NCBI GenBank assembly: GCA_040220875.1
Contig: JAVJVX010000006.1
Coordinates: 460,174-524,173 of the forward strand
Reading direction: 5' to 3'
Length of the DNA: 64,000 bases
DNA from: Alphaproteobacteria bacterium
GTDB lineage: Bacteria; Pseudomonadota; Alphaproteobacteria; JAVJVX01
Shown here: piece after piece, positions 1 through 64,000 of the stretch
Layout: every line of letters begins with the position of its first letter
Position numbering within the stretch: position 1 is the first letter of the stretch
Notes under the pieces: generated by a model
Seen by the model: the letters and a program-made list of their open reading frames with translations, nothing else
Database searches by the model: none
Told to the model about the DNA's origin: nothing
Made by a program: the position numbers and the translations under genes

Positions 1-1875
<1,875 letters not shown>

Positions 1876-1895
1876 CGCGCGGGCGCGCCGCAGGT

Positions 1896-1927
1896 AAAAA
1901 AGCGGCGCCGGGGCCGCGCGCCGGCGC
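1896..1927 (-). terminator. Hairpin plus T6 between the bactofilin-like gene and murJ
   Basis: On the minus strand a 7-bp GC stem (arms 1921-1927 and 1905-1911, GCGCCGG/CCGGCGC, 9-nt loop) follows directly after the stop codon of the bactofilin-like gene. It is followed by CGC and then six T residues (1901-1896). This looks like an intrinsic terminator or attenuator. The murJ start lies only about 20 nt further on, so any termination here would reduce murJ expression from upstream promoters. Confidence 0.5.
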
Positions 1928-3112
1928 TCACTGGCGCAATCGCGGCGCCATTTGCAGCACCACCGCCCCAATGCCGCCCAGGAGCAGAAGAAGCGCGATC
2001 AGCCAGCCGACGAAGGGAAGCTGGCCCGCGAGCAGCAGCAACGCGCCGCCCAGCACCAGCCAGAGGTAGCGCGCGCCCGCGCCAAGCTGGTCCCAGTTGC
2101 GCCCGAGCCGCCGGCCAAGGAACTGTGCGATCCAGCCGGCCGAGACGGTTACCGCCATCAGCCACAACAGGCCGTAGAGCGCGACCAGAAGGAAGGCGAT
2201 CGGCATGCCCACAAGGGTCAGCACCAGGATGAAGGCGGCCAGCGGCAGGCCCAGGGCGAGGGCGAATCCAAGCCCGATACTGCCGGCGGGAAAATCGTTG
2301 AGCGTCCGCGCCGCGCCCCAGAGCAGGCCCGGCACCGCAAAATGGAAGAACGCCGCCAGCACCGCAAAGGCGATGAGCGAGCCGAGAAGGGCGGTGACGA
2401 GAAATCCGATCCCGATCGCGGCGCCGGCCGCCGCCCCCTGGACCCAGCCGGCGCTCGTCTCCTGTTCTATGCCGCCCGCAATCTCGACATCGGGTGGCAC
2501 CGTCAGCCTCTCCTCGCCCCGGTAATGGAGCGTTCCGCCGACGCGCAGCCCCGGCCCCAGCGCCAGACTGCTGGACCGGACCCGGACATCGCCCCGGATG
2601 ACGCCCTCCAGCGTGACATGCCGCCCGGCGATGAACAGGTCGCCATCGATTTCGCCGGCGGTCCGGATCGCGCCGCCGAAAAGCTTGACCGAGCCGCCGG
2701 CCGACATGTTGCGCCCGAAGCGGATGCGGCCACCGGAGAGCAGCACGTCATCGGAAACGGTCGCGTTGACAATCAGGTTGCCCGCGGCAGCAAACAGATC
2801 CTCATGGAACACGCCGCTCAGTTCCACGTCTCCGCCGGCGACGATGACATCGTCATGGACGACGGCATCGATATCGACATACTCGCCCGCCGTGATCAGC
2901 AGATCCCTGATTTCACCCCGGAACACCTTCGCCTGGTCACCCAGGCCGTCGAAGGCGGGCCCGTCCGCGCCTCTCTCTACGGGCGCCGTGTTTTCGGGGA
3001 TGGGCGTGATCTGGGCCAGGCCCGTGCCGGCGGCCGTCATCAGCATCAGCAGCGCCAGGCAGAACGCCACCTTTCGCCGGTTTCCTGCCTCGCGTATCGG
3101 GAACAGCGTCAT
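1928..3112 (-). CDS. Bactofilin-like polymer-forming membrane protein
   Basis: 394 residues. An N-terminal hydrophobic signal sequence (about 15-33, ending GLA-Q) is followed at about 65-215 by repeating short turns such as DDVIVAGGDVELSG, DDVLLSGGRIRFG and GDLFIAGRHVTLEG. These are typical of the bactofilin/polymer-forming right-handed beta-helix. The C-terminal part (about 225-390) holds four or more strongly hydrophobic segments, including a glycine-rich hairpin. If the signal is used, the helix would face the periplasm, unlike classical cytoplasmic bactofilins. The ATG overlaps the glnD stop by four bases (ATGA), so translation is probably coupled to glnD. The function is not known; sitting before murJ suggests an envelope role, which is inference. 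Confidence 0.75.
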   Translation of the reverse strand: MTLFPIREAGNRRKVAFCLALLMLMTAAGTGLAQITPIPENTAPVERGADGPAFDGLGDQAKVFRGEIRDLLITAGEYVDIDAVVHDDVIVAGGDVELSGVFHEDLFAAAGNLIVNATVSDDVLLSGGRIRFGRNMSAGGSVKLFGGAIRTAGEIDGDLFIAGRHVTLEGVIRGDVRVRSSSLALGPGLRVGGTLHYRGEERLTVPPDVEIAGGIEQETSAGWVQGAAAGAAIGIGFLVTALLGSLIAFAVLAAFFHFAVPGLLWGAARTLNDFPAGSIGLGFALALGLPLAAFILVLTLVGMPIAFLLVALYGLLWLMAVTVSAGWIAQFLGRRLGRNWDQLGAGARYLWLVLGGALLLLAGQLPFVGWLIALLLLLGGIGAVVLQMAPRLRQ

Positions 3113-5919
3113 GATGAAATCTCCGTCGGCGCGCCCGTGTCCGGCCCTGCCTCATCCTCCAGCGGATCCTGCAGGGCCGCCATCAGTTTTTCACGAATGA
3201 CGGCCAGTTTTTCCGGGCGTTCCACTTTCATGCCAAACACGTCACGTACATAAAACACGTCTACCGCCCGCTCGCCATAGGTGGCGATCTTGGCGCTGGA
3301 AATCTGCAGGTTTGCCTCGGTCAGGGCCCGCGTTACATCGCTTAGCAGCCCGGGCCGGTCACGGCCATTGACCTCGATCACGGTATTGGTGCGCGACGCA
3401 TTGTTATCAACGAGCACCCGCGGCGGCACGCGGAACACATGGGTGCGGGTCGGCAGTGTGCGCCGGGGTGCGAGTTCGCGCATTGGCGACACGCGGCCGC
3501 CCAGCACCTGCTCGAGCTGCACGGAAAGCCGGGCCAGCTTATCGCCTCGATCGAACGGGCCGCCGGTTTCATCCTGAATCCAGAATGTATCGAGCGCCAT
3601 ACCATTGTTCAGCGTCACGATGCGTGCGTTGACCACCGTCGCGCCCGAGAGGGCGATGGCGCCCGCGATCTTCGAAAACAGGCCTGCATTGTCGGGCGTG
3701 TAGATCGTGACTTCGGTAATCGCCAGTTCCGGGACAACCCGCTTGGCGACTGTCAAAGGCGCCTTTTCGCGCTCAGCCTCGCGGATCATCCGGGCGTGGC
3801 GCTCCAGCTCGTCCGGCTGGAAAGCCAGCCAGTAGGCGCGTGGTCCGCGCTCGAAATGAGACTCGATATCCTCCTCCGACCAGTCGCTCAGCGCGTCGCG
3901 CAACCGCGCCTGAATATTCTCGATCTCCGCCGCCGCCACTTCTTCGAAACTCTCGCCCAGCATGACCTTCTCGGCGCTGGCGTAAAGCTGGCGCATCAGA
4001 TTGCCTTTCCAGGCATTGAACACGCTCGGCCCTGTGGCCCGCATATCGGCCACTGTCAGTACCAGCAGGAGGCGCAGACGTTCGGGCGATTGAACGATCG
4101 CGATGAAATCCTCGATGGTCTTGGGATCGTTCAGATCGCGCTTTTGCGCAACCGCGCTGAACACCAGATGATGACGCACCAACCAGGCCACGGTCTCGGT
4201 TTCCGCCTCGTCGAGTCCGAGACGCGGGCAGAGTTCCTCAGCCACCTCGGCCCCCAATTCCGAATGGCTGCCGCCCCGCCCCTTGGCAATATCGTGAAGC
4301 ATCAGCGCGGTGTAGAGGACCCGGCGCGAGACGATCTTGTGAATGATCCGGGTCGCCAGCGGATGATCTTCGGCCAGCGCGCCGGATTCGATACCGTGCA
4401 GGATGCCGAGGGCGCGGATCGTATGCTCGTCGACCGTGTAGACGTGATACATGTCATGCTGTGTCTGCGCGACGATCCGCCCGAAGTCGGGGATGAACCG
4501 TCCGAGCACGCCCGCCTCGTTCATCAGGCGAAGGATCCGCTCGGGGCCACGCGTGTCGGTCAGCATCTCCATGAAATAGGCGTTGGCCTCTCCATGGTTG
4601 CGAAGCCGGGGGTTGATGCGATCGAGGTTCCGGGTAATCGCCCGGAGCGCCCGGGGATGGATATCGAGATCGCGCTCCTGCGCGATCCGGAAGACGCGGA
4701 TAAGATTGACCGGCTTTTCGCGGAAGATGCTGGCTGTTCGCGCTGACAGGCGCCCGCCATCGATGACGAAATCCTCCTCCACTTTTCGCTGGAAGCCGAA
4801 CCGGCTAAGGCTGAGCAGCGGCTTGCTTTCCTTCTCGGCCAGGATAGCGGCGGTAAAGATGCGGGTCAGGTCTCCCACATCCTTGGCAGTCAGGTAGTAA
4901 TGCTTCATGAAGCGCTCCACCTGGCTGGTGCCGGCATGATCGGTATAGCCCATGCGCGCCGCGATCTCGGGCTGAAGATCGAAGGTGAGACGTTCCTCGG
5001 CCCGGCCGCTCAAGTAGTGGAGATGACAGCGCAGCGTGACGAGAAATTCCTCGGCCCGGCGAAAAAGACGCGCCTCACGCTTGGTCAGCACGCGCTTGTC
5101 CACGAGGGCGGCAACATCATCGACGCCGTGAACATATTTGGCGATCCAGAACAGGGTTTGCAGGTCGCGCAGTCCGCCCTTGCCTTCCTTGATATTCGGC
5201 TCCAGCACGTAACGTGAATCGCCCAGCCGCTGATGACGCTTGTCGCGCTCCGCCAGTTTGCCCTCGACAAAATCTTTCCACGACCCGGAGAGGAACTCGC
5301 TCTCGAACCGCGCCCTGAAGTCGTCGAAAATATCCTTTTCGCCGTAGATGAACCTGGCCTCCATCAGCGATGTGCGGATGACATAGTCATCCTTCGAGAG
5401 TCGGATGCAGTCATCGATCGAACGGATCGCCTGCCCGACCTTCAGCTTCAGGTCCCAGAGGAGATAGAGAATGAATTCGATCACCTGCTCGTGGCGGGCC
5501 GTGCGCTTGTAGGGAATGAGAAACAGCAGATCGATGTCGGAATAGGGCGCGAGGCCGCCGCGGCCGTAGCCGCCCAGCGCCACGAGGGCGAGACGGTCGC
5601 CGGCCGTCGGATTGGGCGAGGGATAGGCGTAGTCGAGCGCGAAGGTGAGGAGCACCCTGAGCAGCCCGTCCATGAGCTCCGCCTGCCAGGCGAGCACGCT
5701 GGCCCCGGCTGCGCCCGCCTCGAAAGCGCGCCGGATCCGGTCGCGCCCCGCCTCGCGCGTGGTGGTGAGCGCATCGAGGAGTTGTGCCCGCCTTGCCTCG
5801 TCCGACAATTCGCCATCCTGCGCGATCGCGATCATCCGCGCCTCGAGGTCGTCGAGGCCGAAATCCATCACGGCATCGTCGGGGCGGGGGCTGTCCTCAG
5901 GGTCCACAATCGTGGTCAT
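3109..5919 (-). CDS. glnD: Bifunctional uridylyltransferase/uridylyl-removing enzyme GlnD
   Basis: Senses glutamine and adds or removes UMP on PII proteins, controlling nitrogen assimilation. The 936-residue product has all four family blocks. A nucleotidyltransferase domain carries GGYGRGG...SDIDLLF at about 116-132 (D128 and D130 as metal ligands). A helical region follows, then an HD hydrolase domain with the LMLHDIAKGRGGSHSELG motif in the middle. Two C-terminal ACT domains begin near EVTIYTPDNAGLFSKIAG and VIEVNGRDRPGLLSDVTRAL. Length is normal for alphaproteobacteria. It sits 30 bp downstream of mutS and overlaps the bactofilin-like gene by four bases, so it is probably part of one long minus-strand transcript. 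Confidence 0.97.
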   Translation of the reverse strand: MTTIVDPEDSPRPDDAVMDFGLDDLEARMIAIAQDGELSDEARRAQLLDALTTTREAGRDRIRRAFEAGAAGASVLAWQAELMDGLLRVLLTFALDYAYPSPNPTAGDRLALVALGGYGRGGLAPYSDIDLLFLIPYKRTARHEQVIEFILYLLWDLKLKVGQAIRSIDDCIRLSKDDYVIRTSLMEARFIYGEKDIFDDFRARFESEFLSGSWKDFVEGKLAERDKRHQRLGDSRYVLEPNIKEGKGGLRDLQTLFWIAKYVHGVDDVAALVDKRVLTKREARLFRRAEEFLVTLRCHLHYLSGRAEERLTFDLQPEIAARMGYTDHAGTSQVERFMKHYYLTAKDVGDLTRIFTAAILAEKESKPLLSLSRFGFQRKVEEDFVIDGGRLSARTASIFREKPVNLIRVFRIAQERDLDIHPRALRAITRNLDRINPRLRNHGEANAYFMEMLTDTRGPERILRLMNEAGVLGRFIPDFGRIVAQTQHDMYHVYTVDEHTIRALGILHGIESGALAEDHPLATRIIHKIVSRRVLYTALMLHDIAKGRGGSHSELGAEVAEELCPRLGLDEAETETVAWLVRHHLVFSAVAQKRDLNDPKTIEDFIAIVQSPERLRLLLVLTVADMRATGPSVFNAWKGNLMRQLYASAEKVMLGESFEEVAAAEIENIQARLRDALSDWSEEDIESHFERGPRAYWLAFQPDELERHARMIREAEREKAPLTVAKRVVPELAITEVTIYTPDNAGLFSKIAGAIALSGATVVNARIVTLNNGMALDTFWIQDETGGPFDRGDKLARLSVQLEQVLGGRVSPMRELAPRRTLPTRTHVFRVPPRVLVDNNASRTNTVIEVNGRDRPGLLSDVTRALTEANLQISSAKIATYGERAVDVFYVRDVFGMKVERPEKLAVIREKLMAALQDPLEDEAGPDTGAPTEISS

Positions 5920-5949
5920 CAGCTTTCCGGGTCCGGGGCGACGGTCTGG

Positions 5950-8688
5950 TTATTCTCGGGCGAGGCCGGTCAGTTCGTAAAGGAGATCGAGGGCCGCCCT
6001 GGGGGACAATTCGTCGACCCGCAGCGCGCGCAGTCGCTGCCGGAGCTCGCCATCATCCGCGCCGCCGCCCGGCCCCCCATCCGGCGCGCCCGGCCGGCCG
6101 GCCCCTGGCGCCTGAAAGAGCGGCAGATCGTCGGCGAGGCTGGCCGTCTGGCCCCGCTCGCGCTGGGCTTCGAGGCGGCCGAGCACCTCGCGGGCGCGCT
6201 CGATCACCGCCGGCGGCAGTCCCGCGAGACGGGCCACGTGGATACCGTAGGAGCGATCGGCCGCACCCGGCGCCACCTCGTGCAGGAAAACCACGTCGCC
6301 CTGCCATTCCTTGACCGCCATCGTATGGGTCGAAAGCGCGTCGAGCCGGCCCTGCAGGGCGGTCAGCTCGTGGTAGTGGGTGGCGAAAAGTGCGCGACAG
6401 CGATTGACGTCATGAAGATGCTCCACCGCCGCCCAGGCAATGGAGAGCCCGTCGAAGGTCGCCGTGCCGCGCCCCATCTCATCGAAGATGACGAGGGATT
6501 TCGGCCCCGCCTGGTTGAGAATGAGAGCGGTTTCCACCATCTCCACCATAAAGGTGGAGCGCCCGCGGGCCAGATCGTCCGACGCGCCGACACGGGAGAA
6601 GAGCTTGTCCACGATGCCGATGCGGGCGGATGAGGCCGGCACGAAACTGCCCGTCTGGGCGAGAATGGCGATCACCGCGTTCTGGCGCAGGAACGTGCTC
6701 TTGCCGGCCATGTTCGGGCCGGTCACGAGCCAGAGCCGGTTGTCCGCGGAAAGCCCGCAGTCGTTGGGCGTGAATGCCTGGCCTTCGGCCCCGCCGAGCG
6801 CCCGTTCCACCACCGGATGGCGGCCATCGCGAATGTCGAAATCGGTGCCGTCGTCGATCTCGGGCCGGGTATACCCTGCCTCCACCGCCAGTTCGGCCAG
6901 CGCACTCGCGACATCCAGGACGGCCAGGGCATGGGCGGTGGCGGCGATCGCATCGCCACCCTCGACGATACGGGCGACCAGTTCGTCGAAAATCTCGAGC
7001 TCCAGCGCGAGCGCCTTTTCCGCCGCGGCGCGGATCTTGCCCTCCAGCTCACCCAGCTCCACCGTCGTGAACCGTACTGCGCTCGCCAGCGTCTGGCGGT
7101 GGATGAACCGGCCGCCCGCTTCCTGCCCGAAGCGGCTCATCAGCTTGTCACCGTGGGTGGAGGTCACTTCGACGAAATAGCCCAGCACATTATTGTGCCG
7201 GACTTTCAGCGAGGGGATCCCGGTCTCGCGCGCGTATTTTTCCTGAAGGGCGCGGACGAGCCGCTCGCTCTCGTCCCGCAGGGTTATCAGCTCATCGAGG
7301 CGTGGCGCATAGCCGCGCGCGACAAACCCGCCATCGCGCGCCAGAAGAGGCAGCTTGTCGGAGAGTGCCCGGGCGAGAAGATCGATCAACACTTCCCGCC
7401 CCGACAGGGCCGCGCGCTCGCGTCCGATCTCCCCGCCAAGCCCGGGCGCGCCGGCCGCGTGATCGTGGAGCACCCCCGCGATCTCACCGGCAACAACGAG
7501 CCCGTCGCGAATGGCTGCCAGGTCGCGCGGCCCGCCCCGCCCGAGAGAGAGGCGCGCCAGCGCGCGGGCCATGTCGGGCGCGCCCTGCAGGCGCCGGCGC
7601 AGATCGGCGCGCAAATCCGCGTGATCCACGAAAAGCGCGACGCCATCGAGCCGGGCGCCGATCTCGTCCAGCTCGGTCAGGGGGGCAGCGAGCCGTTCGG
7701 CCAGGAGGCGGCCGCCGGCGCTGGTGCGCGTGCGATCAATCGTGGCCAGAAGACTGCCACGACGTTCGCCCGACAGGCTGCGCGTGATTTCGAGATTGCG
7801 CCGCGTGGCGGCGTCGATCGCCATGCCGCTCCGGTCATGCTCGCGCACCGGCGGATCGAGACGCACGTCCCTTCCCTGCTGGGTGAGGGTGACGTAATCG
7901 AGGAGCGCGCCCGCGGCCGCGATTTCAGCGCGCGAAAAATCACCGAAAGCATCCAGCGTCTCGACGCCAAACCTGTCCTCGATGCGCTTGCGGCCATTCG
8001 TGCTGTCGAACCGTGCGTCCGGCTCCACGGTCGCGGCGCCGTCGCGTTCCTCGAAAAGGGCGGACAGGGCCGGTTTGCTCCAGAGCCGCTCGGGGAGAAC
8101 CACTTCGCCCGGGTCGAGCCGGGCCAGAACATTGGCCAGTTCATCGTCGGCGATGGGGCGGGTGCGGAAATCCCCCGTCGACATGTCGATCCAGGCCAGC
8201 CCGAGCCGCCCTTCCGCGTCGGCCAGCGCGGCAAGATAATTATGCCGCCCGGCTTCCAGCAGCGCGTCTTCCGTCAGCGTGCCGGGGGTGACCACGCGCA
8301 CCACTTCGCGCCGGATGAGCGCCTTGCCGCCCCGGCGCCGCGCCACCCCCGGGTCTTCCATCTGTTCGCAAATGGCGACCCTGAAGCCTTTCTTGATCAG
8401 CGTATGCAGATATGAATCCGCCGCGTGGTACGGGACGCCGCACATGGCGACATCCTCGCCCGCATGTTTGCCGCGCCGGGTGAGGGTGATGGACAGCGCC
8501 GCCGCCGCCTTGACGGCATCGTCGAAGAAAAGTTCGTAGAAATCGCCCGAACGAAAAAACAGCAGCGCGTCGGGATGGGCCGCCTTGATCTCGAGGAACT
8601 GGGCCATCATCGGCGTCGCGCCGGCCGAATCGGATGCCGCGGCGGCCCTGTCGTTTTGCTTCCGGTTGTCGAGCGTATCCGTGGGCAT
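5950..8688 (-). CDS. mutS: DNA mismatch repair protein MutS
   Basis: Recognises base mismatches and small loops and recruits MutL. The mismatch-reading motif (Phe-Tyr-Glu, in SGDFYELFF) is followed by connector, lever and clamp domains. The C-terminal ATPase has Walker [10 protein letters not shown] and Walker [13 protein letters not shown] helix-turn-helix dimerisation tail ends the protein. I chose the ATG at 8688 because it puts the conserved [11 protein letters not shown] block about 26 residues from the start, as in most MutS proteins. The frame stays open to an ATG at 8790, which would add 34 unconserved residues. The DNA at 8752-8790 is AT-rich and looks more like a promoter. The start is therefore moderately certain and the identity is certain. 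Confidence 0.95.
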
Positions 8689-8987
8689 GATCCGTCCGGA
8701 TGAGGCGGCGGGACCGGGCCTCGCCGCCGTATCGGGGCCTTGCGCGCCAGCCGATATATTTCCGTTTGTTTTCAGTTGTTTAATAGACATTCCCGCCGGC
8801 CACCCTGGCCCGATCGGCGCCCCAACCTACCATCTTCGCCCTGGGACTGTCATGCCGGCCGGCGCCAGGCGGGGCCCGAATGTCCGGGGACTCAGCTAGG
8901 AATTCCCCCGCCGTTGCGGCACCATGACCGGCAGGCCCCTGGGAACCGCCGCGCCGGGACAGGGAACAATCGAGGGAAGCCAGAGCC
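8689..8987. promoter_or_regulatory. Divergent mutS/maeB spacer
   Basis: About 300 bp separate the chosen mutS start from maeB. The segment 8752-8790 is markedly AT-rich in an otherwise GC-rich region (TAAACAACTGAAAACAAACG on the minus strand) and is the most likely place for the mutS promoter. If mutS starts at 8790 instead, the true spacer is 197 bp. A purine-rich stretch (GAGGGAAG, about 8971-8978) precedes the maeB ATG. A single CTGTCAT lies at 8846-8852 without a second copy 11 bp away, so I do not call a Pho box. Confidence 0.4.
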
Positions 8988-11258
8988 ATGGAGAAAACCA
9001 CGCCCCCGGCCGATATCGCCGAAGAATCCCTTGCCATGCACGCATCGGGCAGGCCGGGAAAGCTGGAGACGGGGTTGACCAAGCCGCTGACCACCCAGCG
9101 CGATCTGGCTCTGGCCTATTCCCCGGGTGTGGCCGCGCCCTGCCTGCGCATCGCCGAAAATCCTGACGAGGCCTATGACTACACCACGCGCGGCAACATG
9201 GTGGCGGTCATCTCGAACGGAACCGCGGTTCTCGGCCTCGGCAACCTCGGTGCACTCGCCTCCAAGCCGGTGATGGAAGGCAAGGTCGTGCTGTTCAAGC
9301 GCTTCGCCGATATCGACGGCATCGATCTGGAGATCGATACCGATGACGTGGACGAGTTCGTCAATTGCGTGCGCTATCTGGGTCCGTCGTTCGGCGGCAT
9401 CAATCTCGAGGACATAAAGGCCCCGGAATGTTTCGTCATCGAACAGCGGCTCCGCGAGCTGCTCGACATTCCGGTTTTTCATGACGATCAGCACGGCACG
9501 GCGATCATTGCGGCCGCCGGGCTGATCAACTCCCTGCACCTTACCGGCCGGGATATCCGCGATACCCGGATGGTGGTGAACGGGGCGGGCGCCTCGGCGA
9601 TTGCGTGTGTCGAGCTCATCAAGGCACTTGGTATGCCGCACGGGAACGTCATCATGTGCGACAGCAAGGGTGTCATCTATCAGGGCCGCGAGGCCGGCAT
9701 GAACCAGTGGAAGTCGGCTCATGCGGCCGACACGCCGGCGCGCAGTCTGGCCGAGGCCGTGGCCGGGTCCGACGTGTTTATGGGGCTTTCCATGGCCGGC
9801 GCGATGAGCGAGGACATGGTGGCCAGCATGGCCGACAGGCCGATCATCTTCGCCATGGCCAATCCTGAGCCCGAGATCCGCCCCGAACTGGCGAGGAAAA
9901 TCCGGCCCGACTGCATCATGGCGACGGGCCGCTCGGATTATCCCAACCAGGTGAACAACGTCCTCGGGTTTCCCTATATCTTTCGCGGCGCCCTCGACGT
10001 GCGCGCCAGCACGATCAACGACGAAATGAAAATCGCTGCCGCAGAAGCCATCGCAAAGCTGGCGCGCGAGGACGTGCCGGATGAGGTCGGCGCGGCCTAT
10101 GCCGGTCAGGCGCTCCGGTTCGGACCGGATTACATCATTCCGGTGCCGTTCGACCCGCGCCTGATTTCATGCGTGCCTCCCGCCGTCGCGCGGGCCGCGG
10201 TCGAGACCGGCGTCGCCCGCAAGCCCATCGAGGACATGGAAACCTACTCCAAGGGCCTGGCCGCCCGTCGCGATCCCACCTTTGCCACGTTGCAGGCGAT
10301 TTTCGACAAGGTCAAAGCGCATCCGCAGCGGGTTGTCTTCGCGGAGGGCGAGGAGGAAAAGACCATTCGTGCCGCCGTCGCATTCTTTAACGCGGGCTAC
10401 GGCAGGCCGGTCCTGATCGGCCGCGAGGACCGGATCACCGAGAAAATGCGGACGCTGGGCCTGTCTAACGGCGGCGCCATCGAAATCACCAACGCGCGGT
10501 TGAGCGAGCATCGCGAGGCCTATTACGAGCTGGTCTATGACCGGCTCAAACGCCAGGGATCGCTGATGCGCGACTGCCAGCGGATGGTCAACCAGGGCCG
10601 CAACATCTTCGGCGCGTGCATGGTGAAGATGGGGCATGCGGATGCCATGGTTACCGGCCTGACCCGCGGCACGACGGTGAGTTTCGACGAAATCACCCGC
10701 GTCCTGGACCCCAGGCCGGGCGAGCGGATTTTCGGCATGATGATGATGGCCGCCAAGGGGCGCACCGTCTTTATCGCCGATACCAGCCTGCACGAGTTGC
10801 CGGAAGCCGACGAGCTGGCCGATTTCGCCCAGCAATCGGCCGCCCGCGTCCGCCAGATGGGCTACGAGCCGCGGGTGGCGCTCCTCTCCTACTCGAATTT
10901 CGGCGCGCCGATGCGGACCAAGGCGGACCGCGTGCGCGAGGCCGTTCGGGTGCTCGACGCCCGCCATGTGGATTTCGAATACGATGGAGAGATGAGCGTC
11001 GACACGGCCCTCGATTTCGACCAGCAGCGCCAGCTTTATCCCTTTACGCGACTGACGGGCTCGGCCAACGTCCTGATCATGCCGGGCCTGCACAGCGCGA
11101 ACATATCGACCAAGCTGATGAAAATGCTTGGCGGCGGCACCATCATCGGACCAATGCTGATCGGGATCGACAAACCGGTACAGATCAGCAATATGCGTTC
11201 GACCGTCTCGGACCTCGTCAATCTCGCTGCCCTGGCGGCACATGAGGCCATCGGCTAG
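8988..11258 (+). CDS. maeB: NADP-dependent malic enzyme with C-terminal phosphotransacetylase-like domain
   Basis: Oxidative decarboxylation of malate to pyruvate, supplying NADPH and linking the TCA cycle to gluconeogenesis. The 756 residues fall into two blocks. The first is a malic enzyme domain (about 1-430) with the catalytic AYSPGVAAPC motif (Tyr44), KPVMEGK, and FHDDQHGTA in the metal and substrate site, plus a VVNGAGASAIA Rossmann loop. The second is a phosphotransacetylase-like domain (about 430-756) ending LIGIDKPVQI, which in this family is regulatory rather than catalytic. The fusion and length match MaeB. It is followed after 60 bp by phoR, but no functional link is evident. Confidence 0.96.
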   Translation: MEKTTPPADIAEESLAMHASGRPGKLETGLTKPLTTQRDLALAYSPGVAAPCLRIAENPDEAYDYTTRGNMVAVISNGTAVLGLGNLGALASKPVMEGKVVLFKRFADIDGIDLEIDTDDVDEFVNCVRYLGPSFGGINLEDIKAPECFVIEQRLRELLDIPVFHDDQHGTAIIAAAGLINSLHLTGRDIRDTRMVVNGAGASAIACVELIKALGMPHGNVIMCDSKGVIYQGREAGMNQWKSAHAADTPARSLAEAVAGSDVFMGLSMAGAMSEDMVASMADRPIIFAMANPEPEIRPELARKIRPDCIMATGRSDYPNQVNNVLGFPYIFRGALDVRASTINDEMKIAAAEAIAKLAREDVPDEVGAAYAGQALRFGPDYIIPVPFDPRLISCVPPAVARAAVETGVARKPIEDMETYSKGLAARRDPTFATLQAIFDKVKAHPQRVVFAEGEEEKTIRAAVAFFNAGYGRPVLIGREDRITEKMRTLGLSNGGAIEITNARLSEHREAYYELVYDRLKRQGSLMRDCQRMVNQGRNIFGACMVKMGHADAMVTGLTRGTTVSFDEITRVLDPRPGERIFGMMMMAAKGRTVFIADTSLHELPEADELADFAQQSAARVRQMGYEPRVALLSYSNFGAPMRTKADRVREAVRVLDARHVDFEYDGEMSVDTALDFDQQRQLYPFTRLTGSANVLIMPGLHSANISTKLMKMLGGGTIIGPMLIGIDKPVQISNMRSTVSDLVNLAALAAHEAIG

Positions 11259-11318
11259 GGCACGCACGGGCGCCGCTGCGGCAACGCACCAACAATAAAG
11301 TCGGGATCCGGAAGCGGC

Positions 11319-12734
11319 ATGAACCGAGTTCATCTCAACAGGCGCGTATTCGTCACGACCTTTCTGGCAGTGTTCGCGCCGGTCGCCACGGTCCTTTTCG
11401 TCCTGGTGTCGATCAGCCAGCTCGAGCCCCTTCCGGCGCTGGCAGCGGGCCTGGCCGCAGGCCTGGCGCTCGTGTTCCTGGTCCGCACCCATCTGCGCCG
11501 GCTCGAACGGGCGCGCAGCTTCGCCGAACAACTGGCGAGCGGCCGCATGCCCGCCGATGTAGCGAATACCGATGACGAAACAGACCTCTCCTCCTCGCTG
11601 CGCCGTCTTGGCATGTCCTGGGCGGAACGGGCCGCGGAATTGGAAAGCCTGGTCGCCGAGAACCGGATCATTACCGATGCCGTTCCCTTTCCACTCCTCC
11701 GCATCAGCCAGCGCCGCCAGGTCGTGCGCGGCAACCGGGCCGCCCACGAACTTCTTGGGGACGATCTGGAGGACCACGATCTGTCCGCCGTCATCCGCAA
11801 TCCCGATGTCGCGTCAACAGCCGACCGGACCCTTGGGACGCGCGAAGCGCAGCAGGTGCGCTTCGATCTGGCGGCGCCGATGGAACGCAGTTTCCTCGCC
11901 TATCTGGTGCCGCTGGAAAAGAAACTGAGCGACGGCACGGTCATGGTGGCGACGCTGCATGACATCACCGATCTGCGCCGGGCCGAGGAAATGCGCGCCG
12001 ATTTCGTCGCCAACGCGAGCCACGAACTGCGGACGCCCCTGACTTCGTTCACCGGATATATCGAGACGCTGCGGGGCCCCGCCAGATCCGACGAAGCGGC
12101 GCGCGAAAGGTTCCTCGAGATCATGTACGGGCAGGCCAGCCGCATGGTCCGGCTCGTGGACGATCTGATGTCGCTCTCCAAGATCGAGCTGCTGGAAGGA
12201 CAGCGGCCGAAATCGGCCGTGCGGGTGGAAAACACACTGTCCAACGTGGTGGAGTTTCTGGAGCCCGAGGCGGAGAAACTCGGCATGTCGATCGAAATGA
12301 CCATCGCGCATGATGACGCCGGCCGCTCGCCCGCCGTGATCGGGGACAGCGATCAACTGGCCCAGGTGTTCCAGAACCTGCTCGATAACGCCATCAAATA
12401 CGGGCATGACGACACGCCCATCGAAATCGAGGTGGCCTATGTGAGCGATCCGCCGCCCGGTGTCGATATCCGGTTGAGCCCGCCCGCCCATCGGGCGGTG
12501 GCGATTGCGGTTCGGGACCACGGGCCGGGCATCGCGCCCCAGCATATTCCCCGGCTGACCGAACGCTTTTACCGTGTGGACCAGGCCCGCTCCCGATCGC
12601 TCGGCGGCACCGGCCTCGGCCTGGCCATCGTCAAGCATATCGTCTCGCGCCATCGCGGCGTGCTGCAGGTGGAGAGCGAGCTGAACAAGGGCAGCGTCTT
12701 TCGCGTCATCCTGCCGGGGGAAACACCCCTCTGA
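11319..12734 (+). CDS. phoR: Phosphate regulon sensor histidine kinase PhoR
   Basis: Membrane histidine kinase that phosphorylates PhoB during phosphate limitation. The 471 residues contain two closely spaced hydrophobic segments (about 10-32 and 38-55) with almost no periplasmic loop, as in PhoR. A linker and PAS-like region run from about 110 to 215. The DHp domain carries ANASHELRTPL (phospho-acceptor His235). The ATPase domain has NLLDNAIKY, DHGPGI and GGTGLGLAIV boxes. In many alphaproteobacteria phoR directly precedes pstS; here it is about 4.4 kb upstream, with three genes between. The matching phoB is at 22603. Identity as PhoR rests on this architecture and neighbourhood. Confidence 0.9.
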   Translation: MNRVHLNRRVFVTTFLAVFAPVATVLFVLVSISQLEPLPALAAGLAAGLALVFLVRTHLRRLERARSFAEQLASGRMPADVANTDDETDLSSSLRRLGMSWAERAAELESLVAENRIITDAVPFPLLRISQRRQVVRGNRAAHELLGDDLEDHDLSAVIRNPDVASTADRTLGTREAQQVRFDLAAPMERSFLAYLVPLEKKLSDGTVMVATLHDITDLRRAEEMRADFVANASHELRTPLTSFTGYIETLRGPARSDEAARERFLEIMYGQASRMVRLVDDLMSLSKIELLEGQRPKSAVRVENTLSNVVEFLEPEAEKLGMSIEMTIAHDDAGRSPAVIGDSDQLAQVFQNLLDNAIKYGHDDTPIEIEVAYVSDPPPGVDIRLSPPAHRAVAIAVRDHGPGIAPQHIPRLTERFYRVDQARSRSLGGTGLGLAIVKHIVSRHRGVLQVESELNKGSVFRVILPGETPL

Positions 12735-12854
12735 CGCTGTCGCCACCGATTTGTCACGGAACGACCCTAGCCTAGCCCCGAATCACTCCCTGTCCGTCAC
12801 AGGTCGCGGACCCCATCCGCCCCGCGCCGGACCCTTCCGAAAAAAGGGGCTCCC

Positions 12855-14501
12855 ATGCCAGAAAAATCTCGTCCCACTCCCCGCCGGCCGGCCCGGCGGG
12901 CCCGTCTCACCCTCACGGCCGCGTCTCTTCTTCTGTTGCAGGCGGCCCCGATGGCCCGGGCCGACAGCGCCGGTGACACGATCTCGCTCACCCCGCTCGG
13001 CAGCCACGCCACGGGCCAGTTCGACGAGGGATCGGCCGAAATCGTCGTCTTCGATCCGGCCACCAGCCACGCTTTCGTCGTGAATAACGGCGCCGCCGCC
13101 ATCGACGTCATCGATTTTTCGAACCCTTCCCGGCCGGTGCAGGCAAACAGGCTGTCCGTTGCCGCTTACGGCAAGGCGCCCAACAGCGTCGCGCTCCATG
13201 GCGGAATCATGGCCGTCGCGGTCGAGGCGCCAGCAAAGAATGAGCGCGGCAAGGTGGTCTTCTTCACCACTTCGGGCGAATTCCTCAAATCAGTCACCGT
13301 CGGCTATCTGCCCGATATGCTGACCTTCACACCCGACGGCCGGACATTGCTGGTCGCCAATGAAGGCGAGCCGATGGACGATTATTCGTTCGATCCGGAA
13401 GGGTCGGTTTCGATCATCGATCTTTCCGGCGGGATCACCGGGCTCGATCAGAAGAGCGTGCGGGAAGCGGGGTTCGCCCATCTGACTGCGGCCGACCTCG
13501 ACGGCTCGACCCGGATTTTCGGACCGGACGGTACGGTCGCGCAGAATCTGGAGCCGGAATACATCGCTGTCTCGCCAGATTCGCGCACCGCCTGGGTCAC
13601 GTTGCAGGAAAACAACGCCCTCGCCCATATCGACATCGCCGGCGCCCGGATCACAAAAGTCACCGGGCTGGGTTTCAAGGATCACAGCCGGCCGGGCAAC
13701 GGGATCGACGCCAGCGACAAGGATGACGGCATCTCGATCGCCACTTACCCGGTGCTGGGCATGTATCAGCCCGATTCCATCGCGGCCTTTTCGGCCGGCG
13801 GCAAGGTCTATCTCATCACCGCCAATGAGGGGGATGCGCGGGACTACGAGAAAACCGGCGGCTATTCCGAGGAAACCCGCGTCGCCAAGCTGACGCTCGA
13901 CCCCGCAGCCTTTCCTGACGCAGCAAAGCTTCAGGAAAAATCCGTCCTCGGGCGGCTCAAGGTCACGACCGCGAATGGCGATACGGATGGTGATGGCGAT
14001 TACGATGCGCTTTACAGTTACGGCGCGCGGTCCTTTGCCATCTGGGGAGCCGATGGAGAGCTGGTTTACGACAGCGGTGACGCGCTGGAACGGTTGAGCG
14101 CGCAACATCTCCCGGGCGGGTTCAATTCCGACAATGACGAGAATGGCTCCTTCGACAGCCGCAGCGACGACAAGGGCCCCGAGCCCGAGGCGCTGGCCGT
14201 GGGCGAAGCCCATGGCCGGTCCCTCGCCTTCGTCGGGCTCGAGCGCACGGGCGGCATCGTCGTCGTTGATATCGGCGACCCGAGGCGCCCCGAGATCCTC
14301 TCATACATCAACACGCGGGATTTCGAGGGTGATCCGAAGGCCGGGACGGCGGGCGATCTCGGCCCCGAAGGCATCGCGTTCGTGGCCGCCGGGGACAGCC
14401 CCACGGGCAGCCCCCTGATCATCGTCGCCAACGAGATCAGTGGCACCACCACGGCCTATGAAGTGACGGCCGGCACGCCGCGCCAGGTCGGCCAGCGCTG
14501 A
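12855..14501 (+). CDS. Choice-of-anchor I family periplasmic protein
   Basis: 548 residues. A basic, hydrophobic N-terminus (about 15-37, ending ARAD-S) looks like an export signal. The mature part has repeated beta-propeller-like segments such as FTPDGRTLLVANEGEP and AVSPDSRTAWVTLQENNA. An Asp-rich, calcium-binding-like loop (NGDTDGDGDYD, residues 374-384) and the conserved NSDNDENGSFDSRSDDKGPE stretch are the hallmarks of the choice-of-anchor I family. Those proteins often sit with phosphatases or nucleotidases. The AAGGGG ribosome site at 12843-12848 supports the start. It lies between phoR and the phosphate porin, so a part in phosphorus scavenging is plausible, but no catalytic motif is recognised. 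One Pho half-site (TTGTCAC, 12751-12757) lies upstream. A strong terminator follows. Confidence 0.85.
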   Translation: MPEKSRPTPRRPARRARLTLTAASLLLLQAAPMARADSAGDTISLTPLGSHATGQFDEGSAEIVVFDPATSHAFVVNNGAAAIDVIDFSNPSRPVQANRLSVAAYGKAPNSVALHGGIMAVAVEAPAKNERGKVVFFTTSGEFLKSVTVGYLPDMLTFTPDGRTLLVANEGEPMDDYSFDPEGSVSIIDLSGGITGLDQKSVREAGFAHLTAADLDGSTRIFGPDGTVAQNLEPEYIAVSPDSRTAWVTLQENNALAHIDIAGARITKVTGLGFKDHSRPGNGIDASDKDDGISIATYPVLGMYQPDSIAAFSAGGKVYLITANEGDARDYEKTGGYSEETRVAKLTLDPAAFPDAAKLQEKSVLGRLKVTTANGDTDGDGDYDALYSYGARSFAIWGADGELVYDSGDALERLSAQHLPGGFNSDNDENGSFDSRSDDKGPEPEALAVGEAHGRSLAFVGLERTGGIVVVDIGDPRRPEILSYINTRDFEGDPKAGTAGDLGPEGIAFVAAGDSPTGSPLIIVANEISGTTTAYEVTAGTPRQVGQR

Positions 14502-14511
14502 CCCGCGCCAA

Positions 14512-14550
14512 ACCGGCATGACAGACCGGCGTGCCAGACCGGCATGCCAA
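14512..14550. repeat. Three tandem copies of a 13-bp unit
   Basis: Units ACCGGCATGACAG (14512-14524), ACCGGCGTGCCAG (14525-14537) and ACCGGCATGCCAA (14538-14550) follow each other without gaps. They lie just after the stop of the choice-of-anchor I gene and just before its terminator. No function is evident. Confidence 0.85.
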
Positions 14551-14594
14551 ACCCCCGGACGCGTCGCCTGGCGGTGCCTCCGGGGGTTTTTCTT
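14551..14594 (+). terminator. Rho-independent terminator of the choice-of-anchor I gene
   Basis: A perfect 9-bp stem, ACCCCCGGA (14551-14559) and TCCGGGGGT (14579-14587), closes a GC-rich loop that can itself fold. TTTTTCTT follows from 14587. On the opposite strand only TTT follows the stem, so it could act weakly for the convergent ferritin-like gene as well. Confidence 0.85.
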
Positions 14595-14639
14595 GACCCG
14601 TGAATGAAGGCAGGCGCGCCGGGGCATCGCGTTTGGGGC

Positions 14640-15176
14640 TTAAAGCCCGGTCAGATAGCCCGCCAGGTCGTCGGCGTGCTCTTCCTCCATCTTCAGGATG
14701 TCCTCGATCATGCGGCGGGTCGTCGGATCGTCATTGCCGAGCCAGCGGATGATCTCGGAATAGGTTTCGATCGCGATCCGTTCGGCAACAAGGTCCTCCT
14801 CGATCATCTCCTTCAGATCGTCGCCGCCTTCGTGATATTCGGCATGGGCGCGGGTCGCCAGGCCTTCCGGGTTGAAGTCGGGGACACCGCCGAGCTGGGT
14901 GATTCGCTCCGCCGCCCAGTCGGCATGCATCTGCTCTTCATTCGCATGGGTGAGGAATTCCTGTGCGATCGGCCCGGCACTGATGCCGCTGGCCATGTAG
15001 AAGTGGTTCTTGTAACGCAGCACGCAAACGATCTCGGTCGCGAGAACCTCGTTGAGAACGGCAAGGACCTTTTGCACATCGGCCTGATAGGCCCCGGTCA
15101 GCGCGCCGTCGCTCATCTTCTCGCGCGCCCGCTTGCGGATTTTTTCAAGATCGCTCCGGAACGGTTCTTTCATCAC
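14640..15176 (-). CDS. Ferritin-like diiron domain protein (bacterioferritin/Dps-like)
   Basis: 178 residues, all helical, with four helices carrying carboxylate/His iron ligands: NEVLATEIVCVLRY, HANEEQMHADWAAERI (ExxH type), DLVAERIAIETYSEII and MEEEHADDLAGYL. This matches the ferritin-like four-helix bundle, probably an iron-storage or iron-detoxifying diiron protein. Which subgroup it belongs to cannot be decided from the sequence alone. An AAGGAG site sits 7 nt before the first ATG (15176); a second ATG follows immediately and is equally possible. The gene lies convergent to the choice-of-anchor I gene and downstream of the phosphate porin, though the porin terminator (15264-15290) separates them. 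A role in phosphate starvation is not shown. Confidence 0.8.
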   Translation of the reverse strand: MMKEPFRSDLEKIRKRAREKMSDGALTGAYQADVQKVLAVLNEVLATEIVCVLRYKNHFYMASGISAGPIAQEFLTHANEEQMHADWAAERITQLGGVPDFNPEGLATRAHAEYHEGGDDLKEMIEEDLVAERIAIETYSEIIRWLGNDDPTTRRMIEDILKMEEEHADDLAGYLTGL

Positions 15177-15256
15177 TCACTCCTTTTGCCGGCGTTACGC
15201 TGTCCGGAAGTTACTTCAGCTTTTGCGGGCCATCCAGCCTGCCCGGCGGCAAGCGC

Positions 15257-15290
15257 AAGAAAAACCCCGCCCGGCAAAGCCGGGCGGGGT
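15257..15290 (-). terminator. Rho-independent terminator of the phosphate porin
   Basis: A perfect 12-bp stem (ACCCCGCCCGGC 15264-15275, loop AAA, GCCGGGCGGGGT 15279-15290). On the minus strand it is followed by TTTTTCTT (15263-15256). It lies 38 bp after the porin stop and separates it from the ferritin-like gene. Confidence 0.92.
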
Positions 15291-15327
15291 CCATGTCTCC
15301 CGCTAGGGGGAAGCGGTTCACATCCGC

Positions 15328-16602
15328 TTAGAAGTCAAGCTGGATCCGGGCCATGAAGGCGCCGACATCTTCGTCCGGCGAACCCGGGACCTCGATATCG
15401 GACTGCGAGTAGTTCAGCTTCGCGACCACATAGGGGTTGAAATAATAGTTCAGCCCGAAGGTGTAGCTGTCCTGCTCGCCGCCATCGACGCCTGAGTCCG
15501 TGAGATCCAGCGTGTCGTAGCTGAACGCCACTTCAACGGCGTTGAACACCTTGGGACGGCCGAATTCGCCGTCATCGTAAGGCTTGAACAGATCGCCTTC
15601 ACCGAACAGGAAGGCACCCACGTTGATGTAGGCACCATCGAAATCCGGCTCGTTGCCGGCGATGCGGCTCACGTCGGCACGCTGGTACTCCGCCTGGATC
15701 CAGACCTGGTCGTAGACACCGGCGAACTCGGCACCGAAGCGCGTGATATCGTCGATAGCGCTGATGGTGCCCGTGTCGATGAGCCGGGTGCTGGTCAGAT
15801 GCGAGCGGGCCGGGCGGGCGCGGAAGCGGTTGCCCCGTTCGGAATTCAGGTTCTGGTAGATGAACCCACCGCCGATATGGATTGTGCGTGCTTTTTCGTT
15901 GACCGGGGCGGCGAACAGGCGGCCGGCGATGATGATGTCATCGTCAGCGGTCGCGTCACTGCCATCGGTATCGGCCGTATCATCACCGAGGAAGACACCG
16001 AAGGCAGCGCCGAACATGCCGCTGCCACCATTCAGCATCGCGCCGCGCTGGCGGCCGAGGCCGAGGGTTTCGGTAACGGCCGACTGCTCGATGAATGTAT
16101 CGTATTTCGAGCTGGTGAGCTCTTCAAAGCTGAAGGGCACCTTGAACTGGCCGACCGTCACGTTGACCGGGCTGAAGCCCTTGTACTTGATGTACATGTC
16201 CTTGATGTCGAGGCCGTTATCGGCGACGTCGACCTGGAACTTGTATTCCCAGTCCTTGTAGAGCTTGCCGCGCAGGAAGAAACGGGCCCGGCGCATCTCG
16301 TGGCCGAAGCCGGTCAGCGCCGTCACGTCGTCGTCATAGGCGGTGATATCGTACATGATCCGGCCGCCGGCGCGGAACTGGAACATCTTGTCGAGACTGT
16401 CGATGCGAAGGCCGTTATCCTTGATTTTGACCTTGCCGACATTCTTTTCGAGCGTCTCGAGGCGTTCCTCGAGCTGCTTCATCTTGTCTTCGGGCAGACT
16501 GCCCTGCAATTGCGCTGCGGCCGGGCTGGCAAAGGCCAACGCCGATCCGGCGGCGATTCCCGCCGACAGCAGCAGGGACGGAAGCGTCCTGAAACCTGTC
16601 AT
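15328..16602 (-). CDS. OprO/OprP-type phosphate-selective porin
   Basis: Outer-membrane channel. 424 residues with a signal peptide (MTGFRTLPSLLLSAGIAAGS... ending ASPAAA-Q, about residue 30). A short predicted coiled coil (about 38-58, MKQLEERLETLEKN) follows, then a beta-barrel rich in alternating aromatic strands ending in Phe (ARIQLDF), as expected for an outer-membrane C-terminus. The segment KDWEYKFQVDVADNG...DMYIKYKGF...VGQFKVPFSFEELTSS is the OprO/OprP family core. AGGGGGA lies 9 nt before the ATG. An 18-bp Pho box on the same strand at 16731-16748 and the divergent pst operon support induction by phosphate starvation. Substrate preference (phosphate or polyphosphate) cannot be read from the sequence. 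Confidence 0.9.
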   Translation of the reverse strand: MTGFRTLPSLLLSAGIAAGSALAFASPAAAQLQGSLPEDKMKQLEERLETLEKNVGKVKIKDNGLRIDSLDKMFQFRAGGRIMYDITAYDDDVTALTGFGHEMRRARFFLRGKLYKDWEYKFQVDVADNGLDIKDMYIKYKGFSPVNVTVGQFKVPFSFEELTSSKYDTFIEQSAVTETLGLGRQRGAMLNGGSGMFGAAFGVFLGDDTADTDGSDATADDDIIIAGRLFAAPVNEKARTIHIGGGFIYQNLNSERGNRFRARPARSHLTSTRLIDTGTISAIDDITRFGAEFAGVYDQVWIQAEYQRADVSRIAGNEPDFDGAYINVGAFLFGEGDLFKPYDDGEFGRPKVFNAVEVAFSYDTLDLTDSGVDGGEQDSYTFGLNYYFNPYVVAKLNYSQSDIEVPGSPDEDVGAFMARIQLDF

Positions 16603-16730
16603 ATGTCAAGTCCCCCTGACTGGGTTTGAGTGATCGATGTTTTAAGTCAAGCATCTGGTGGCCCGTCTGCTGCGGGCTTGCTTGTGGCGGGCAAGCTAGG
16701 TGGCCGAGGTTACGCATCGGCGGCATTTCT

Positions 16731-16748
16731 GTGACAAAACGATGACGG
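16731..16748 (-). promoter_or_regulatory. Pho box upstream of the phosphate porin
   Basis: Read on the minus strand: CCGTCAT, four spacer bases CGTT, then TTGTCAC. This matches the two-repeat PhoB box (consensus CTGTCAT-N4-CTGTCAT, 11-bp period), with two differences from CTGTCA over the two half-sites. It lies about 130 bp before the porin ATG and points toward it. The expected -10 element downstream is not obvious. Confidence 0.65.
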
Positions 16749-16816
16749 GCAGCTTTCCGGCGGGGCTTGTTGTATCCCTGCAACACCTGCCCGGGCGGGG
16801 TGCCGCGCTGCCGTGT

Positions 16817-16855
16817 GACGCTGGCGAGAGACGCTGGCGAGTGACCCTGGCATGT
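16817..16855. repeat. Three tandem copies of a 13-bp unit in the Pho spacer
   Basis: GACGCTGGCGAGA (16817-16829), GACGCTGGCGAGT (16830-16842) and a diverged GACCCTGGCATGT (16843-16855) are consecutive. A further GAC follows at 16856. They lie between the porin-facing and pstS-facing Pho boxes in a 542-bp gene-free spacer. Confidence 0.8.
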
Positions 16856-17006
16856 GACAAGGCGGGCCGCGCGGCCGGGGCCGTCGCGGCACCGGCCGAA
16901 AATCTTATCTGTCTGTTTCTTTTCGGTTCTTGTGGGTTCTTGTTGTTTTTAGGGCGGTTTTCCGGCGCCGCGTCGGCGAGGGCCCCGGCCTGTGCCGCCG
17001 GCCGCC

Positions 17007-17056
17007 CTGTCACGCCCTGTCATAAGACTGAAAAGAAACTGTCCTATTTCTGACCC
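17007..17056 (+). promoter_or_regulatory. PhoB box array upstream of pstS
   Basis: CTGTCAC (17007), CTGTCAT (17017), CTGAAAA (17028), CTGTCCT (17039) and CTGACCC (17050) start at intervals of 10, 11, 11 and 11 bp. The 11-bp phase of CTGTCA-like half-sites is the PhoB recognition pattern, so two or more overlapping Pho boxes are likely. The array ends 89 bp before the pstS start. A possible -10 (around 17062-17068, GATTAG region) is weak. The rest of the 16603-17144 spacer holds the porin Pho box and a 13-bp repeat; I see no credible gene. Confidence 0.85.
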
Positions 17057-17144
17057 CGGCGCTGATTAGGGTCCGCTTGCGCCCGGCACGCTCCACTGGG
17101 GCGCGCCACGCTCACCTAAATCAGACCTTTCGGGAGGCCTAATC

Positions 17145-18173
17145 GTGCTTCGTAAGACCTTTTTCGCGTCCGCGCTTTTCGCCGTTGCCCTTTCGGGCGC
17201 GGCCGAGGCGCGGGACCAGATCCGCATCGTCGGATCGTCCACCGTGTTTCCGTTTTCCACGGCCGTTGCCGAAGAGTTCGGCCGGTCCACCGATTTCAAG
17301 ACGCCGATCGTCGAAAGCACCGGTAGCGGTGGCGGCTTGAAACTGTTCTGCGCCGGCGTCGGCGTCGAGCACCCTGACATCACCAACGCCTCGCGCGCCA
17401 TCAAGAGCAGCGAAGTCGAGCGGTGCGAAAAGAACGGCGTGAAGACCGTAACAGAATTCAAGATCGGATTTGACGGCATCGTGCTGGCCAACTCCAAGAC
17501 CGCCGAACCGGTCGAATTGACGCTGCGCCATATCTGGCTGGCGCTGGCCGAGAAGGTTCCGGTCAATGGCGAGATGGTCAAGAACCCCTACACAAAATGG
17601 TCCGACGTCGATCCGTCATTGCCCAGCAAGAAGATCGAGGTTCTGGGGCCGCCGCCGACCTCGGGCACGCGCGATGCCTTCGCCGAGCTCGCCCTTGAAG
17701 GCGGCTGCAAGACCTTCCCCGACATCAAGGCGATGAAGGGCCAGGACAAGAAAAAGTACAAGGAAGTCTGCCACACGGTCCGTGAAGACGGTGCCTATGT
17801 GGAAGCCGGCGAGAACGACAACCTGATCGTGCAGAAGCTCGAGGCAAACAAGGACGCCTTCGGCGTGTTCGGCTTCAGCTTCCTCGACCAGAACTCGGAC
17901 AAGGTGCAGGGCAACATCGTGGACGGCGTTGCGCCGACTTTCGACTCGATCTCCTCGGGTGCCTATCCGGTGTCGCGGTCGCTGTACTTCTACGTCAAGA
18001 ATGCGCATGTCGGCGTCATTCCGGGCATGAAGGAATACGTCCTCGAATTCACCAGCGAGCGGGCCTTCGGTCCGGAGGGATATCTGGCTGACAAGGGCCT
18101 GATCCCGCTGCCGGAAGACGCGCGCAAGCAGGTGCGCCGGAATGCAGAAGAGCTCCTCAAGGGGACGATGTAA
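17145..18173 (+). CDS. pstS: Periplasmic phosphate-binding protein PstS
   Basis: Substrate-binding protein of the high-affinity phosphate ABC transporter. 342 residues starting with a GTG (17145) placed 7 nt after a GGGAGG site. A signal peptide (1-22, ending AEA-R) is followed by QIRIVGSSTVFPFS, the PstS phosphate-binding loop. Further ligand loops are ESTGSGGGLKLFC and PPTSGTRDAF. Two cysteine pairs are visible. Gene order pstS-pstC-pstA-pstB-phoU-phoB and the Pho box array upstream identify the operon. A hairpin after the stop (18199-18223) probably lets pstS be made in excess over the membrane subunits. Confidence 0.96.
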   Translation: MLRKTFFASALFAVALSGAAEARDQIRIVGSSTVFPFSTAVAEEFGRSTDFKTPIVESTGSGGGLKLFCAGVGVEHPDITNASRAIKSSEVERCEKNGVKTVTEFKIGFDGIVLANSKTAEPVELTLRHIWLALAEKVPVNGEMVKNPYTKWSDVDPSLPSKKIEVLGPPPTSGTRDAFAELALEGGCKTFPDIKAMKGQDKKKYKEVCHTVREDGAYVEAGENDNLIVQKLEANKDAFGVFGFSFLDQNSDKVQGNIVDGVAPTFDSISSGAYPVSRSLYFYVKNAHVGVIPGMKEYVLEFTSERAFGPEGYLADKGLIPLPEDARKQVRRNAEELLKGTM

Positions 18174-18198
18174 CCGCAGTTGCCGAGCTTGAGTAACG

Positions 18199-18230
18199 GG
18201 GCGGCATCCATCGGATGCCGCCCTCTCTTT
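18199..18230 (+). terminator. Hairpin between pstS and pstC (partial terminator)
   Basis: A perfect 11-bp stem, GGGCGGCATCC (18199-18209), loop ATC, GGATGCCGCCC (18213-18223), is followed by TCTCTTT. The T-tract is interrupted, so partial termination or 3'-end protection of pstS mRNA is more likely than a full stop. Confidence 0.7.
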
Positions 18231-18277
18231 CCGCCGGGGATCGGGCCCGGCACGTGATACGGGGGAATTGACAGCCG

Positions 18278-19657
18278 ATGCCGGTCTATCTGATTGCCGC
18301 CATTGTCCTCGCCTTCGCGGCCTACGCCTTTCATCTAGGGCGGGGCCGGGTCATGTCGGCGGCCACTTCCGGGTTTCATCTGAACTCGCTGCCCCGCTAT
18401 TACGGTGTGTATGCCATCCTGGCCTGCGTCGTGCCCGCCAGCATCGTGCTCGTCCTCTGGCTGATCCTCGAGCCGCGGATCATCGAATCCATGGTGGTCG
18501 CCAGCCTGCCGGCTGACATGCAGGCCCTGTCCGAGGCGCGCCTCGGTCTGCTTCTCAATGATATTCGCAACCTCGCCAGTGACGGGATTTCCAGCGGCAC
18601 GCCCGATGCCGCGACGCTGGGTGCGGTCGCCTATTACCAGCACCTCAAGATGATCGGCGACGCCGCGATGTTCGTCGTGGTGCTGGTCGTGGTCAGCCTG
18701 GGGCTGCTTTACGCCCGGACCCGGATTACGCCCGCCCTGAAGGCGCGCGAGCGGGTCGAGCGGGCGATCAAGATATTCCTGATCGCCAGTTCCACCGTGG
18801 CGATCATGACAACCATCGGCATTGTGCTGTCGCTGCTGTTCGAATCCATGCGCTTTTTCAATACCGTTTCCGTGACTGAGTTCCTTTTCGGCCTCAACTG
18901 GAGTCCGCAGACAGCGTTGCGCGCCGACCAGGTGGGCAGCTCGGGCGCGTTTGGTGCCATCCCGCTTTTTGCCGGCACACTGCTCATTACCCTTATCGCC
19001 ATGTGCGTCGCAGTCCCGGTCGGGCTGATGTCGGCCGTCTACATGGCCGATTATGCCTCGAACCATGTGCGCGCCATCGCCAAGCCGATCCTCGAGATTC
19101 TGGCCGGCATACCGACGGTGGTTTACGGTCTTTTCGCCGCGCTGGTCGTCGCGCCGCACATCCGTGACATGGGTCAGGCCATCGGGCTCGATGTCGCCTC
19201 GGAAAGCGCGCTCGCGGCCGGCCTCGTCATGGGGATCATGATCATACCTTTCGTGTCCTCCCTTTCGGACGACGTGATCAATGCCGTCCCCCAATCATTA
19301 CGCGACGGGTCCTACGGCATGGGCGCCACCAAATCGGAGACCATTCGCAAGGTTGTCCTGCCGGCGGCGCTGCCGGGAATTGTCGGCGCCGTTCTTCTGG
19401 CCGTGTCGCGTGCCATCGGCGAGACCATGATCGTGGTGATGGCCGCCGGCCTCGCCGCCAATCTCACGGCAAATCCGCTCGAAGCCGTCACCACTGTAAC
19501 CGTGCAGATTGTGACGCTGCTTGTGGGAGATCAGGAATTCGACAGCGCCAAGACCCTCTCGGCCTTCGCGCTGGGACTCACGCTTTTCACAATCACCCTG
19601 TCGCTCAATATCCTGGCCCTCAATGTCGTTCGGAAATATCGGGAAAAGTATGACTGA
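18278..19657 (+). CDS. pstC: Phosphate ABC transporter permease PstC
   Basis: Inner-membrane permease subunit, paired with PstA. 459 residues, longer than the E. coli protein because of an N-terminal extension with extra hydrophobic segments (about 1-25, 40-65, 125-145), a form common in alphaproteobacteria. The core has the ABC permease domain with GAIPLFAGTLLITLIA, ILAGIPTVVYGLFAAL, and the EAA-type loop LRDGSYGMGATKSETIRKVV that docks PstB. The gene follows pstS after 104 bp containing a hairpin. Its last bases overlap the likely pstA start by 8 nt. Confidence 0.94.
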   Translation: MPVYLIAAIVLAFAAYAFHLGRGRVMSAATSGFHLNSLPRYYGVYAILACVVPASIVLVLWLILEPRIIESMVVASLPADMQALSEARLGLLLNDIRNLASDGISSGTPDAATLGAVAYYQHLKMIGDAAMFVVVLVVVSLGLLYARTRITPALKARERVERAIKIFLIASSTVAIMTTIGIVLSLLFESMRFFNTVSVTEFLFGLNWSPQTALRADQVGSSGAFGAIPLFAGTLLITLIAMCVAVPVGLMSAVYMADYASNHVRAIAKPILEILAGIPTVVYGLFAALVVAPHIRDMGQAIGLDVASESALAAGLVMGIMIIPFVSSLSDDVINAVPQSLRDGSYGMGATKSETIRKVVLPAALPGIVGAVLLAVSRAIGETMIVVMAAGLAANLTANPLEAVTTVTVQIVTLLVGDQEFDSAKTLSAFALGLTLFTITLSLNILALNVVRKYREKYD

Positions 19658-20972
19658 CATGGCTATCAAGACGGCTGAGACAAACGAACGCGTGTCCGAC
19701 ACGGACACTCCTGCCCGTGTCCGCAACCTGAAGCAGCGTCGTCGCGCCGAGCTGCGTTTTCAGGGGTACGGCATTCTGGCCGTCACCGTTGCCGGGATTT
19801 TCCTGGTCATCATGCTGGGCAGCATCTTCATTCGCGGCTATTCGGCCTTCTGGACCTATGAAGTACAGATGCCGATCTTCTTCGATCCCGCGGTCATCGA
19901 TCCGGACGGAACGCGTGATCCGACCGACTTGCGCCGGGCCAATTATGCGGCGCTCATCCGGGACAGCCTGTACGACACATTTCCCGACGTGACCTCGCGA
20001 GGCGACCGCCGCACGCTGGGCAGCCTCATCAGCCGGGGGGCGGCGGCAGAACTGCAGAACATGGTGACCGCAGACCCCGGGCTGATCGGCACCCGGCAGA
20101 CCGTGTCCGTGCCGGTCGCGAGTGATGTGGCAATGATCCTGAAGGGCCAGATTGACCGCACCCTGCCGGAGTCCGACCGGACCATAACGGATCAGCAACT
20201 GGGCTGGATCGACCAGCTCGACGCGGCGGGCAACATCGATGCGGTCCTCAATACCCGGTTTCTCTCAACGGGCGATTCGCGCGAGCCCGAGCTCGCCGGC
20301 GTCTGGGGGGCCGTGGTCGGATCCTTCTACGCGCTTCTCGTCTGTTTCCTGATTTCGTTCCCGATTGCGGTGATGGCCGCCGTCTATCTCGAGGAATTCG
20401 CGCCCCATAACCGCTGGACCGATCTTATCGAGGTCAACATCAACAACCTCGCCGCCGTGCCCTCGATCGTTTTCGGGCTTCTGGGCCTGGCGGTGTTTCT
20501 GAATTTCTTCACGATGCCGCGCTCGGCGCCGCTCGTGGGCGGCATGACGCTCGCGCTGATGACGCTGCCCACGATCATCATTGCCTCGCGTGCCGCCCTG
20601 AAAGCCGTGCCGCCGTCCATTCGCGAAGCCGCGCGTGGTCTTGGTGCGTCCGATACCCAGACGACCGGCCACCATGTCCTGCCGCTCGCCATGCCGGGAA
20701 TTTTGACCGGGACCATCATCGGCATGGCTCAGGCGCTGGGCGAAACCGCCCCGCTGCTGATGATCGGCATGGTCGCCTTCGTCGTCGACATTCCGGGCTC
20801 GCCGACCGATGCGGCGACGGCTCTGCCGGTTCAGGTCTATCTCTGGGCCGACAGCCCCGAACGCGGCTTCGTCGAGAAAACTTCTGCCGCCGCGCTCATT
20901 CTAGTGTTTTTCCTTGTGCTCATGAATGCGCTTGCGGTCATGCTGCGTAAACGGTTCGAGAGGAGATGGTAG
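19650..20972 (+). CDS. pstA: Phosphate ABC transporter permease PstA
   Basis: Second permease subunit. The likely start is ATG 19650 inside the pstC stop region, or ATG 19659 just after it. The frame opens 43 codons earlier, but that part only reads pstC in another frame. About 440 residues: one N-terminal membrane helix (about 35-60), then a large non-conserved periplasmic segment of about 150 residues ([15 protein letters not shown] onward), as in other alphaproteobacterial PstA. The permease core has [14 protein letters not shown] and the EAA loop [20 protein letters not shown]. Its stop overlaps the first ATG of pstB by seven bases. Confidence 0.93.
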
Positions 20973-21778
20973 ATCTCATGTCTGTTCAAGAAGCTGTAGA
21001 TAACCGGATCAAGACGCCCCGGCGGACCAAGATGGCCGCGCGCCACACCAACGTCTTTTACGGCGAAAAGCAGGCGTTGAACGACGTTTCGCTCGATATT
21101 TATGAGCACGAGGTCACGGCGCTGATCGGTCCTTCCGGGTGTGGCAAATCCACCTTTCTGCGCTGCCTCAACCGGATGAATGACACAATTGACGATTGCC
21201 GCGTAACCGGCACCGTCATGCTGGACGGGGGCGATATCTACGACAAGGACGTTGACGTCGTCCGCCTTCGCGCCCGGGTCGGGATGGTATTCCAGAAGCC
21301 CAACCCGTTCCCGAAATCCATCTACGACAATGTGGCCTACGGTCCGCGCATCCACGGCCTCGTCCGCTCCCGCGCCGAACTCGACGACATCGTTTACACC
21401 AGCCTGGGCAAGGCGGGCCTGCTGGCCGAGGTGGAGGATCGCCTGGGCGAGCCGGGAACGAGCCTTTCGGGCGGCCAGCAACAGCGGCTTTGCATCGCCC
21501 GGGCGATCGCCGTCAGCCCCGAGATCATCCTGATGGACGAGCCCTGCTCGGCCCTCGATCCCATCGCCACGGCCCGGATCGAGGAGCTGATCGACGAATT
21601 GCGGGAGAATTACACGATCGTCATCGTGACCCACAACATGCAGCAGGCCGCGCGCGTCTCTCAGCGCACCGCCTTTTTTCACCTTGGCATTCTGGTGGAA
21701 ACCGACGAGACCGAGACCATTTTCACAAATCCCCACGACGACCGGACACAAGGCTACATCACGGGGCGGTTTGGATGA
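20966..21778 (+). CDS. pstB: Phosphate ABC transporter ATP-binding protein PstB
   Basis: ATPase that powers phosphate uptake. 270 residues with Walker [10 protein letters not shown], the PstB-typical [19 protein letters not shown] segment, signature [15 protein letters not shown], Walker [14 protein letters not shown] and the switch [11 protein letters not shown]. Two starts are possible: ATG 20966 (overlapping the pstA stop, with its GAGG directly against it) and ATG 20978 (MSVQEAVDN, with GAGGAG 12 nt upstream). The difference is four residues outside any domain. phoU follows after 73 bp. Confidence 0.96.
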
Positions 21779-21851
21779 TCTGGTATACTGATGCCGCGAC
21801 GGCGCGCTGAGCCGGCCTCCGTCCACCGCAACCCCTTTCGGGAATCTCACA

Positions 21852-22571
21852 ATGAGCCAAGATCATATTGTCAAATCCTACGACGAAGAGCTGAACGTGC
21901 TGGACGATACGCTGGCGCGCATGGGTGGTCTGGCGGAATCCCAGATTGCGGGCGCTCTGCAGGCGATCGTTAAACGCGACAGCGAACTGGGCCAGCGCAT
22001 CGTCGCCGGGGATCAGAAGATCGACGAACTGGAGAACGAGATCGATGCCATGGGCATCCGCCTGCTCGCGCTGCGTCAGCCGATGGCAAAGGATCTTCGC
22101 AACATTGTGGCGGCGGTCAGGATCGCGGGCGATCTGGAGCGCGTCGCCGATCACGCGGCCAATATCGCGAAACGGGCAGCCCCGTTAAGCCGCGTGCCCG
22201 AGCTGGCGCCCGTCGGCTCCGTGCCCCGCCTGAGCCAGATGGTGCAGGGCATGATCAAGGACGTGCTGGACGCCTATCGCACCCGCGACATCACCAAGGC
22301 ACGCGCGGTGTGGCGCAAGGACAGCGAGCTGGACGACATGTATATGAGCCTCTTTCGCGAACTCCTGACCTACATGATGGAGGACCCGCGCAATATCGGC
22401 CCGTGCCTTCACGTCGTTTTCATTGCCAAGAACATCGAGCGGATCGGTGACCACGCGACCAATATCGCGGAAGCGATCCTTTACATGGTCGAAGGTCACC
22501 TGATGACGGAGGCCCGGCCCAAGGGCAAGCAGCCCGATATCGAGGTTACCGACGAGACGGGTCGGGAGTAG
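21852..22571 (+). CDS. phoU: Phosphate signalling protein PhoU
   Basis: Cytoplasmic regulator linking the Pst transporter to PhoR, keeping the Pho regulon off when phosphate is plentiful. 239 residues made of two repeated three-helix bundles. Each has the family's metal-binding motif: LERVADHAANIAKRA near residue 100 and IERIGDHATNIAEAI near residue 200 (E/DxxxD pattern). Length is standard. It lies between pstB and phoB with short spacers, so it is expected to be co-transcribed from the Pho-controlled promoter. Confidence 0.96.
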   Translation: MSQDHIVKSYDEELNVLDDTLARMGGLAESQIAGALQAIVKRDSELGQRIVAGDQKIDELENEIDAMGIRLLALRQPMAKDLRNIVAAVRIAGDLERVADHAANIAKRAAPLSRVPELAPVGSVPRLSQMVQGMIKDVLDAYRTRDITKARAVWRKDSELDDMYMSLFRELLTYMMEDPRNIGPCLHVVFIAKNIERIGDHATNIAEAILYMVEGHLMTEARPKGKQPDIEVTDETGRE

Positions 22572-22602
22572 TTGGTTTAGCGTCTGGAATGGAAGAGAGA
22601 CA

Positions 22603-23331
22603 ATGAAACCGGTCGTATTGGTCGTTGATGACGAAGAATCAATCCTCCCGCTGATCCGGTACAATCTGGAGGACGCCGGCTACGACGTTCTCGAGGCGAC
22701 CGACGGCGAGGAAGCCCTGACCGTTGTGTCAGAGGCGAAGCCGGACGTCGTGATCCTGGACTGGATGCTGCCTCACGTATCGGGAATCGAGGTCTGCCGC
22801 CAGCTTCGCCGATCGACCGACAGCCGGCGCATGCCCATCATCATGCTGACCGCCCGGGGCGAGGAGGGCGATCGTATCCGGGGGCTCGATTCGGGCGCCG
22901 ACGATTACGTGACCAAGCCGTTTTCGCCGACCGAGCTTGTGGCTCGGGTGCGGGCCGTGCTGCGCCGGAGCCGCCCGGCACTCGACGAAGATGTCCTGAC
23001 CTTCAACGATATCGAGATGGACCTCGGCGCCCACCGGGTGCGCCGGGGCAATCACGAAATTCATCTCGGACCGACCGAATTCCGGCTGCTCCAATATCTG
23101 ATGGAGCATCCGGGACGAGTTTTCTCGCGCGAAAGACTGCTCGACGCTGTCTGGGGACAGGATGTCTATGTCGAGCCCCGCACGGTGGACGTGAATGTCC
23201 GGCGCCTGCGCAAGGCACTCAACCAGTTCAATGGCCTGGATGTGATCAGAACGGTCCGCTCGGCCGGGTACGCCCTCGAGGAGCCCCGGCCACAAGGCCA
23301 TCAGGCCCGTCATCAGGCCAGCGCCGGCTGA
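22603..23331 (+). CDS. phoB: Phosphate regulon response regulator PhoB
   Basis: OmpR-family activator that binds Pho boxes when phosphorylated by PhoR. 242 residues: receiver domain with acidic pocket D9/D10, phospho-acceptor D53 (VVILDWMLP) and K105 (TKPF), then a winged helix with FRLLQYLMEHPGRVFSRERL and the recognition region TVDVNVRRLRKAL. It ends the pst operon, 31 bp after phoU. A short His/Gln-rich tail (about 228-242) is not conserved. Being last in an operon with PhoB-type boxes suggests positive autoregulation. Confidence 0.95.
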   Translation: MKPVVLVVDDEESILPLIRYNLEDAGYDVLEATDGEEALTVVSEAKPDVVILDWMLPHVSGIEVCRQLRRSTDSRRMPIIMLTARGEEGDRIRGLDSGADDYVTKPFSPTELVARVRAVLRRSRPALDEDVLTFNDIEMDLGAHRVRRGNHEIHLGPTEFRLLQYLMEHPGRVFSRERLLDAVWGQDVYVEPRTVDVNVRRLRKALNQFNGLDVIRTVRSAGYALEEPRPQGHQARHQASAG

Positions 23332-23341
23332 CCCCGCCCTC

Positions 23342-23363
23342 GCCCGAACGCTGCCCGAACGCT
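23342..23363. repeat. Two tandem copies of an 11-bp unit after phoB
   Basis: GCCCGAACGCT occurs at 23342-23352 and 23353-23363, and a third partial copy (GCCCG) follows. A GC hairpin (GCGCCCC 23372-23378 with GGGGCGC 23390-23396) lies just downstream without a T-tract, so I do not call it a terminator. Confidence 0.7.
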
Positions 23364-23446
23364 GCCCGGGCGCGCCCCTAGGCGCGGCCGGGGCGCTGTG
23401 CTACCAACAGGATCACGCCCCGGCCGGCCCGGAACCCGTCCCGACG

Positions 23447-24481
23447 ATGCACGAAGCTTCTGCCCCGCCCCTTTTCGGTCGCCCGCTCGCGACGGCACCC
23501 GACACCATACTGGTGTTCACCAGCAGCGATCTCGTGGGCGACGGGCTCATCAAGTACCCCTTTGTCCAGGCCGTGCGCGCCGCCTGGCCCGCGGCGCACG
23601 TGACCTGGGTCACCGGTAACGGCGAAAGCGCCTACAAGGATGTGCTGGCACCGTTGGTGGCGGGATTGATCGACGAGGTGATCTCCAATGCCGGCATCGG
23701 CCTCGGCTGGCACCAGCTCTGCCGCCGGCCCCTGAAGGGCCGGCACTTCGACCTCGTGATCGACGCCCAGCGCCGCGTCCCCGCCAGTTGCCATATCCGG
23801 CGGGTCCCGCACGGGACTTTCGTCTCGGGCGCCTTCGGGTTCCTGCTGTCCGACATCGTGCCGCGCCGGCCATTTGCCAAACCGCCACGCTTCATTGACC
23901 AGCTTCTGCGCCTGGTGGCGGTGGCCTCGGGCCGCCCGCCACAGACCGGCCAGACGCCCCGCCTTGATCCCGCCATGCGTGACCTGGCCCGGCGGTTGCT
24001 GCCCCCGGCGGGCGGACCGTATCTGGGCCTCGCCCCGGGCGCGCGGGGCATCCATAAATGCTGGCCGCGCGACCGGTTCGTCGCCCTCGCGCGCGCGGTC
24101 GCACAAGACAGCGTGACGCCGGTTTTTCTGCTCGGGCCGATGGAAGCCGATCAGCAGACGCAGCTCGCCGCCGATGTCGAAGGCGCCCTCTTTCCGCTCC
24201 AGGACACAGCCGCTATTCAGGCATTCGGCACGACACCCCTTCTGACCATCGCGGTGGCCGAGCATCTCGATGCGGCGCTCGCCAATGACAGCGGCACCAG
24301 CCACATGATCGCCCTCGCCGACCGGCCCCTCGTCTCGCTGTTCGGCCCGACCAGCCCCGCTAAATTCGCGCCCGCCGCGCGCCGTCTCACCGTGATCCGG
24401 GCGCAGGATTTCGGCGGGCGGGAGATGACCGATATCCCCTTCGCGCCCGTGCTGGACAGGGTTCGCGAGGCCCTCGGATGA
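23447..24481 (+). CDS. Glycosyltransferase family 9 (heptosyltransferase-like)
   Basis: 344 residues with the GT9 layout. The N-terminal Rossmann domain has VGDGLIKYPFVQAVRAAWP where heptosyltransferases carry GDxxxxxP. The C-terminal nucleotide-sugar domain has LGLAPGARGIHKCWP, FLLGP and the family signature ANDSGTSHMIALADRPLVSLFGPT. The family transfers heptose or related sugars to LPS cores in the cytoplasm; the donor and acceptor here are unknown. No strong ribosome site precedes the ATG. The last four bases overlap the start of the following lipoprotein gene (ATGA), so the two are probably co-translated. Confidence 0.85.
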   Translation: MHEASAPPLFGRPLATAPDTILVFTSSDLVGDGLIKYPFVQAVRAAWPAAHVTWVTGNGESAYKDVLAPLVAGLIDEVISNAGIGLGWHQLCRRPLKGRHFDLVIDAQRRVPASCHIRRVPHGTFVSGAFGFLLSDIVPRRPFAKPPRFIDQLLRLVAVASGRPPQTGQTPRLDPAMRDLARRLLPPAGGPYLGLAPGARGIHKCWPRDRFVALARAVAQDSVTPVFLLGPMEADQQTQLAADVEGALFPLQDTAAIQAFGTTPLLTIAVAEHLDAALANDSGTSHMIALADRPLVSLFGPTSPAKFAPAARRLTVIRAQDFGGREMTDIPFAPVLDRVREALG

Positions 24482-24987
24482 TGTTGGCGAGACGCGCGGG
24501 TCCGGAATCTTTCCTTTTCGTGCTGGTTGTGCTGGCGCTTTCGGCCTGTGTGCCCCCGCGCGGTGCCGAACCGGTGCGCGGCAATGCGCCGGGGACGGTA
24601 GCCTCGCCCGCCCCAGCCCCAGCCCCAGCCCCAGCCCCAGCCCCGGCCGGTCCGCCGGGCGAGACGCTTGTGCCCCCTCTTGCAGGCGGCGATGTTATCG
24701 GGCTTGGCGAAAGCGATTTGACCCGGCTCCTCGGGGCGCCCCGACTTCGCCGCCGGGAAGGGCCGGGCGAGTTGTGGCAATATGCCGGACGTGACTGCCT
24801 GGTACAGCTCTACCTGTATCGTGAGCCCGTGGCGGAAGCTGACACGGTCGGGGACGGGGCGCCGCAAGCGCCGGCCCGGGTCACACATATGGATGCGGTC
24901 GGCAGGAATGCCGCCGCCATGGCGCCGGCGGACTGCCTGGCGACGATTTCCCGGCCCGCGCCGTCGGGCGACCGGACGGGGGGTTAG
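24478..24987 (+). CDS. Small lipoprotein with Ala-Pro linker
   Basis: 169 residues. A hydrophobic signal with lipobox LSAC (Cys24) predicts lipidation and export. An (Ala-Pro)n linker (about 43-56) is encoded by a CCCCAG microsatellite. The folded part (about 72-115) reads GLGESDLTRLLGAPRLRRREGPGELWQY..CLVQLYLY. I recognise this as a recurring alphaproteobacterial hypothetical domain with a vague resemblance to the SmpA/OmlA fold. The function is unknown. The start overlaps the glycosyltransferase stop by four bases. The stop overlaps the convergent nth stop by four bases (24984-24987). Confidence 0.75.
   Translation: MMLARRAGPESFLFVLVVLALSACVPPRGAEPVRGNAPGTVASPAPAPAPAPAPAPAGPPGETLVPPLAGGDVIGLGESDLTRLLGAPRLRRREGPGELWQYAGRDCLVQLYLYREPVAEADTVGDGAPQAPARVTHMDAVGRNAAAMAPADCLATISRPAPSGDRTGG
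24611..24640. repeat. (CCCCAG)5 microsatellite inside the lipoprotein gene
   Basis: Five perfect copies of the hexamer CCCCAG encode alternating Ala and Pro. Because the unit is six bases, slippage would change linker length by two residues at a time without breaking the frame. Confidence 0.9.
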
Positions 24988-25625
24988 GCGGAGGCCGGGG
25001 TTTTTTCCTTGTAGGCGCAGAGCTCGCGCACGATGCAATCCGGGCATTTCGGCTTGCGTGCGGTGCAGACATAGCGCCCGTGCAGGATCAGGTAGTGATG
25101 GGCATGGCGCTTGTATGTTTCGGGCGTGACCTTCTCAAGCTTCTGTTCAACTGCAAGCGGGGTCTTGCCCGGGGCGAGACCGGTCCGGTTGGAGACGCGG
25201 AAAATATGCGTGTCCACAGCGATCGTGGGTTCGCCGAAAGCGATGTTAAGCACGACATTCGCCGTTTTTCGTCCAACCCCGGGCAGGGTTTCCAGCCCGG
25301 CCCGCTCGCGCGGTACCTGGCCGCCGAACGCGTCGATCAGCCGGCGGCTGAGTGCGATGATGTTCTTTGCCTTGTTATTGAAAAGGCCGATTGTCCTGAT
25401 GTGCTTCTTGAGACCGGCCTCGCCCAGCCGAAGCATTTTTTCGGGCGTGTCCGCCACCTTGAAAAGCGGCCCCGTCGCCTTGTTGACGCCCTTGTCCGTT
25501 GCCTGGGCAGAGAGCACGACCGCCACCAGCAGCGTATAGGGTGTCGTGTATTGAAGTTCGCTCTTGGGGCTCGGAATCGCCTTCGCGAGGCGGGCGAAAA
25601 AGGTCTCGATATCGGCTTTTTTCAT
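24984..25625 (-). CDS. nth: Endonuclease III
   Basis: Base-excision repair glycosylase/AP lyase for oxidised pyrimidines. 213 residues with the helix-hairpin-helix LETLPGVGRKTANVV (catalytic Lys within), the catalytic Asp in AVDTHIFRVSNR, and a C-terminal iron-sulfur loop with exact Nth spacing Cys-X6-Cys-X2-Cys-X5-Cys (CTARKPKCPDCIVRELC). Length and all key residues are normal. It is convergent with the lipoprotein gene, divergent from the DUF2244 gene across 101 bp, and appears to stand alone. Confidence 0.96.
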   Translation of the reverse strand: MKKADIETFFARLAKAIPSPKSELQYTTPYTLLVAVVLSAQATDKGVNKATGPLFKVADTPEKMLRLGEAGLKKHIRTIGLFNNKAKNIIALSRRLIDAFGGQVPRERAGLETLPGVGRKTANVVLNIAFGEPTIAVDTHIFRVSNRTGLAPGKTPLAVEQKLEKVTPETYKRHAHHYLILHGRYVCTARKPKCPDCIVRELCAYKEKTPASA

Positions 25626-25726
25626 GGCCGGCCGACCTTAGCCGGAATAGCCGCCCCTGGCAGCCGGTTTTCAGCGCTTTACAGCGCGGGCGCGCCGGCG
25701 ATACCTATAGAAGAAGAGGACGCCCC

Positions 25727-26275
25727 ATGCGCGAGAACACAGAGACCGCCCCCGTGACGGCCGCCCCGGCGGCGCGGGAGGACGAATCGGCCGGAACCGC
25801 GCCCGCGCCTTTTTTCGACGCCATCCTGACCCCCCATCGCAGCCTGACGCCGCTGGGCTTCACCCTGCTGATGACCGGCGTCGCCCTCGTCAGCTTCACG
25901 GCCGGGCTGTTCTTTCTTCTGCAGGGCGCCTGGCCGGTCTTCGGGTTCTTCGGCCTCGACGTGCTGCTGATTTATCTCGCTTTCCGTGCCAATTTCCGCG
26001 CCGGGCGAGCCTATGAGACAGTCACGCTGACCGCGCGCGACCTGCTGGTGCGCCGGGTGGATGCGAAGGGCCGCCAGCAGAGTTGGCGCTTCGAGCCTTA
26101 CTGGGTCGGGGTCGAGGTGCGCAAGCCCGACCACCCCGACAGCCGCGTGGTGCTCTCGTCCCACGGCGACCGGCTCGCCCTGGCCGCAAGCCTGACACCG
26201 GGGGAGCGGATCGAGTTCGCCGAGGCGCTGCGCCGGGCTCTGGCCCGATGGCGCCGGCCCCCTGACTCCGTCTGA
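25727..26275 (+). CDS. DUF2244 membrane protein
   Basis: 182 residues. After a polar Ala/Glu-rich N-terminus come PHRSLTPLGFTLLMTGV, a first membrane helix (about 45-68), a short turn and a second helix (about 72-92). A soluble domain follows with RAYETVTLT, WRFEPYWVGVEV and SSHGDRLALAASLTPGERIEFAEALRRAL. This is the DUF2244 family, whose function is not known. ATG 25727 was chosen over an earlier in-frame start because AAGAAGAGGA lies just upstream and the extension overlaps nth antisense. The stop shares its A with the ATG of the EamA transporter (TGATG), suggesting coupling. Confidence 0.85.
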   Translation: MRENTETAPVTAAPAAREDESAGTAPAPFFDAILTPHRSLTPLGFTLLMTGVALVSFTAGLFFLLQGAWPVFGFFGLDVLLIYLAFRANFRAGRAYETVTLTARDLLVRRVDAKGRQQSWRFEPYWVGVEVRKPDHPDSRVVLSSHGDRLALAASLTPGERIEFAEALRRALARWRRPPDSV

Positions 26276-27174
26276 TGCGCCGGACAGAACCCGTCGATAT
26301 CGGCCTGCTTCTCGTTCTCGCCGCCCTTTGGGGCAGCGCCTTCATGTTTATCAAGATCGGTGTCAGCGGGTTCCCGCCACTGACCCTTGTGCTCGTGCGC
26401 ATGGGCGTGACCGCGCTGGCGCTCGCCTCGTTCTCGCTCGCCATGGGTCACGGCCTGCCCCGGGGCATTCATGTCTGGCGCGCCCTCGTCGTTGTCGGGG
26501 CGATCTCCTCCGCCATTCCCTTCACGATGGTGGCGTGGAGCGAGAAGCGGATCGACAGCGGCGCGGCCGCGATCATCATCGGCATGACGCCCGTCACCAC
26601 GGTGGTGATCGCGCATTTCCTGCGTCACGACGAGCGGCTCAGCCCAAGCAAGATCCTGGGCGCCGCCGTGGCTTTCTCCGGCCTCGTCGTTCTGGTCGGG
26701 CCCCGCGCGCTCGCCGGGCTTGAGCTCGAGGTCGCCTCGTTCCTGACGGCCGCGCTGGCGACGCTGTTCTACGCCGCGACCACCGTCTATGTGCGTTTCC
26801 TCGGCCATATTTCGGCGATCCATATCGCCACCGGCTCGGCGATCTCGGCAACGGTGATGGTGTTGCCGTTCAGCCTGATTATTGATGCCCCCTGGACTCT
26901 CGACCCGTCAGGCGAGGCGTGGTTCGGCGCGCTGGCCCTCGCGCTTCTGCCCACGGCGGCGGGGACGGCGCTGTATTACCATCTGGTGGCGCGCACCAGC
27001 GCCACCTTCGGCTCGTCGGTGAATTACCTCATTCCGCTGGCCGGCGTGCTTTGGGGGATGGCCTTTCTGGGTGAGCGGCCGGGCTGGGAGGCGCTGGCGG
27101 CGCTGGCGCTCATTCTGGCCGGTGTCACGCTGATCAGCCTGGGTGGCCGGGTCCGGCGCGCCCGACTCACCTGA
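26275..27174 (+). CDS. EamA-family (DMT superfamily) transporter
   Basis: 299 residues, almost wholly hydrophobic, with ten predicted helices in two five-helix EamA repeats. The first begins LLLVLAALWGSAFMFIKIG, the typical WG-S-F motif. The second includes YYHLVARTSATFGSSVNYLIPL and GVLWGMAFLGERP, the usual EamA C-terminal motif. Family members export amino acids or other metabolites; the substrate cannot be told from the sequence. It overlaps the DUF2244 stop by one base and converges on dapB. Its stop sits within the first unit of a tandem 11-bp repeat. Confidence 0.88.
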   Translation: MRRTEPVDIGLLLVLAALWGSAFMFIKIGVSGFPPLTLVLVRMGVTALALASFSLAMGHGLPRGIHVWRALVVVGAISSAIPFTMVAWSEKRIDSGAAAIIIGMTPVTTVVIAHFLRHDERLSPSKILGAAVAFSGLVVLVGPRALAGLELEVASFLTAALATLFYAATTVYVRFLGHISAIHIATGSAISATVMVLPFSLIIDAPWTLDPSGEAWFGALALALLPTAAGTALYYHLVARTSATFGSSVNYLIPLAGVLWGMAFLGERPGWEALAALALILAGVTLISLGGRVRRARLT

Positions 27175-27214
27175 CCCTGGCCTGATCCTGGCCTGATCCT
27201 GGCCTGACCCCGGC
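27171..27214. repeat. Four tandem copies of an 11-bp unit
   Basis: CTGACCCTGGC, CTGATCCTGGC, CTGATCCTGGC and CTGACCCCGGC run from 27171 to 27214 in the convergent spacer between the EamA gene and dapB. The first copy contains the EamA stop codon. The spacing happens to equal the Pho box period, but the location argues against regulation. Confidence 0.9.
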
Positions 27215-27231
27215 CCCGGACGTCCCCGCGA

Positions 27232-28038
27232 TCAGCGATCGCCGAGGCCGAGGACGTCTTCCATCGAATAGAGACCGGGCCCGGCGGCGGCGGCCCAGAG
27301 CGCTGCGCGCACCGCGCCGCGCGCGAAGACGCGCCGGCTCGAAGCCTTGTGGGAGAGTTCGATCCGTTCGCCATCGGCCGCGAAGATCACGCTGTGATCG
27401 CCCACCACATCTCCGCCCCGCAGCACGGCAAAGCCGATATCCCCCGCCTGGCGCGGGCCCGTTTCGCCAAACCGTCCGGCCACGGTCGCGGCCTCGAGAT
27501 CGACGCCCCGTCCCGCCGCGGCCGACCGGCCCAGCGCGAGCGCCGTACCCGAGGGCGCGTCCACCTTGTGGCGGTGATGCATTTCGACGATCTCGATATC
27601 GTAGGACTCGTCAAGAATGCGCGCGACCTGCTCGGTAAGTGCGCGCAACAGGGTGACGCCGACGCTCATATTGGGGGCCTGGACAATCGCGGATTTTTCG
27701 GCCGCCTGCCGGATCGCCGCCTCGTGTTCGCCGGCCAGCCCCGTCGTGCCGATCACGAGCGCGGTTCCGGTCCGGGCGGCGAGTTCGGCGTGGCGCCGGG
27801 TCGGCTCGGGGCGGGTGAAATCGATCACCACATCACTGGCCTCGAACACGGCCAGCGCATCCTCGCTGGCCTGCAGGCCGAGGGTGCCGATCCCGGCAAG
27901 CTCGCCCAGGTCGCGGCCGAGGGTGGGCGCGCCGGGGCTTTCCGTGCCGCCGGCGAGCTCGGCGCCCGTCGTTGCCGTGACCTCGGAAATGAGTGCCCGG
28001 CCCATGCGCCCGGCGCAGCCGGTAATACCGATCTTCAC
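27232..28038 (-). CDS. dapB: 4-hydroxy-tetrahydrodipicolinate reductase
   Basis: Second committed step of lysine/diaminopimelate synthesis, NAD(P)H-dependent. 268 residues: nucleotide-binding GITGCAGRMGRALI at the N-terminus, then DVVIDFTRPE and GTTGL. The substrate and catalytic site is in EMHHRHKVDAPSGTAL (His/Lys pair). The C-terminus has SHKASSRRVFARGAVRAALW. ATG 28038 gives the expected start. It follows dnaJ on the same strand but across a terminator, so it is probably transcribed separately. Confidence 0.96.
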   Translation of the reverse strand: MKIGITGCAGRMGRALISEVTATTGAELAGGTESPGAPTLGRDLGELAGIGTLGLQASEDALAVFEASDVVIDFTRPEPTRRHAELAARTGTALVIGTTGLAGEHEAAIRQAAEKSAIVQAPNMSVGVTLLRALTEQVARILDESYDIEIVEMHHRHKVDAPSGTALALGRSAAAGRGVDLEAATVAGRFGETGPRQAGDIGFAVLRGGDVVGDHSVIFAADGERIELSHKASSRRVFARGAVRAALWAAAAGPGLYSMEDVLGLGDR

Positions 28039-28137
28039 GGAAGCCGTCCTTCCTTGGCCTGCGTCTGTCGCACCTTCTTTCGGTCCGGGTGCCCGCCCGG
28101 ACCTTATCGAAAGCCCCGGGGCGAATCCATAGGCACG

Positions 28138-28159
28138 AAAAAGGGCCCCGGCGGGGCCC
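28138..28159 (-). terminator. Rho-independent terminator after dnaJ
   Basis: On the minus strand GGGCCCC (arm 28159-28153), loop GCC, GGGGCCC (28149-28143) is followed by TTTTT (28142-28138). It lies 22 bp after the dnaJ stop and marks the end of the chaperone transcript. Confidence 0.9.
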
Positions 28160-28181
28160 TGCTCTCATCTTTCGGAGCCGG

Positions 28182-29336
28182 CTAGTCCTTCAGGTCCTCC
28201 CACAACTCCTTGACCTTGGAAAAGAAGCCGGCCGATTCCGGGCTCGTGGTGTTATCGGGCTGGGCATCATGAAACTCGTTCAGCAACTCGCGCTGACGCT
28301 CGGTCAGGTTGACCGGGGTTTCCACCGACACCTGCACCATGAGGTCGCCAAAGGACTTGGAGCGCAGCACCGGCATGCCCTTCCCCTTGAGGCGGAACTG
28401 CTGCCCGCTCTGCGTGCCCTTGGGGATGTTCACACGTGCCCGGCTGCCCGAAGGCGTGGGCACTTCGATGGTGCCGCCCAACGCCGCCGTCGTCATGGGG
28501 ATCGGGACCTTGCAGCGAAGATTTGCGCCCTCGCGCTGAAACAGCGGGTGGGGACGGATGGTGAGAAAAATATAGAGATCGCCTGGAGGCCCGGCGCGCA
28601 AACCCGCCTCGCCTTCGCCCGACAGGCGGATCCGATTGCCATCCTCGACGCCCGCCGGAATCGTGACCTGCAGCTTCTTTTCCCGCTGCACGCGCCCCTG
28701 GCCGCGACAGGCGGGGCAGGGATCTTCGATCACCTGGCCCTGGCCGCCGCAAGCGGGACAGGTGCGCTCCACGGTAAAGAACCCCTGCTGGGAACGGACC
28801 GAACCGTAGCCCTGGCAGGTCGGGCAGGCGGTCGGCCCCGACCCTTCCTTTGCGCCGGTCCCCTTGCAGGTTTCGCAACCGGCCCAGCTCGGCACCTTGA
28901 TGTCAATCTGGCGCCCGCGATAGGCGTCATCCAGCGTTATTTCGAGATCGTAGCGAAGATCGGCGCCGCGTTGCGGCCCCTGGCGGCGCGCGCCCCGCCG
29001 GCCGCCGAGATCGCCGAACATCTCGTCGAAAATATCGGAGAAGGAACCGCCGAAATCGAAGCCCGCGGCACCGGCGCCCGCGCCCGGCCCGCCCGGTCCG
29101 CCCTGCTCGAAGGCGGCATGGCCGAACTGGTCGTATTGCTGGCGCTTCTCGTCGTCCTTGAGGACCTCGTAAGCCTCGTTAACTTCGCGGAATTTTTGCT
29201 CGGCCGTCTTGTCACCCGGATTGGCGTCGGGATGATATTTCTTGGCCAGTTTGCGGAAAGCGGACTTGACCTCGTCGGAGGATGCGCCGCGCTTCAGCCC
29301 CAGGACTTCATAGTAATCGCGTTTCGCCATGTTCAC
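28182..29336 (-). CDS. dnaJ: Chaperone DnaJ (Hsp40)
   Basis: Co-chaperone that delivers unfolded proteins to DnaK and stimulates its ATPase. 384 residues: J domain with the HPD motif ([11 protein letters not shown]), a Gly-rich linker (about 75-110), and a zinc-binding region with four CxxCxGxG repeats ([36 protein letters not shown]). C-terminal substrate-binding domains follow. All landmarks of a class A DnaJ are present. It lies 89 bp downstream of dnaK and is followed by a strong terminator. Confidence 0.98.
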
Positions 29337-29425
29337 TCGGCCTCAATGCAGGCCGCCCCGACACGCACGGTCGGAAAGGGTGCGTGCCGGGGCGTTCAGG
29401 AACCAGATACCGATACCCGGCCGCC

Positions 29426-31390
29426 TCAGGCAGACCGCTTTTCGTCGTTGCCCTTGTCGTTGCTGTCGGGGTCGACTTCCTCGAAATCCGCATCGACGAC
29501 CGAGTCGTCACTCGAGGCCGACGCGCCGCTCGAGGAGCCGCCTTCGCCGCCCTCGGAAGAGCCGGCACCCGCCGCCTCCTCTTCCTGCTGCGCCTTGTAG
29601 ATGGCCTCGCCCAGCTTCATGCTGGCCTGTGCCAGCGCCTGGATCTTCTGCTCGATGGCCTCCACATCCTCGCCCTCGGCCGCGCTCTTGAGATCGGCGA
29701 TGCCGGTTTCGATGGCCGTCTTGTCCTCGGCCGCGACCTTGTCGCCATGCTCTTCGAGATTCTTCTCGGTCGAGTGGATGAGGTGCTCCGCCTGATTGCG
29801 GGTATCCACGAGCGCGCGGCGCTTCTTGTCCTCTTCCGCGTGCTCCTCGGCCTCCTTCACCATCCGTTCGATGTCCTCGTCATTCAGCCCGCCCGACGCC
29901 TGAATGCGGATCTGCTGCTCCTTGCCCGTCGCCTTGTCCTTCGCGGACACGTTGACGATGCCGTTGGCATCGATATCGAACGTCACCTCGATCTGGGGCA
30001 TGCCGCGCGGGGCGGATGGAAGCCCGACCAGATCGAATTGGCCCAGCAGCTTGTTGTCCGCCGCCATTTCGCGTTCGCCCTGGAAGACGCGGATGGTGAC
30101 CGCCGTCTGGTTATCTTCGGCGGTCGAAAAAACCTGGCTCTTGCGCGTCGGAATCGTGGTGTTGCGATCGATAAGCCGGGTGAAAACCCCGCCCAGCGTT
30201 TCGATGCCGAGCGAGAGCGGCGTCACGTCGAGAAGCAGGACATCCTTCACGTCACCCTGCAGCACGCCGGCCTGAATGGCGGCCCCGACGGCGACCACCT
30301 CGTCGGGATTGACGCCCCGATGCGGTTCGCGGCCGAAAAACTCCTTCACCGTCTCGATAATCTTGGGCATGCGCGTCTGACCGCCCACCAGGATCACCTC
30401 GTCGATGTCGCTCGCCTTGACGCCGGCATCCTTGAGCGCCGCCTTGCACGGCTCGACCGTGCGCTTGACGAGATCCTCGACCAGGCTTTCCAGCTTGGCG
30501 CGCGAAAGCTTGAGGTTGAGATGCTTCGGCCCGGACTGGTCAGCGGTGATAAAGGGCAGGTTCACTTCGGTCTGGGTCGAGCTGGACAGTTCGATCTTGG
30601 CCTTTTCCGCTGCTTCCTTGAGCCGTTGCAGCGCCAGCCGGTCCTTGCGCAGGTCGATGCCCTGTTCCTTTTTGAACTCTTCGGCCAGGTAATCGATGAT
30701 GCGTGCATCGAAATCCTCGCCGCCAAGGAACGTGTCGCCATTGGTGGACTTCACCTCGAACACGCCGTCGCCGATTTCGAGCACCGAGACGTCGAACGTG
30801 CCGCCGCCCAGGTCATAGACGGCCACGGTGCCGGTGCCCTTTTTCTCCATGCCATAGGCCAGCGCCGCCGCCGTCGGCTCATTGATGATACGCAGCACCT
30901 CGAGTCCGGCGATCTTGCCGGCATCCTTGGTGGCCTGGCGCTGGGAATCATTGAAATAGGCCGGCACTGTGATGACGGCCTGATCGACAGTCTCGCCCAG
31001 ATAGGCTTCCGCGGTTTCCTTCATCTTCTGCAACACGAAGGCGCTGATCTGGCTGGGTGAATATTTTTTGCCCTGTGCCTCGACCCAGGCATCGCCATTG
31101 TCGCCCGGCACGATGCTGTAAGAGACGAGCCCCTTGTCCTTCTCGGTCAGCGGGTCATCGTAGCGCCGCCCGATCAGCCGCTTGATCGCGAACAATGTGT
31201 TCGTCGGATTGGTGACCGCCTGGCGCTTCGCCGACTGGCCAACCAGACGCTCGTCATCATCCGTGAAGGCGACCATCGAGGGGGTCGTGCGCGCGCCCTC
31301 GCTGTTTTCTATGACCTTGGCACTCTTGCCGTCCATGACGGCGACGCAGCTGTTTGTCGTCCCAAGGTCGATACCAATGACTTTGCTCAT
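29426..31390 (-). CDS. dnaK: Chaperone DnaK (Hsp70)
   Basis: ATP-dependent chaperone. 654 residues: ATPase domain beginning [19 protein letters not shown], with [17 protein letters not shown] and [12 protein letters not shown]. The interdomain linker [19 protein letters not shown] leads to the substrate-binding domain and helical lid. The disordered Gly/Ser/Glu-rich C-terminus is typical. A ribosome site (AGAGGTGA) precedes the ATG. Upstream at 31509-31537 is a candidate RpoH promoter. It is downstream of grpE (271-bp spacer) and upstream of dnaJ. Confidence 0.98.
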
Positions 31391-31508
31391 AGCTCACCTC
31401 TTCTCAAGCAAGCCGCCCTGGCCCGATTGCGGCGCTCGCTGGCGACTTCTTTCCAAATTTCCTGTCGGCTCCGCCCGTCCTGTTGCCGGGCGAAATTTCC
31501 CCAGTCTT

Positions 31509-31537
31509 CTGAGGGCTTATATAAGGGCTGTTTCAAG
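31509..31537 (-). promoter_or_regulatory. Candidate RpoH (sigma-32) promoter of dnaK
   Basis: On the minus strand CTTGAAA (31537-31531) is followed after 15 bp by CCCTCAG (31515-31509). The -35 is a perfect sigma-32 element and the -10 resembles CCCxxxT-type sequences only partly. It lies about 118 bp before the dnaK ATG. The rest of the 271-bp grpE-dnaK spacer includes an AT-rich patch (31627-31650) and no CIRCE inverted repeat. Confidence 0.5.
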
Positions 31538-31661
31538 GACGACAACCCCGGGGGCGGAAATCGCCCCGCTTTTCCCCGCTCTTCGGCGCCGGTCCCGCCC
31601 CCCGGTCGGGCGGGTCCCGGCAGGAACAGGAATATTAATTATAAATCAATGGCTTGTTAGA

Positions 31662-32276
31662 TCAGGCGGTGGTGTCGACCCCGGACCCGGCCTCCCCCTG
31701 TTCATCCGGCCCCCGCGCCGGGCCGCCCTTGGCGACGCCCACCATGGCCGCGCGCAGCAGCCGGTCGTGGATCATGTAGCCGGTTTGCATCACCTGAATG
31801 ACCGACCCGGCTGGCACGCTCGGGTCTTCCACCTCGAACATCGCCTGGTGCTGGTGCGGATCGAACCTGTCCCCGGCGCTGGGCTGGATGGCGGTGACGC
31901 CGTGACGCTCGAGCGCGGTGATGAGCTCGCGCTCCGTCAGGTCCACGCCTTCGGCCAGAGACTGGAGCGCGTCATTTCCCTCGAGCGCCTCGTCCGGCAC
32001 GCTGTCTATGGCGCGGCGCAGATTGTCGGCCACCGCCAGTATGTCGCGCGCGAAGTTCGAGACAGCATATTTGGCCGTGTCCTGGCGTTCCTTCTCGGCC
32101 CGCTTGCGGAAATTCTCGTTCTCGGCCAGCGCCCGGAGAAGCTGGTCCTTAAGCGTCGCCACTTCCTCTGCCAAGCTGACTTCGGCCGCTTGTGCCGCAT
32201 CGTCGCCATCCGTGCCGGGCGCGTTCACGCCAGCTTCGTCGTTTTCCGTGTCGTTCTGTGTGTTTTCGTCGCTCAT
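31662..32276 (-). CDS. grpE: Nucleotide exchange factor GrpE
   Basis: Releases ADP from DnaK. 204 residues: acidic disordered N-terminus, long helix (about 38-80, VATLKDQLLRALAENENFRKR), then the beta-wing domain with GDRFDPHQHQAMFEV and the conserved VIQVMQTGYMIHDRLLRAAMVGVAKG. A Glu/Gly-rich tail follows. It lies 47 bp after hrcA on the same strand, so the two are probably co-transcribed; a 16-bp palindrome occupies that junction. Confidence 0.97.
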   Translation of the reverse strand: MSDENTQNDTENDEAGVNAPGTDGDDAAQAAEVSLAEEVATLKDQLLRALAENENFRKRAEKERQDTAKYAVSNFARDILAVADNLRRAIDSVPDEALEGNDALQSLAEGVDLTERELITALERHGVTAIQPSAGDRFDPHQHQAMFEVEDPSVPAGSVIQVMQTGYMIHDRLLRAAMVGVAKGGPARGPDEQGEAGSGVDTTA

Positions 32277-32311
32277 AAGCCGTCAATTTTCCCAAGACAC
32301 TGTTCGAGGCG

Positions 32312-32327
32312 CTGATTGCGCAATCAG
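32312..32327. other. 16-bp perfect palindrome at the hrcA/grpE junction
   Basis: CTGATTGCGCAATCAG overlaps the hrcA stop codon (32324-32326) and extends into the 47-bp spacer before grpE. It lacks a T-tract and does not match CIRCE (TTAGCACTC-N9-GAGTGCTAA). It could form a small RNA hairpin or bind a dimeric protein; neither is shown. Confidence 0.5.
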
Positions 32328-33451
32328 TTTCCCATCACCTTGTTGACCACCTTGGCGGTGAAATCAACCATGGGGATGATGCGCGAGTAGTTCAACCGCG
32401 TCGGGCCGATCACGCCGATTGCGCCCACGAGGTTCTCGTTACCCTGGCTGAACGGCGCCACGATCATCGAGCATCCCGCGTTCTGAAAAAGCGGATTCTC
32501 GGAACCGATGAAAATCTGCACCCCGTCACCGCGATGCGTCTCGTCGAGAAGCGTAACGAAGTCGCGCTTGGTCTCCAGCACTTCGAACAGGTCACGGATG
32601 CGCTCGAGCTGATCGACCGCATGGATATCGGACAGCAGGTGCGACTGGCCGCGCACGATGAGATAGCTGTCATCGTCATCGCCCGTGCGCATGGCGAGAC
32701 CTTCCTGCACGACCGCTGCTGTGAGTTTGTCGAGATGGGCGCGTTCTTCCGCGATTTCATCCAGGATCACGTCGCGCGCCTCGCTCAATGTACGCCCGGC
32801 GAGGCGGCTGCTCAGATAGTTGCCTGCCTCGACCAGCGCGGCCGCGGGCATGCCCTTGGGGGTATTTATGACGCGATTTTCGACCAGCCCGTTCTGAAAG
32901 ACCATCACCACCAGCGCCTCGCCGGGGCCGAGCGAAACGAAATCGATCTGGCGCAGCGGCTTTTCCGCCTTCGGCGCCAGCACCAGACCGGCACAGTGCG
33001 AGAGTTGCGAGAGGATGCCCGTGGCATGACGCAGCACCTGCTCTGTCTGCATGCCGCGGGCCGCACATTCGCTTTCGATGCTCGCGCGCTCCTCCTTGCC
33101 AAGCGAGCCCACTTCCATGAGGCCGTCCACGAAGAGTCTGAGGCCGCGCTCCGTCGGCAACCGGCCGGCCGAGGTGTGAGGCGCGTACAGCAGCCCCGCT
33201 TCCTGCAGTTCGGCCATGGTATTGCGGATCGTCGCCGATGACAGGGGAGAGGCGAGCCGCGCGGCGATCGCCTGGGAGCCGATGGGGTCGCCGGTCTCGA
33301 GATACGCATCGACCACCTGGCGAAACACGTCCCGCGAGCGCTCGTTCAGTTCGGATATGAGCCCGCCCTGGACGAACGGGGCCGATGGCGCGCGGCCAGT
33401 GGTGCTGGCCGGGCCGGGCGTGGGCTCGGGACGGGGTTTCGATGTGACCAT
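32324..33451 (-). CDS. hrcA: Heat-inducible transcription repressor HrcA
   Basis: Repressor of class I heat-shock genes through CIRCE operators, usually groESL in alphaproteobacteria. 375 residues: an N-terminal winged helix (SRDVFRQVVDAYLETGDPIGSQAIAARL, then SSATIRNTMAELQEAGLL), followed by the GAF-like and dimerisation domains ending GVIGPTRLNYSRIIPMVDFTAKVV. A Pro-rich 25-residue leader precedes the domain. No CIRCE is visible in this window, so its targets lie elsewhere. It is the first gene of the run hrcA-grpE-dnaK-dnaJ and divergent from rph. Confidence 0.96.
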   Translation of the reverse strand: MVTSKPRPEPTPGPASTTGRAPSAPFVQGGLISELNERSRDVFRQVVDAYLETGDPIGSQAIAARLASPLSSATIRNTMAELQEAGLLYAPHTSAGRLPTERGLRLFVDGLMEVGSLGKEERASIESECAARGMQTEQVLRHATGILSQLSHCAGLVLAPKAEKPLRQIDFVSLGPGEALVVMVFQNGLVENRVINTPKGMPAAALVEAGNYLSSRLAGRTLSEARDVILDEIAEERAHLDKLTAAVVQEGLAMRTGDDDDSYLIVRGQSHLLSDIHAVDQLERIRDLFEVLETKRDFVTLLDETHRGDGVQIFIGSENPLFQNAGCSMIVAPFSQGNENLVGAIGVIGPTRLNYSRIIPMVDFTAKVVNKVMGN

Positions 33452-33548
33452 GATCCGATCCGCCGAAATGCTGGGCCCGGCCCGGCGCAGCGCGTCGGGC
33501 GGGGCGTGTTCTGGCGGCGCGCGAGGCGCGCGACCCAGATGGCTATTT

Positions 33549-33577
33549 TATGTAAGGACTCGCCTCGAAGGCGTCAA
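33549..33577 (-). promoter_or_regulatory. Candidate hrcA promoter
   Basis: On the minus strand TTGACG (33577-33572), 17-bp spacer, TACATA (33554-33549). The -35 is good and the -10 is weak. It lies about 100 bp before the hrcA ATG in the 245-bp hrcA/rph divergent spacer. A CTTGAAA on the plus strand at 33592-33598 lacks a matching -10 and is not called. Confidence 0.35.
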
Positions 33578-33696
33578 TGCAGCCCAAGAGCCTTGAAAAT
33601 CAACGGCTTGTCAAATGATCCCGAGCTCTCCTGCTGGACGGCGCGGCGGCAATCGTCTAAGTGTGGCGCCGGCCATCCGTCGCCAGAGGACCCGAC

Positions 33697-34464
<768 letters not shown>

Positions 34465-34467
34465 GTC

Positions 34468-35112
34468 GTGACGACGGCTGACATCCCGGCCGCGGAGAAG
34501 GCGGCGTTGCGCGCGGGACCGCTGGTCGTGGCCTCCCATAACGACGGCAAGGTGCGTGAGATTTCGGATCTGCTCCGGCCCTACGGGCTTGATGTCGTCT
34601 CGGCCAAGGGCCTCAACCTGCCCGAGCCCGAGGAAACCGGGTCGAGCTTTCGGGAAAACGCGATACTGAAAGCCGTCGCAGCGGCGGAGGCGGCGGGCAG
34701 GGTCGCGCTGGCGGACGATTCCGGGCTGAGTGTGACCGCACTTGGCGGCGCCCCCGGCATCTATTCCGCGCGCTGGGCCGAGGGGCCCGACGGCAGCCGG
34801 GATTTCACCAGCGCCATGGAAAGGGTGCATCGCGAGTTGGGCGCCTCGGCGGATCGTGGCGCCGCCTTCGTCTGCGTCCTCGCCCTTGCCTGGCCCTCGG
34901 GCCAGGTAAACTGTTTCGAGGGCCGGGTCACGGGCGAGATCACCTGGCCGCCGCGCGGCAGCCACGGTTTCGGCTACGATCCCGTCTTCATCCCGGCCGG
35001 GCACGACATGACCTTTGGCGAAATGGACCCGCAGGACAAGCACGCCATCAGCCACCGGGCGGCGGCGTTTCGCAAGCTGGTCCGGGCCTGTTTCGAGACG
35101 GGCGCGAAGTGA
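34468..35112 (+). CDS. rdgB: Non-canonical purine NTP pyrophosphatase (RdgB/HAM1)
   Basis: Hydrolyses ITP, dITP and XTP to keep deaminated purines out of nucleic acids. 214 residues from a GTG start (34468), three bases after the rph stop. Motifs: [14 protein letters not shown] at the N-terminus, [23 protein letters not shown] (catalytic Asp region) and [12 protein letters not shown] near the C-terminus, then the [11 protein letters not shown] helix. Length is typical. It overlaps the start of hemW. Confidence 0.96.
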
Positions 35113-36338
35113 TGCGGGGCTCTTTCATTGCCCCGCCGAAATCGGCCGCGGCGGACAACCATGCGCTGGCTCTTTACGTGCATTGGCCTTTCTGCGAACA
35201 CAAATGCCCTTATTGCGATTTCAACAGTCATGTCCGCCCCGAGGTGGATCAGGCGGCGTGGCGCGAGGCGTTGCTTGCGGAGTTGTCCCATTATGCGAGC
35301 GCGCTCGGTCCGCGCATCCTGACCAGCATTTTTTTCGGCGGCGGCACGCCCTCTCTCATGGCGCCCGAGACGGTGGCGGACGTGATCGAGGCGGCGGGGC
35401 GGCACTTCGGCCCCGTTCCCGATCTGGAGGTCACGCTCGAAGCCAATCCGGGTTCGGTCGAGGCGGGGCGGTTTCGCGCCTACCGTGGCGCCGGGGTCAA
35501 CCGCCTGTCGCTCGGGGTGCAGAGTCTGGATGATCCGGCGCTCGCATTTCTTGGCCGGATCCATTCGGCCGATGAGGCGATCGCGGCGCTCTGCCTGGCG
35601 CGCGACACCTTCGCGCGCTTTTCCTTCGATCTGATTTACGGCCGGCCCGGTCAGACGCTCGCCGCCTGGCGCGCGGAGCTCGCCCGGGCGCTTGCCTTCG
35701 GCCCCGAGCACCTGTCGCTTTACCAGCTCACGATCGAGGACGGGACGCCCTTCTCCGCGCGCCACCGGGCGGGCGAATTTGGCCTGCCCGATGACGAGAC
35801 GGCCGCGTGCCTGTTCGAGGAAACACGGCGCGTGCTCGACCAGGCGGGATTGCCCGCTTACGAAGTGTCCAATCACGCAGCGCCGGGCCAGGAGTCTCGC
35901 CACAACCTCGCCTATTGGCGCTATGGCGATTATGTCGGAATCGGCCCGGGCGCCCATGGCCGTTTTCGCCGCCGGCCGGAAGACCCTGCCTCACGCATCG
36001 CCACGGCAGGCTGGCGCCGGCCCGAAACATGGCTGGCCCGCGTGCGTGATTTCGGCCACGGGGCCGAGACGACACAGCCGATTGCGCCGGCCGAAGCGTT
36101 CGAAGAGTGCCTCATGATGGGGTTGCGTCTGACCGAGGGCCTGCGGTGGGCCCGTCTCGAAGCGGCGACCGGCCGGGCCGTGCCGGCCCCGGCAAGGGAG
36201 GCGATGGAGCGGCTCGCAGACTCGGGCGACCTCGTGCTCGACGACGAGACGGTTGCCGCGAGCCCCCGGGGGCTGCTCAGACTGAACAGCGTGCTGGGGG
36301 CCATTCTGGCCGATCTGCCGGAACCGGCCGGCGCCTGA
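35112..36338 (+). CDS. hemW: Radical SAM heme chaperone HemW
   Basis: HemN-like radical SAM protein. 408 residues. The iron-sulfur motif is CEHKCPYCDF (CxxxCxYC followed by DF), which lacks the extra Cys of true HemN. This points to HemW, a heme-trafficking protein, not coproporphyrinogen dehydrogenase. Further blocks are FFGGGTPSLMAPE, GVQSLDD and FDLIYGRPGQTLAAW, with a HemN C-terminal domain. ATG 35112 overlaps the rdgB stop (TGATG); a GTG at 35109 is also possible. It is convergent with the LppC-like gene, 7 bp apart. Confidence 0.94.
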   Translation: MRGSFIAPPKSAAADNHALALYVHWPFCEHKCPYCDFNSHVRPEVDQAAWREALLAELSHYASALGPRILTSIFFGGGTPSLMAPETVADVIEAAGRHFGPVPDLEVTLEANPGSVEAGRFRAYRGAGVNRLSLGVQSLDDPALAFLGRIHSADEAIAALCLARDTFARFSFDLIYGRPGQTLAAWRAELARALAFGPEHLSLYQLTIEDGTPFSARHRAGEFGLPDDETAACLFEETRRVLDQAGLPAYEVSNHAAPGQESRHNLAYWRYGDYVGIGPGAHGRFRRRPEDPASRIATAGWRRPETWLARVRDFGHGAETTQPIAPAEAFEECLMMGLRLTEGLRWARLEAATGRAVPAPAREAMERLADSGDLVLDDETVAASPRGLLRLNSVLGAILADLPEPAGA

Positions 36339-36345
36339 CCGCCCT

Positions 36346-37878
36346 TCAGTTGGAGAGATCTTCGAAGCGCTGCGGGGCCGGGCTCACCGTCCGGATCCCC
36401 TTGGGCCGGACCTCGAGAACGGCCAGCCGGCGCTCCGACAGGCCGTTCGCCTTCAGCCGAAAAACCCCGTCCAGCCCGGCGAACCCCTTGGCCGATTGCA
36501 GTTGTGTCCGCGAAAAATCGGGACCGTCCGTGCCGCGGCCGAGAAACGCGGCCAGCGCGGTGGCGTCATAGGCGAGCGTGGCGAGCCGGGGCGGAGGGGC
36601 GCCGAAAAGTTGGGCGTAGTCGGTTTCGAACCGTGCCCGATCATCGGGATCGGGCGCGGCGAACCAGCCGCCGACCAGCGCAGGCTCATTGCCGAGATTG
36701 GGCGTGTCCCACTGACTCGTGCCGATGAACTTCACCTTGTTCGGGTCGATATCGTAATACGACAACAAGGGGGCGATCTGCAGCACGCGATCGTTCGCCA
36801 GCGGCAGGACCAGGGCGTCAAAATTCACGTCACCCAGCGTGTCCTGCTCCTTGAGCTTCTTCAGTTCGGCCTCGATCCGGGCGAGATCGTCCTCGGTCAG
36901 GGAAGCGAGATCGAGACCGTGCGCCGCAGCCAGCCGGTCGGCCTTCTGCCGTTCGCCCGCCGCCAGCGCCTCGGCGGCGGCGAGTGTATCGGCGAGTTCG
37001 CCGCGTGCTTCCTCGAGCGCCTTCTGACGCGCCTCGTAATCCGCGAGCTGCTTGACCTGCGGGGTCACGTCCGCCGTCGAGTCGGGAAACAGCTCCACCT
37101 GCACCAGAACGCCGCCCTTGCGCGTCAATGTCTCCGAAAGCGCCTCGACCACCGCCCGGCCCAGCGGCGTGTCGGGCGCGAAAACGGCAAATCGTTCGTA
37201 GCCCTGCTCGCGGGCGTAGGAGACGGCACGCCTGATCTGCTCGCCCGGGAAGAGGCCGAGCGGATAGATGCCGGGTTCGGCCACCAGGCGGTCCGAGGAG
37301 AAGGCGAGCACCGGGACCTCCAGGCCGCGAATGGTCCGGGCCACGGCGGCGACGGAGGTCGAGAAGAGCGGCCCCAATATGATCGTGGCCCCGTCATCCA
37401 GCGCGGAAAGCGCTGCCTGGCGCGCCCCCTCGGGCGTGCCGGCGGTGTCGTAGGGGATGAGAATGAAGCGCCGGTCGGCGACATCGAACAGCGCCATCTG
37501 TGCGGCGTTGAGCAGCGCCTGCCCCAGCTCGCCATGGGCCCCCGAGAGGGGCACGAGCAACGCGGCCCGGGCCGGGCGGGGCTTGGCCGGTGCCGTCCCT
37601 TCGTAAGTCCTGCCACCGTAGCGCCCGGAAATTCCGTCCTCGGGGAGCGTCGTGCGGCCATAGACATCGGAAGGGAAGACTGTCCCCGGTGCGCGGGGCG
37701 ACGGGCGGTCCAGCGGCTCGGCCGCCTCCCCGTCGGCCGGCTGGTCCGCCGGCGCGCGTTCGCTCGGTTGCCGCAGCCCGCCCAGCTCGCCTAAGCTCAC
37801 GCGCGAACAGCCCGGCAAGACCAGCGCCACCAGGAGAACGAGAACAAGAGCCGGAACCGGGAACTGGCGAGGGTCCAC
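36346..37878 (-). CDS. LppC/LpoA-like penicillin-binding protein activator lipoprotein
   Basis: Predicted outer-membrane lipoprotein of the LppC/LpoA (PBP activator) group, with a periplasmic-binding-protein-like fold. From the GTG at 37878 the product has 510 residues: signal MDPRQFPVPALVLVLLVALV ending in lipobox LPGC (Cys24). A disordered Pro-rich linker (about 30-90) follows. The folded domain has AALLVPLSGAHGELGQALLNAAQMALFD, ATIILGPLFSTSVAAVA and FIGTSQWDTPNLGNEPALVGGW. An extra helical Ala/Glu-rich insert (about 290-345, KALEEARGELADTLAAAEAL) looks coiled-coil. No ATG fits; the frame stays open through rsmI antisense, which I exclude. It is divergent from rsmI across about 97 bp. In other genomes this gene neighbours rsmI and yraN. 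Confidence 0.85.
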   Translation of the reverse strand: MDPRQFPVPALVLVLLVALVLPGCSRVSLGELGGLRQPSERAPADQPADGEAAEPLDRPSPRAPGTVFPSDVYGRTTLPEDGISGRYGGRTYEGTAPAKPRPARAALLVPLSGAHGELGQALLNAAQMALFDVADRRFILIPYDTAGTPEGARQAALSALDDGATIILGPLFSTSVAAVARTIRGLEVPVLAFSSDRLVAEPGIYPLGLFPGEQIRRAVSYAREQGYERFAVFAPDTPLGRAVVEALSETLTRKGGVLVQVELFPDSTADVTPQVKQLADYEARQKALEEARGELADTLAAAEALAAGERQKADRLAAAHGLDLASLTEDDLARIEAELKKLKEQDTLGDVNFDALVLPLANDRVLQIAPLLSYYDIDPNKVKFIGTSQWDTPNLGNEPALVGGWFAAPDPDDRARFETDYAQLFGAPPPRLATLAYDATALAAFLGRGTDGPDFSRTQLQSAKGFAGLDGVFRLKANGLSERRLAVLEVRPKGIRTVSPAPQRFEDLSN

Positions 37879-37974
37879 CGATAGGCGCGGAACGCGGACC
37901 GCCGGGCGGCGTGACGGGCGTGCCGAACGTGACCAGAAACGGCGCAGGGCCGATCCCCCGAAAAGGAATAAAGA

Positions 37975-38934
37975 GTGGTGCAGCCTACTGACGGCCCCAA
38001 GCAAAGTAAACGCCCGCCCGCATCCGGGGACGGTCCCGGTGAGGCGGAATCGGGGCGGCTTCCCGGCGGGCTTTATATCGTTGCCACGCCCATCGGCAAT
38101 GCCGGGGACATCACCCTTCGCGCACTCGACGTACTGGGCCGGGCCGATGTCGTCGCGGCCGAGGATACACGGCGATCGGCAACCCTGATGGCGATCCACG
38201 GTCTTTCCCCATCGCTGACGCCGTATCACGAACACAATGCCCGCGCCGCCGGCAGCGCCCTGATGAAACGTCTCGAGAAGGGCGAAAGCGTGGCGCTGAT
38301 TTCCGACGGCGGCACGCCGCTCGTCTCCGACCCCGGTTTCCGGCTCGTCGCAGCCGCCCGGGCGGCGGGCATCCCGGTGACCCCCGTGCCCGGCGCCTCG
38401 GCCCCGATGGCGGCGCTCTCGGCCGCGGGGCTGGCGACGGACCGGTTTTTCTTCGAGGGCTTCCTGCCGGCAAAACAGGCGGCCCGGCGCGCCCGGCTGA
38501 AGGAACTCGCCGGTGTACCGGCGACGCTTGTGATATTCGAGGCGCCGGGGCGGCTGGCCGGGAGCCTCGCCGACATGGCGGCCATCCTGGGCGACCGGCC
38601 GGCGGTGGTGGCGCGCGAACTGACCAAGAAATTCGAGACCTTCTATCGCGGCTCCCTGCCCGATCTGGCGGAGCGCCTCTCGGGCGAGGCGGTCCGGGGC
38701 GAGGTGGTCGTGCTGGTGGAAGCCGGGGCTGCGGACGCGACATCGGTCCCGCCGGGCGACATCGACGATGCTCTCGCCCTCGCGCTCAAGCGTCTTCCGG
38801 TGAAAGAGGCGGCGCAGATTCTGGCGCGCGCAACGGGCTTGCCGAGGCGGGCGCTGTACCAACGGGCGCTGGCGCTATCGGACGCGGTGGAGGACGCGCG
38901 ACGGACGGGGGCGATCGAGGAGGACGGAGCATGA
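37975..38934 (+). CDS. rsmI: 16S rRNA 2'-O-methyltransferase RsmI
   Basis: SAM-dependent methylation of 16S rRNA C1402 ribose. 319 residues; the core begins GGLYIVATPIGNAGDITLRAL, with AEDTRRSATLMAIHGL, ALISDGGTPLVSDPGF and PVPGASAPMAALSAAGL, the standard tetrapyrrole-methylase fold blocks. An alternative downstream GTG (37978) follows the first GTG directly; AAAAGGA at 37961-37967 serves either. A non-conserved 28-residue leader precedes the domain. The stop overlaps yraN by four bases. Confidence 0.96.
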   Translation: MVQPTDGPKQSKRPPASGDGPGEAESGRLPGGLYIVATPIGNAGDITLRALDVLGRADVVAAEDTRRSATLMAIHGLSPSLTPYHEHNARAAGSALMKRLEKGESVALISDGGTPLVSDPGFRLVAAARAAGIPVTPVPGASAPMAALSAAGLATDRFFFEGFLPAKQAARRARLKELAGVPATLVIFEAPGRLAGSLADMAAILGDRPAVVARELTKKFETFYRGSLPDLAERLSGEAVRGEVVVLVEAGAADATSVPPGDIDDALALALKRLPVKEAAQILARATGLPRRALYQRALALSDAVEDARRTGAIEEDGA

Positions 38935-39341
38935 CGATCGGCGCCGTGCGCGCCCGGGCGCGTCGCCGCCAGACATACGAGCGCGGCTTGCGCGCCGAAT
39001 GGGTTGCCGCCTGGTGGCTGCGGTGCCACGGCTATCGGGTTCTGGCCCGGCGCCTGCGCACCCCGGCGGGAGAGATCGACCTCGTGATCCGGCGCGGGCA
39101 TACTCTCGCCATTGTCGAGGTGAAGCGCCGCGAGACGGAGGAAGCCGCCCTCTATGCCGTCTCGCCCCGCCAGCAACGCCGCCTCGCCCGGGCGGCGCGC
39201 TTCGCCCTCGCCCGGTTTGCCGGACGGTCCGGGACCGGCCCCCTTCCCGATCTGCGTTTCGATCTCGTAACGATCCGCCCCTGGCGCCTGCCCCGGCATT
39301 ATCCGGATGCTTGGCGGCCCGCGCCCGACGGCGCAATATAG
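38931..39341 (+). CDS. yraN: UPF0102 family protein YraN
   Basis: 136-residue basic protein with a PD-(D/E)xK nuclease-like core: GLRAEWVAAWWLRCHGYRVLARR, then AGEIDLVIRRGHTLAIVEVKRRE, where Glu, Asp and Glu-x-Lys are the expected metal-site residues. The precise function is unresolved; homologues are annotated as UPF0102. It overlaps rsmI by four bases (ATGA), the classic rsmI-yraN pair, and is followed after 6 bp by a BON-domain lipoprotein. Confidence 0.93.
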   Translation: MTIGAVRARARRRQTYERGLRAEWVAAWWLRCHGYRVLARRLRTPAGEIDLVIRRGHTLAIVEVKRRETEEAALYAVSPRQQRRLARAARFALARFAGRSGTGPLPDLRFDLVTIRPWRLPRHYPDAWRPAPDGAI

Positions 39342-39347
39342 GATCGC

Positions 39348-40004
39348 ATGACCGCGACCGCCCGCTCTTCCCCTCTCCCCGTTCGCGCCGGTCCGCGAGA
39401 CCCCGCCGCCCGACGGGTCGGCTGCGCCCTCGCAGTCCTGCTCGCCCTTTGCGCCTGCACGCCCATTGGTGCCGGCGTCGGCGTCGCCGCCACCGCGGGC
39501 GTCGCCGCCTCGCAGGAGCGCGGCTTCCGACGGGCGGTGGATGACAATGTGATCGCAGCCGATATCGGCCGCCGTCTCCTGGCTTACGATGTGGGCGCCT
39601 TCGCCCGGCTCCGCGTCGACGTGCATGAAGGCCAGGTGCTTCTGACCGGCGCGGTCACGGACCCCGAGACGCGGATCGAGGCGGTGCGGCTTGCCTGGCA
39701 GGCCGAGGGCGTGGACCGGGTCTTGAACGAGATACAGGTGACGGATCAGTCGAGCCTGCTGAACCGAAGCCGCGACAAGCTGATCCTGGGCAATTTGCGC
39801 TCGGACCTGCTGCTCGACAGCGAGATCCAGTCGATCAATTACAATATCGATGTCGTCAACGGCACGGTCTATCTGCTGGGCGTCGCCCAGTCGCAGAACG
39901 AGCTGGCCCGCGTCGAGGCGCATGCGAGAAACCAGTCCTACGTGCGCCGGGTCATCTCCCACGTACGCGTCAAATCCGGCGCATCCGCCGCGCCCGCATT
40001 CTGA
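39348..40004 (+). CDS. BON-domain lipoprotein (OsmY/DolP-like)
   Basis: 218 residues with a lipoprotein signal ending LALCAC (Cys about 37). Two BON domains follow: the first about 68-130 ([17 protein letters not shown]...[21 protein letters not shown]...VLNEIQV), the second about 140-210 ([27 protein letters not shown]...[11 protein letters not shown]). Two BON domains on a lipid anchor resemble DolP (YraP), which binds anionic phospholipids in the outer membrane. The rsmI-yraN neighbourhood also matches E. coli yraP. The function is inferred from that likeness. Confidence 0.88.
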
Positions 40005-40243
40005 TCCGCGCGAGGACACCGGCACCCGGCCATGTCTGCTCTTCCCCGTCCAGCGCCGACAGAGTCCGGCCGGCGGCCCGCCGCCCGGCCCGGGACGCTT
40101 GGCGTGGCGCGGGATGCGCGGCAGAATTGGGCCGGTCCGCTGACCGGCCCCCGACATCGCCATCAGGCGGCAGCGCTGCTACAACTGATCCGCCCGGCAC
40201 GACCCTCGAGACCCGTCCGATAAACCAAGGCGAGAAAACGACC
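40005..40243 (+). other. Spacer before gshB with GC hairpin
   Basis: 239 bp without a convincing gene. It contains an 8-bp stem (GGGCCGGT 40129-40136, loop CCGCTG, ACCGGCCC 40143-40150) without a T-tract. It may end or attenuate the yraN/BON transcript. No clear promoter for gshB stands out. Confidence 0.4.
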
Positions 40244-41209
40244 ATGAGCCTTTGCGTCGCGATCCAGATGGACCCCATCGAGGGCATCGACATCGAAGCC
40301 GACAGCACCTTTGTGCTTGCGCTGGAAGCACAGGCGCGCGGACACGCACTTTTTCATTACCTGCCGCAGGACCTGATTTTCCGCGAAGGCCGTCTTTACG
40401 CCCGGGTGCGGGAACTCACGGTCCGGCGCCAGGCGGGCAGTCACTTCTCTTTGAGCGATGTTTCGGTGGTCGATCTGGCGACGATGGATGTTGTGCTGAT
40501 GCGCCAGGACCCGCCGTTCGACATGGCCTATATCACCGCGACCCATCTGCTCGAACACATCCACCCCGATACGCTGGTCGTGAATGACCCGGTTCATGTG
40601 CGCAACGCGCCTGAAAAACTTTTCGTCACCCATTTTCCCGATGTGATGCCGCCCACGCTGATCACCAGCAGTCGCGAGGATATTCTGGCCTTTCGCCGCG
40701 AGTACAACGACATCATCGTCAAGCCGCTTTTCGGCAATGGCGGGGCCGGCGTGTTTCACCTCAAGCCCGACGACGAGAATCTGGGCGCGCTGCTCGAACT
40801 CTTTACCGAGCTCTACCGCGAACCGGTCATCGTGCAGCGCTACCTGCCGGAAATCCGCGCGGGCGACAAACGCATCATTCTGGTGGATGGCAAGCCGGCG
40901 GGCGGCGTCAGCCGCGTCCCGCCCGAGGGTGAGGCGCGCGCCAATTTTCACGCCGGCGGCGCGGCCCGGGCCACGACGCTGACTGAGCGGGAAAAGGAAA
41001 TCTGCGCCGCCATCGGCCCCGCCCTGCGCGAGCGCGGCCTGATCTTCGTCGGCATCGACGTGATCGGCGATTACCTGACGGAAATCAACGTGACCTCGCC
41101 CACCGGAATCCAGGAGATCAACCGGCTCGACGGGATCAGGATCGAGACCCAGATCTGGGACGCGATCGAACGGCGCTATCACAGGCGCCATGCCGAACGT
41201 CCCGTCTAG
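40244..41209 (+). CDS. gshB: Glutathione synthase
   Basis: ATP-grasp ligase that joins gamma-glutamylcysteine and glycine. From ATG 40244 (AAGGCGAG upstream) the product has 321 residues: N-terminal [20 protein letters not shown], then [19 protein letters not shown], the ATP-grasp blocks [18 protein letters not shown] and [20 protein letters not shown], and [23 protein letters not shown]. These are characteristic of bacterial GshB. The longer open frame upstream is not conserved. comM follows after 17 bp. Confidence 0.96.
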
Positions 41210-41226
41210 ACGGACGCCGCCAGCCG

Positions 41227-42735
41227 ATGGTCGCCCGCGTCCAAACCGTCGCCTTTCAGGGGATCGAGGTGCTCGATGTGGACGTGCAGGTGCACGTGGC
41301 CGGCGGCCTGCCCGCCTTCTCCATCGTCGGCCTGCCCGACAAGGCGGTCGCCGAATCGCGCGAGCGCGTGCGCGCCGCCCTCTCGGCCCTCGGCCTCGCC
41401 CTGCCGCCCAAGCGCATCACCATCAACCTCGCCCCGGCCGACCTGGCCAAGGAGGGCAGTCATTTCGACCTGCCCATCGCGCTCGGCCTGCTGATCGCCA
41501 TGGAGGTGCTGCCGGCCGATGCGCTGGACGGGATGATTGCGCTCGGTGAGCTGTCGCTCGACGGCCGCATCGCCGCCGTCGCGGGCGTGCTGCCCGCCGC
41601 CATTCACGCGGCGGCGCGGGAATCGGGGCTCGTCTGTGCCGCCGCTTCGGGGGGCGAGGCGGCCTGGGCGGAGGGTCTCGAAATTCTGGCGCCGGCGACT
41701 CTGCTTGCGCTCATCAACCATCTCAAGGGCATGCAGGTTCTTTCCCCGCCCCGCCCAGCCCTGGTCGAGGCGGCCGACGGCGCCCCGGATCTGCGCGACA
41801 TCAAGGGCCAGGAGCACGCCAAGCGCGCCCTCGAAGTGGCGGCGGCGGGCGGACACAACCTGCTGATGACGGGCCCGCCCGGCGCGGGCAAGTCGATGCT
41901 GGCCCGTCGGCTGCCGGGGATTCTGCCGCCGCTCGCGGCCGATGAGGCGCTCGAGATCACGATGATCCATTCCGTCGCCGGCGCGCTCGAGGCAAGCGGG
42001 CTGGTCCGCAACCGCCCCTATCGCGCGCCCCATCACTCGGCCTCGATGGTGGCGCTGGTTGGGGGCGGGGCCAAGGCACGGCCCGGCGAAATCTCGCTCG
42101 CCCATCTCGGCGTGCTGTTTCTCGATGAACTGCCGGAGTTTCCCCGCGCCGCCCTCGAAGCCCTGCGCCAGCCGCTCGAGACCGGCGAGGTGAGCATCGC
42201 GCGGGCCAACAGCCACACCACCTATCCCGCCCGCGTACAACTCGTGGCGGCGATGAACCCGTGCCGCTGCGGACATCTCGGCGATCCCGAGCTCGCCTGC
42301 GCGCGGGCACCGGCCTGCGCCATCGAATACCAGAACAAGATCTCCGGCCCGCTGCTCGACCGGATCGATCTGCATGTCGAGGTCGGCGCCGTCAGCGCCG
42401 CCGAGCTGAGCCTGCCGCCGCCGGCCGAGGGCTCGGCCGAAATGGCCGCCCGCGTCGCCCGGGCGCGCGACATCCAGCGCCAGCGTTTCGCGCCCCATGG
42501 CATCCGCATCAATGCCGAAGCCGATGGCGAGCTGCTCGACGAGGTCGCGCGGCCCGATGCGGCCGGGCGCGCGCTCCTGACGGAGGCGGTGGAAAAAATG
42601 CGTCTCTCGGCGCGCGGCTATCACCGCATCCTGCGCGTGGCGCGCACCATCGCCGATCTCGCGGCAGCGCCCGACCTGGACCGCACCCATATCGCCGAGG
42701 CGCTCTCCTATCGCCGGGCCCGGCCGAGGGGCTAG
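41227..42735 (+). CDS. comM: ComM/YifB family Mg-chelatase-like AAA+ ATPase
   Basis: 502 residues with the three ComM parts. An N-terminal Lon-protease-like fold domain (about 1-170, FSIVGLPDKAVAESRERVRAAL) is followed by the AAA+ core with Walker A TGPPGAGKSMLARRLPGILP, FLDELPEFPRAALEALRQPLE (Walker B) and a zinc motif CRCGHLGDPELAC. The C-terminal Mg-chelatase domain follows (LLTEAVEKMRLSARGYHRILRVARTIADL). In Vibrio, ComM is a helicase that promotes branch migration during natural transformation; the role here is inferred. It is convergent with chrA. Confidence 0.92.
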   Translation: MVARVQTVAFQGIEVLDVDVQVHVAGGLPAFSIVGLPDKAVAESRERVRAALSALGLALPPKRITINLAPADLAKEGSHFDLPIALGLLIAMEVLPADALDGMIALGELSLDGRIAAVAGVLPAAIHAAARESGLVCAAASGGEAAWAEGLEILAPATLLALINHLKGMQVLSPPRPALVEAADGAPDLRDIKGQEHAKRALEVAAAGGHNLLMTGPPGAGKSMLARRLPGILPPLAADEALEITMIHSVAGALEASGLVRNRPYRAPHHSASMVALVGGGAKARPGEISLAHLGVLFLDELPEFPRAALEALRQPLETGEVSIARANSHTTYPARVQLVAAMNPCRCGHLGDPELACARAPACAIEYQNKISGPLLDRIDLHVEVGAVSAAELSLPPPAEGSAEMAARVARARDIQRQRFAPHGIRINAEADGELLDEVARPDAAGRALLTEAVEKMRLSARGYHRILRVARTIADLAAAPDLDRTHIAEALSYRRARPRG

Positions 42736-42741
42736 CAATGC

Positions 42742-44073
42742 CTAGTCCGGCAAAAATCCGAGGCCGAGTCCGGCCACGGCCGCGGCCACGATCAGGGCCA
42801 CGATTCCCATCCGGAAGATGAAGACGGCCGCGAGGGCGGCGAGGGCGATCAGCGCCGCCGCGGGATCGAGACTGGCCACGACCGGCAGCTCGAGCCGGCC
42901 GAGCCCCGCCGGCAGCGCGGCCACGCGCGTCTCGGTGAAGAGCACGTGCAGCGCGAACCAGAGGGAGAGATTCGCCATGACGCCGACCACGGCCGCCGTC
43001 AGCGCGCGAAGCGCGGCCGAGAGCGCCGGGCTGCTGCGCAACTGCTCCGCCCAGGGCGCGCCCAGGAAGATCCAGAGAAAACAGGGCACGAAGGTCACCC
43101 AGCTCGTCACCAGCACACCCAGCGTGCCGGCGAGCACGGGATCGAGCGGGCCCGGCGCCCGGTAGGCCGCGAGATATCCGACGAAATTCAGGACGAGGAT
43201 GAGCGGACCGGGCGTGGTTTCGGCGAGCCCCAGCCCGTCCACCATTTCGCCAGCGCCGAGCCAGCCGTAGCCCTGCACCGCTTCCTGCGCGACATAGGCC
43301 AGCACGGCATAGGCGCCGCCGAAGGTGACCACGGCCATCTGGCTGAAGAAGAGCGCCAGGCGGGTGAAGACGTTTTCCGGCCCGAGAATGAGGAAGAGCG
43401 CGGCCACCGGCACCAGCCAGAGGGCCAGCCAGACCGCCCCCGTCGCCAGCGCGCTGCGCCGGCGGCCGGCCGGCGGCGGCGGGCTCGCGGGCGGGCCGTC
43501 CCCCAGGACGCCCGGACGCCGGCCGGCAATCGCGCCCGCCAGGGCCGCGCCGATCACGACGAAGGGAAACGGCACGTTCAGCGCATACATGAGGAAAAAG
43601 GCGAGCAGGGCGAGGGCGGCGAGGGGCCAGGTGGTCAGGGTGCGCCGCGAGAGACCGAGGAGGGCCTGAACCACGATGGCGAGCACGGCCATCTTCACGC
43701 CGAGGAATGCCGACTGGACCGGGGCGAGATGGAAGAACGCGCCGTACAGAATACTGAGCGCCAGAATGATGACGAGGCCCGGCAGGATGAAAAGCAGCCC
43801 CGCGACGAGCCCGCCCCGGGCGCCGTGCAGCAGCCAGCCGATATAGGTCGCAAGCTGTTGCGCCTCGGGACCCGGCAGCAGCATGCAGTAATTGAGCGCG
43901 TGCAGGAAACGCGCTTCGTCCAGCCAGCGCTTCTCCTCGACGATGAGCCGGTGCATCAGCGCGATCTGGCCGGCCGGTCCGCCGAAGCTCAGAAACCCGA
44001 TTTTGATCCAGACGCGGAGGGCGGCGCCAAAGGGCACCGGAGGCGGGAGCCGTGCGGGGCCGGGTTCAGCCAT
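42742..44073 (-). CDS. chrA: Chromate efflux transporter ChrA
   Basis: Inner-membrane protein of the CHR family that exports chromate. 443 residues with two homologous CHR halves. The first starts FGAALRVWIKIGFLSFGGPAGQIALMH and contains LPGPEAQQLATYIGWLL. The second contains FFSQMAVVTFGGAYAVLAYVAQ and GLGLAETTPGPLILVLNFVG. These FGGP and PGP motifs are the family's key elements. The ATG is preceded by a GC hairpin that leaves no room for a normal ribosome site, so translation may be weak or conditional. It follows the HIT-protein gene by 25 bp on the same strand. Confidence 0.93.
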   Translation of the reverse strand: MAEPGPARLPPPVPFGAALRVWIKIGFLSFGGPAGQIALMHRLIVEEKRWLDEARFLHALNYCMLLPGPEAQQLATYIGWLLHGARGGLVAGLLFILPGLVIILALSILYGAFFHLAPVQSAFLGVKMAVLAIVVQALLGLSRRTLTTWPLAALALLAFFLMYALNVPFPFVVIGAALAGAIAGRRPGVLGDGPPASPPPPAGRRRSALATGAVWLALWLVPVAALFLILGPENVFTRLALFFSQMAVVTFGGAYAVLAYVAQEAVQGYGWLGAGEMVDGLGLAETTPGPLILVLNFVGYLAAYRAPGPLDPVLAGTLGVLVTSWVTFVPCFLWIFLGAPWAEQLRSSPALSAALRALTAAVVGVMANLSLWFALHVLFTETRVAALPAGLGRLELPVVASLDPAAALIALAALAAVFIFRMGIVALIVAAAVAGLGLGFLPD

Positions 44074-44078
44074 GGCGC

Positions 44079-44097
44079 GGGCCCGCCGGGCGGGCCC
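44079..44097 (-). promoter_or_regulatory. GC hairpin covering the chrA ribosome-binding region
   Basis: Minus-strand stem GGGCCCGC (44097-44090), 3-nt loop, GCGGGCCC (44086-44079). It begins one base after the HIT stop and ends five bases before the chrA ATG. No T-tract follows, so it is more likely to mask translation initiation or stop ribosomes than to terminate transcription. Confidence 0.5.
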
Positions 44098-44098
44098 G

Positions 44099-44461
44099 TC
44101 AGCCGCGCGAGATCATGGGGCCGAGCTTGCGGCCGGCGAAGATATGGACATGGAGATGGGGAACCTCCTGCCCGCCATCCTCGCCATGGTTCGCGAGGAT
44201 GCGATAGCCCCCGTCTTCAAGATCGAGGTCGCGCGCCACCTGGCCCACGGTGCGGATGAAGGCCGCGATTTCGGGGTCGCTGGCCCTGGCGGAGAAATCC
44301 GCCATCGAGACATATTTGCCCTTGGGTATGACCAGCACGTGGACGGGCGCCTGCGGATTGATGTCGTGAAACGCCAGAGTGTGCTCATCCTCGAAGACCT
44401 TGTCGCACGGCAGGTCACCGCGCAGGATTTTCGCGAACACGTTGTTTTCGTCATAGGCCAT
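44099..44461 (-). CDS. HIT-family (HinT-like) nucleotide hydrolase
   Basis: 120 residues of the HINT branch: NVFAKILRGDLPCDKVFEDEHTLAF at the N-terminus, INPQAPVHVLVIPKGKYVSM, and the histidine triad HLHVHIF near the C-terminus. Such enzymes hydrolyse purine nucleoside phosphoramidates. It sits 30 bp downstream of hisE, a frequent alphaproteobacterial arrangement, so it is probably transcribed with the his genes. Confidence 0.94.
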   Translation of the reverse strand: MAYDENNVFAKILRGDLPCDKVFEDEHTLAFHDINPQAPVHVLVIPKGKYVSMADFSARASDPEIAAFIRTVGQVARDLDLEDGGYRILANHGEDGGQEVPHLHVHIFAGRKLGPMISRG

Positions 44462-44491
44462 GGGCTGGGTTTCCCTTCCGGTCCGGCGCCG

Positions 44492-44809
44492 TTATTCGCC
44501 CCGTATGCCCGATTTTTTCGTGCGCGCCTGAAGCTCGCTCCAGATTTCGGCCGGATCGAGGCCCGCCTCGGCCCAGAGCACAAGAAGGTGGTAGAGCAGA
44601 TCGGCGCTTTCCTGCACGAGGGCCGCGCGGTCGCCCCTGATGGCGTCGATCACGGTCTCGATCGCCTCTTCGCCCAGCTTCTGGGCGATCCTGTCCCGGC
44701 CCGCCCCGAACAGGCTGGCGGTATAGGAGGTTTCGGGATCGGCCCCGCGGCGCTTTTCGATCGTCTCGAACAGCCGGGTCAGGATCTCGGGTGATGGGGC
44801 TTCCGCCAT
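44492..44809 (-). CDS. hisE: Phosphoribosyl-ATP pyrophosphatase
   Basis: Second step of histidine synthesis. 105 residues of the MazG-like fold: ILTRLFETIEKRRGADPETSY, then LGEEAIETVIDAIRGDRAALVQESADLLYHLLVLW with the metal-binding EExxE and ExxD residues. HisE is a separate protein here (no HisI fusion); hisI is not in the window. It lies 60 bp downstream of hisF. Confidence 0.96.
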   Translation of the reverse strand: MAEAPSPEILTRLFETIEKRRGADPETSYTASLFGAGRDRIAQKLGEEAIETVIDAIRGDRAALVQESADLLYHLLVLWAEAGLDPAEIWSELQARTKKSGIRGE

Positions 44810-44869
44810 GGGGCGATTCCTTCGTCTGCCAGGGGCCCATTCAGCTAGCAGATTTGCCGCCGCCCGTCA

Positions 44870-45640
44870 CTAAAGCCGCACCGGGACACCCTGTGCCGCC
44901 ATATATGCCTTGGCCTCGTGAATGGTGTGCGTGCCGAAATGGAAGATCGAGGCGGCGAGCACCGCGCTCGCATGACCGTCGCGCACCCCTTCTACCAGAT
45001 GGGCGAGCGTGCCGACCCCGCCCGAGGCGATCACCGGCACCCTGATGCGGTCGGTGACGGCGCGGGTCAGCGCGATATCGAAGCCGGATTTCGTGCCGTC
45101 GCGATCCATCGAGGTGAGAAGAATCTCGCCCGCCCCCAGATTGACCATGCGGGCCGCCCAGTCGAGCGCGTCCAGCCCGGTTCCCCGCCGGCCGCCATGG
45201 GTAAAGACTTCCCATTTGTGGCCGCTGCCGGGAGAGTTGACCGCCTTGGCGTCGATCGCCACCACGATGCACTGGCTGCCGAACTTGCGCGCCGCCTCGG
45301 CCACGAATTCAGGGTTGTGCACGGCGGCGGTATTGATCGAAACCTTGTCGGCCCCGGCCAGAAGCAGGCGGCGAATATCCTCGACGGTCCGCACACCGCC
45401 GCCCACCGTCAGCGGCATGAAACACCGCTCGGCCGTGCGCTCCACCACCTCGTAAAGCGTATCGCGCCCCTCATGACTGGCGGTGATATCGAGAAAACAA
45501 AGCTCGTCCGCGCCGGCCGCGTCATAGAGCGCGGCCTGTTCCACCGGGTCGCCCGCGTCCCTGAGGTCGATGAAGTTCACTCCCTTGACGACGCGGCCGT
45601 CCTTGACGTCGAGGCAGGGGATGATCCGCGCCTTCAGCAT
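44870..45640 (-). CDS. hisF: Imidazole glycerol phosphate synthase subunit HisF
   Basis: Cyclase subunit using ammonia from HisH. 256 residues, beta/alpha barrel: [20 protein letters not shown] (catalytic Asp), [46 protein letters not shown] (second catalytic Asp) and [14 protein letters not shown]. The ATG overlaps the hisA stop by one base, so translation is coupled to hisA. Confidence 0.97.
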
Positions 45641-46374
45641 CAGACGTCCCCGGCGGAAAGAAGATCGAGCGCAGCCTCGGGATCTATGCGGCCGTCATAA
45701 AGCGCGCGGCCGCAGATCACGCCCTCGATTCCCGCGCTTTCATGGTTCTTCAACTCGCGCAGATCATCCATCGTCGACACGCCGCCCGAGGCGATGACGG
45801 GCGTGGTCAGTGCCCAGGCGAGGTCGACCGTTGCCTCGATATTGGCGCCGCGCATCATGCCGTCGCGATCGATATCGGTATAGATGATCGCGGCCGCGCC
45901 GGCGTTCTCGAATTTGAGCGCGAGATCGAGTGCTTTTACCCGCGACGTTTCGGCCCAGCCCTCGACCGCGACGAATCCCTGGCGCGCGTCGATGCCGACG
46001 GCGATGCGGCCCGGAAAATCGCGGCACGCCTGGATCACGAGGTCGGGGTCACGCAGCGCGGCGGTGCCGAGAATGACTCGATCCACGCCCTTGTCGAGCC
46101 AGGCCGCGATCGTCTCGCGATCGCGAATGCCGCCGCCAAGCTGAAGCCGGATATCCACGGCCGCGCGAATCGCCTCGACCGCGGCCGCATTGGCCGGCCG
46201 GCCCGCGAAGGCGCCATCGAGATCGACGATATGGAGCCAATCGAACCCGGTCTCGGAGAACTGCCGGGCCTGATCGCGGGGACTGGTGTTGAAGACCGTC
46301 GCGCGAGCCATGTCGCCCTGAAGCAGCCGGACGCAAGCGCCCTCCTTGAGGTCGATCGCCGGAAACAGGATCAT
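45640..46374 (-). CDS. hisA: ProFAR isomerase HisA
   Basis: Isomerises ProFAR to PRFAR in histidine synthesis. 244 residues, barrel related to His[20 protein letters not shown] (catalytic Asp8), [15 protein letters not shown]-type block, [30 protein letters not shown] (second Asp) and [17 protein letters not shown]. The start is 15 bp after the hisH stop and the end overlaps hisF. Confidence 0.97.
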
Positions 46375-46389
46375 CGGATGCGCCCCTTC

Positions 46390-47049
46390 CTAGCCTTGCG
46401 GCTGCCAACCGAGAAAATTGGCGAGCAGCCGCAATCCTGCCCGCTGGCTTTTTTCGGGATGGAACTGCGTGCCGGCGATGTTGTCCCGCGCCACCATGGC
46501 GGCGATTTCCTGGCCGTAGGCGACGGTCGCGACAACGGGCGCGGGATTTTCAGGCACGAAATGGTAACCGTGGACAAAATACATATGTGACCCGGCCTCC
46601 AACCCGGCGAGAAGCGGATGCGGGGTCCCGCGCCAGGCGAGATCGTTCCAGCCCATATGGGGAATGTCGAGGGGCTGGCCGGTGGCATCCTCTTGCGCCA
46701 GCGCGACCACCTCGCCCGGAATCCAGCCGAGCCCCGGCGTGACCCCGTGCTCGAGCCCGCGCGTCGCAAGAAGCTGCATGCCGACGCAGATCCCGAGGAA
46801 GGGCCGGCCGCCGTCCACGACCGCCGCCTCGAGCGCCTCGATCATGCCCGGCAGAGCCTCGAGCCCCGCCTTGCAATCCGCGAAGGCGCCAACGCCGGGC
46901 AGCACGATCCGGTCTGCCCCGGCGACGGCGCGGGGATCGTCGCTGACCACGACCCGCGCGGCGCTGCCGGCTTCGCGGCTGGCGTGCTCCAGCGCCTTCG
47001 CCGCCGAGCGCAGATTGCCCGAGCCGTAATCCACCACAAGCACTGTCAT
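46390..47049 (-). CDS. hisH: Imidazole glycerol phosphate synthase glutaminase subunit HisH
   Basis: Class I glutamine amidotransferase that feeds ammonia to HisF. 219 residues: TVLVVDYGSGNLRSAAKALEH, oxyanion region RIVLPGVGAF, nucleophile in FLGICVGMQLLA (Cys), and the His-Glu pair in GTQFHPEKSQRAGLRLLANFL. All triad residues are present. It lies between hisB (39-bp spacer) and hisA. Confidence 0.97.
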   Translation of the reverse strand: MTVLVVDYGSGNLRSAAKALEHASREAGSAARVVVSDDPRAVAGADRIVLPGVGAFADCKAGLEALPGMIEALEAAVVDGGRPFLGICVGMQLLATRGLEHGVTPGLGWIPGEVVALAQEDATGQPLDIPHMGWNDLAWRGTPHPLLAGLEAGSHMYFVHGYHFVPENPAPVVATVAYGQEIAAMVARDNIAGTQFHPEKSQRAGLRLLANFLGWQPQG

Positions 47050-47088
47050 CGAGAATTCCTGTCGCGAAAGTGGCTGGCGCCGGTGCGC

Positions 47089-47676
47089 CTAGAGCTTGCC
47101 CTTCGTGGACGGCACGTCATCCGCCCGGCGCGGATCAATCTCGACCGCCTGACGCAGCGCGCGGGCAAGGCCCTTGAAGCACGATTCCACAATATGGTGA
47201 TTGTTCTCGCCATACAGGTTTTCCACGTGCAGCGTGATCCCGGCATTCTGGGCAAAGGCCTGAAACCATTCCTTGAAAAGCTCGGTGTCCATGTCGCCCA
47301 GCTTGGGCTTGCTGAAGGTGACCCGCCAGATGAGGTAGGGCCGGTTGGACACGTCGAGCGCCACCCGCGACAGGGTCTCGTCCATGGGGATCATGGCCGC
47401 GCCCCAGCGCGTGATCCCCTTGCGCTCACCCAGCGCGCGCGCCACCGCCTCGCCAATGGCGATACCGGTATCCTCGGTGGTGTGATGAAAATCGATATGC
47501 AGATCACCGCGCGCCCGCACGCGGAGGTCGATCAGCCCGTGACGGGCGAGCTGCTCGAGCATGTGATCGAGGAAGCCGATGCCGGTCTCGATTTCGGCAA
47601 CGCCTGTCCCGTCGAGATCGACGGTGACGCTGATCTCGGTTTCCTTGGTTTTGCGGTCCACCGTGGCGCGGCGCAT
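47089..47676 (-). CDS. hisB: Imidazoleglycerol-phosphate dehydratase
   Basis: Dehydrates IGP in histidine synthesis; here a stand-alone enzyme without a phosphatase domain. From ATG 47676 (CGGAGAG upstream) 195 residues: [40 protein letters not shown], the first metal motif [13 protein letters not shown], and the second [18 protein letters not shown]. The longer open frame upstream is antisense to the hslV promoter and is not conserved. It begins the his run and is divergent from hslVU. Confidence 0.97.
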
Positions 47677-47808
47677 GATGCTGCTCTCCGTTGCGGGCCC
47701 GGTTTCGGCCCGGTTTCCGCCTTCTCCTACCACCTCCGGCAGGGCAGCGCCAGTGGAGCGCCGGCAATCCGCGAGAACGCCCGTGAGCACGGCCAGGCCA
47801 CAGAGGGG

Positions 47809-47837
47809 CTTGAATTTGCGCCAAAAACACCCAGATT
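47809..47837 (+). promoter_or_regulatory. RpoH (sigma-32) promoter of hslVU
   Basis: CTTGAAT (47809-47815), 14-bp spacer, CCCAGATT (47830-47837). This closely matches the sigma-32 consensus (CTTGAAA, 13-14 bp, CCCCATNT). It lies 33 bp before the hslV ATG, leaving room for a short leader. Location in front of a known heat-shock protease operon supports it. Confidence 0.75.
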
Positions 47838-47870
47838 CGGAAAGCCGTCCACCCTCACCCCGGAGTCCCC

Positions 47871-48428
47871 ATGCCCCCCGCACCTGCCACCGACCTTGCC
47901 CGAATGCACGGCACCACGATTCTCTCCGTGCGCAAGAACGGCAAAGTGGTCATCGCGGGCGACGGCCAGGTCACGCTGGGGCAGACCGTGCTCAAATCCA
48001 ACGCGCGAAAGGTGCGTCGGCTGGGCGGCGGCGAGGTGATCGCCGGCTTCGCCGGGGCCACGGCGGATGCCTTTACCCTCTTCGAGCGCCTCGAAAGCAA
48101 ACTCGAAAGCCATCCGGGCCAGCTCATGCGGGCCTGCGTGGAACTCGCCAAGGACTGGCGCACCGACCGCTATCTGCGCCGTCTCGAGGCAATGATGATC
48201 GTCGCCGATCGCGACGTCTCCCTCGTCCTCAGTGGCACCGGCGACGTGCTGGAGCCGGAGGACGGCGTGATGGGGATCGGTTCGGGCGGCATGTACGCGC
48301 TGGCCGCCGCCCGCGCGCTGACCGAGGTGGACGGGCTCGAGGCGCGGGAGGTGGCCGAGCGGGCCATGAGAATCGCCGCGAAGATCTGCGTCTATACCAA
48401 CGAGTCGGTCGTCGTCGAACAACTTTAG
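47871..48428 (+). CDS. hslV: ATP-dependent protease peptidase subunit HslV
   Basis: Proteasome-like peptidase of the HslUV (ClpYQ) complex. 185 residues. The active-site threonine follows a short propeptide ([22 protein letters not shown], mature Thr about residue 14). Later blocks are [24 protein letters not shown] and [18 protein letters not shown] lies 7 nt upstream of the ATG. It is transcribed divergently from hisB under a predicted RpoH promoter and followed after 39 bp by hslU. Confidence 0.97.
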
Positions 48429-48467
48429 CGCCGCCTGATTTTTTTCCCCTAACCTGTCGAGCCCCGT

Positions 48468-49790
48468 ATGAGCATACCCTTGCCCACATTCAGCCCCCGC
48501 GAAATCGTCTCCGAACTCGACCGCTATATCGTCGGCCAGGCGGATGCCAAGCGGGCGGTGGCGATCGCGTTGCGCAATCGCTGGCGCCGGCAGCAGCTGG
48601 ACGAACAGCTGCGCGAGGAAGTCCTGCCGAAGAACATCCTGATGATCGGCCCGACCGGCGTGGGCAAGACCGAGATCGCCCGGCGCCTGGCAAGGCTGGC
48701 CCAGGCACCCTTTATCAAGATCGAGGCAACGAAGTTTACCGAGGTCGGCTATGTCGGGCGCGATGTGGAACAGATCGTGCGCGACCTTCTGGAAGTATCG
48801 ATTCACGAAACCCGCGAGCGCCTGCGCAAGGACGTGCGTGCCAAGTCTGAGGCGGCGGCGGAGGACCGCGTGCTCGACGCGCTGGTCGGCCAGGGCGCGG
48901 GCAGCGAGACGCGGCACAAGTTTCGAACCATGCTGCGCGCGGGCGAACTGGACGACAAGGAAGTGGAGCTGGAACTGCGCGATGGTTCGGGCCTGCAGAT
49001 GCCGATGATGGATATCCCCGGCATGCAGGGCGGCCAGATGGGGATGATCAATCTCAACGATATTCTGGGCAAAGCCTTCGGCGGCCAGACCAAAAAGCGA
49101 CGCATGATCGTGGCCGAGGCCCATGACGTGCTGGTCGAGGAAGAGGCCGACCGCCTGCTCGATCAGGACAAGGTCGTCAGCGAGGCCATCGAGGCGGTGG
49201 AGCAGAACGGCATTGTGTTTCTGGACGAGGTCGACAAGATCTGCGCGCGCAGTGACCGGGCGGGCGCGGATGTCAGTCGCGAAGGCGTCCAGCGCGACCT
49301 GCTGCCGCTGATCGAGGGCACGACGGTCACGACGCGTCATGGCTCGGTCAAGACGGATCACATCCTGTTCATCGCCTCGGGCGCGTTCCATATTTCGAAA
49401 CCGTCCGATCTTCTGCCGGAGCTTCAGGGCCGGCTGCCCATCCGCGTCGAGCTCAAGGCGCTGACCAAGGATGACTTCGTCCGTATCCTGACCGAGCCCG
49501 AAGCGAGCCTCATCAAGCAATACGCGGCGCTGATGGCGACCGAGGATTTCACCCTCGAATTTACCGAGGATGGCGTGGCGGAAATTGCGGCCCTTTCGAC
49601 GGAAATCAACAGCAATGTCGAGAATATCGGCGCCCGGCGCCTGCACACGGTGATGGAGCGCCTGTTGGACGAGGTGAGTTTCACCGCGAGCGACCGGCAG
49701 GGCGAGCACATGACCGTGGACGGCGATTACGTGCGCCTACACGTGGCCGAGCTCGCGCGCAATACGGACCTGTCCAAATTCATTCTTTAG
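48468..49790 (+). CDS. hslU: HslU ATPase subunit of the HslUV protease
   Basis: AAA+ unfoldase that feeds substrates to HslV. 440 residues: [22 protein letters not shown], Walker [33 protein letters not shown] pore region, the intermediate domain (about 110-230), Walker [14 protein letters not shown], and the C-terminal ...DLSKFIL tail used to dock HslV. The last 11 bases overlap the end of the convergent XRE gene. Confidence 0.98.
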
Positions 49791-50157
49791 GGCGGGTCCC
49801 GGCGCCGTCGCCACGCAGGATCCCGAGCAGGACGTCGAGCGTCTCCGGATCGAGTCCGCCGATGCGCTCGGCCAGAAGATTGGCCACAAGGGTCGCTTCG
49901 GGCGCCAGGCCCTGGGTGTCCACCGTCACACGCGGATGGGAGAGGACGGCGAGGCGTTCGATTTCGTCCTGTTCGTCCCAGTCGAGGCCGAGCACGCCCA
50001 CCACCTGAATGAGAAACACCCGGTTGGGCCGGCCCCGCTTGCCATGCTCGAGCGCCGAGAGATAGGCGGCCGAGACGTCGAGTCGGGCCGCCATTTCCTT
50101 GAGTGTCAGCCCCTGCGCCTGGCGCAGTTCACGCATCCGGCGCCCGAAAGGGGTCAT
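49780..50157 (-). CDS. XRE-family helix-turn-helix regulator
   Basis: 125 residues. An N-terminal Cro/C1-type helix-turn-helix (about 3-60: [38 protein letters not shown]) is followed by a helical tail without recognised ligand domain. A DNA-binding role is likely; the target is unknown. ATG 50157 overlaps the smr stop by four bases, so the protein is probably made with Smr and the lut genes above it. The 3' end overlaps hslU by 11 bases on the other strand. In other alphaproteobacteria a similar regulator sits beside smr and hslU. Confidence 0.88.
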
Positions 50158-50783
50158 TGCCCGATCCCATCGCTGCCTGGAGCCCGCCGGCGGCGCAGCA
50201 GCACATAGAATGCGCCGTCGCCGCCATGCTGCGGCCGCGCCGGCACGAACGCGAGAACCCGTCTCCGATTGGGCGCCTGGCCGAGCCAGCCCGGCAGTTC
50301 GCGGCGCAACACCCCGCCCTCGCCAAGCCGGCCGCGCCCGGTGATCACCAGTACCAGGCGCAGGCCCCGCCCCTCGGACTCCGCCAGGAAATCGGCCAGC
50401 CGGGGCGCCGCCTCGGCACGGCTCAGCCCGTGCAGGTCGATCTCGTCCTCGATCGCCATAAGGCCGCGCCGCAGCCGCATCTCGGTCCGCTTGTCGAGCC
50501 CCGCCGCCCGCGCATCCCGGAGATCCTGCGGGCCGGGACCGGGTTCGGCCGGAGACGCCGCTTGGGGCGCGGGGACCGGGTCTCCGGGCCAGGGCCGGGG
50601 GGGGATCATTGCGCGCGCCGGGGGCGCCGCCGGCGGGACCGAGTCGGGGGACGCCAGGGGGGACGGCACGGGGGACGGCACGATTTTGTTTCGCTTGCGT
50701 AACGGCTTGGTGGCGGCCGAGATTTCCTGCCAGAGCGCCCGGTCGGCCGGGACAGGCGGGGCGGGCGGGCGCCGGCGGGCCAT
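50154..50783 (-). CDS. Smr-domain protein
   Basis: 209 residues. The first half is Pro/Ala-rich and disordered (about 30-95). The C-terminal half is an Smr domain with IDLHGLSRAEAAPRLADFL (DLHG motif) and LVLVITGRGRLGEGGVLRRELPGWL (TGxG motif), ending in the AFVPARPQHGGDGAFYVLLR strand. Stand-alone Smr proteins are predicted nucleases or nucleic-acid binders; activity here is unproven. The ATG overlaps the lutC stop by one base and the stop overlaps the XRE start by four. Confidence 0.9.
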   Translation of the reverse strand: MARRRPPAPPVPADRALWQEISAATKPLRKRNKIVPSPVPSPLASPDSVPPAAPPARAMIPPRPWPGDPVPAPQAASPAEPGPGPQDLRDARAAGLDKRTEMRLRRGLMAIEDEIDLHGLSRAEAAPRLADFLAESEGRGLRLVLVITGRGRLGEGGVLRRELPGWLGQAPNRRRVLAFVPARPQHGGDGAFYVLLRRRRAPGSDGIGQ

Positions 50784-51520
50784 CAGAGCTCATCCACCAG
50801 AAGGATATGGAGCCGCCGCGGCCCGTGGGCCCCGAGGAGGATCTTCTGCTCGATATCGGCGCTGCGCGACGGGCCGGTGATGAAATGCACACCGCGCGGC
50901 AGTACCGGGGCATTCCGGCCCGATTGCGCGTGGCGCTCTCGAAGCGTGTCCCAGGCAGTCTCGTAATGCCGGGCGAGATCTTGCGCCGGGAGCAGCACGA
51001 GAAGGGTTTCCGGCAGAAAATTCAGGCTTGCCGGCGCGGCCGGACCGGAGAAAAAGACCAGCGTCCCGGTTTCGCCGACGCCGAGCGCGGCACGGGTCAG
51101 CACCGGCACATCGCCCCGACCGACCCAGCCGGGGCGACCGGCGGGCTCGCGCGTGTCGGCGAGACGCTCGACCGTCGTCACCGCGAATGGCGATTGGAGC
51201 TTCCAGGGGATGCGCGCAAGGTCGGGATCGGGGCCCTGTATGATTTCGCCCGGCAGGTTTTCCTTGGCGAGATACGTGGCCACCGCCTGGGGCACGGCAT
51301 GCAGGTCGGCCAGCTCGGCCACGCTCGCGGATGCCGCCTCGGCCATGGCGATGAAGGACCGGCGCAGCGCCGCCTGATCGCCGCCGGCCCGGTCGGGACG
51401 CAGGTGAACGGGCGGGTGCTCAAGCCGTTCGCGCACCCGGGCGGCGCGCGCGGGATCCGGGCCGTCCGCCCCGTTGGCCGCGCGCACCCGCGCCAGTATG
51501 TCGGACCGCCCGCCGGTCAT
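50783..51520 (-). CDS. lutC: LutC-like LUD-domain protein (lactate utilisation)
   Basis: 245 residues of the LUD/YkgG family. The N-terminus has SDILARVRAANG; the core includes WVGRGDVPVLTRAALGVGETGTLVF and the C-terminal GVHFITGPSRSADIEQKILLGAHGPRRLHILLVDE, which is the LutC signature. LutABC is an iron-sulfur complex for L-lactate oxidation in Bacillus and others; LutC lacks clusters itself. The start overlaps lutB by four bases and the stop overlaps smr by one. Confidence 0.88.
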   Translation of the reverse strand: MTGGRSDILARVRAANGADGPDPARAARVRERLEHPPVHLRPDRAGGDQAALRRSFIAMAEAASASVAELADLHAVPQAVATYLAKENLPGEIIQGPDPDLARIPWKLQSPFAVTTVERLADTREPAGRPGWVGRGDVPVLTRAALGVGETGTLVFFSGPAAPASLNFLPETLLVLLPAQDLARHYETAWDTLRERHAQSGRNAPVLPRGVHFITGPSRSADIEQKILLGAHGPRRLHILLVDEL

Positions 51521-52944
51521 ACCGATGATTTCCGCTTTTGGTTACGCGCGGCAAGAAGCGCGGCGAGGCTCGCTTTCTCGGGCGGCGGCAAATCGCGCAC
51601 GCTCGTCCAGCCGCCGAAAAACGGCACTGCCCGTCCGCCGGCCCTGGCGGCGAGGCGCAGCGCCCGGCGCGCCAGGTTCTCCCCAAGCCGGTAGAGCCGG
51701 GGCCGGCGGGCGGCCAGGCGCCAGAACCGAAGCGCCAGCTTGTCCCGGCGCACGGGGCCGGCGCGGGCGAAATCCCGGTCGCGCCAGAACCGCATGAGCC
51801 TGGGCAGCGGTATCTGCACCGGGCAAACCGCCTCGCAGCGCCCGCAGAAGCTGGACGCGTGGGGCAGGTGCGCGCCCGCCTCGATCCCGATGAACTGCGG
51901 CGTGAGCACGGCGCCCATGGGGCCCGGATAGACCCAGCCATAGGCGTGCCCGCCGACCGAGGCATAGACCGGGCAGTGGTTCATGCAGGCGGCGCACTTG
52001 ATGCAGCGAAGCATGTCGCGCATCGGGCCGGCCAGCAGGTCGCTGCGCCCGTTATCGAGCAGCACGACGTGGAATTCGCGCGGCCCGTCGAGATCGTCGG
52101 CCCGTCGGGGCCCCGTCGTGAAGCTGGTATAGACCGACATTTCCTGACCCGTTGCCGAGCGCGCCAGCAGCCGGGTCAGCGTCATGGCGTCTTCAAGGGT
52201 CGGCACTATTTTTTCGATGCTGGCGACCACAATCTGCACCGGCGGGAGAGTCTGGGACAGATCGCCATTTCCTTCATTGGTGACGATGGTCGCGGTCCCG
52301 GTTTCGGCGATGAGAAAATTCGCGCCCGTGATGCCGACATCGGCCGCGAGAAATTCTTCCCGCAAAATCTGCCGCGCCTCCGACAACAGGCTTTCCGGCG
52401 CCTCAAGGTCGCGCGCCGCGTCGAGTGCCGTGTGATTCGCGCGAAACGTATCGGCGACATGCTCCTTGTTGAGATGAATGGCCGGCGCAATGATGTGGCT
52501 TGGCGGTTCGTGGCGCAGCTGGATGATGTATTCACCAAGATCGGTCTCGACGGGCCGGATCCCTGCCGCCTCGAGCGCATCGTTGAGCGCGATCTCCTCC
52601 GTCACCATGCTCTTGCCCTTGGCCACGCTGCGCGCTCCGGCCGCGCGGCAGAGCGCGATGATCGTCTCGCGCGCTCCGGCCGCATCGCTGCACCAGTGAA
52701 CCTGCCCGCCCGCCTCGTGCACGCGAGATTCGAATGCCTCGAGATAGAGATCCAGATGGTCGAGCGTGTGATTCTTGATCTCGACGGCAAGATCGCTGAG
52801 CCGGTCGAATTCGGGCAGGGCGTCGCGCGCCCGCGCGCGCTTCTTCTGGAAGCCTTCGGGCACATTGCCGAGGGCGCGCTGCAGTTCGCCATCGGCCAGC
52901 GCGCGGCGAGCATTGGCGGGGAAATCGGGCGAGGTGATTTTCAT
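51517..52944 (-). CDS. lutB: LutB-like iron-sulfur protein (lactate utilisation)
   Basis: 475 residues. An N-terminal LUD domain (about 60-300: TLDHLDLYLEAFESRVHEAGG, GITGANFLIAETGTATIVTNEGN) is followed by two [4Fe-4S] ferredoxin motifs, CIKCAACMNHCPVY and CGRCEAVCPVQIPL. A basic C-terminal LutB tail includes RFWRLAARRPRLYRLG. This is the standard LutB layout. It lies one base after lutA and overlaps lutC by four bases. Confidence 0.92.
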   Translation of the reverse strand: MKITSPDFPANARRALADGELQRALGNVPEGFQKKRARARDALPEFDRLSDLAVEIKNHTLDHLDLYLEAFESRVHEAGGQVHWCSDAAGARETIIALCRAAGARSVAKGKSMVTEEIALNDALEAAGIRPVETDLGEYIIQLRHEPPSHIIAPAIHLNKEHVADTFRANHTALDAARDLEAPESLLSEARQILREEFLAADVGITGANFLIAETGTATIVTNEGNGDLSQTLPPVQIVVASIEKIVPTLEDAMTLTRLLARSATGQEMSVYTSFTTGPRRADDLDGPREFHVVLLDNGRSDLLAGPMRDMLRCIKCAACMNHCPVYASVGGHAYGWVYPGPMGAVLTPQFIGIEAGAHLPHASSFCGRCEAVCPVQIPLPRLMRFWRDRDFARAGPVRRDKLALRFWRLAARRPRLYRLGENLARRALRLAARAGGRAVPFFGGWTSVRDLPPPEKASLAALLAARNQKRKSSV

Positions 52945-52945
52945 C

Positions 52946-53719
52946 TCACCCCTCCGCCTCTTCGCCGATTGCCGGCGTATCGAGCCGACCCGCGAGCATT
53001 TCGGCGACGTGACGGAACCGGAGCGCCAGGCCCCGGCGCCGGCTGCGCCCGGCCATGTTGAGGAGGCAGCCGAGATCGCCGGACAGCACCAGCCCGGCCC
53101 CGGTCCGGCTCAAATGATCGAGTTTCTCGTCCACCATATGGGCCGAGATATCGGGATACTTGACGCAGAACGTGCCGCCAAATCCGCAGCACTCCTCGCC
53201 GCCCGAGGCTTCGCGCAGACCGAGCCCGTCGATCCGGCCGAGCAGCCGGCGCGGTTGCTCGCGGATCTTCAATTCGCGCAGCCCGGCACAGGCGTCGTGA
53301 AAGGTCACGTCGCCCGCGTAGCTGCCCGACAGGTCCACGCCCATCGCCTCGTCCAGAAACGCCGTCAACTCCCAGGTCTTCGCCGCGAGAACTCGGGCGC
53401 GGTCCGCCATATCGGGCTCGTCCTCGAAGAGTTCGGGAAAATGGGTCCGGATCATCCCGGCGCAAGAACCCGAGGGAAGGACGATATGATCGAACGGCTC
53501 GAAGGCACGGATCACGTCCCGCGCAACCGCTTCCGCCCCGTCGCGGTCTCCGCTGTTATAGGCCGGCTGGCCACAGCAGACCTGAAGATCGGGGATGGAC
53601 ACGCGGCAGCCCGCCTGTTCGAGGAGATCGAGTGCAGCCACGGCCACGGACGGACGGAACAGCCGCACGAGACAGGTGGTGAAGAGGGCCACATGGGGGC
53701 GGGAGACGGGATCAGCCAT
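52946..53719 (-). CDS. lutA: LutA-like CCG-domain Fe-S oxidoreductase (lactate utilisation)
   Basis: 257 residues with two cysteine-rich CCG domains: CCGQPAYNSGD about residue 43 and CCGFGGTFCVKYPDISAHM about residue 187, each with additional upstream Cys (VPLSGSCAGM-type, VLPSGSCAGMIRTHFP). This fits LutA/YkgE, which belongs with LutB and LutC. Glycolate oxidase subunit GlcF is larger, so LutA is preferred. The gene starts the coupled run lutA-lutB-lutC-smr-xre, 118 bp after the mltA stop. Confidence 0.9.
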   Translation of the reverse strand: MADPVSRPHVALFTTCLVRLFRPSVAVAALDLLEQAGCRVSIPDLQVCCGQPAYNSGDRDGAEAVARDVIRAFEPFDHIVLPSGSCAGMIRTHFPELFEDEPDMADRARVLAAKTWELTAFLDEAMGVDLSGSYAGDVTFHDACAGLRELKIREQPRRLLGRIDGLGLREASGGEECCGFGGTFCVKYPDISAHMVDEKLDHLSRTGAGLVLSGDLGCLLNMAGRSRRRGLALRFRHVAEMLAGRLDTPAIGEEAEG

Positions 53720-53837
53720 GGAACGGTATATCTCGGACGATTGATGATGGGCGATTTGCTGTCGGCCGCCGGCGGGTTACCGGGGCCGGGTTCAGCATCC
53801 CGGCTTGCGGATACGAGCGCAAGGGGGAGCCGGTTTC

Positions 53838-55202
53838 CTAGCGGGAGTCCATCCTCCGCGGCAAGAGGGCGAAAATTCCGCCCTCGGCGTGCATGGCCCC
53901 CGCTTCGTGCCAGGCCTGCTCGCCCGCGCCCCAGAAAATATCGCCCCGGATCGGCCCGGTGATGGCCGCGCCCGTATCCTGGCTGATCATGAGCCGGCGC
54001 AGCGCTCCCCCGTCAGCGCCGGGCGTGTCCAGATCGGGCCTGCGGGTATCCACCCAGACCGGCACGCCATAGGCCCAGAACCCCGGGTCCACTGCAAGGC
54101 TGCGGCCGGGTGTCAGGGCGACCCCGGCAGCGCCGATGGGGCCCGCCCCGTCGATCGGGCGAAAGAATATGTAGCGCGCATTGAGCGCCATCAGGGCCGC
54201 GGCCTCCTCGGGGTGGGATTTGAGCCAGCGCGCGATCTTGTCGGAGGTCAGGCCGTTGACGCCCCGGTCGCGCAGTTCGGCGCCGACCGAGCGATAGGCG
54301 TGCCCGTTATGGGCGGCATAGCCCACGCGCAGCGCGCTGCCATCGGGCAGGCGAATTTGCCCCGAGCCCTGAATGTGAAGAAAGAAGAGATCCACGGGAT
54401 CGGCCGCCCAGGCCAGAACCGGCGCCCGGCCCTCGAGTCCGTCCGTCCCGATTTCGGCTCGCGTGTCATAGGGTTGCAGGCGCCCCTCCGCCACCTTGCC
54501 GGCAATGGACAGGCCCCGCAGATCGGGCCGGAACCGGCCGAGATCGACCAGAACCAGATCATCGGGCCGGCCGAAAACGGGGTATCGGTGGCGGGCATCG
54601 GGCGCGAGCGCGCCGTCGAGGCTGGCTTCGAAATAGCCCGTGAAGAGCCCGGCCGCAGACGTACCCCTGCCCGTCACGGCACGCGCCTGCGCCGGGCTGA
54701 AGCGCGCCTCGAGCCATGCGCGGGCAGCGGCGGCACTGCCGAAACCGCCTTCGGGCAGGGCGCTGCATACCGCCTGCCAGTCGCGGGTGGGGCCGAAATC
54801 CGGCGCGGCCGGGCGGGCCGCATCCCCCTCGCCCAGGGTGCGGCCAAGATGGAAGGGCGAGTCTGCGGGACGTGCCAGAATGCCCGGGCAGCTTCGCTTG
54901 AAGGCGTCGAGGGCGGCACGGGGATCGGCCTCGGGCCAGCCCGGCAGGCTGGCGTAATCGGCCGGCACGAACTGCAGGACCGGCGGCGCCCCTTCTTCCG
55001 GCGCCGGGGCCACCGGGGCGGGGGCCGGGATCTCGACCACGGTGGCCGGCCTCAGGACGTAGAGAGCGGCCGCGCCCAAGGCGCCGCCGAGAGCGAAGAT
55101 CAGCGCCAGCATGCCGAGATATCGCCTCCGGCTGCCGGAGATGCCAGGCACGCCAGGGGCGCCGGGGGCTGGAGCGGGGTTGCGGTCGCCGGCCGGGGTC
55201 AT
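53838..55202 (-). CDS. mltA: Membrane-bound lytic murein transglycosylase A
   Basis: Cleaves peptidoglycan glycan strands to 1,6-anhydro products. 454 residues. The N-terminus has one membrane anchor (about 27-48) instead of a clear lipobox, and a Pro/Ala linker. The MltA barrel domain contains LFTGYFEASLDGAL, LAWAADPVDLFFLHIQGSG and GYAAHNGHAYRSVG. The 3D domain carries SQDTGAAITGPIRGDIFWGAG with the catalytic Asp region. Family and length are typical of alphaproteobacteria. It lies 25 bp downstream of the Tim44-domain gene on the same strand. Confidence 0.94.
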   Translation of the reverse strand: MTPAGDRNPAPAPGAPGVPGISGSRRRYLGMLALIFALGGALGAAALYVLRPATVVEIPAPAPVAPAPEEGAPPVLQFVPADYASLPGWPEADPRAALDAFKRSCPGILARPADSPFHLGRTLGEGDAARPAAPDFGPTRDWQAVCSALPEGGFGSAAAARAWLEARFSPAQARAVTGRGTSAAGLFTGYFEASLDGALAPDARHRYPVFGRPDDLVLVDLGRFRPDLRGLSIAGKVAEGRLQPYDTRAEIGTDGLEGRAPVLAWAADPVDLFFLHIQGSGQIRLPDGSALRVGYAAHNGHAYRSVGAELRDRGVNGLTSDKIARWLKSHPEEAAALMALNARYIFFRPIDGAGPIGAAGVALTPGRSLAVDPGFWAYGVPVWVDTRRPDLDTPGADGGALRRLMISQDTGAAITGPIRGDIFWGAGEQAWHEAGAMHAEGGIFALLPRRMDSR

Positions 55203-55227
55203 GGGTCTGCGGGTCCGCCCCGGAGAA

Positions 55228-55923
55228 TCAGGACGGGATCGCGGTTGCCGTCAGCGCCCAGTTGGGATCGTCCGACCCCGTGTCGCGCTGGAAGGTCCAG
55301 AGATCGGTGATCTCGGCCACGTAATGCGGATCGCCCTCGACCACCTCGCCATCCTCGTCGCGCGTGACGTTGGTCTGTTCCGAGACGAACTTGACGGTGA
55401 TCGAGGCGGCGCCGCCCTTGAGGGCGGCCTCCACGACCTGGGCCGATTTGATGTTGACGAGCTCGGTCTCGAGCACATGGCCCTTGTCGGCCCGGTCCTC
55501 CACGGCCGACGCGAAGCCGCGATACACGTCCGCCGACAGGAGCGGCTCGAGCGCATCGAGATCGCCCTGCGCGAAGGCGTCGACAATCATGCGGAAGGCG
55601 GTTTTGGCACCGGCGAGAAATTCGGTCGGATCGAAGTGCGGATCGGCGCGCGCAATATCCTGGAGACCGGCGCGCACCTCGTCGGAGAACATCGCGTCGT
55701 CCGCGATCACGCGATCGGGGAGCGTCACGATGTTGTCGTTGCCGGCGCGCTCACCGGCTTCCTGCGCGGCCGTTTCCGCCGCGTCCGTCCGGAAGCGGTC
55801 TTCCGGCCGAGGGGCGGGCTCATGACCGGTGCGCCGGCCGAGCACGCTGCGCAGGCGGAAAACGAGGAAGCCCGCCACCATGGCGAGAAGAATGATATCC
55901 AGAAACTGAAACCCGTTGCCCAT
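55228..55923 (-). CDS. Tim44-domain (TimA-like) inner-membrane protein
   Basis: 231 residues. It begins GFQFLDIILLAMVAGFLVFRL, an N-terminal membrane anchor shared by alphaproteobacterial Tim44-like proteins. A polar linker follows, then the Tim44/MBA1 domain (about 85-230: FDPTEFLAGAKTAFRMIVDAFAQGDLDAL, ADVYRGFASAVEDR, YVAEITDLWTFQRD). Related to mitochondrial Tim44, but the bacterial role is unclear. ATG 55923 fits homologues; the frame is open 35 codons further through an in-frame 15-bp repeat. It is probably co-transcribed with mltA and divergent from the phosphatase and secB, fitting an envelope/export theme. Confidence 0.88.
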   Translation of the reverse strand: MGNGFQFLDIILLAMVAGFLVFRLRSVLGRRTGHEPAPRPEDRFRTDAAETAAQEAGERAGNDNIVTLPDRVIADDAMFSDEVRAGLQDIARADPHFDPTEFLAGAKTAFRMIVDAFAQGDLDALEPLLSADVYRGFASAVEDRADKGHVLETELVNIKSAQVVEAALKGGAASITVKFVSEQTNVTRDEDGEVVEGDPHYVAEITDLWTFQRDTGSDDPNWALTATAIPS

Positions 55924-55968
55924 GCGAAAACCAATCTGGCGAATGCTGATCTGGCGAAAACCAATTTG
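55924..55968. repeat. Three tandem copies of a 15-bp unit before the Tim44-domain gene
   Basis: GCGAAAACCAATCTG, GCGAATGCTGATCTG and GCGAAAACCAATTTG abut the Tim44 ATG. On the minus strand they would read as Gln-Ile-Gly-Phe-Arg repeats in frame with the gene. They displace the usual ribosome site. Confidence 0.85.
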
Positions 55969-56063
55969 CCGGACTCTCTTCCGGGCGACACCCCGTCGGT
56001 CGGCACGAGAGCTAGCATACCCTTTCAAGCAGGGATTCCCAGCCTTCTCACGCGGCCGGGCCT

Positions 56064-56087
56064 GATCGGGCCCGGGCGGGCCCGATC
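56064..56087. other. 10-bp inverted repeat in the Tim44/phosphatase divergent spacer
   Basis: GATCGGGCCC (56064-56073), loop GGGC, GGGCCCGATC (56078-56087). No T-tract follows on either strand. It lies midway between divergent genes and could be an operator or an RNA stem. Confidence 0.5.
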
Positions 56088-56150
56088 GGCATTGTCCCGT
56101 TCCCCTGAAGTCCCTAGATAAGACGGGTTAACACGAATAAAAGGTGGAGA

Positions 56151-56177
56151 ATGCGACAAATCGGAGGCGCGGCGTGA
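56151..56177 (+). CDS. Possible 8-codon leader peptide (MRQIGGAA)
   Basis: ATG 56151 follows AAGGTGGAG closely and reads eight codons to TGA 56175-56177. The TGA overlaps the GTG (56174) proposed as the phosphatase start (GTGA). The arrangement would couple leader and phosphatase translation. It may be chance; there is no family evidence. Confidence 0.25.
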   Translation: MRQIGGAA

Positions 56178-56794
56178 TTCTGATCCGCCATGGCGAGACC
56201 CCGTTCAACGTGGCCTTCCGCGAAACCCGGCGGGATCCGGGCGTGGTGGACCCCGGGCTTACGCCCGAGGGGCGCGACCAGGTGGCTGCCGCCGGCCGCG
56301 TTCTCGCCGGGGAAGCCGGGGACAGGCGGCCCGCCCGGCTGGTGGCGAGCCCTTACCGCCGGACGCTTGAAAGCGCGACCATCCTTGCCGATATCCTCGA
56401 TGTCCCCGTTTCGGTGGAGCCGCTGGTGCGCGAGCGCTCGGTTTTCGCCTGCGACATCGGCACGCCCGCCTCGGTGCTGGCACGCGAATGGCGGCACCTC
56501 GCGCTCGATCACCTGGACGAAATCTGGTGGGCCGCGGCCGAAGAGAGCGAGGAGGCGCTCGATCGTCGCAGCCATCGCTTCCACCGGGCGATGACCGCCG
56601 CCCCGGACTGGTCGCGCCTTTGCATCGTCTCTCATTGGGGGTTTATCCGGAGCCTGACCGGCCAGGGACTTGAGAACGCGGAAACGCACCGCCTGGCGGC
56701 CGGCCACATCCATCCGCGGGCGCCCGCGCTGGAAGCGGGGCGGGATGAGGCGTCGATGCACGGGGGTTGCCAAGCGACCTTGCGCGAGTCTTGA
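56174..56794 (+). CDS. Histidine phosphatase family protein
   Basis: About 206 residues of the phosphoglycerate mutase-like superfamily. The catalytic motif LIRHGETPFN is at the very N-terminus. Later blocks are ASPYRRTLESATILA and the second His in CIVSHWGFIRSLTG. Substrate unknown. GTG 56174 is preferred because GGAGG lies 7 nt upstream; a GTG at 56144 would add ten residues. The gene is 37 bp before secB and they may be co-transcribed. Confidence 0.82.
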   Translation: MILIRHGETPFNVAFRETRRDPGVVDPGLTPEGRDQVAAAGRVLAGEAGDRRPARLVASPYRRTLESATILADILDVPVSVEPLVRERSVFACDIGTPASVLAREWRHLALDHLDEIWWAAAEESEEALDRRSHRFHRAMTAAPDWSRLCIVSHWGFIRSLTGQGLENAETHRLAAGHIHPRAPALEAGRDEASMHGGCQATLRES

Positions 56795-56831
56795 TAGACC
56801 GGTGCCGCCCCCAGCCGAGAGAGAGCAAATC

Positions 56832-57320
56832 ATGTCAGACAATCAGGACAATTCGGGTGTCAGCCCGCAAGCAACGGGCGACGTGCCCGGCATGACGATC
56901 GAGGTGCGGGGCCAATACATCAAGGATCTTTCGTTCGAGAATCCGCTGGCGCCGCGCACGATGCAGGATCTGAAGGACCCGCTCGACATTTCGGTCGATG
57001 TCAATACGAGCGCCAGGACGATCGAGGACGATGCACACGAGGTTGTCCTCGCCATCAACGCGCGCGCCACGGCGGGCGAGGATGTCGTGTTTATCGTCGA
57101 GCTCGTTTATGCCGGCCTGGTCGCAGTGCGCAATGTGCCGAGGGAATCGCTGCAGCCTCTCTTGTTCATAGAGGCGCCGCGCCTGCTGTTTCCGTTTGCG
57201 CGCAATATCGTGGGCGAGGCGACGCGTAACGGCGGTTATCCGCCGCTGTTGCTGAACCCGATCGATTTCGCGCAGCTCTATCGGGAGCGCATGGCGCAAG
57301 GCGCAAGCGGTACCGCCTAG
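56832..57320 (+). CDS. secB: Protein-export chaperone SecB
   Basis: Cytosolic tetrameric chaperone that keeps preproteins unfolded and delivers them to SecA. From ATG 56832, 162 residues: GQYIKDLSFENPLAP, DPLDISVDVNT, FIVELVYAGLVAV and IEAPRLLFPFARNIVGEATRNGGYPPLLLNPIDF, which are the classical SecB blocks. The frame is open earlier but covers the phosphatase in another frame. The last codon shares a CTAG with the convergent dnaQ stop. Confidence 0.96.
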   Translation: MSDNQDNSGVSPQATGDVPGMTIEVRGQYIKDLSFENPLAPRTMQDLKDPLDISVDVNTSARTIEDDAHEVVLAINARATAGEDVVFIVELVYAGLVAVRNVPRESLQPLLFIEAPRLLFPFARNIVGEATRNGGYPPLLLNPIDFAQLYRERMAQGASGTA

Positions 57321-57988
57321 AGCCGCCAGAGCGGGGCGGTGATCCGGTCCAGCATCTCGTCATGCTGGCGACGTTCCTCGGCGCTCGGTGGGAAGGCGCG
57401 GGGTTCGCGAAACTCGCGCGTAATGCGCGCCATGTCCTCCCGGGCCGCCCCTTGCGGGGCCAGGGCCAGGCCCCCCTGCCGGCCTCCCGTCAATTCGATA
57501 TACACCAGCGAGAGCAGCTCCGCGTCGAGCAGGGCGCCGTGTTTTTCGCGGCTGGAGAGATCGATCCCGAAGCGCCGGCACAACGCGTCAAGACTGGCCC
57601 GCTCGCCCGGAAACTTGCGCCGCGCCAGCTCCAGCGTGTCAAAGACGCGATGGCGCTGGATAACCGGCCGGTCCACCCGGGCGAGTTCGGCATTGAGAAA
57701 CCTGATGTCGAACTCGGCGTTGTGGATCACGAGCCTGTCGTCAGCGATGAATTCCAGAAAATCTTCCACGAGATCGCCGAATAACGGCTTGTCCGCCAGG
57801 AATTCGGTGGACAGGCCGTGCACCTCGTAGGCAGTCACCGGCATGTCGCGTTCGGGATTGAGATAGGCGTGGAAAAGGCGCTCGGTCTGGATCGAATTGA
57901 CCAGTTCGATACAGCCGATTTCGACAATCCTGTCGCCCGTTTCGGGGTTTAGGCCGGTTGTTTCAGTGTCGAGGATTATTTCGCGCAT
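57317..57988 (-). CDS. dnaQ: DNA polymerase III epsilon subunit (proofreading exonuclease)
   Basis: 3'-5' exonuclease proofreading subunit. 223 residues with the DEDDh motifs: Exo I REIILDTETTGLN (Asp, Glu), Exo II LVIHNAEFDIRFLN (Asp), Exo III HGALLDAELLSLVY (His, Asp). Length suits DnaQ with a short C-terminal tail that binds the polymerase subunit. It is the last gene of the minus run DUF299-maf-aroE-coaE-dnaQ leading away from the probable oriC, and overlaps coaE by 13 bases. Confidence 0.96.
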   Translation of the reverse strand: MREIILDTETTGLNPETGDRIVEIGCIELVNSIQTERLFHAYLNPERDMPVTAYEVHGLSTEFLADKPLFGDLVEDFLEFIADDRLVIHNAEFDIRFLNAELARVDRPVIQRHRVFDTLELARRKFPGERASLDALCRRFGIDLSSREKHGALLDAELLSLVYIELTGGRQGGLALAPQGAAREDMARITREFREPRAFPPSAEERRQHDEMLDRITAPLWRL

Positions 57989-58629
57989 GGCCCTTCCGCT
58001 GTCTGCCGGTCCGGATATGTCAAGGCCCGCACCAGTCGCTTAACCTGGCGCGCCGTATGGCCGAAGCCAAGGCCAGTGTGAATGATAACGTCGGCACGCG
58101 CGCGTTTTTCTCCATCACTCATCTGGCGCGCGCGAATGCGGTCGAATTTTTCCGCCGTCATGCCGGGGCGCGCCAGCACGCGCTGGCGCTGGAGGAAGGC
58201 GGGCGCGGTCACCACCACCGTCAGATCGACGCGGCGCTCGCCACCGGTTTCGAACAGGAGCGGAATGTCGAGAACCAGAAGGCGCCGGCGCTGGCGGCGA
58301 CATCTGGCGAAGAAGTCGGCCTCGATCGTCCGCGCAAGAGGGTGGAGGATATCCTCGAGGCGCGCGAGCGCGGCCGGATCGTCGAAGACGCGCGCACCCA
58401 GCCTGCGCCTGTCGATTCCGCCCCGCCCGTCATCCGCTTCCGGAAACGCCGCCCGGACCGGCAGCACGCCCCGGCCGCCCGGGGCGAGGAGGTGATGAAT
58501 GGCCGCGTCCGCTTCGTAGACCGGAACGCCCAGGCGGCGGAACATGCGCGCCGTCGACGATTTGCCCATGCCGATGGAGCCCGTGAGGCCGATGACGATC
58601 GGCCGTGACCTGGCCGGATGTCCTGTCAT
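57976..58629 (-). CDS. coaE: Dephospho-CoA kinase
   Basis: Last step of coenzyme A synthesis. 217 residues: P-loop VIGLTGSIGMGKSSTARMF, substrate segment GVPVYEADAAIHHLL, LLVLDIPLLFETGGE and VVVTAP. The C-terminus has ADVIIHTGLGFGHTARQV, the usual CoaE ending. The start overlaps the aroE stop by four bases (ATGA) and the end overlaps dnaQ by 13 bases. Confidence 0.96.
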   Translation of the reverse strand: MTGHPARSRPIVIGLTGSIGMGKSSTARMFRRLGVPVYEADAAIHHLLAPGGRGVLPVRAAFPEADDGRGGIDRRRLGARVFDDPAALARLEDILHPLARTIEADFFARCRRQRRRLLVLDIPLLFETGGERRVDLTVVVTAPAFLQRQRVLARPGMTAEKFDRIRARQMSDGEKRARADVIIHTGLGFGHTARQVKRLVRALTYPDRQTAEGPCAK

Positions 58630-59567
58630 GTTGCGCCGGTCCCGGGCTGCCCGCCCGTGCCTTCCCGCTGCCGGAGCGCGGCCTCGAGAATCCCGCGCTG
58701 CGCGGGCGTGGGTGTGGCCGGATGGCCGAACCAGGCCTCGAAGCCGGGCCGGGCCTGATGGATCAGCATCCCGAGCCCGTCGGCAACCGGGTGGCCGCGC
58801 CGGCGCGCCTCGGCCAGCAAGGGGGTTTCCAGCGGAACATAGACGATATCCGCGACCGCCGCGCCGGGGGCGAGGCGATCGAGGCGGAGATCAAGGGGCG
58901 CCATCCCCGTCATGCCCAGACTGGTCGCGTTGACGAGAAGGGAGATGTCTTCGAGCGCCGCCTCGCGCGCCGCCCAGTCGCGGATCGCGATGCGCCGGGC
59001 AAGGGTCGCGTCGACATGGCCGAGATCCTCTTTCAATGCCTCCGCGCGTGCCCGGGTGCGGTTGATCAGCACGACCTCCTCGGTCCCCGCCTCGAGCAGG
59101 GCGACCACGATGCCGCGCGCCGCACCGCCCGCGCCCAGCACCAGCGCCCGGCGCGCCCGCGACCATCCGGCGGAGCGCAGGTTCTCGAGAAACCCGTAGC
59201 CGTCCGTGTTGCTGCCGAGACTGCCGCCCGATCCGGCATCCCCGAAAATGATGGTGTTGACGGCGCCCGCCCGGCGCGCCGCCTCGTCGGCGCGGTCCAC
59301 CCAGGCGAGGGCCGCCTCCTTGTGGGGCAGGGTGATGTTGACCCCGCGATACCCTTCGGCCTGCAGCCGTCCGAGCGTCGCCGCGAAATCAGGCGGCGCC
59401 ACATCCATCGCTTCATACCGCCCGTTGATGCCGTAGGTTTCGAGCCAGTAGCCGTGCAGCAGCGGCGACAGCGAGTGCCTTGCCGGCCAGCCCAGGACGG
59501 CGGCGCGGAGAAGCGGCGCGCCGGCGCCGCCAGCCGGGTGCCTCTGGCCGGTCGGGTCCTGCATCAC
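58626..59567 (-). CDS. aroE: Shikimate dehydrogenase
   Basis: NADPH-dependent reduction of dehydroshikimate in the aromatic amino acid pathway. 313 residues: substrate motif HSLSPLLHGYWLETYGI, catalytic Lys in GVNITLPHKEAAL, GSNTDGYGFLENL, nucleotide loop VLGAGGAARGIVVAL and NRTRARAEAL. The C-terminal helix has GLGMLIHQARPGFEAWFG. The first 20 residues are a variable leader. Overlaps maf by four bases (ATGA). Confidence 0.96.
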   Translation of the reverse strand: MMQDPTGQRHPAGGAGAPLLRAAVLGWPARHSLSPLLHGYWLETYGINGRYEAMDVAPPDFAATLGRLQAEGYRGVNITLPHKEAALAWVDRADEAARRAGAVNTIIFGDAGSGGSLGSNTDGYGFLENLRSAGWSRARRALVLGAGGAARGIVVALLEAGTEEVVLINRTRARAEALKEDLGHVDATLARRIAIRDWAAREAALEDISLLVNATSLGMTGMAPLDLRLDRLAPGAAVADIVYVPLETPLLAEARRRGHPVADGLGMLIHQARPGFEAWFGHPATPTPAQRGILEAALRQREGTGGQPGTGAT

Positions 59568-60175
59568 CGTTCCACCACGCCGTGTTCGCGCAGAAATTCG
59601 AGCAGCGCCAGCAGCGGCAATCCCCAGATCGTGTAAGGGTCACCCTCCATCTTCTGGAAAAGCTGCGCGCCCGGCCCCTCGATCTGATAGGCACCAACCG
59701 ATTCGAACGCCCGCGGCCCCACGGCGTCCAGGTAATGATCGATAAACCCGTCGCCGAAGAGCCGCATGGTCAACCGGGCCGTGCCCGTGTGATGCCACAA
59801 GCGCACGCCGTCGCGGACCACGACGGCGCAGGCCACCAGCGCGTGCTGGCGCCCGCGCAGTTCGCGAAGATGCGCGCGCGCTTCCTCGCGGCTGGCCGGC
59901 TTGTCATACAGCCGGCCCTCGCAAACCAGAACCTGATCGCCGCCGATTACCAGCGCCCCCGGATGGCGCTCGGAAACCTTTCGCGCCTTCATCTCGGCCA
60001 GCACTTCCGGTATGTCCTCGAACCCGGCACCATCGGCGAGGAGTGAGGTCTTGACCTCGGCCTCATCGATATGCGCCGCCTCGGCCGTCGCGACCAGGCC
60101 CGCCGCCTCGAACATGCGCCGGCGCATCCGGCTTTCGCTGGCGAGCACAAGGCGCGGCGCCTCGGTCCTGCCCAT
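59564..60175 (-). CDS. maf: Maf family nucleotide pyrophosphatase
   Basis: 203 residues: N-terminal PRLVLASESRMRRRMFEAAG (Maf signature), AHIDEAEVK, LVIGGDQVLVCEGRLYDKP (catalytic Asp region) and GAYQIEGPGAQLFQKMEGDPYTIWGLPLLALLEFLREHG. Maf proteins hydrolyse non-canonical nucleoside triphosphates such as dTTP/UTP analogues; specificity is not resolved. ATG 60175 puts the motif close to the start as in homologues. A GTG at 60211 overlapping the DUF299 stop (GTGA) is a real alternative, given similar four-base overlaps along this operon. Confidence 0.93.
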   Translation of the reverse strand: MGRTEAPRLVLASESRMRRRMFEAAGLVATAEAAHIDEAEVKTSLLADGAGFEDIPEVLAEMKARKVSERHPGALVIGGDQVLVCEGRLYDKPASREEARAHLRELRGRQHALVACAVVVRDGVRLWHHTGTARLTMRLFGDGFIDHYLDAVGPRAFESVGAYQIEGPGAQLFQKMEGDPYTIWGLPLLALLEFLREHGVVER

Positions 60176-60207
60176 GAGCGGGCGTCCGTCCGGTATCGCT
60201 TCCCCGC

Positions 60208-61026
60208 TCACGAGATCCGCCCGGCGCGCCGGTCGTAAAGCTGCAGGATCGCGGCGGCCGTTTCCTCGATCGAGCGCCGCGTCACATCGAGAATGGGCCA
60301 CTTGTTCTGCAGGCAGATTTTACGCGCGAAGGCCAGTTCCGCCTTGATTCGCTCCGGGTCGGCATAGCCGGTATCCTCGGACTCGTTGAGCATGCGCAGC
60401 CGGTTGCGCCGAAGCTGGACCAGCCGCTCCGCGCTTTCGGTCAGTCCCACGATCAACGGTCTTTTGAGCTGGAAGAGAATCTCCGGCAAGGGCACCTCGG
60501 GGACGATCGGAATATTCGCTGCCTTGTACCCGCGATTGGCGAGATAGATGCACGTTGGCGTTTTCGACGTGCGCGACACGCCGAGAAGCACGATATCGGC
60601 GTTCTCGAGATCCTTGGAAACCTGGCCGTCATCATGGCTCATGACGTAATTCATCGCATCCATGCGGGTGAAATACTCCGCATCCAGCACATGCTGGCGG
60701 CCGGGTTCGGCCCGGCTCTGCCGCCCGAAATACCGGGTCAGTTCGGCCAGGACCGGCTCCAGGACGGAGATGCACGGAATCTGTATGTCGCGGCATTTGC
60801 TTTCGAGATACTGGCGCAGATTCTCGTCCACGAAGGTGAACATGACCACACCGGGATTGGTCGCTATTCCCTGGACGACCCGCTCGAGCTGGCCGCGCGT
60901 GCGGACCAATGACCAGACATGCTCGATGGGCTCCACCCCTTCGAACTGAACGAGGCAGGCGCGCGCGACGCTCTTGATCGTCTCGCCAGTTGCGTCGCTT
61001 ACCAGATGGAGGTGGAAATTGGCCAC
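60208..61026 (-). CDS. ppsR: Pyruvate phosphate dikinase/PEP synthase regulatory protein (DUF299, kinase-pyrophosphorylase)
   Basis: Bifunctional kinase and phosphorylase that switches pyruvate phosphate dikinase or PEP synthase off and on. 272 residues: FHLHLVSDATGETIKSVARA, then the P-loop-like LLGVSRTSKTPTCIYLANRGYKAANIPIVPE, and PLIVGLTESAERLVQLRRNRL. These are the DUF299 hallmarks. Homologues of this gene are the first gene beside the replication origin in Caulobacter and Rickettsia. ATG 61026 borders the probable oriC. Confidence 0.93.
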   Translation of the reverse strand: MANFHLHLVSDATGETIKSVARACLVQFEGVEPIEHVWSLVRTRGQLERVVQGIATNPGVVMFTFVDENLRQYLESKCRDIQIPCISVLEPVLAELTRYFGRQSRAEPGRQHVLDAEYFTRMDAMNYVMSHDDGQVSKDLENADIVLLGVSRTSKTPTCIYLANRGYKAANIPIVPEVPLPEILFQLKRPLIVGLTESAERLVQLRRNRLRMLNESEDTGYADPERIKAELAFARKICLQNKWPILDVTRRSIEETAAAILQLYDRRAGRIS

Positions 61027-61122
61027 GTGCAGGACCCTCGTAAACTGCCGCCCGGCCCTGTCCGGCCGGATATGATCAGGGAAAATACCGCGGGATAACC
61101 TGCCATGAAAGCGCCCGGGATT

Positions 61123-61131
61123 TGTGGATAA
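61123..61131 (-). promoter_or_regulatory. DnaA box (perfect)
   Basis: TGTGGATAA on the plus strand, i.e. TTATCCACA on the minus strand, an exact match to the high-affinity DnaA box. It lies 97 bp from the DUF299 start. Confidence 0.88.
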
Positions 61132-61257
61132 ACCCGGCCGGAAAATAAAATGCCCGTTTCACACCCGTCTTTGTTGCCCCCGCCGTGTGACTGCCCGCAT
61201 CTTTGCGCTTTCATCCCCCACCCCTGAATCACGGGGGAACCCTGCCGGGCAGCCGGG

Positions 61258-61273
61258 ATAATCGGCCGATTAT
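61258..61273. other. 16-bp palindrome in the origin region
   Basis: ATAATCGGCCGATTAT is perfectly self-complementary. It lies between the two best DnaA boxes. The binding protein, if any, is unknown. Confidence 0.7.
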
Positions 61274-61308
61274 GATCCGTATCCGGGCCCGGCGGGTAAA
61301 ACCAATCA

Positions 61309-61317
61309 TGGGGATAA
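61309..61317 (-). promoter_or_regulatory. DnaA box (one mismatch)
   Basis: TGGGGATAA on the plus strand differs from the DnaA box complement TGTGGATAA at one base. It abuts the AT-rich stretch. Weaker two-mismatch sites occur at 61342-61350 (GTTTTCACA, plus orientation) and 61416-61424 (CGCGGATAA). Confidence 0.6.
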
Positions 61318-61446
61318 AACCGAGATAAAAAAGGATTCCCGGTTTTCACAGGGATTCACTACCTACAACCACCTTTTCTTTATTAAGGGAAGTATAGGAT
61401 AAGTGCACGGGACAGCGCGGATAAGCGTTCGGCCGGCGGAGCCCGA

Positions 61447-62481
61447 ATGACGACAAAACCTCTCCTCGACGTGCTTGGCGGAAACGTTCCGGAAACGCCG
61501 CCGGTCTGGCTGATGCGCCAGGCCGGGCGCTACCTGCCGGAATACCGCGCGGTACGCGAAAAGGCCGGTGATTTTCTCTCGCTCTGCTTTTCGCCCGATT
61601 TCGCGACCAAGGTCACCCTCCAGCCGATCCGGCGGTATGGCTTCGATGCCGCGATCCTGTTTTCGGACATTCTGGTAATTCCGCACGGTCTCGGCCAGAA
61701 GGTTGCCTTCCGGCAGGGCGAGGGTCCGGTGCTGGAAGCGCTTGGCGGCGCGCCGGATCTGGACCGGCTGAATGTGACAGGGGTGAGCGAGCGTCTGGCG
61801 CCGGTCTACGAGGCGGTCGGGCGAATCAGGCGGGCCCTCCCCGCCGGGGTCGCGCTTATCGGCTTTGCCGGCGCTCCCTGGACGGTTGCGAGCTATATGG
61901 TGGAAGGGGGAACCAGCCGCAATTTCACCCGGGTGCGCGACTGGTCGATCCGGGCGCCCGACAGTTTTGGCAAGCTCATCGGGATCATCAGCGAGGCAAC
62001 GCTCGAGCACCTCTCGGCCCAGGTCGAGGCTGGCGCCGAGGTGATACAGATTTTCGATTCCTGGTCGGGCATTCTGGACGATGAAGGGTTCGGGCGCTGG
62101 GTGAGCGGTGCGACGCGCGATCTCGTCGCGGCGCTCCGTCGACGCCATCCGGATGTGCCGGTGATCGGGTTTCCGCGCGGCGCCGGGCTGCGCTACGGGG
62201 CCTACCTGCGCGAGACCGGCGTGACGGGGGTGAGCCTCGATCCCGGCGTGCCACTCGATTACGCGCGGGACAATCTGGCCCCCCTGGCGGTGCTTCAGGG
62301 CAATCTGGATCCGCGCCGTCTCGCGGCTGGTGGCGAGGCGCTGGCGGGCGCGGTCGGTCGGATCAAAACGGCCTTCAATGGGCTGCCGTATATTTTCAAT
62401 CTCGGGCACGGAATCGAGCCCGATACCGAGCCCGAGCATGTGGCCGAACTCGTTCGTCTGGTCAGGGAGGGATCACGATGA
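61447..62481 (+). CDS. hemE: Uroporphyrinogen decarboxylase
   Basis: Converts uroporphyrinogen III to coproporphyrinogen III. 344 residues: TPPVWLMRQAGRYLPEYRAV (Arg cluster of the active site), AAILFSDILVIPHGLG (catalytic Asp), GFAGAPWTVASYMVEGG, QIFDSWSG and ILNLGHG-type FNLGHGIEPDTEPEHV. GGAG lies 7 nt upstream. It is the first gene rightward of the probable oriC, as in Caulobacter. The stop overlaps hemH by four bases. Confidence 0.97.
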   Translation: MTTKPLLDVLGGNVPETPPVWLMRQAGRYLPEYRAVREKAGDFLSLCFSPDFATKVTLQPIRRYGFDAAILFSDILVIPHGLGQKVAFRQGEGPVLEALGGAPDLDRLNVTGVSERLAPVYEAVGRIRRALPAGVALIGFAGAPWTVASYMVEGGTSRNFTRVRDWSIRAPDSFGKLIGIISEATLEHLSAQVEAGAEVIQIFDSWSGILDDEGFGRWVSGATRDLVAALRRRHPDVPVIGFPRGAGLRYGAYLRETGVTGVSLDPGVPLDYARDNLAPLAVLQGNLDPRRLAAGGEALAGAVGRIKTAFNGLPYIFNLGHGIEPDTEPEHVAELVRLVREGSR

Positions 62482-63554
62482 GCGGGCCGTCCCGGCGCCG
62501 CCGACTTGCCGTGGTGCTATTTAATCTGGGGGGGCCGGACAGCCCCGATGCGGTAAGGCCTTTCCTGTTCAACCTGTTCAACGACCGCGCGATCATCGGT
62601 CTGCCGCAGCCCTTTCGCTGGCTCCTGGCGAGCCTGATCTCGCGCCGGCGGGCGCCGGTGGCGCGGAAAATCTATGCGACCCTCGGCGGCGCCTCGCCCC
62701 TTCTGCCCAATACCGAGGCCCAGGCCCGAGCGCTCGAGGACGCCCTCAATACCGGTGATGACGATTTGGAGGCGCGGGTCTTTATCGCCATGCGCTACTG
62801 GCATCCCCGGGCCCTCGAGGCGGCGGAACGGGTGCGTGATTTCGAGCCCGACGACATCGTGCTGCTCCCGCTCTACCCGCAATATTCGTTGACGACCTCG
62901 GGATCGTCCCTCGGGGACTGGCATATGGCTGCCGGACAGGTGGGACTGACGGCGCCGACGCGCGCGATCTGCTGTTATCCGGCGCTGGATGGCTTCGCCG
63001 CGGGCGTCGCGGATCGGCTGGTGGCCGGGCTGGCGGATGCCCGCGAGGCCGGGAGTGGCCCGATCCGGATTCTGTTCTCGGCCCACGGCCTGCCCAAAAA
63101 GACCGTCGCCCGGGGTGATCCCTACCCCGATCACGTGCGCCTGTCGGCCGAGGCGGTGATGAAGGAAGTGGCACGCCGGGGATATGACGGGATCGACTGG
63201 ACGATCTGCTATCAGAGCCGCGTCGGGCCACTCGAATGGATCGGACCCGCGACCGAGGATGAGATCCGCCGCGCGGCCGCCGATCGGGTCGCGCTGGTGG
63301 TGGTGCCGATCGCCTTCGTCTCCGAACATTCCGAGACCCTGGTCGAGCTCGACAAGGAATATCGGGAACTGGCCCGGGAGGCGGGCGTGCCCATCTATAT
63401 CCGGGTGGCGACCGTCGACGCCGAGGCGCCCTTCATCGATGCGCTGGCCCGCCTCGCCCGCCAGGCGCAGGGCCGGGCAGTGTCGGTCGCTTCCGATGAC
63501 GGCCGTCGGCGCTGTGCCGGGGAGGCGGTGCAATGCCCGATGAGGTCCCTATGA
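62478..63554 (+). CDS. hemH: Ferrochelatase
   Basis: Inserts iron into protoporphyrin IX. 358 residues: VVLFNLGGPDSPDAVRPFLFNLFND at the N-terminus, LLPLYPQYSLTTSGSSL, catalytic His in ILFSAHGLPKKTV, YQSRVGPLEWIGP, and VVPIAFVSEHSETLVELDKEY with the metal-site His and Glu. Length is typical, with about 20 variable C-terminal residues. It overlaps hemE and precedes hemJ by 34 bp; the three form a heme operon. Confidence 0.97.
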   Translation: MSGPSRRRRLAVVLFNLGGPDSPDAVRPFLFNLFNDRAIIGLPQPFRWLLASLISRRRAPVARKIYATLGGASPLLPNTEAQARALEDALNTGDDDLEARVFIAMRYWHPRALEAAERVRDFEPDDIVLLPLYPQYSLTTSGSSLGDWHMAAGQVGLTAPTRAICCYPALDGFAAGVADRLVAGLADAREAGSGPIRILFSAHGLPKKTVARGDPYPDHVRLSAEAVMKEVARRGYDGIDWTICYQSRVGPLEWIGPATEDEIRRAAADRVALVVVPIAFVSEHSETLVELDKEYRELAREAGVPIYIRVATVDAEAPFIDALARLARQAQGRAVSVASDDGRRRCAGEAVQCPMRSL

Positions 63555-63588
63555 TGGCGGCGCGGCTCACAGGCAGGAGGACGGCGAC

Positions 63589-64000
63589 ATGACCCAGTGG
63601 ATCGGATTTCTCGGCGACGCCTATCCTTGGATTCGCGCGCTTCACATCATCAGCGTCATCGCCTGGATGGCCGGGCTCTTGTACCTGCCGCGGCTCTTCG
63701 TCTATCACGCCGAGGCGGCGCCCGGTTCGGACAAGTCGGAGACATTCAAGGTCATGGAGCGCCGCCTGCTGCGCGGGATCATGAATCCGGCCATGATCGC
63801 GAGCCTGATCTTCGGCCTGCTCCTGTTCGTGCATGGCGGGCTCTGGGCGGAAGCTTGGATGCACGCCAAGTTTGCCCTGCTGGCGCTGCTCTTCTGGTCC
63901 CATATGGCGATGGCCAGATGGCGCCGGCTGTTCGCGGCCGATCGGAACACGAGGAGCCGTGATTTCTACCGCCTCGTCAACGAAGCACCGACCCTGCTGA
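63589..64000 (+). CDS. hemJ: Protoporphyrinogen oxidase HemJ (cut by window edge)
   Basis: Membrane protein oxidising protoporphyrinogen IX, the step between HemE products and HemH. 137 codons are present: AYPWIRALHIISVIAWMAGLLYLPRLFVYHAE (conserved His in the first helix), KVMERRLLRGIMNPAMIASLIFG, WMHAKFALL (second conserved His/Lys region), and DFYRLVNEAPTLL. The last short helix is missing beyond 64000. CAGGAGG precedes the ATG. Fits directly after hemE-hemH. Confidence 0.94.
   Translation, partial: MTQWIGFLGDAYPWIRALHIISVIAWMAGLLYLPRLFVYHAEAAPGSDKSETFKVMERRLLRGIMNPAMIASLIFGLLLFVHGGLWAEAWMHAKFALLALLFWSHMAMARWRRLFAADRNTRSRDFYRLVNEAPTLL

Follow-up and report, generated by a model that had tools for sequence, protein, structure and literature searches.

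The gap between ppsR and hemE in this alphaproteobacterial genome is almost certainly its single chromosomal origin of replication, predicted to work through DnaA boxes, an unwinding element and nearby parS sites. We analysed a 64-kb window (contig C6, positions 460174-524173) of a 2.54-Mb genome that is assembled in nine contigs. Here a gene-free gap of 420 bp (61027-61446) separates two divergent genes assigned by family match: ppsR on the minus strand to the left (60208-61026; PF03618, Kinase-PPPase) and hemE on the plus strand to the right (61447-62481; PF01208, uroporphyrinogen decarboxylase). DUF299 is the older name of PF03618, now Kinase-PPPase (PpsR), and COG1806 denotes the same boundary gene. 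The initial annotation had described this gap, the genes diverging on both sides of it and the leftward order ppsR-maf-aroE-coaE-dnaQ, all of which we find as described; rightward, hemE-hemH is followed by a frame resembling hemJ (identified by eye alone) and then rho. No RNA genes were found in the 64-kb window, gap included, and the sole longer open reading frame in the gap (60999-61349, minus strand) has no family match and was rejected as a hidden protein gene.

The cluster of DnaA boxes in the gap exceeds chance. Two boxes with at most one mismatch are present where 0.07 would be expected, both on the minus strand and both already noted in the initial annotation: a perfect box (TTATCCACA, 61123-61131) and a one-mismatch box (TTATCCCCA, 61309-61317). 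Of two further two-mismatch sites listed there, one is present, as a putative site on the minus strand (TTATCCGCG, 61416-61424), and the second was not found. The same list missed three weak, putative box-like sites with a TTATCC core and three mismatches, again on the minus strand, at 61090-61098 (TTATCCCGC), 61253-61261 (TTATCCCGG) and 61394-61402 (TTATCCTAT, bordering the AT-rich stretch). Altogether the gap holds six TTATCC cores, every one on the minus strand, against 0.21 expected in shuffled sequence and a genomic background of 0.10 per 420 bp (337 in 1.39 Mb); a Poisson estimate puts the probability of a six-core cluster at about 1e-9 per stretch. The presence of just a single perfect box and a single near-perfect one counts against reading the gap as an origin. 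A DnaA-trio motif was sought by eye in the gap, and no clear run was seen.

The perfect word TTATCCACA occurs four times in the genome and is thus rarer than its reversed control word, which occurs nine times. The three other copies lie at the centres of loci L001, L002 and L004, the first of which has further box-like words (TTATTCACA and GTGTGGATA) near its perfect box; possibly these copies mark DnaA-controlled genes or DnaA-titration sites. A TTATCC cluster at the start of contig C3 was set aside as coincidence, its sequence reading as 23S rRNA. At the beginning of that contig (C3:1-4400), the apparent terminal part of a 23S rRNA gene precedes two genes resembling phage-type integrases, which were identified by eye alone.

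The gap is also conspicuous for its base composition, with a GC content of 56% compared with 66% for the window. It contains both the least stable 100 bp (61297-61396) and the least stable 60 bp (61343-61402) of the 64 kb, and the latter, towards hemE, is probably the DNA unwinding element. The hand count of 61 A/T in the 100 bp at 61301-61400 made for the initial annotation is exact, and this is the sole place in the window that reaches at least 58 A/T per 100. Unwinding elements are said to sit beside, and not within, the box cluster (PMC4285127), whereas the AT-rich stretch here is flanked on both sides by box-like sites; the cores at 61394 and 61416 may therefore not be real DnaA boxes. 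A match to the IHF consensus WATCAN5WTR (AATCATGGGGATA, 61304-61316, plus strand) overlaps the one-mismatch DnaA box at 61309 and may be due to chance: the relatives lend it no support, their gaps containing five such matches against 4.5 expected. Three GANTC sites do lie at 61226, 61334 and 61353, as first annotated, but as evidence they fall short, the expectation being about 1.4 and the excess not significant (6 against 2.7 when both strands are counted per palindrome). Pooled over the relatives' gaps, GANTC is found at about twice the expected number.

The arrangement recurs in related bacteria. Among genomes of the class, 250 of 385 carry ppsR, and in a sample of 52 loci, which is biased because it consists of best matches, hemE and ppsR diverge across 324-896 bp in 49; in the remaining three, all belonging to the weakest matches, the available stretch showed no hemE. 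No words are more enriched in these 49 gaps than those of the DnaA box, with 15 copies of TTATCCACA against 0.1 expected, 17 of TTATCCCCA against 0.2 (the variant recurs in 14 of the 49) and 89 of TTATCC against 9.9, the last present in 39 gaps. Because the gap studied here exceeds 48 of the 49 relatives in its number of TTATCC cores, the earlier suggestion of a simpler architecture with few boxes is poorly founded. This genome is the sole member of its order in the comparison set, which includes no close relative that can be aligned with it.

The gap lies at C6:521 kb, near the end of its contig. Contig C6 ends 5 kb to the right of the gap, and its last 66 bases are an exact overlap with the start of the reverse complement of the right end of contig C5; the overlap falls inside one quinone-oxidoreductase-like reading frame that continues across both contigs. 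The joined order is hemE, hemH, hemJ, rho, ..., mnmE, mnmG, rsmG, parA, parB, in which all genes but hemE, hemH, rho and parB were named by reading the sequences. Two perfect parS sites lie beside parAB, at distances of 11.2 and 13.4 kb; parS is thus near hemE and not near dnaA. At C1:1-5459 an mnmG-rsmG-parA-parB segment occurs again, likewise with two perfect parS sites; its sequence is unlike the chromosomal one, and it probably derives from another alphaproteobacterium, a piece of whose DNA was binned into this genome.

GC skew, measured on 1.39 Mb of genome stretches, changes sign around the gap. To the left, on C6, 18 of 19 stretches have negative skew, the exception being the final 10 kb; to the right, on C5 read outward, 16 of 17 have positive skew (Mann-Whitney p 9e-7). 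The initial annotation had proposed that a distant skew minimum, such as one at dnaA, would speak against an origin here; the minimum lies 13 kb away (13.3 kb, in 380 contiguous kb of cumulative skew). Because the skew is weak, with an amplitude of about 1.4%, it places the origin only loosely by itself, and the bootstrap 5-95% range of the minimum runs from -26 to +150 kb. In one complete relative (G012) the skew changes sign within about 150 kb of the hemE-ppsR gap, but 20 kb on one side is already of the other sign, so there too skew is only loosely supportive.

This looseness leaves room for an origin at some other point within about 15-150 kb, for instance closer to parS or to the contig junction, with the box cluster serving DnaA titration or transcription control. 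We consider such an arrangement very improbable, since no other 420 bp in the 1.39 Mb sampled exceeds three TTATCC cores, the gap contains the least stable DNA of its 64 kb and its location is that of the experimentally mapped Caulobacter origin (PMC1914354).

The gap might instead do no more than carry the divergent promoters of ppsR and hemE. Promoters are expected between divergent genes, and the true origin would then lie at dnaA, since oriC adjoins dnaA in many bacteria. This, too, is very unlikely: dnaA, at C6:412 kb, is 109 kb to the left of the gap, within the negative-skew arm, and the intervening DNA keeps a negative skew throughout (averaging -17.9 per 2 kb, SE 5.6), which rules out an origin at dnaA, while parS is near hemE, the box enrichment is far above background and a scan of the gap for promoters and terminators, itself weak evidence, found nothing, including no sigma-70-like promoter.

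The opposite switch in skew lies on contig C9, where the cumulative curve peaks at 31.4 kb. A dif-like 28-mer (TTGTCGCATAATATATATTATGACAATT, C9:26101-26128), recognized by the form described in PMC2731167, is the sole dif-like site in the sampled DNA and lies 5 kb from this maximum; it probably marks the replication terminus. If C9 continues into C5, the two arms measure about 1.30 and 1.22 Mb. We infer this continuation because skew is negative on both contigs; their shared end is only 94 bp long and 90% identical, and the remaining contig order is partly inferred as well. Together with the skew, the synteny, parABS, the dif-like site and the box enrichment in relatives, each independent support, uphold the original reading of the gap as a chromosomal oriC.

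Initiation generally proceeds from strong to weak DnaA sites, followed by opening of AT-rich DNA and helicase loading. At the ppsR-hemE gap, DnaA, which in this genome has a normal DNA-binding domain with a GGRDHTTVMHA motif, would bind at 61123 (the strong box) and at 61309, with co-operative binding to the weaker TTATCC-core sites, which lie on that same strand. The resulting oligomer could then melt the AT-rich DNA around 61343-61402; helicase would be loaded there and two forks would depart, and ParB at the two parS sites, 11-13 kb away, would segregate the copied origins. Which sites DnaA occupies in the gap, in what order it binds them and exactly where the duplex opens are predicted here from established knowledge of origins.

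Placing an origin and a probable terminus in the sole genome of its order compared here could help in ordering its contigs and in estimating growth rate from coverage. More broadly, the class strongly conserves the hemE-ppsR location, and origins that have CtrA sites are exceptional.

The origin is of a known alphaproteobacterial kind and is ordinary in that sense; its location is not new. The divergent flanks, box cluster, AT-rich stretch, skew switch and nearby parABS assign it to the hemE-COG1806 type. It shares its location with Cori, the experimentally mapped origin of Caulobacter crescentus (PMC1914354), which has five CtrA sites, moderate G-boxes (TGATCCACA) and weak W-boxes (PMC4468827, PMC4285127). 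Unlike Cori, the gap has neither a TTAA-N7-TTAA CtrA site nor a G-box, which sets it outside the CtrA-controlled Cori subtype, and it does have one full-consensus TTATCCACA. The lack of a paired CtrA site had been pointed out in the initial annotation, yet it is the usual state among relatives, only three of the 49 gaps having strict CtrA pairs. The genome does encode ctrA (77% identity) and a ccrM-like gene, both identities being approximate. The predicted origin of Rickettsia prowazekii has the same hemE and COG1806 boundary genes (PMC1914354), but CtrA sites are reported there and none was found here. With one consensus box and five weaker TTATCC sites in the same direction, initiation might be timed by DnaA affinity alone and not by CtrA as in Caulobacter, a tentative idea that we regard as somewhat doubtful. 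The same divergent gene pair bounds the 49 alphaproteobacterial gaps, including those of Pelagibius marinus and Kiloniellaceae metagenome-assembled genomes, but whereas all but one of these relatives have zero to four TTATCC cores, the origin predicted here has six, all in one orientation.
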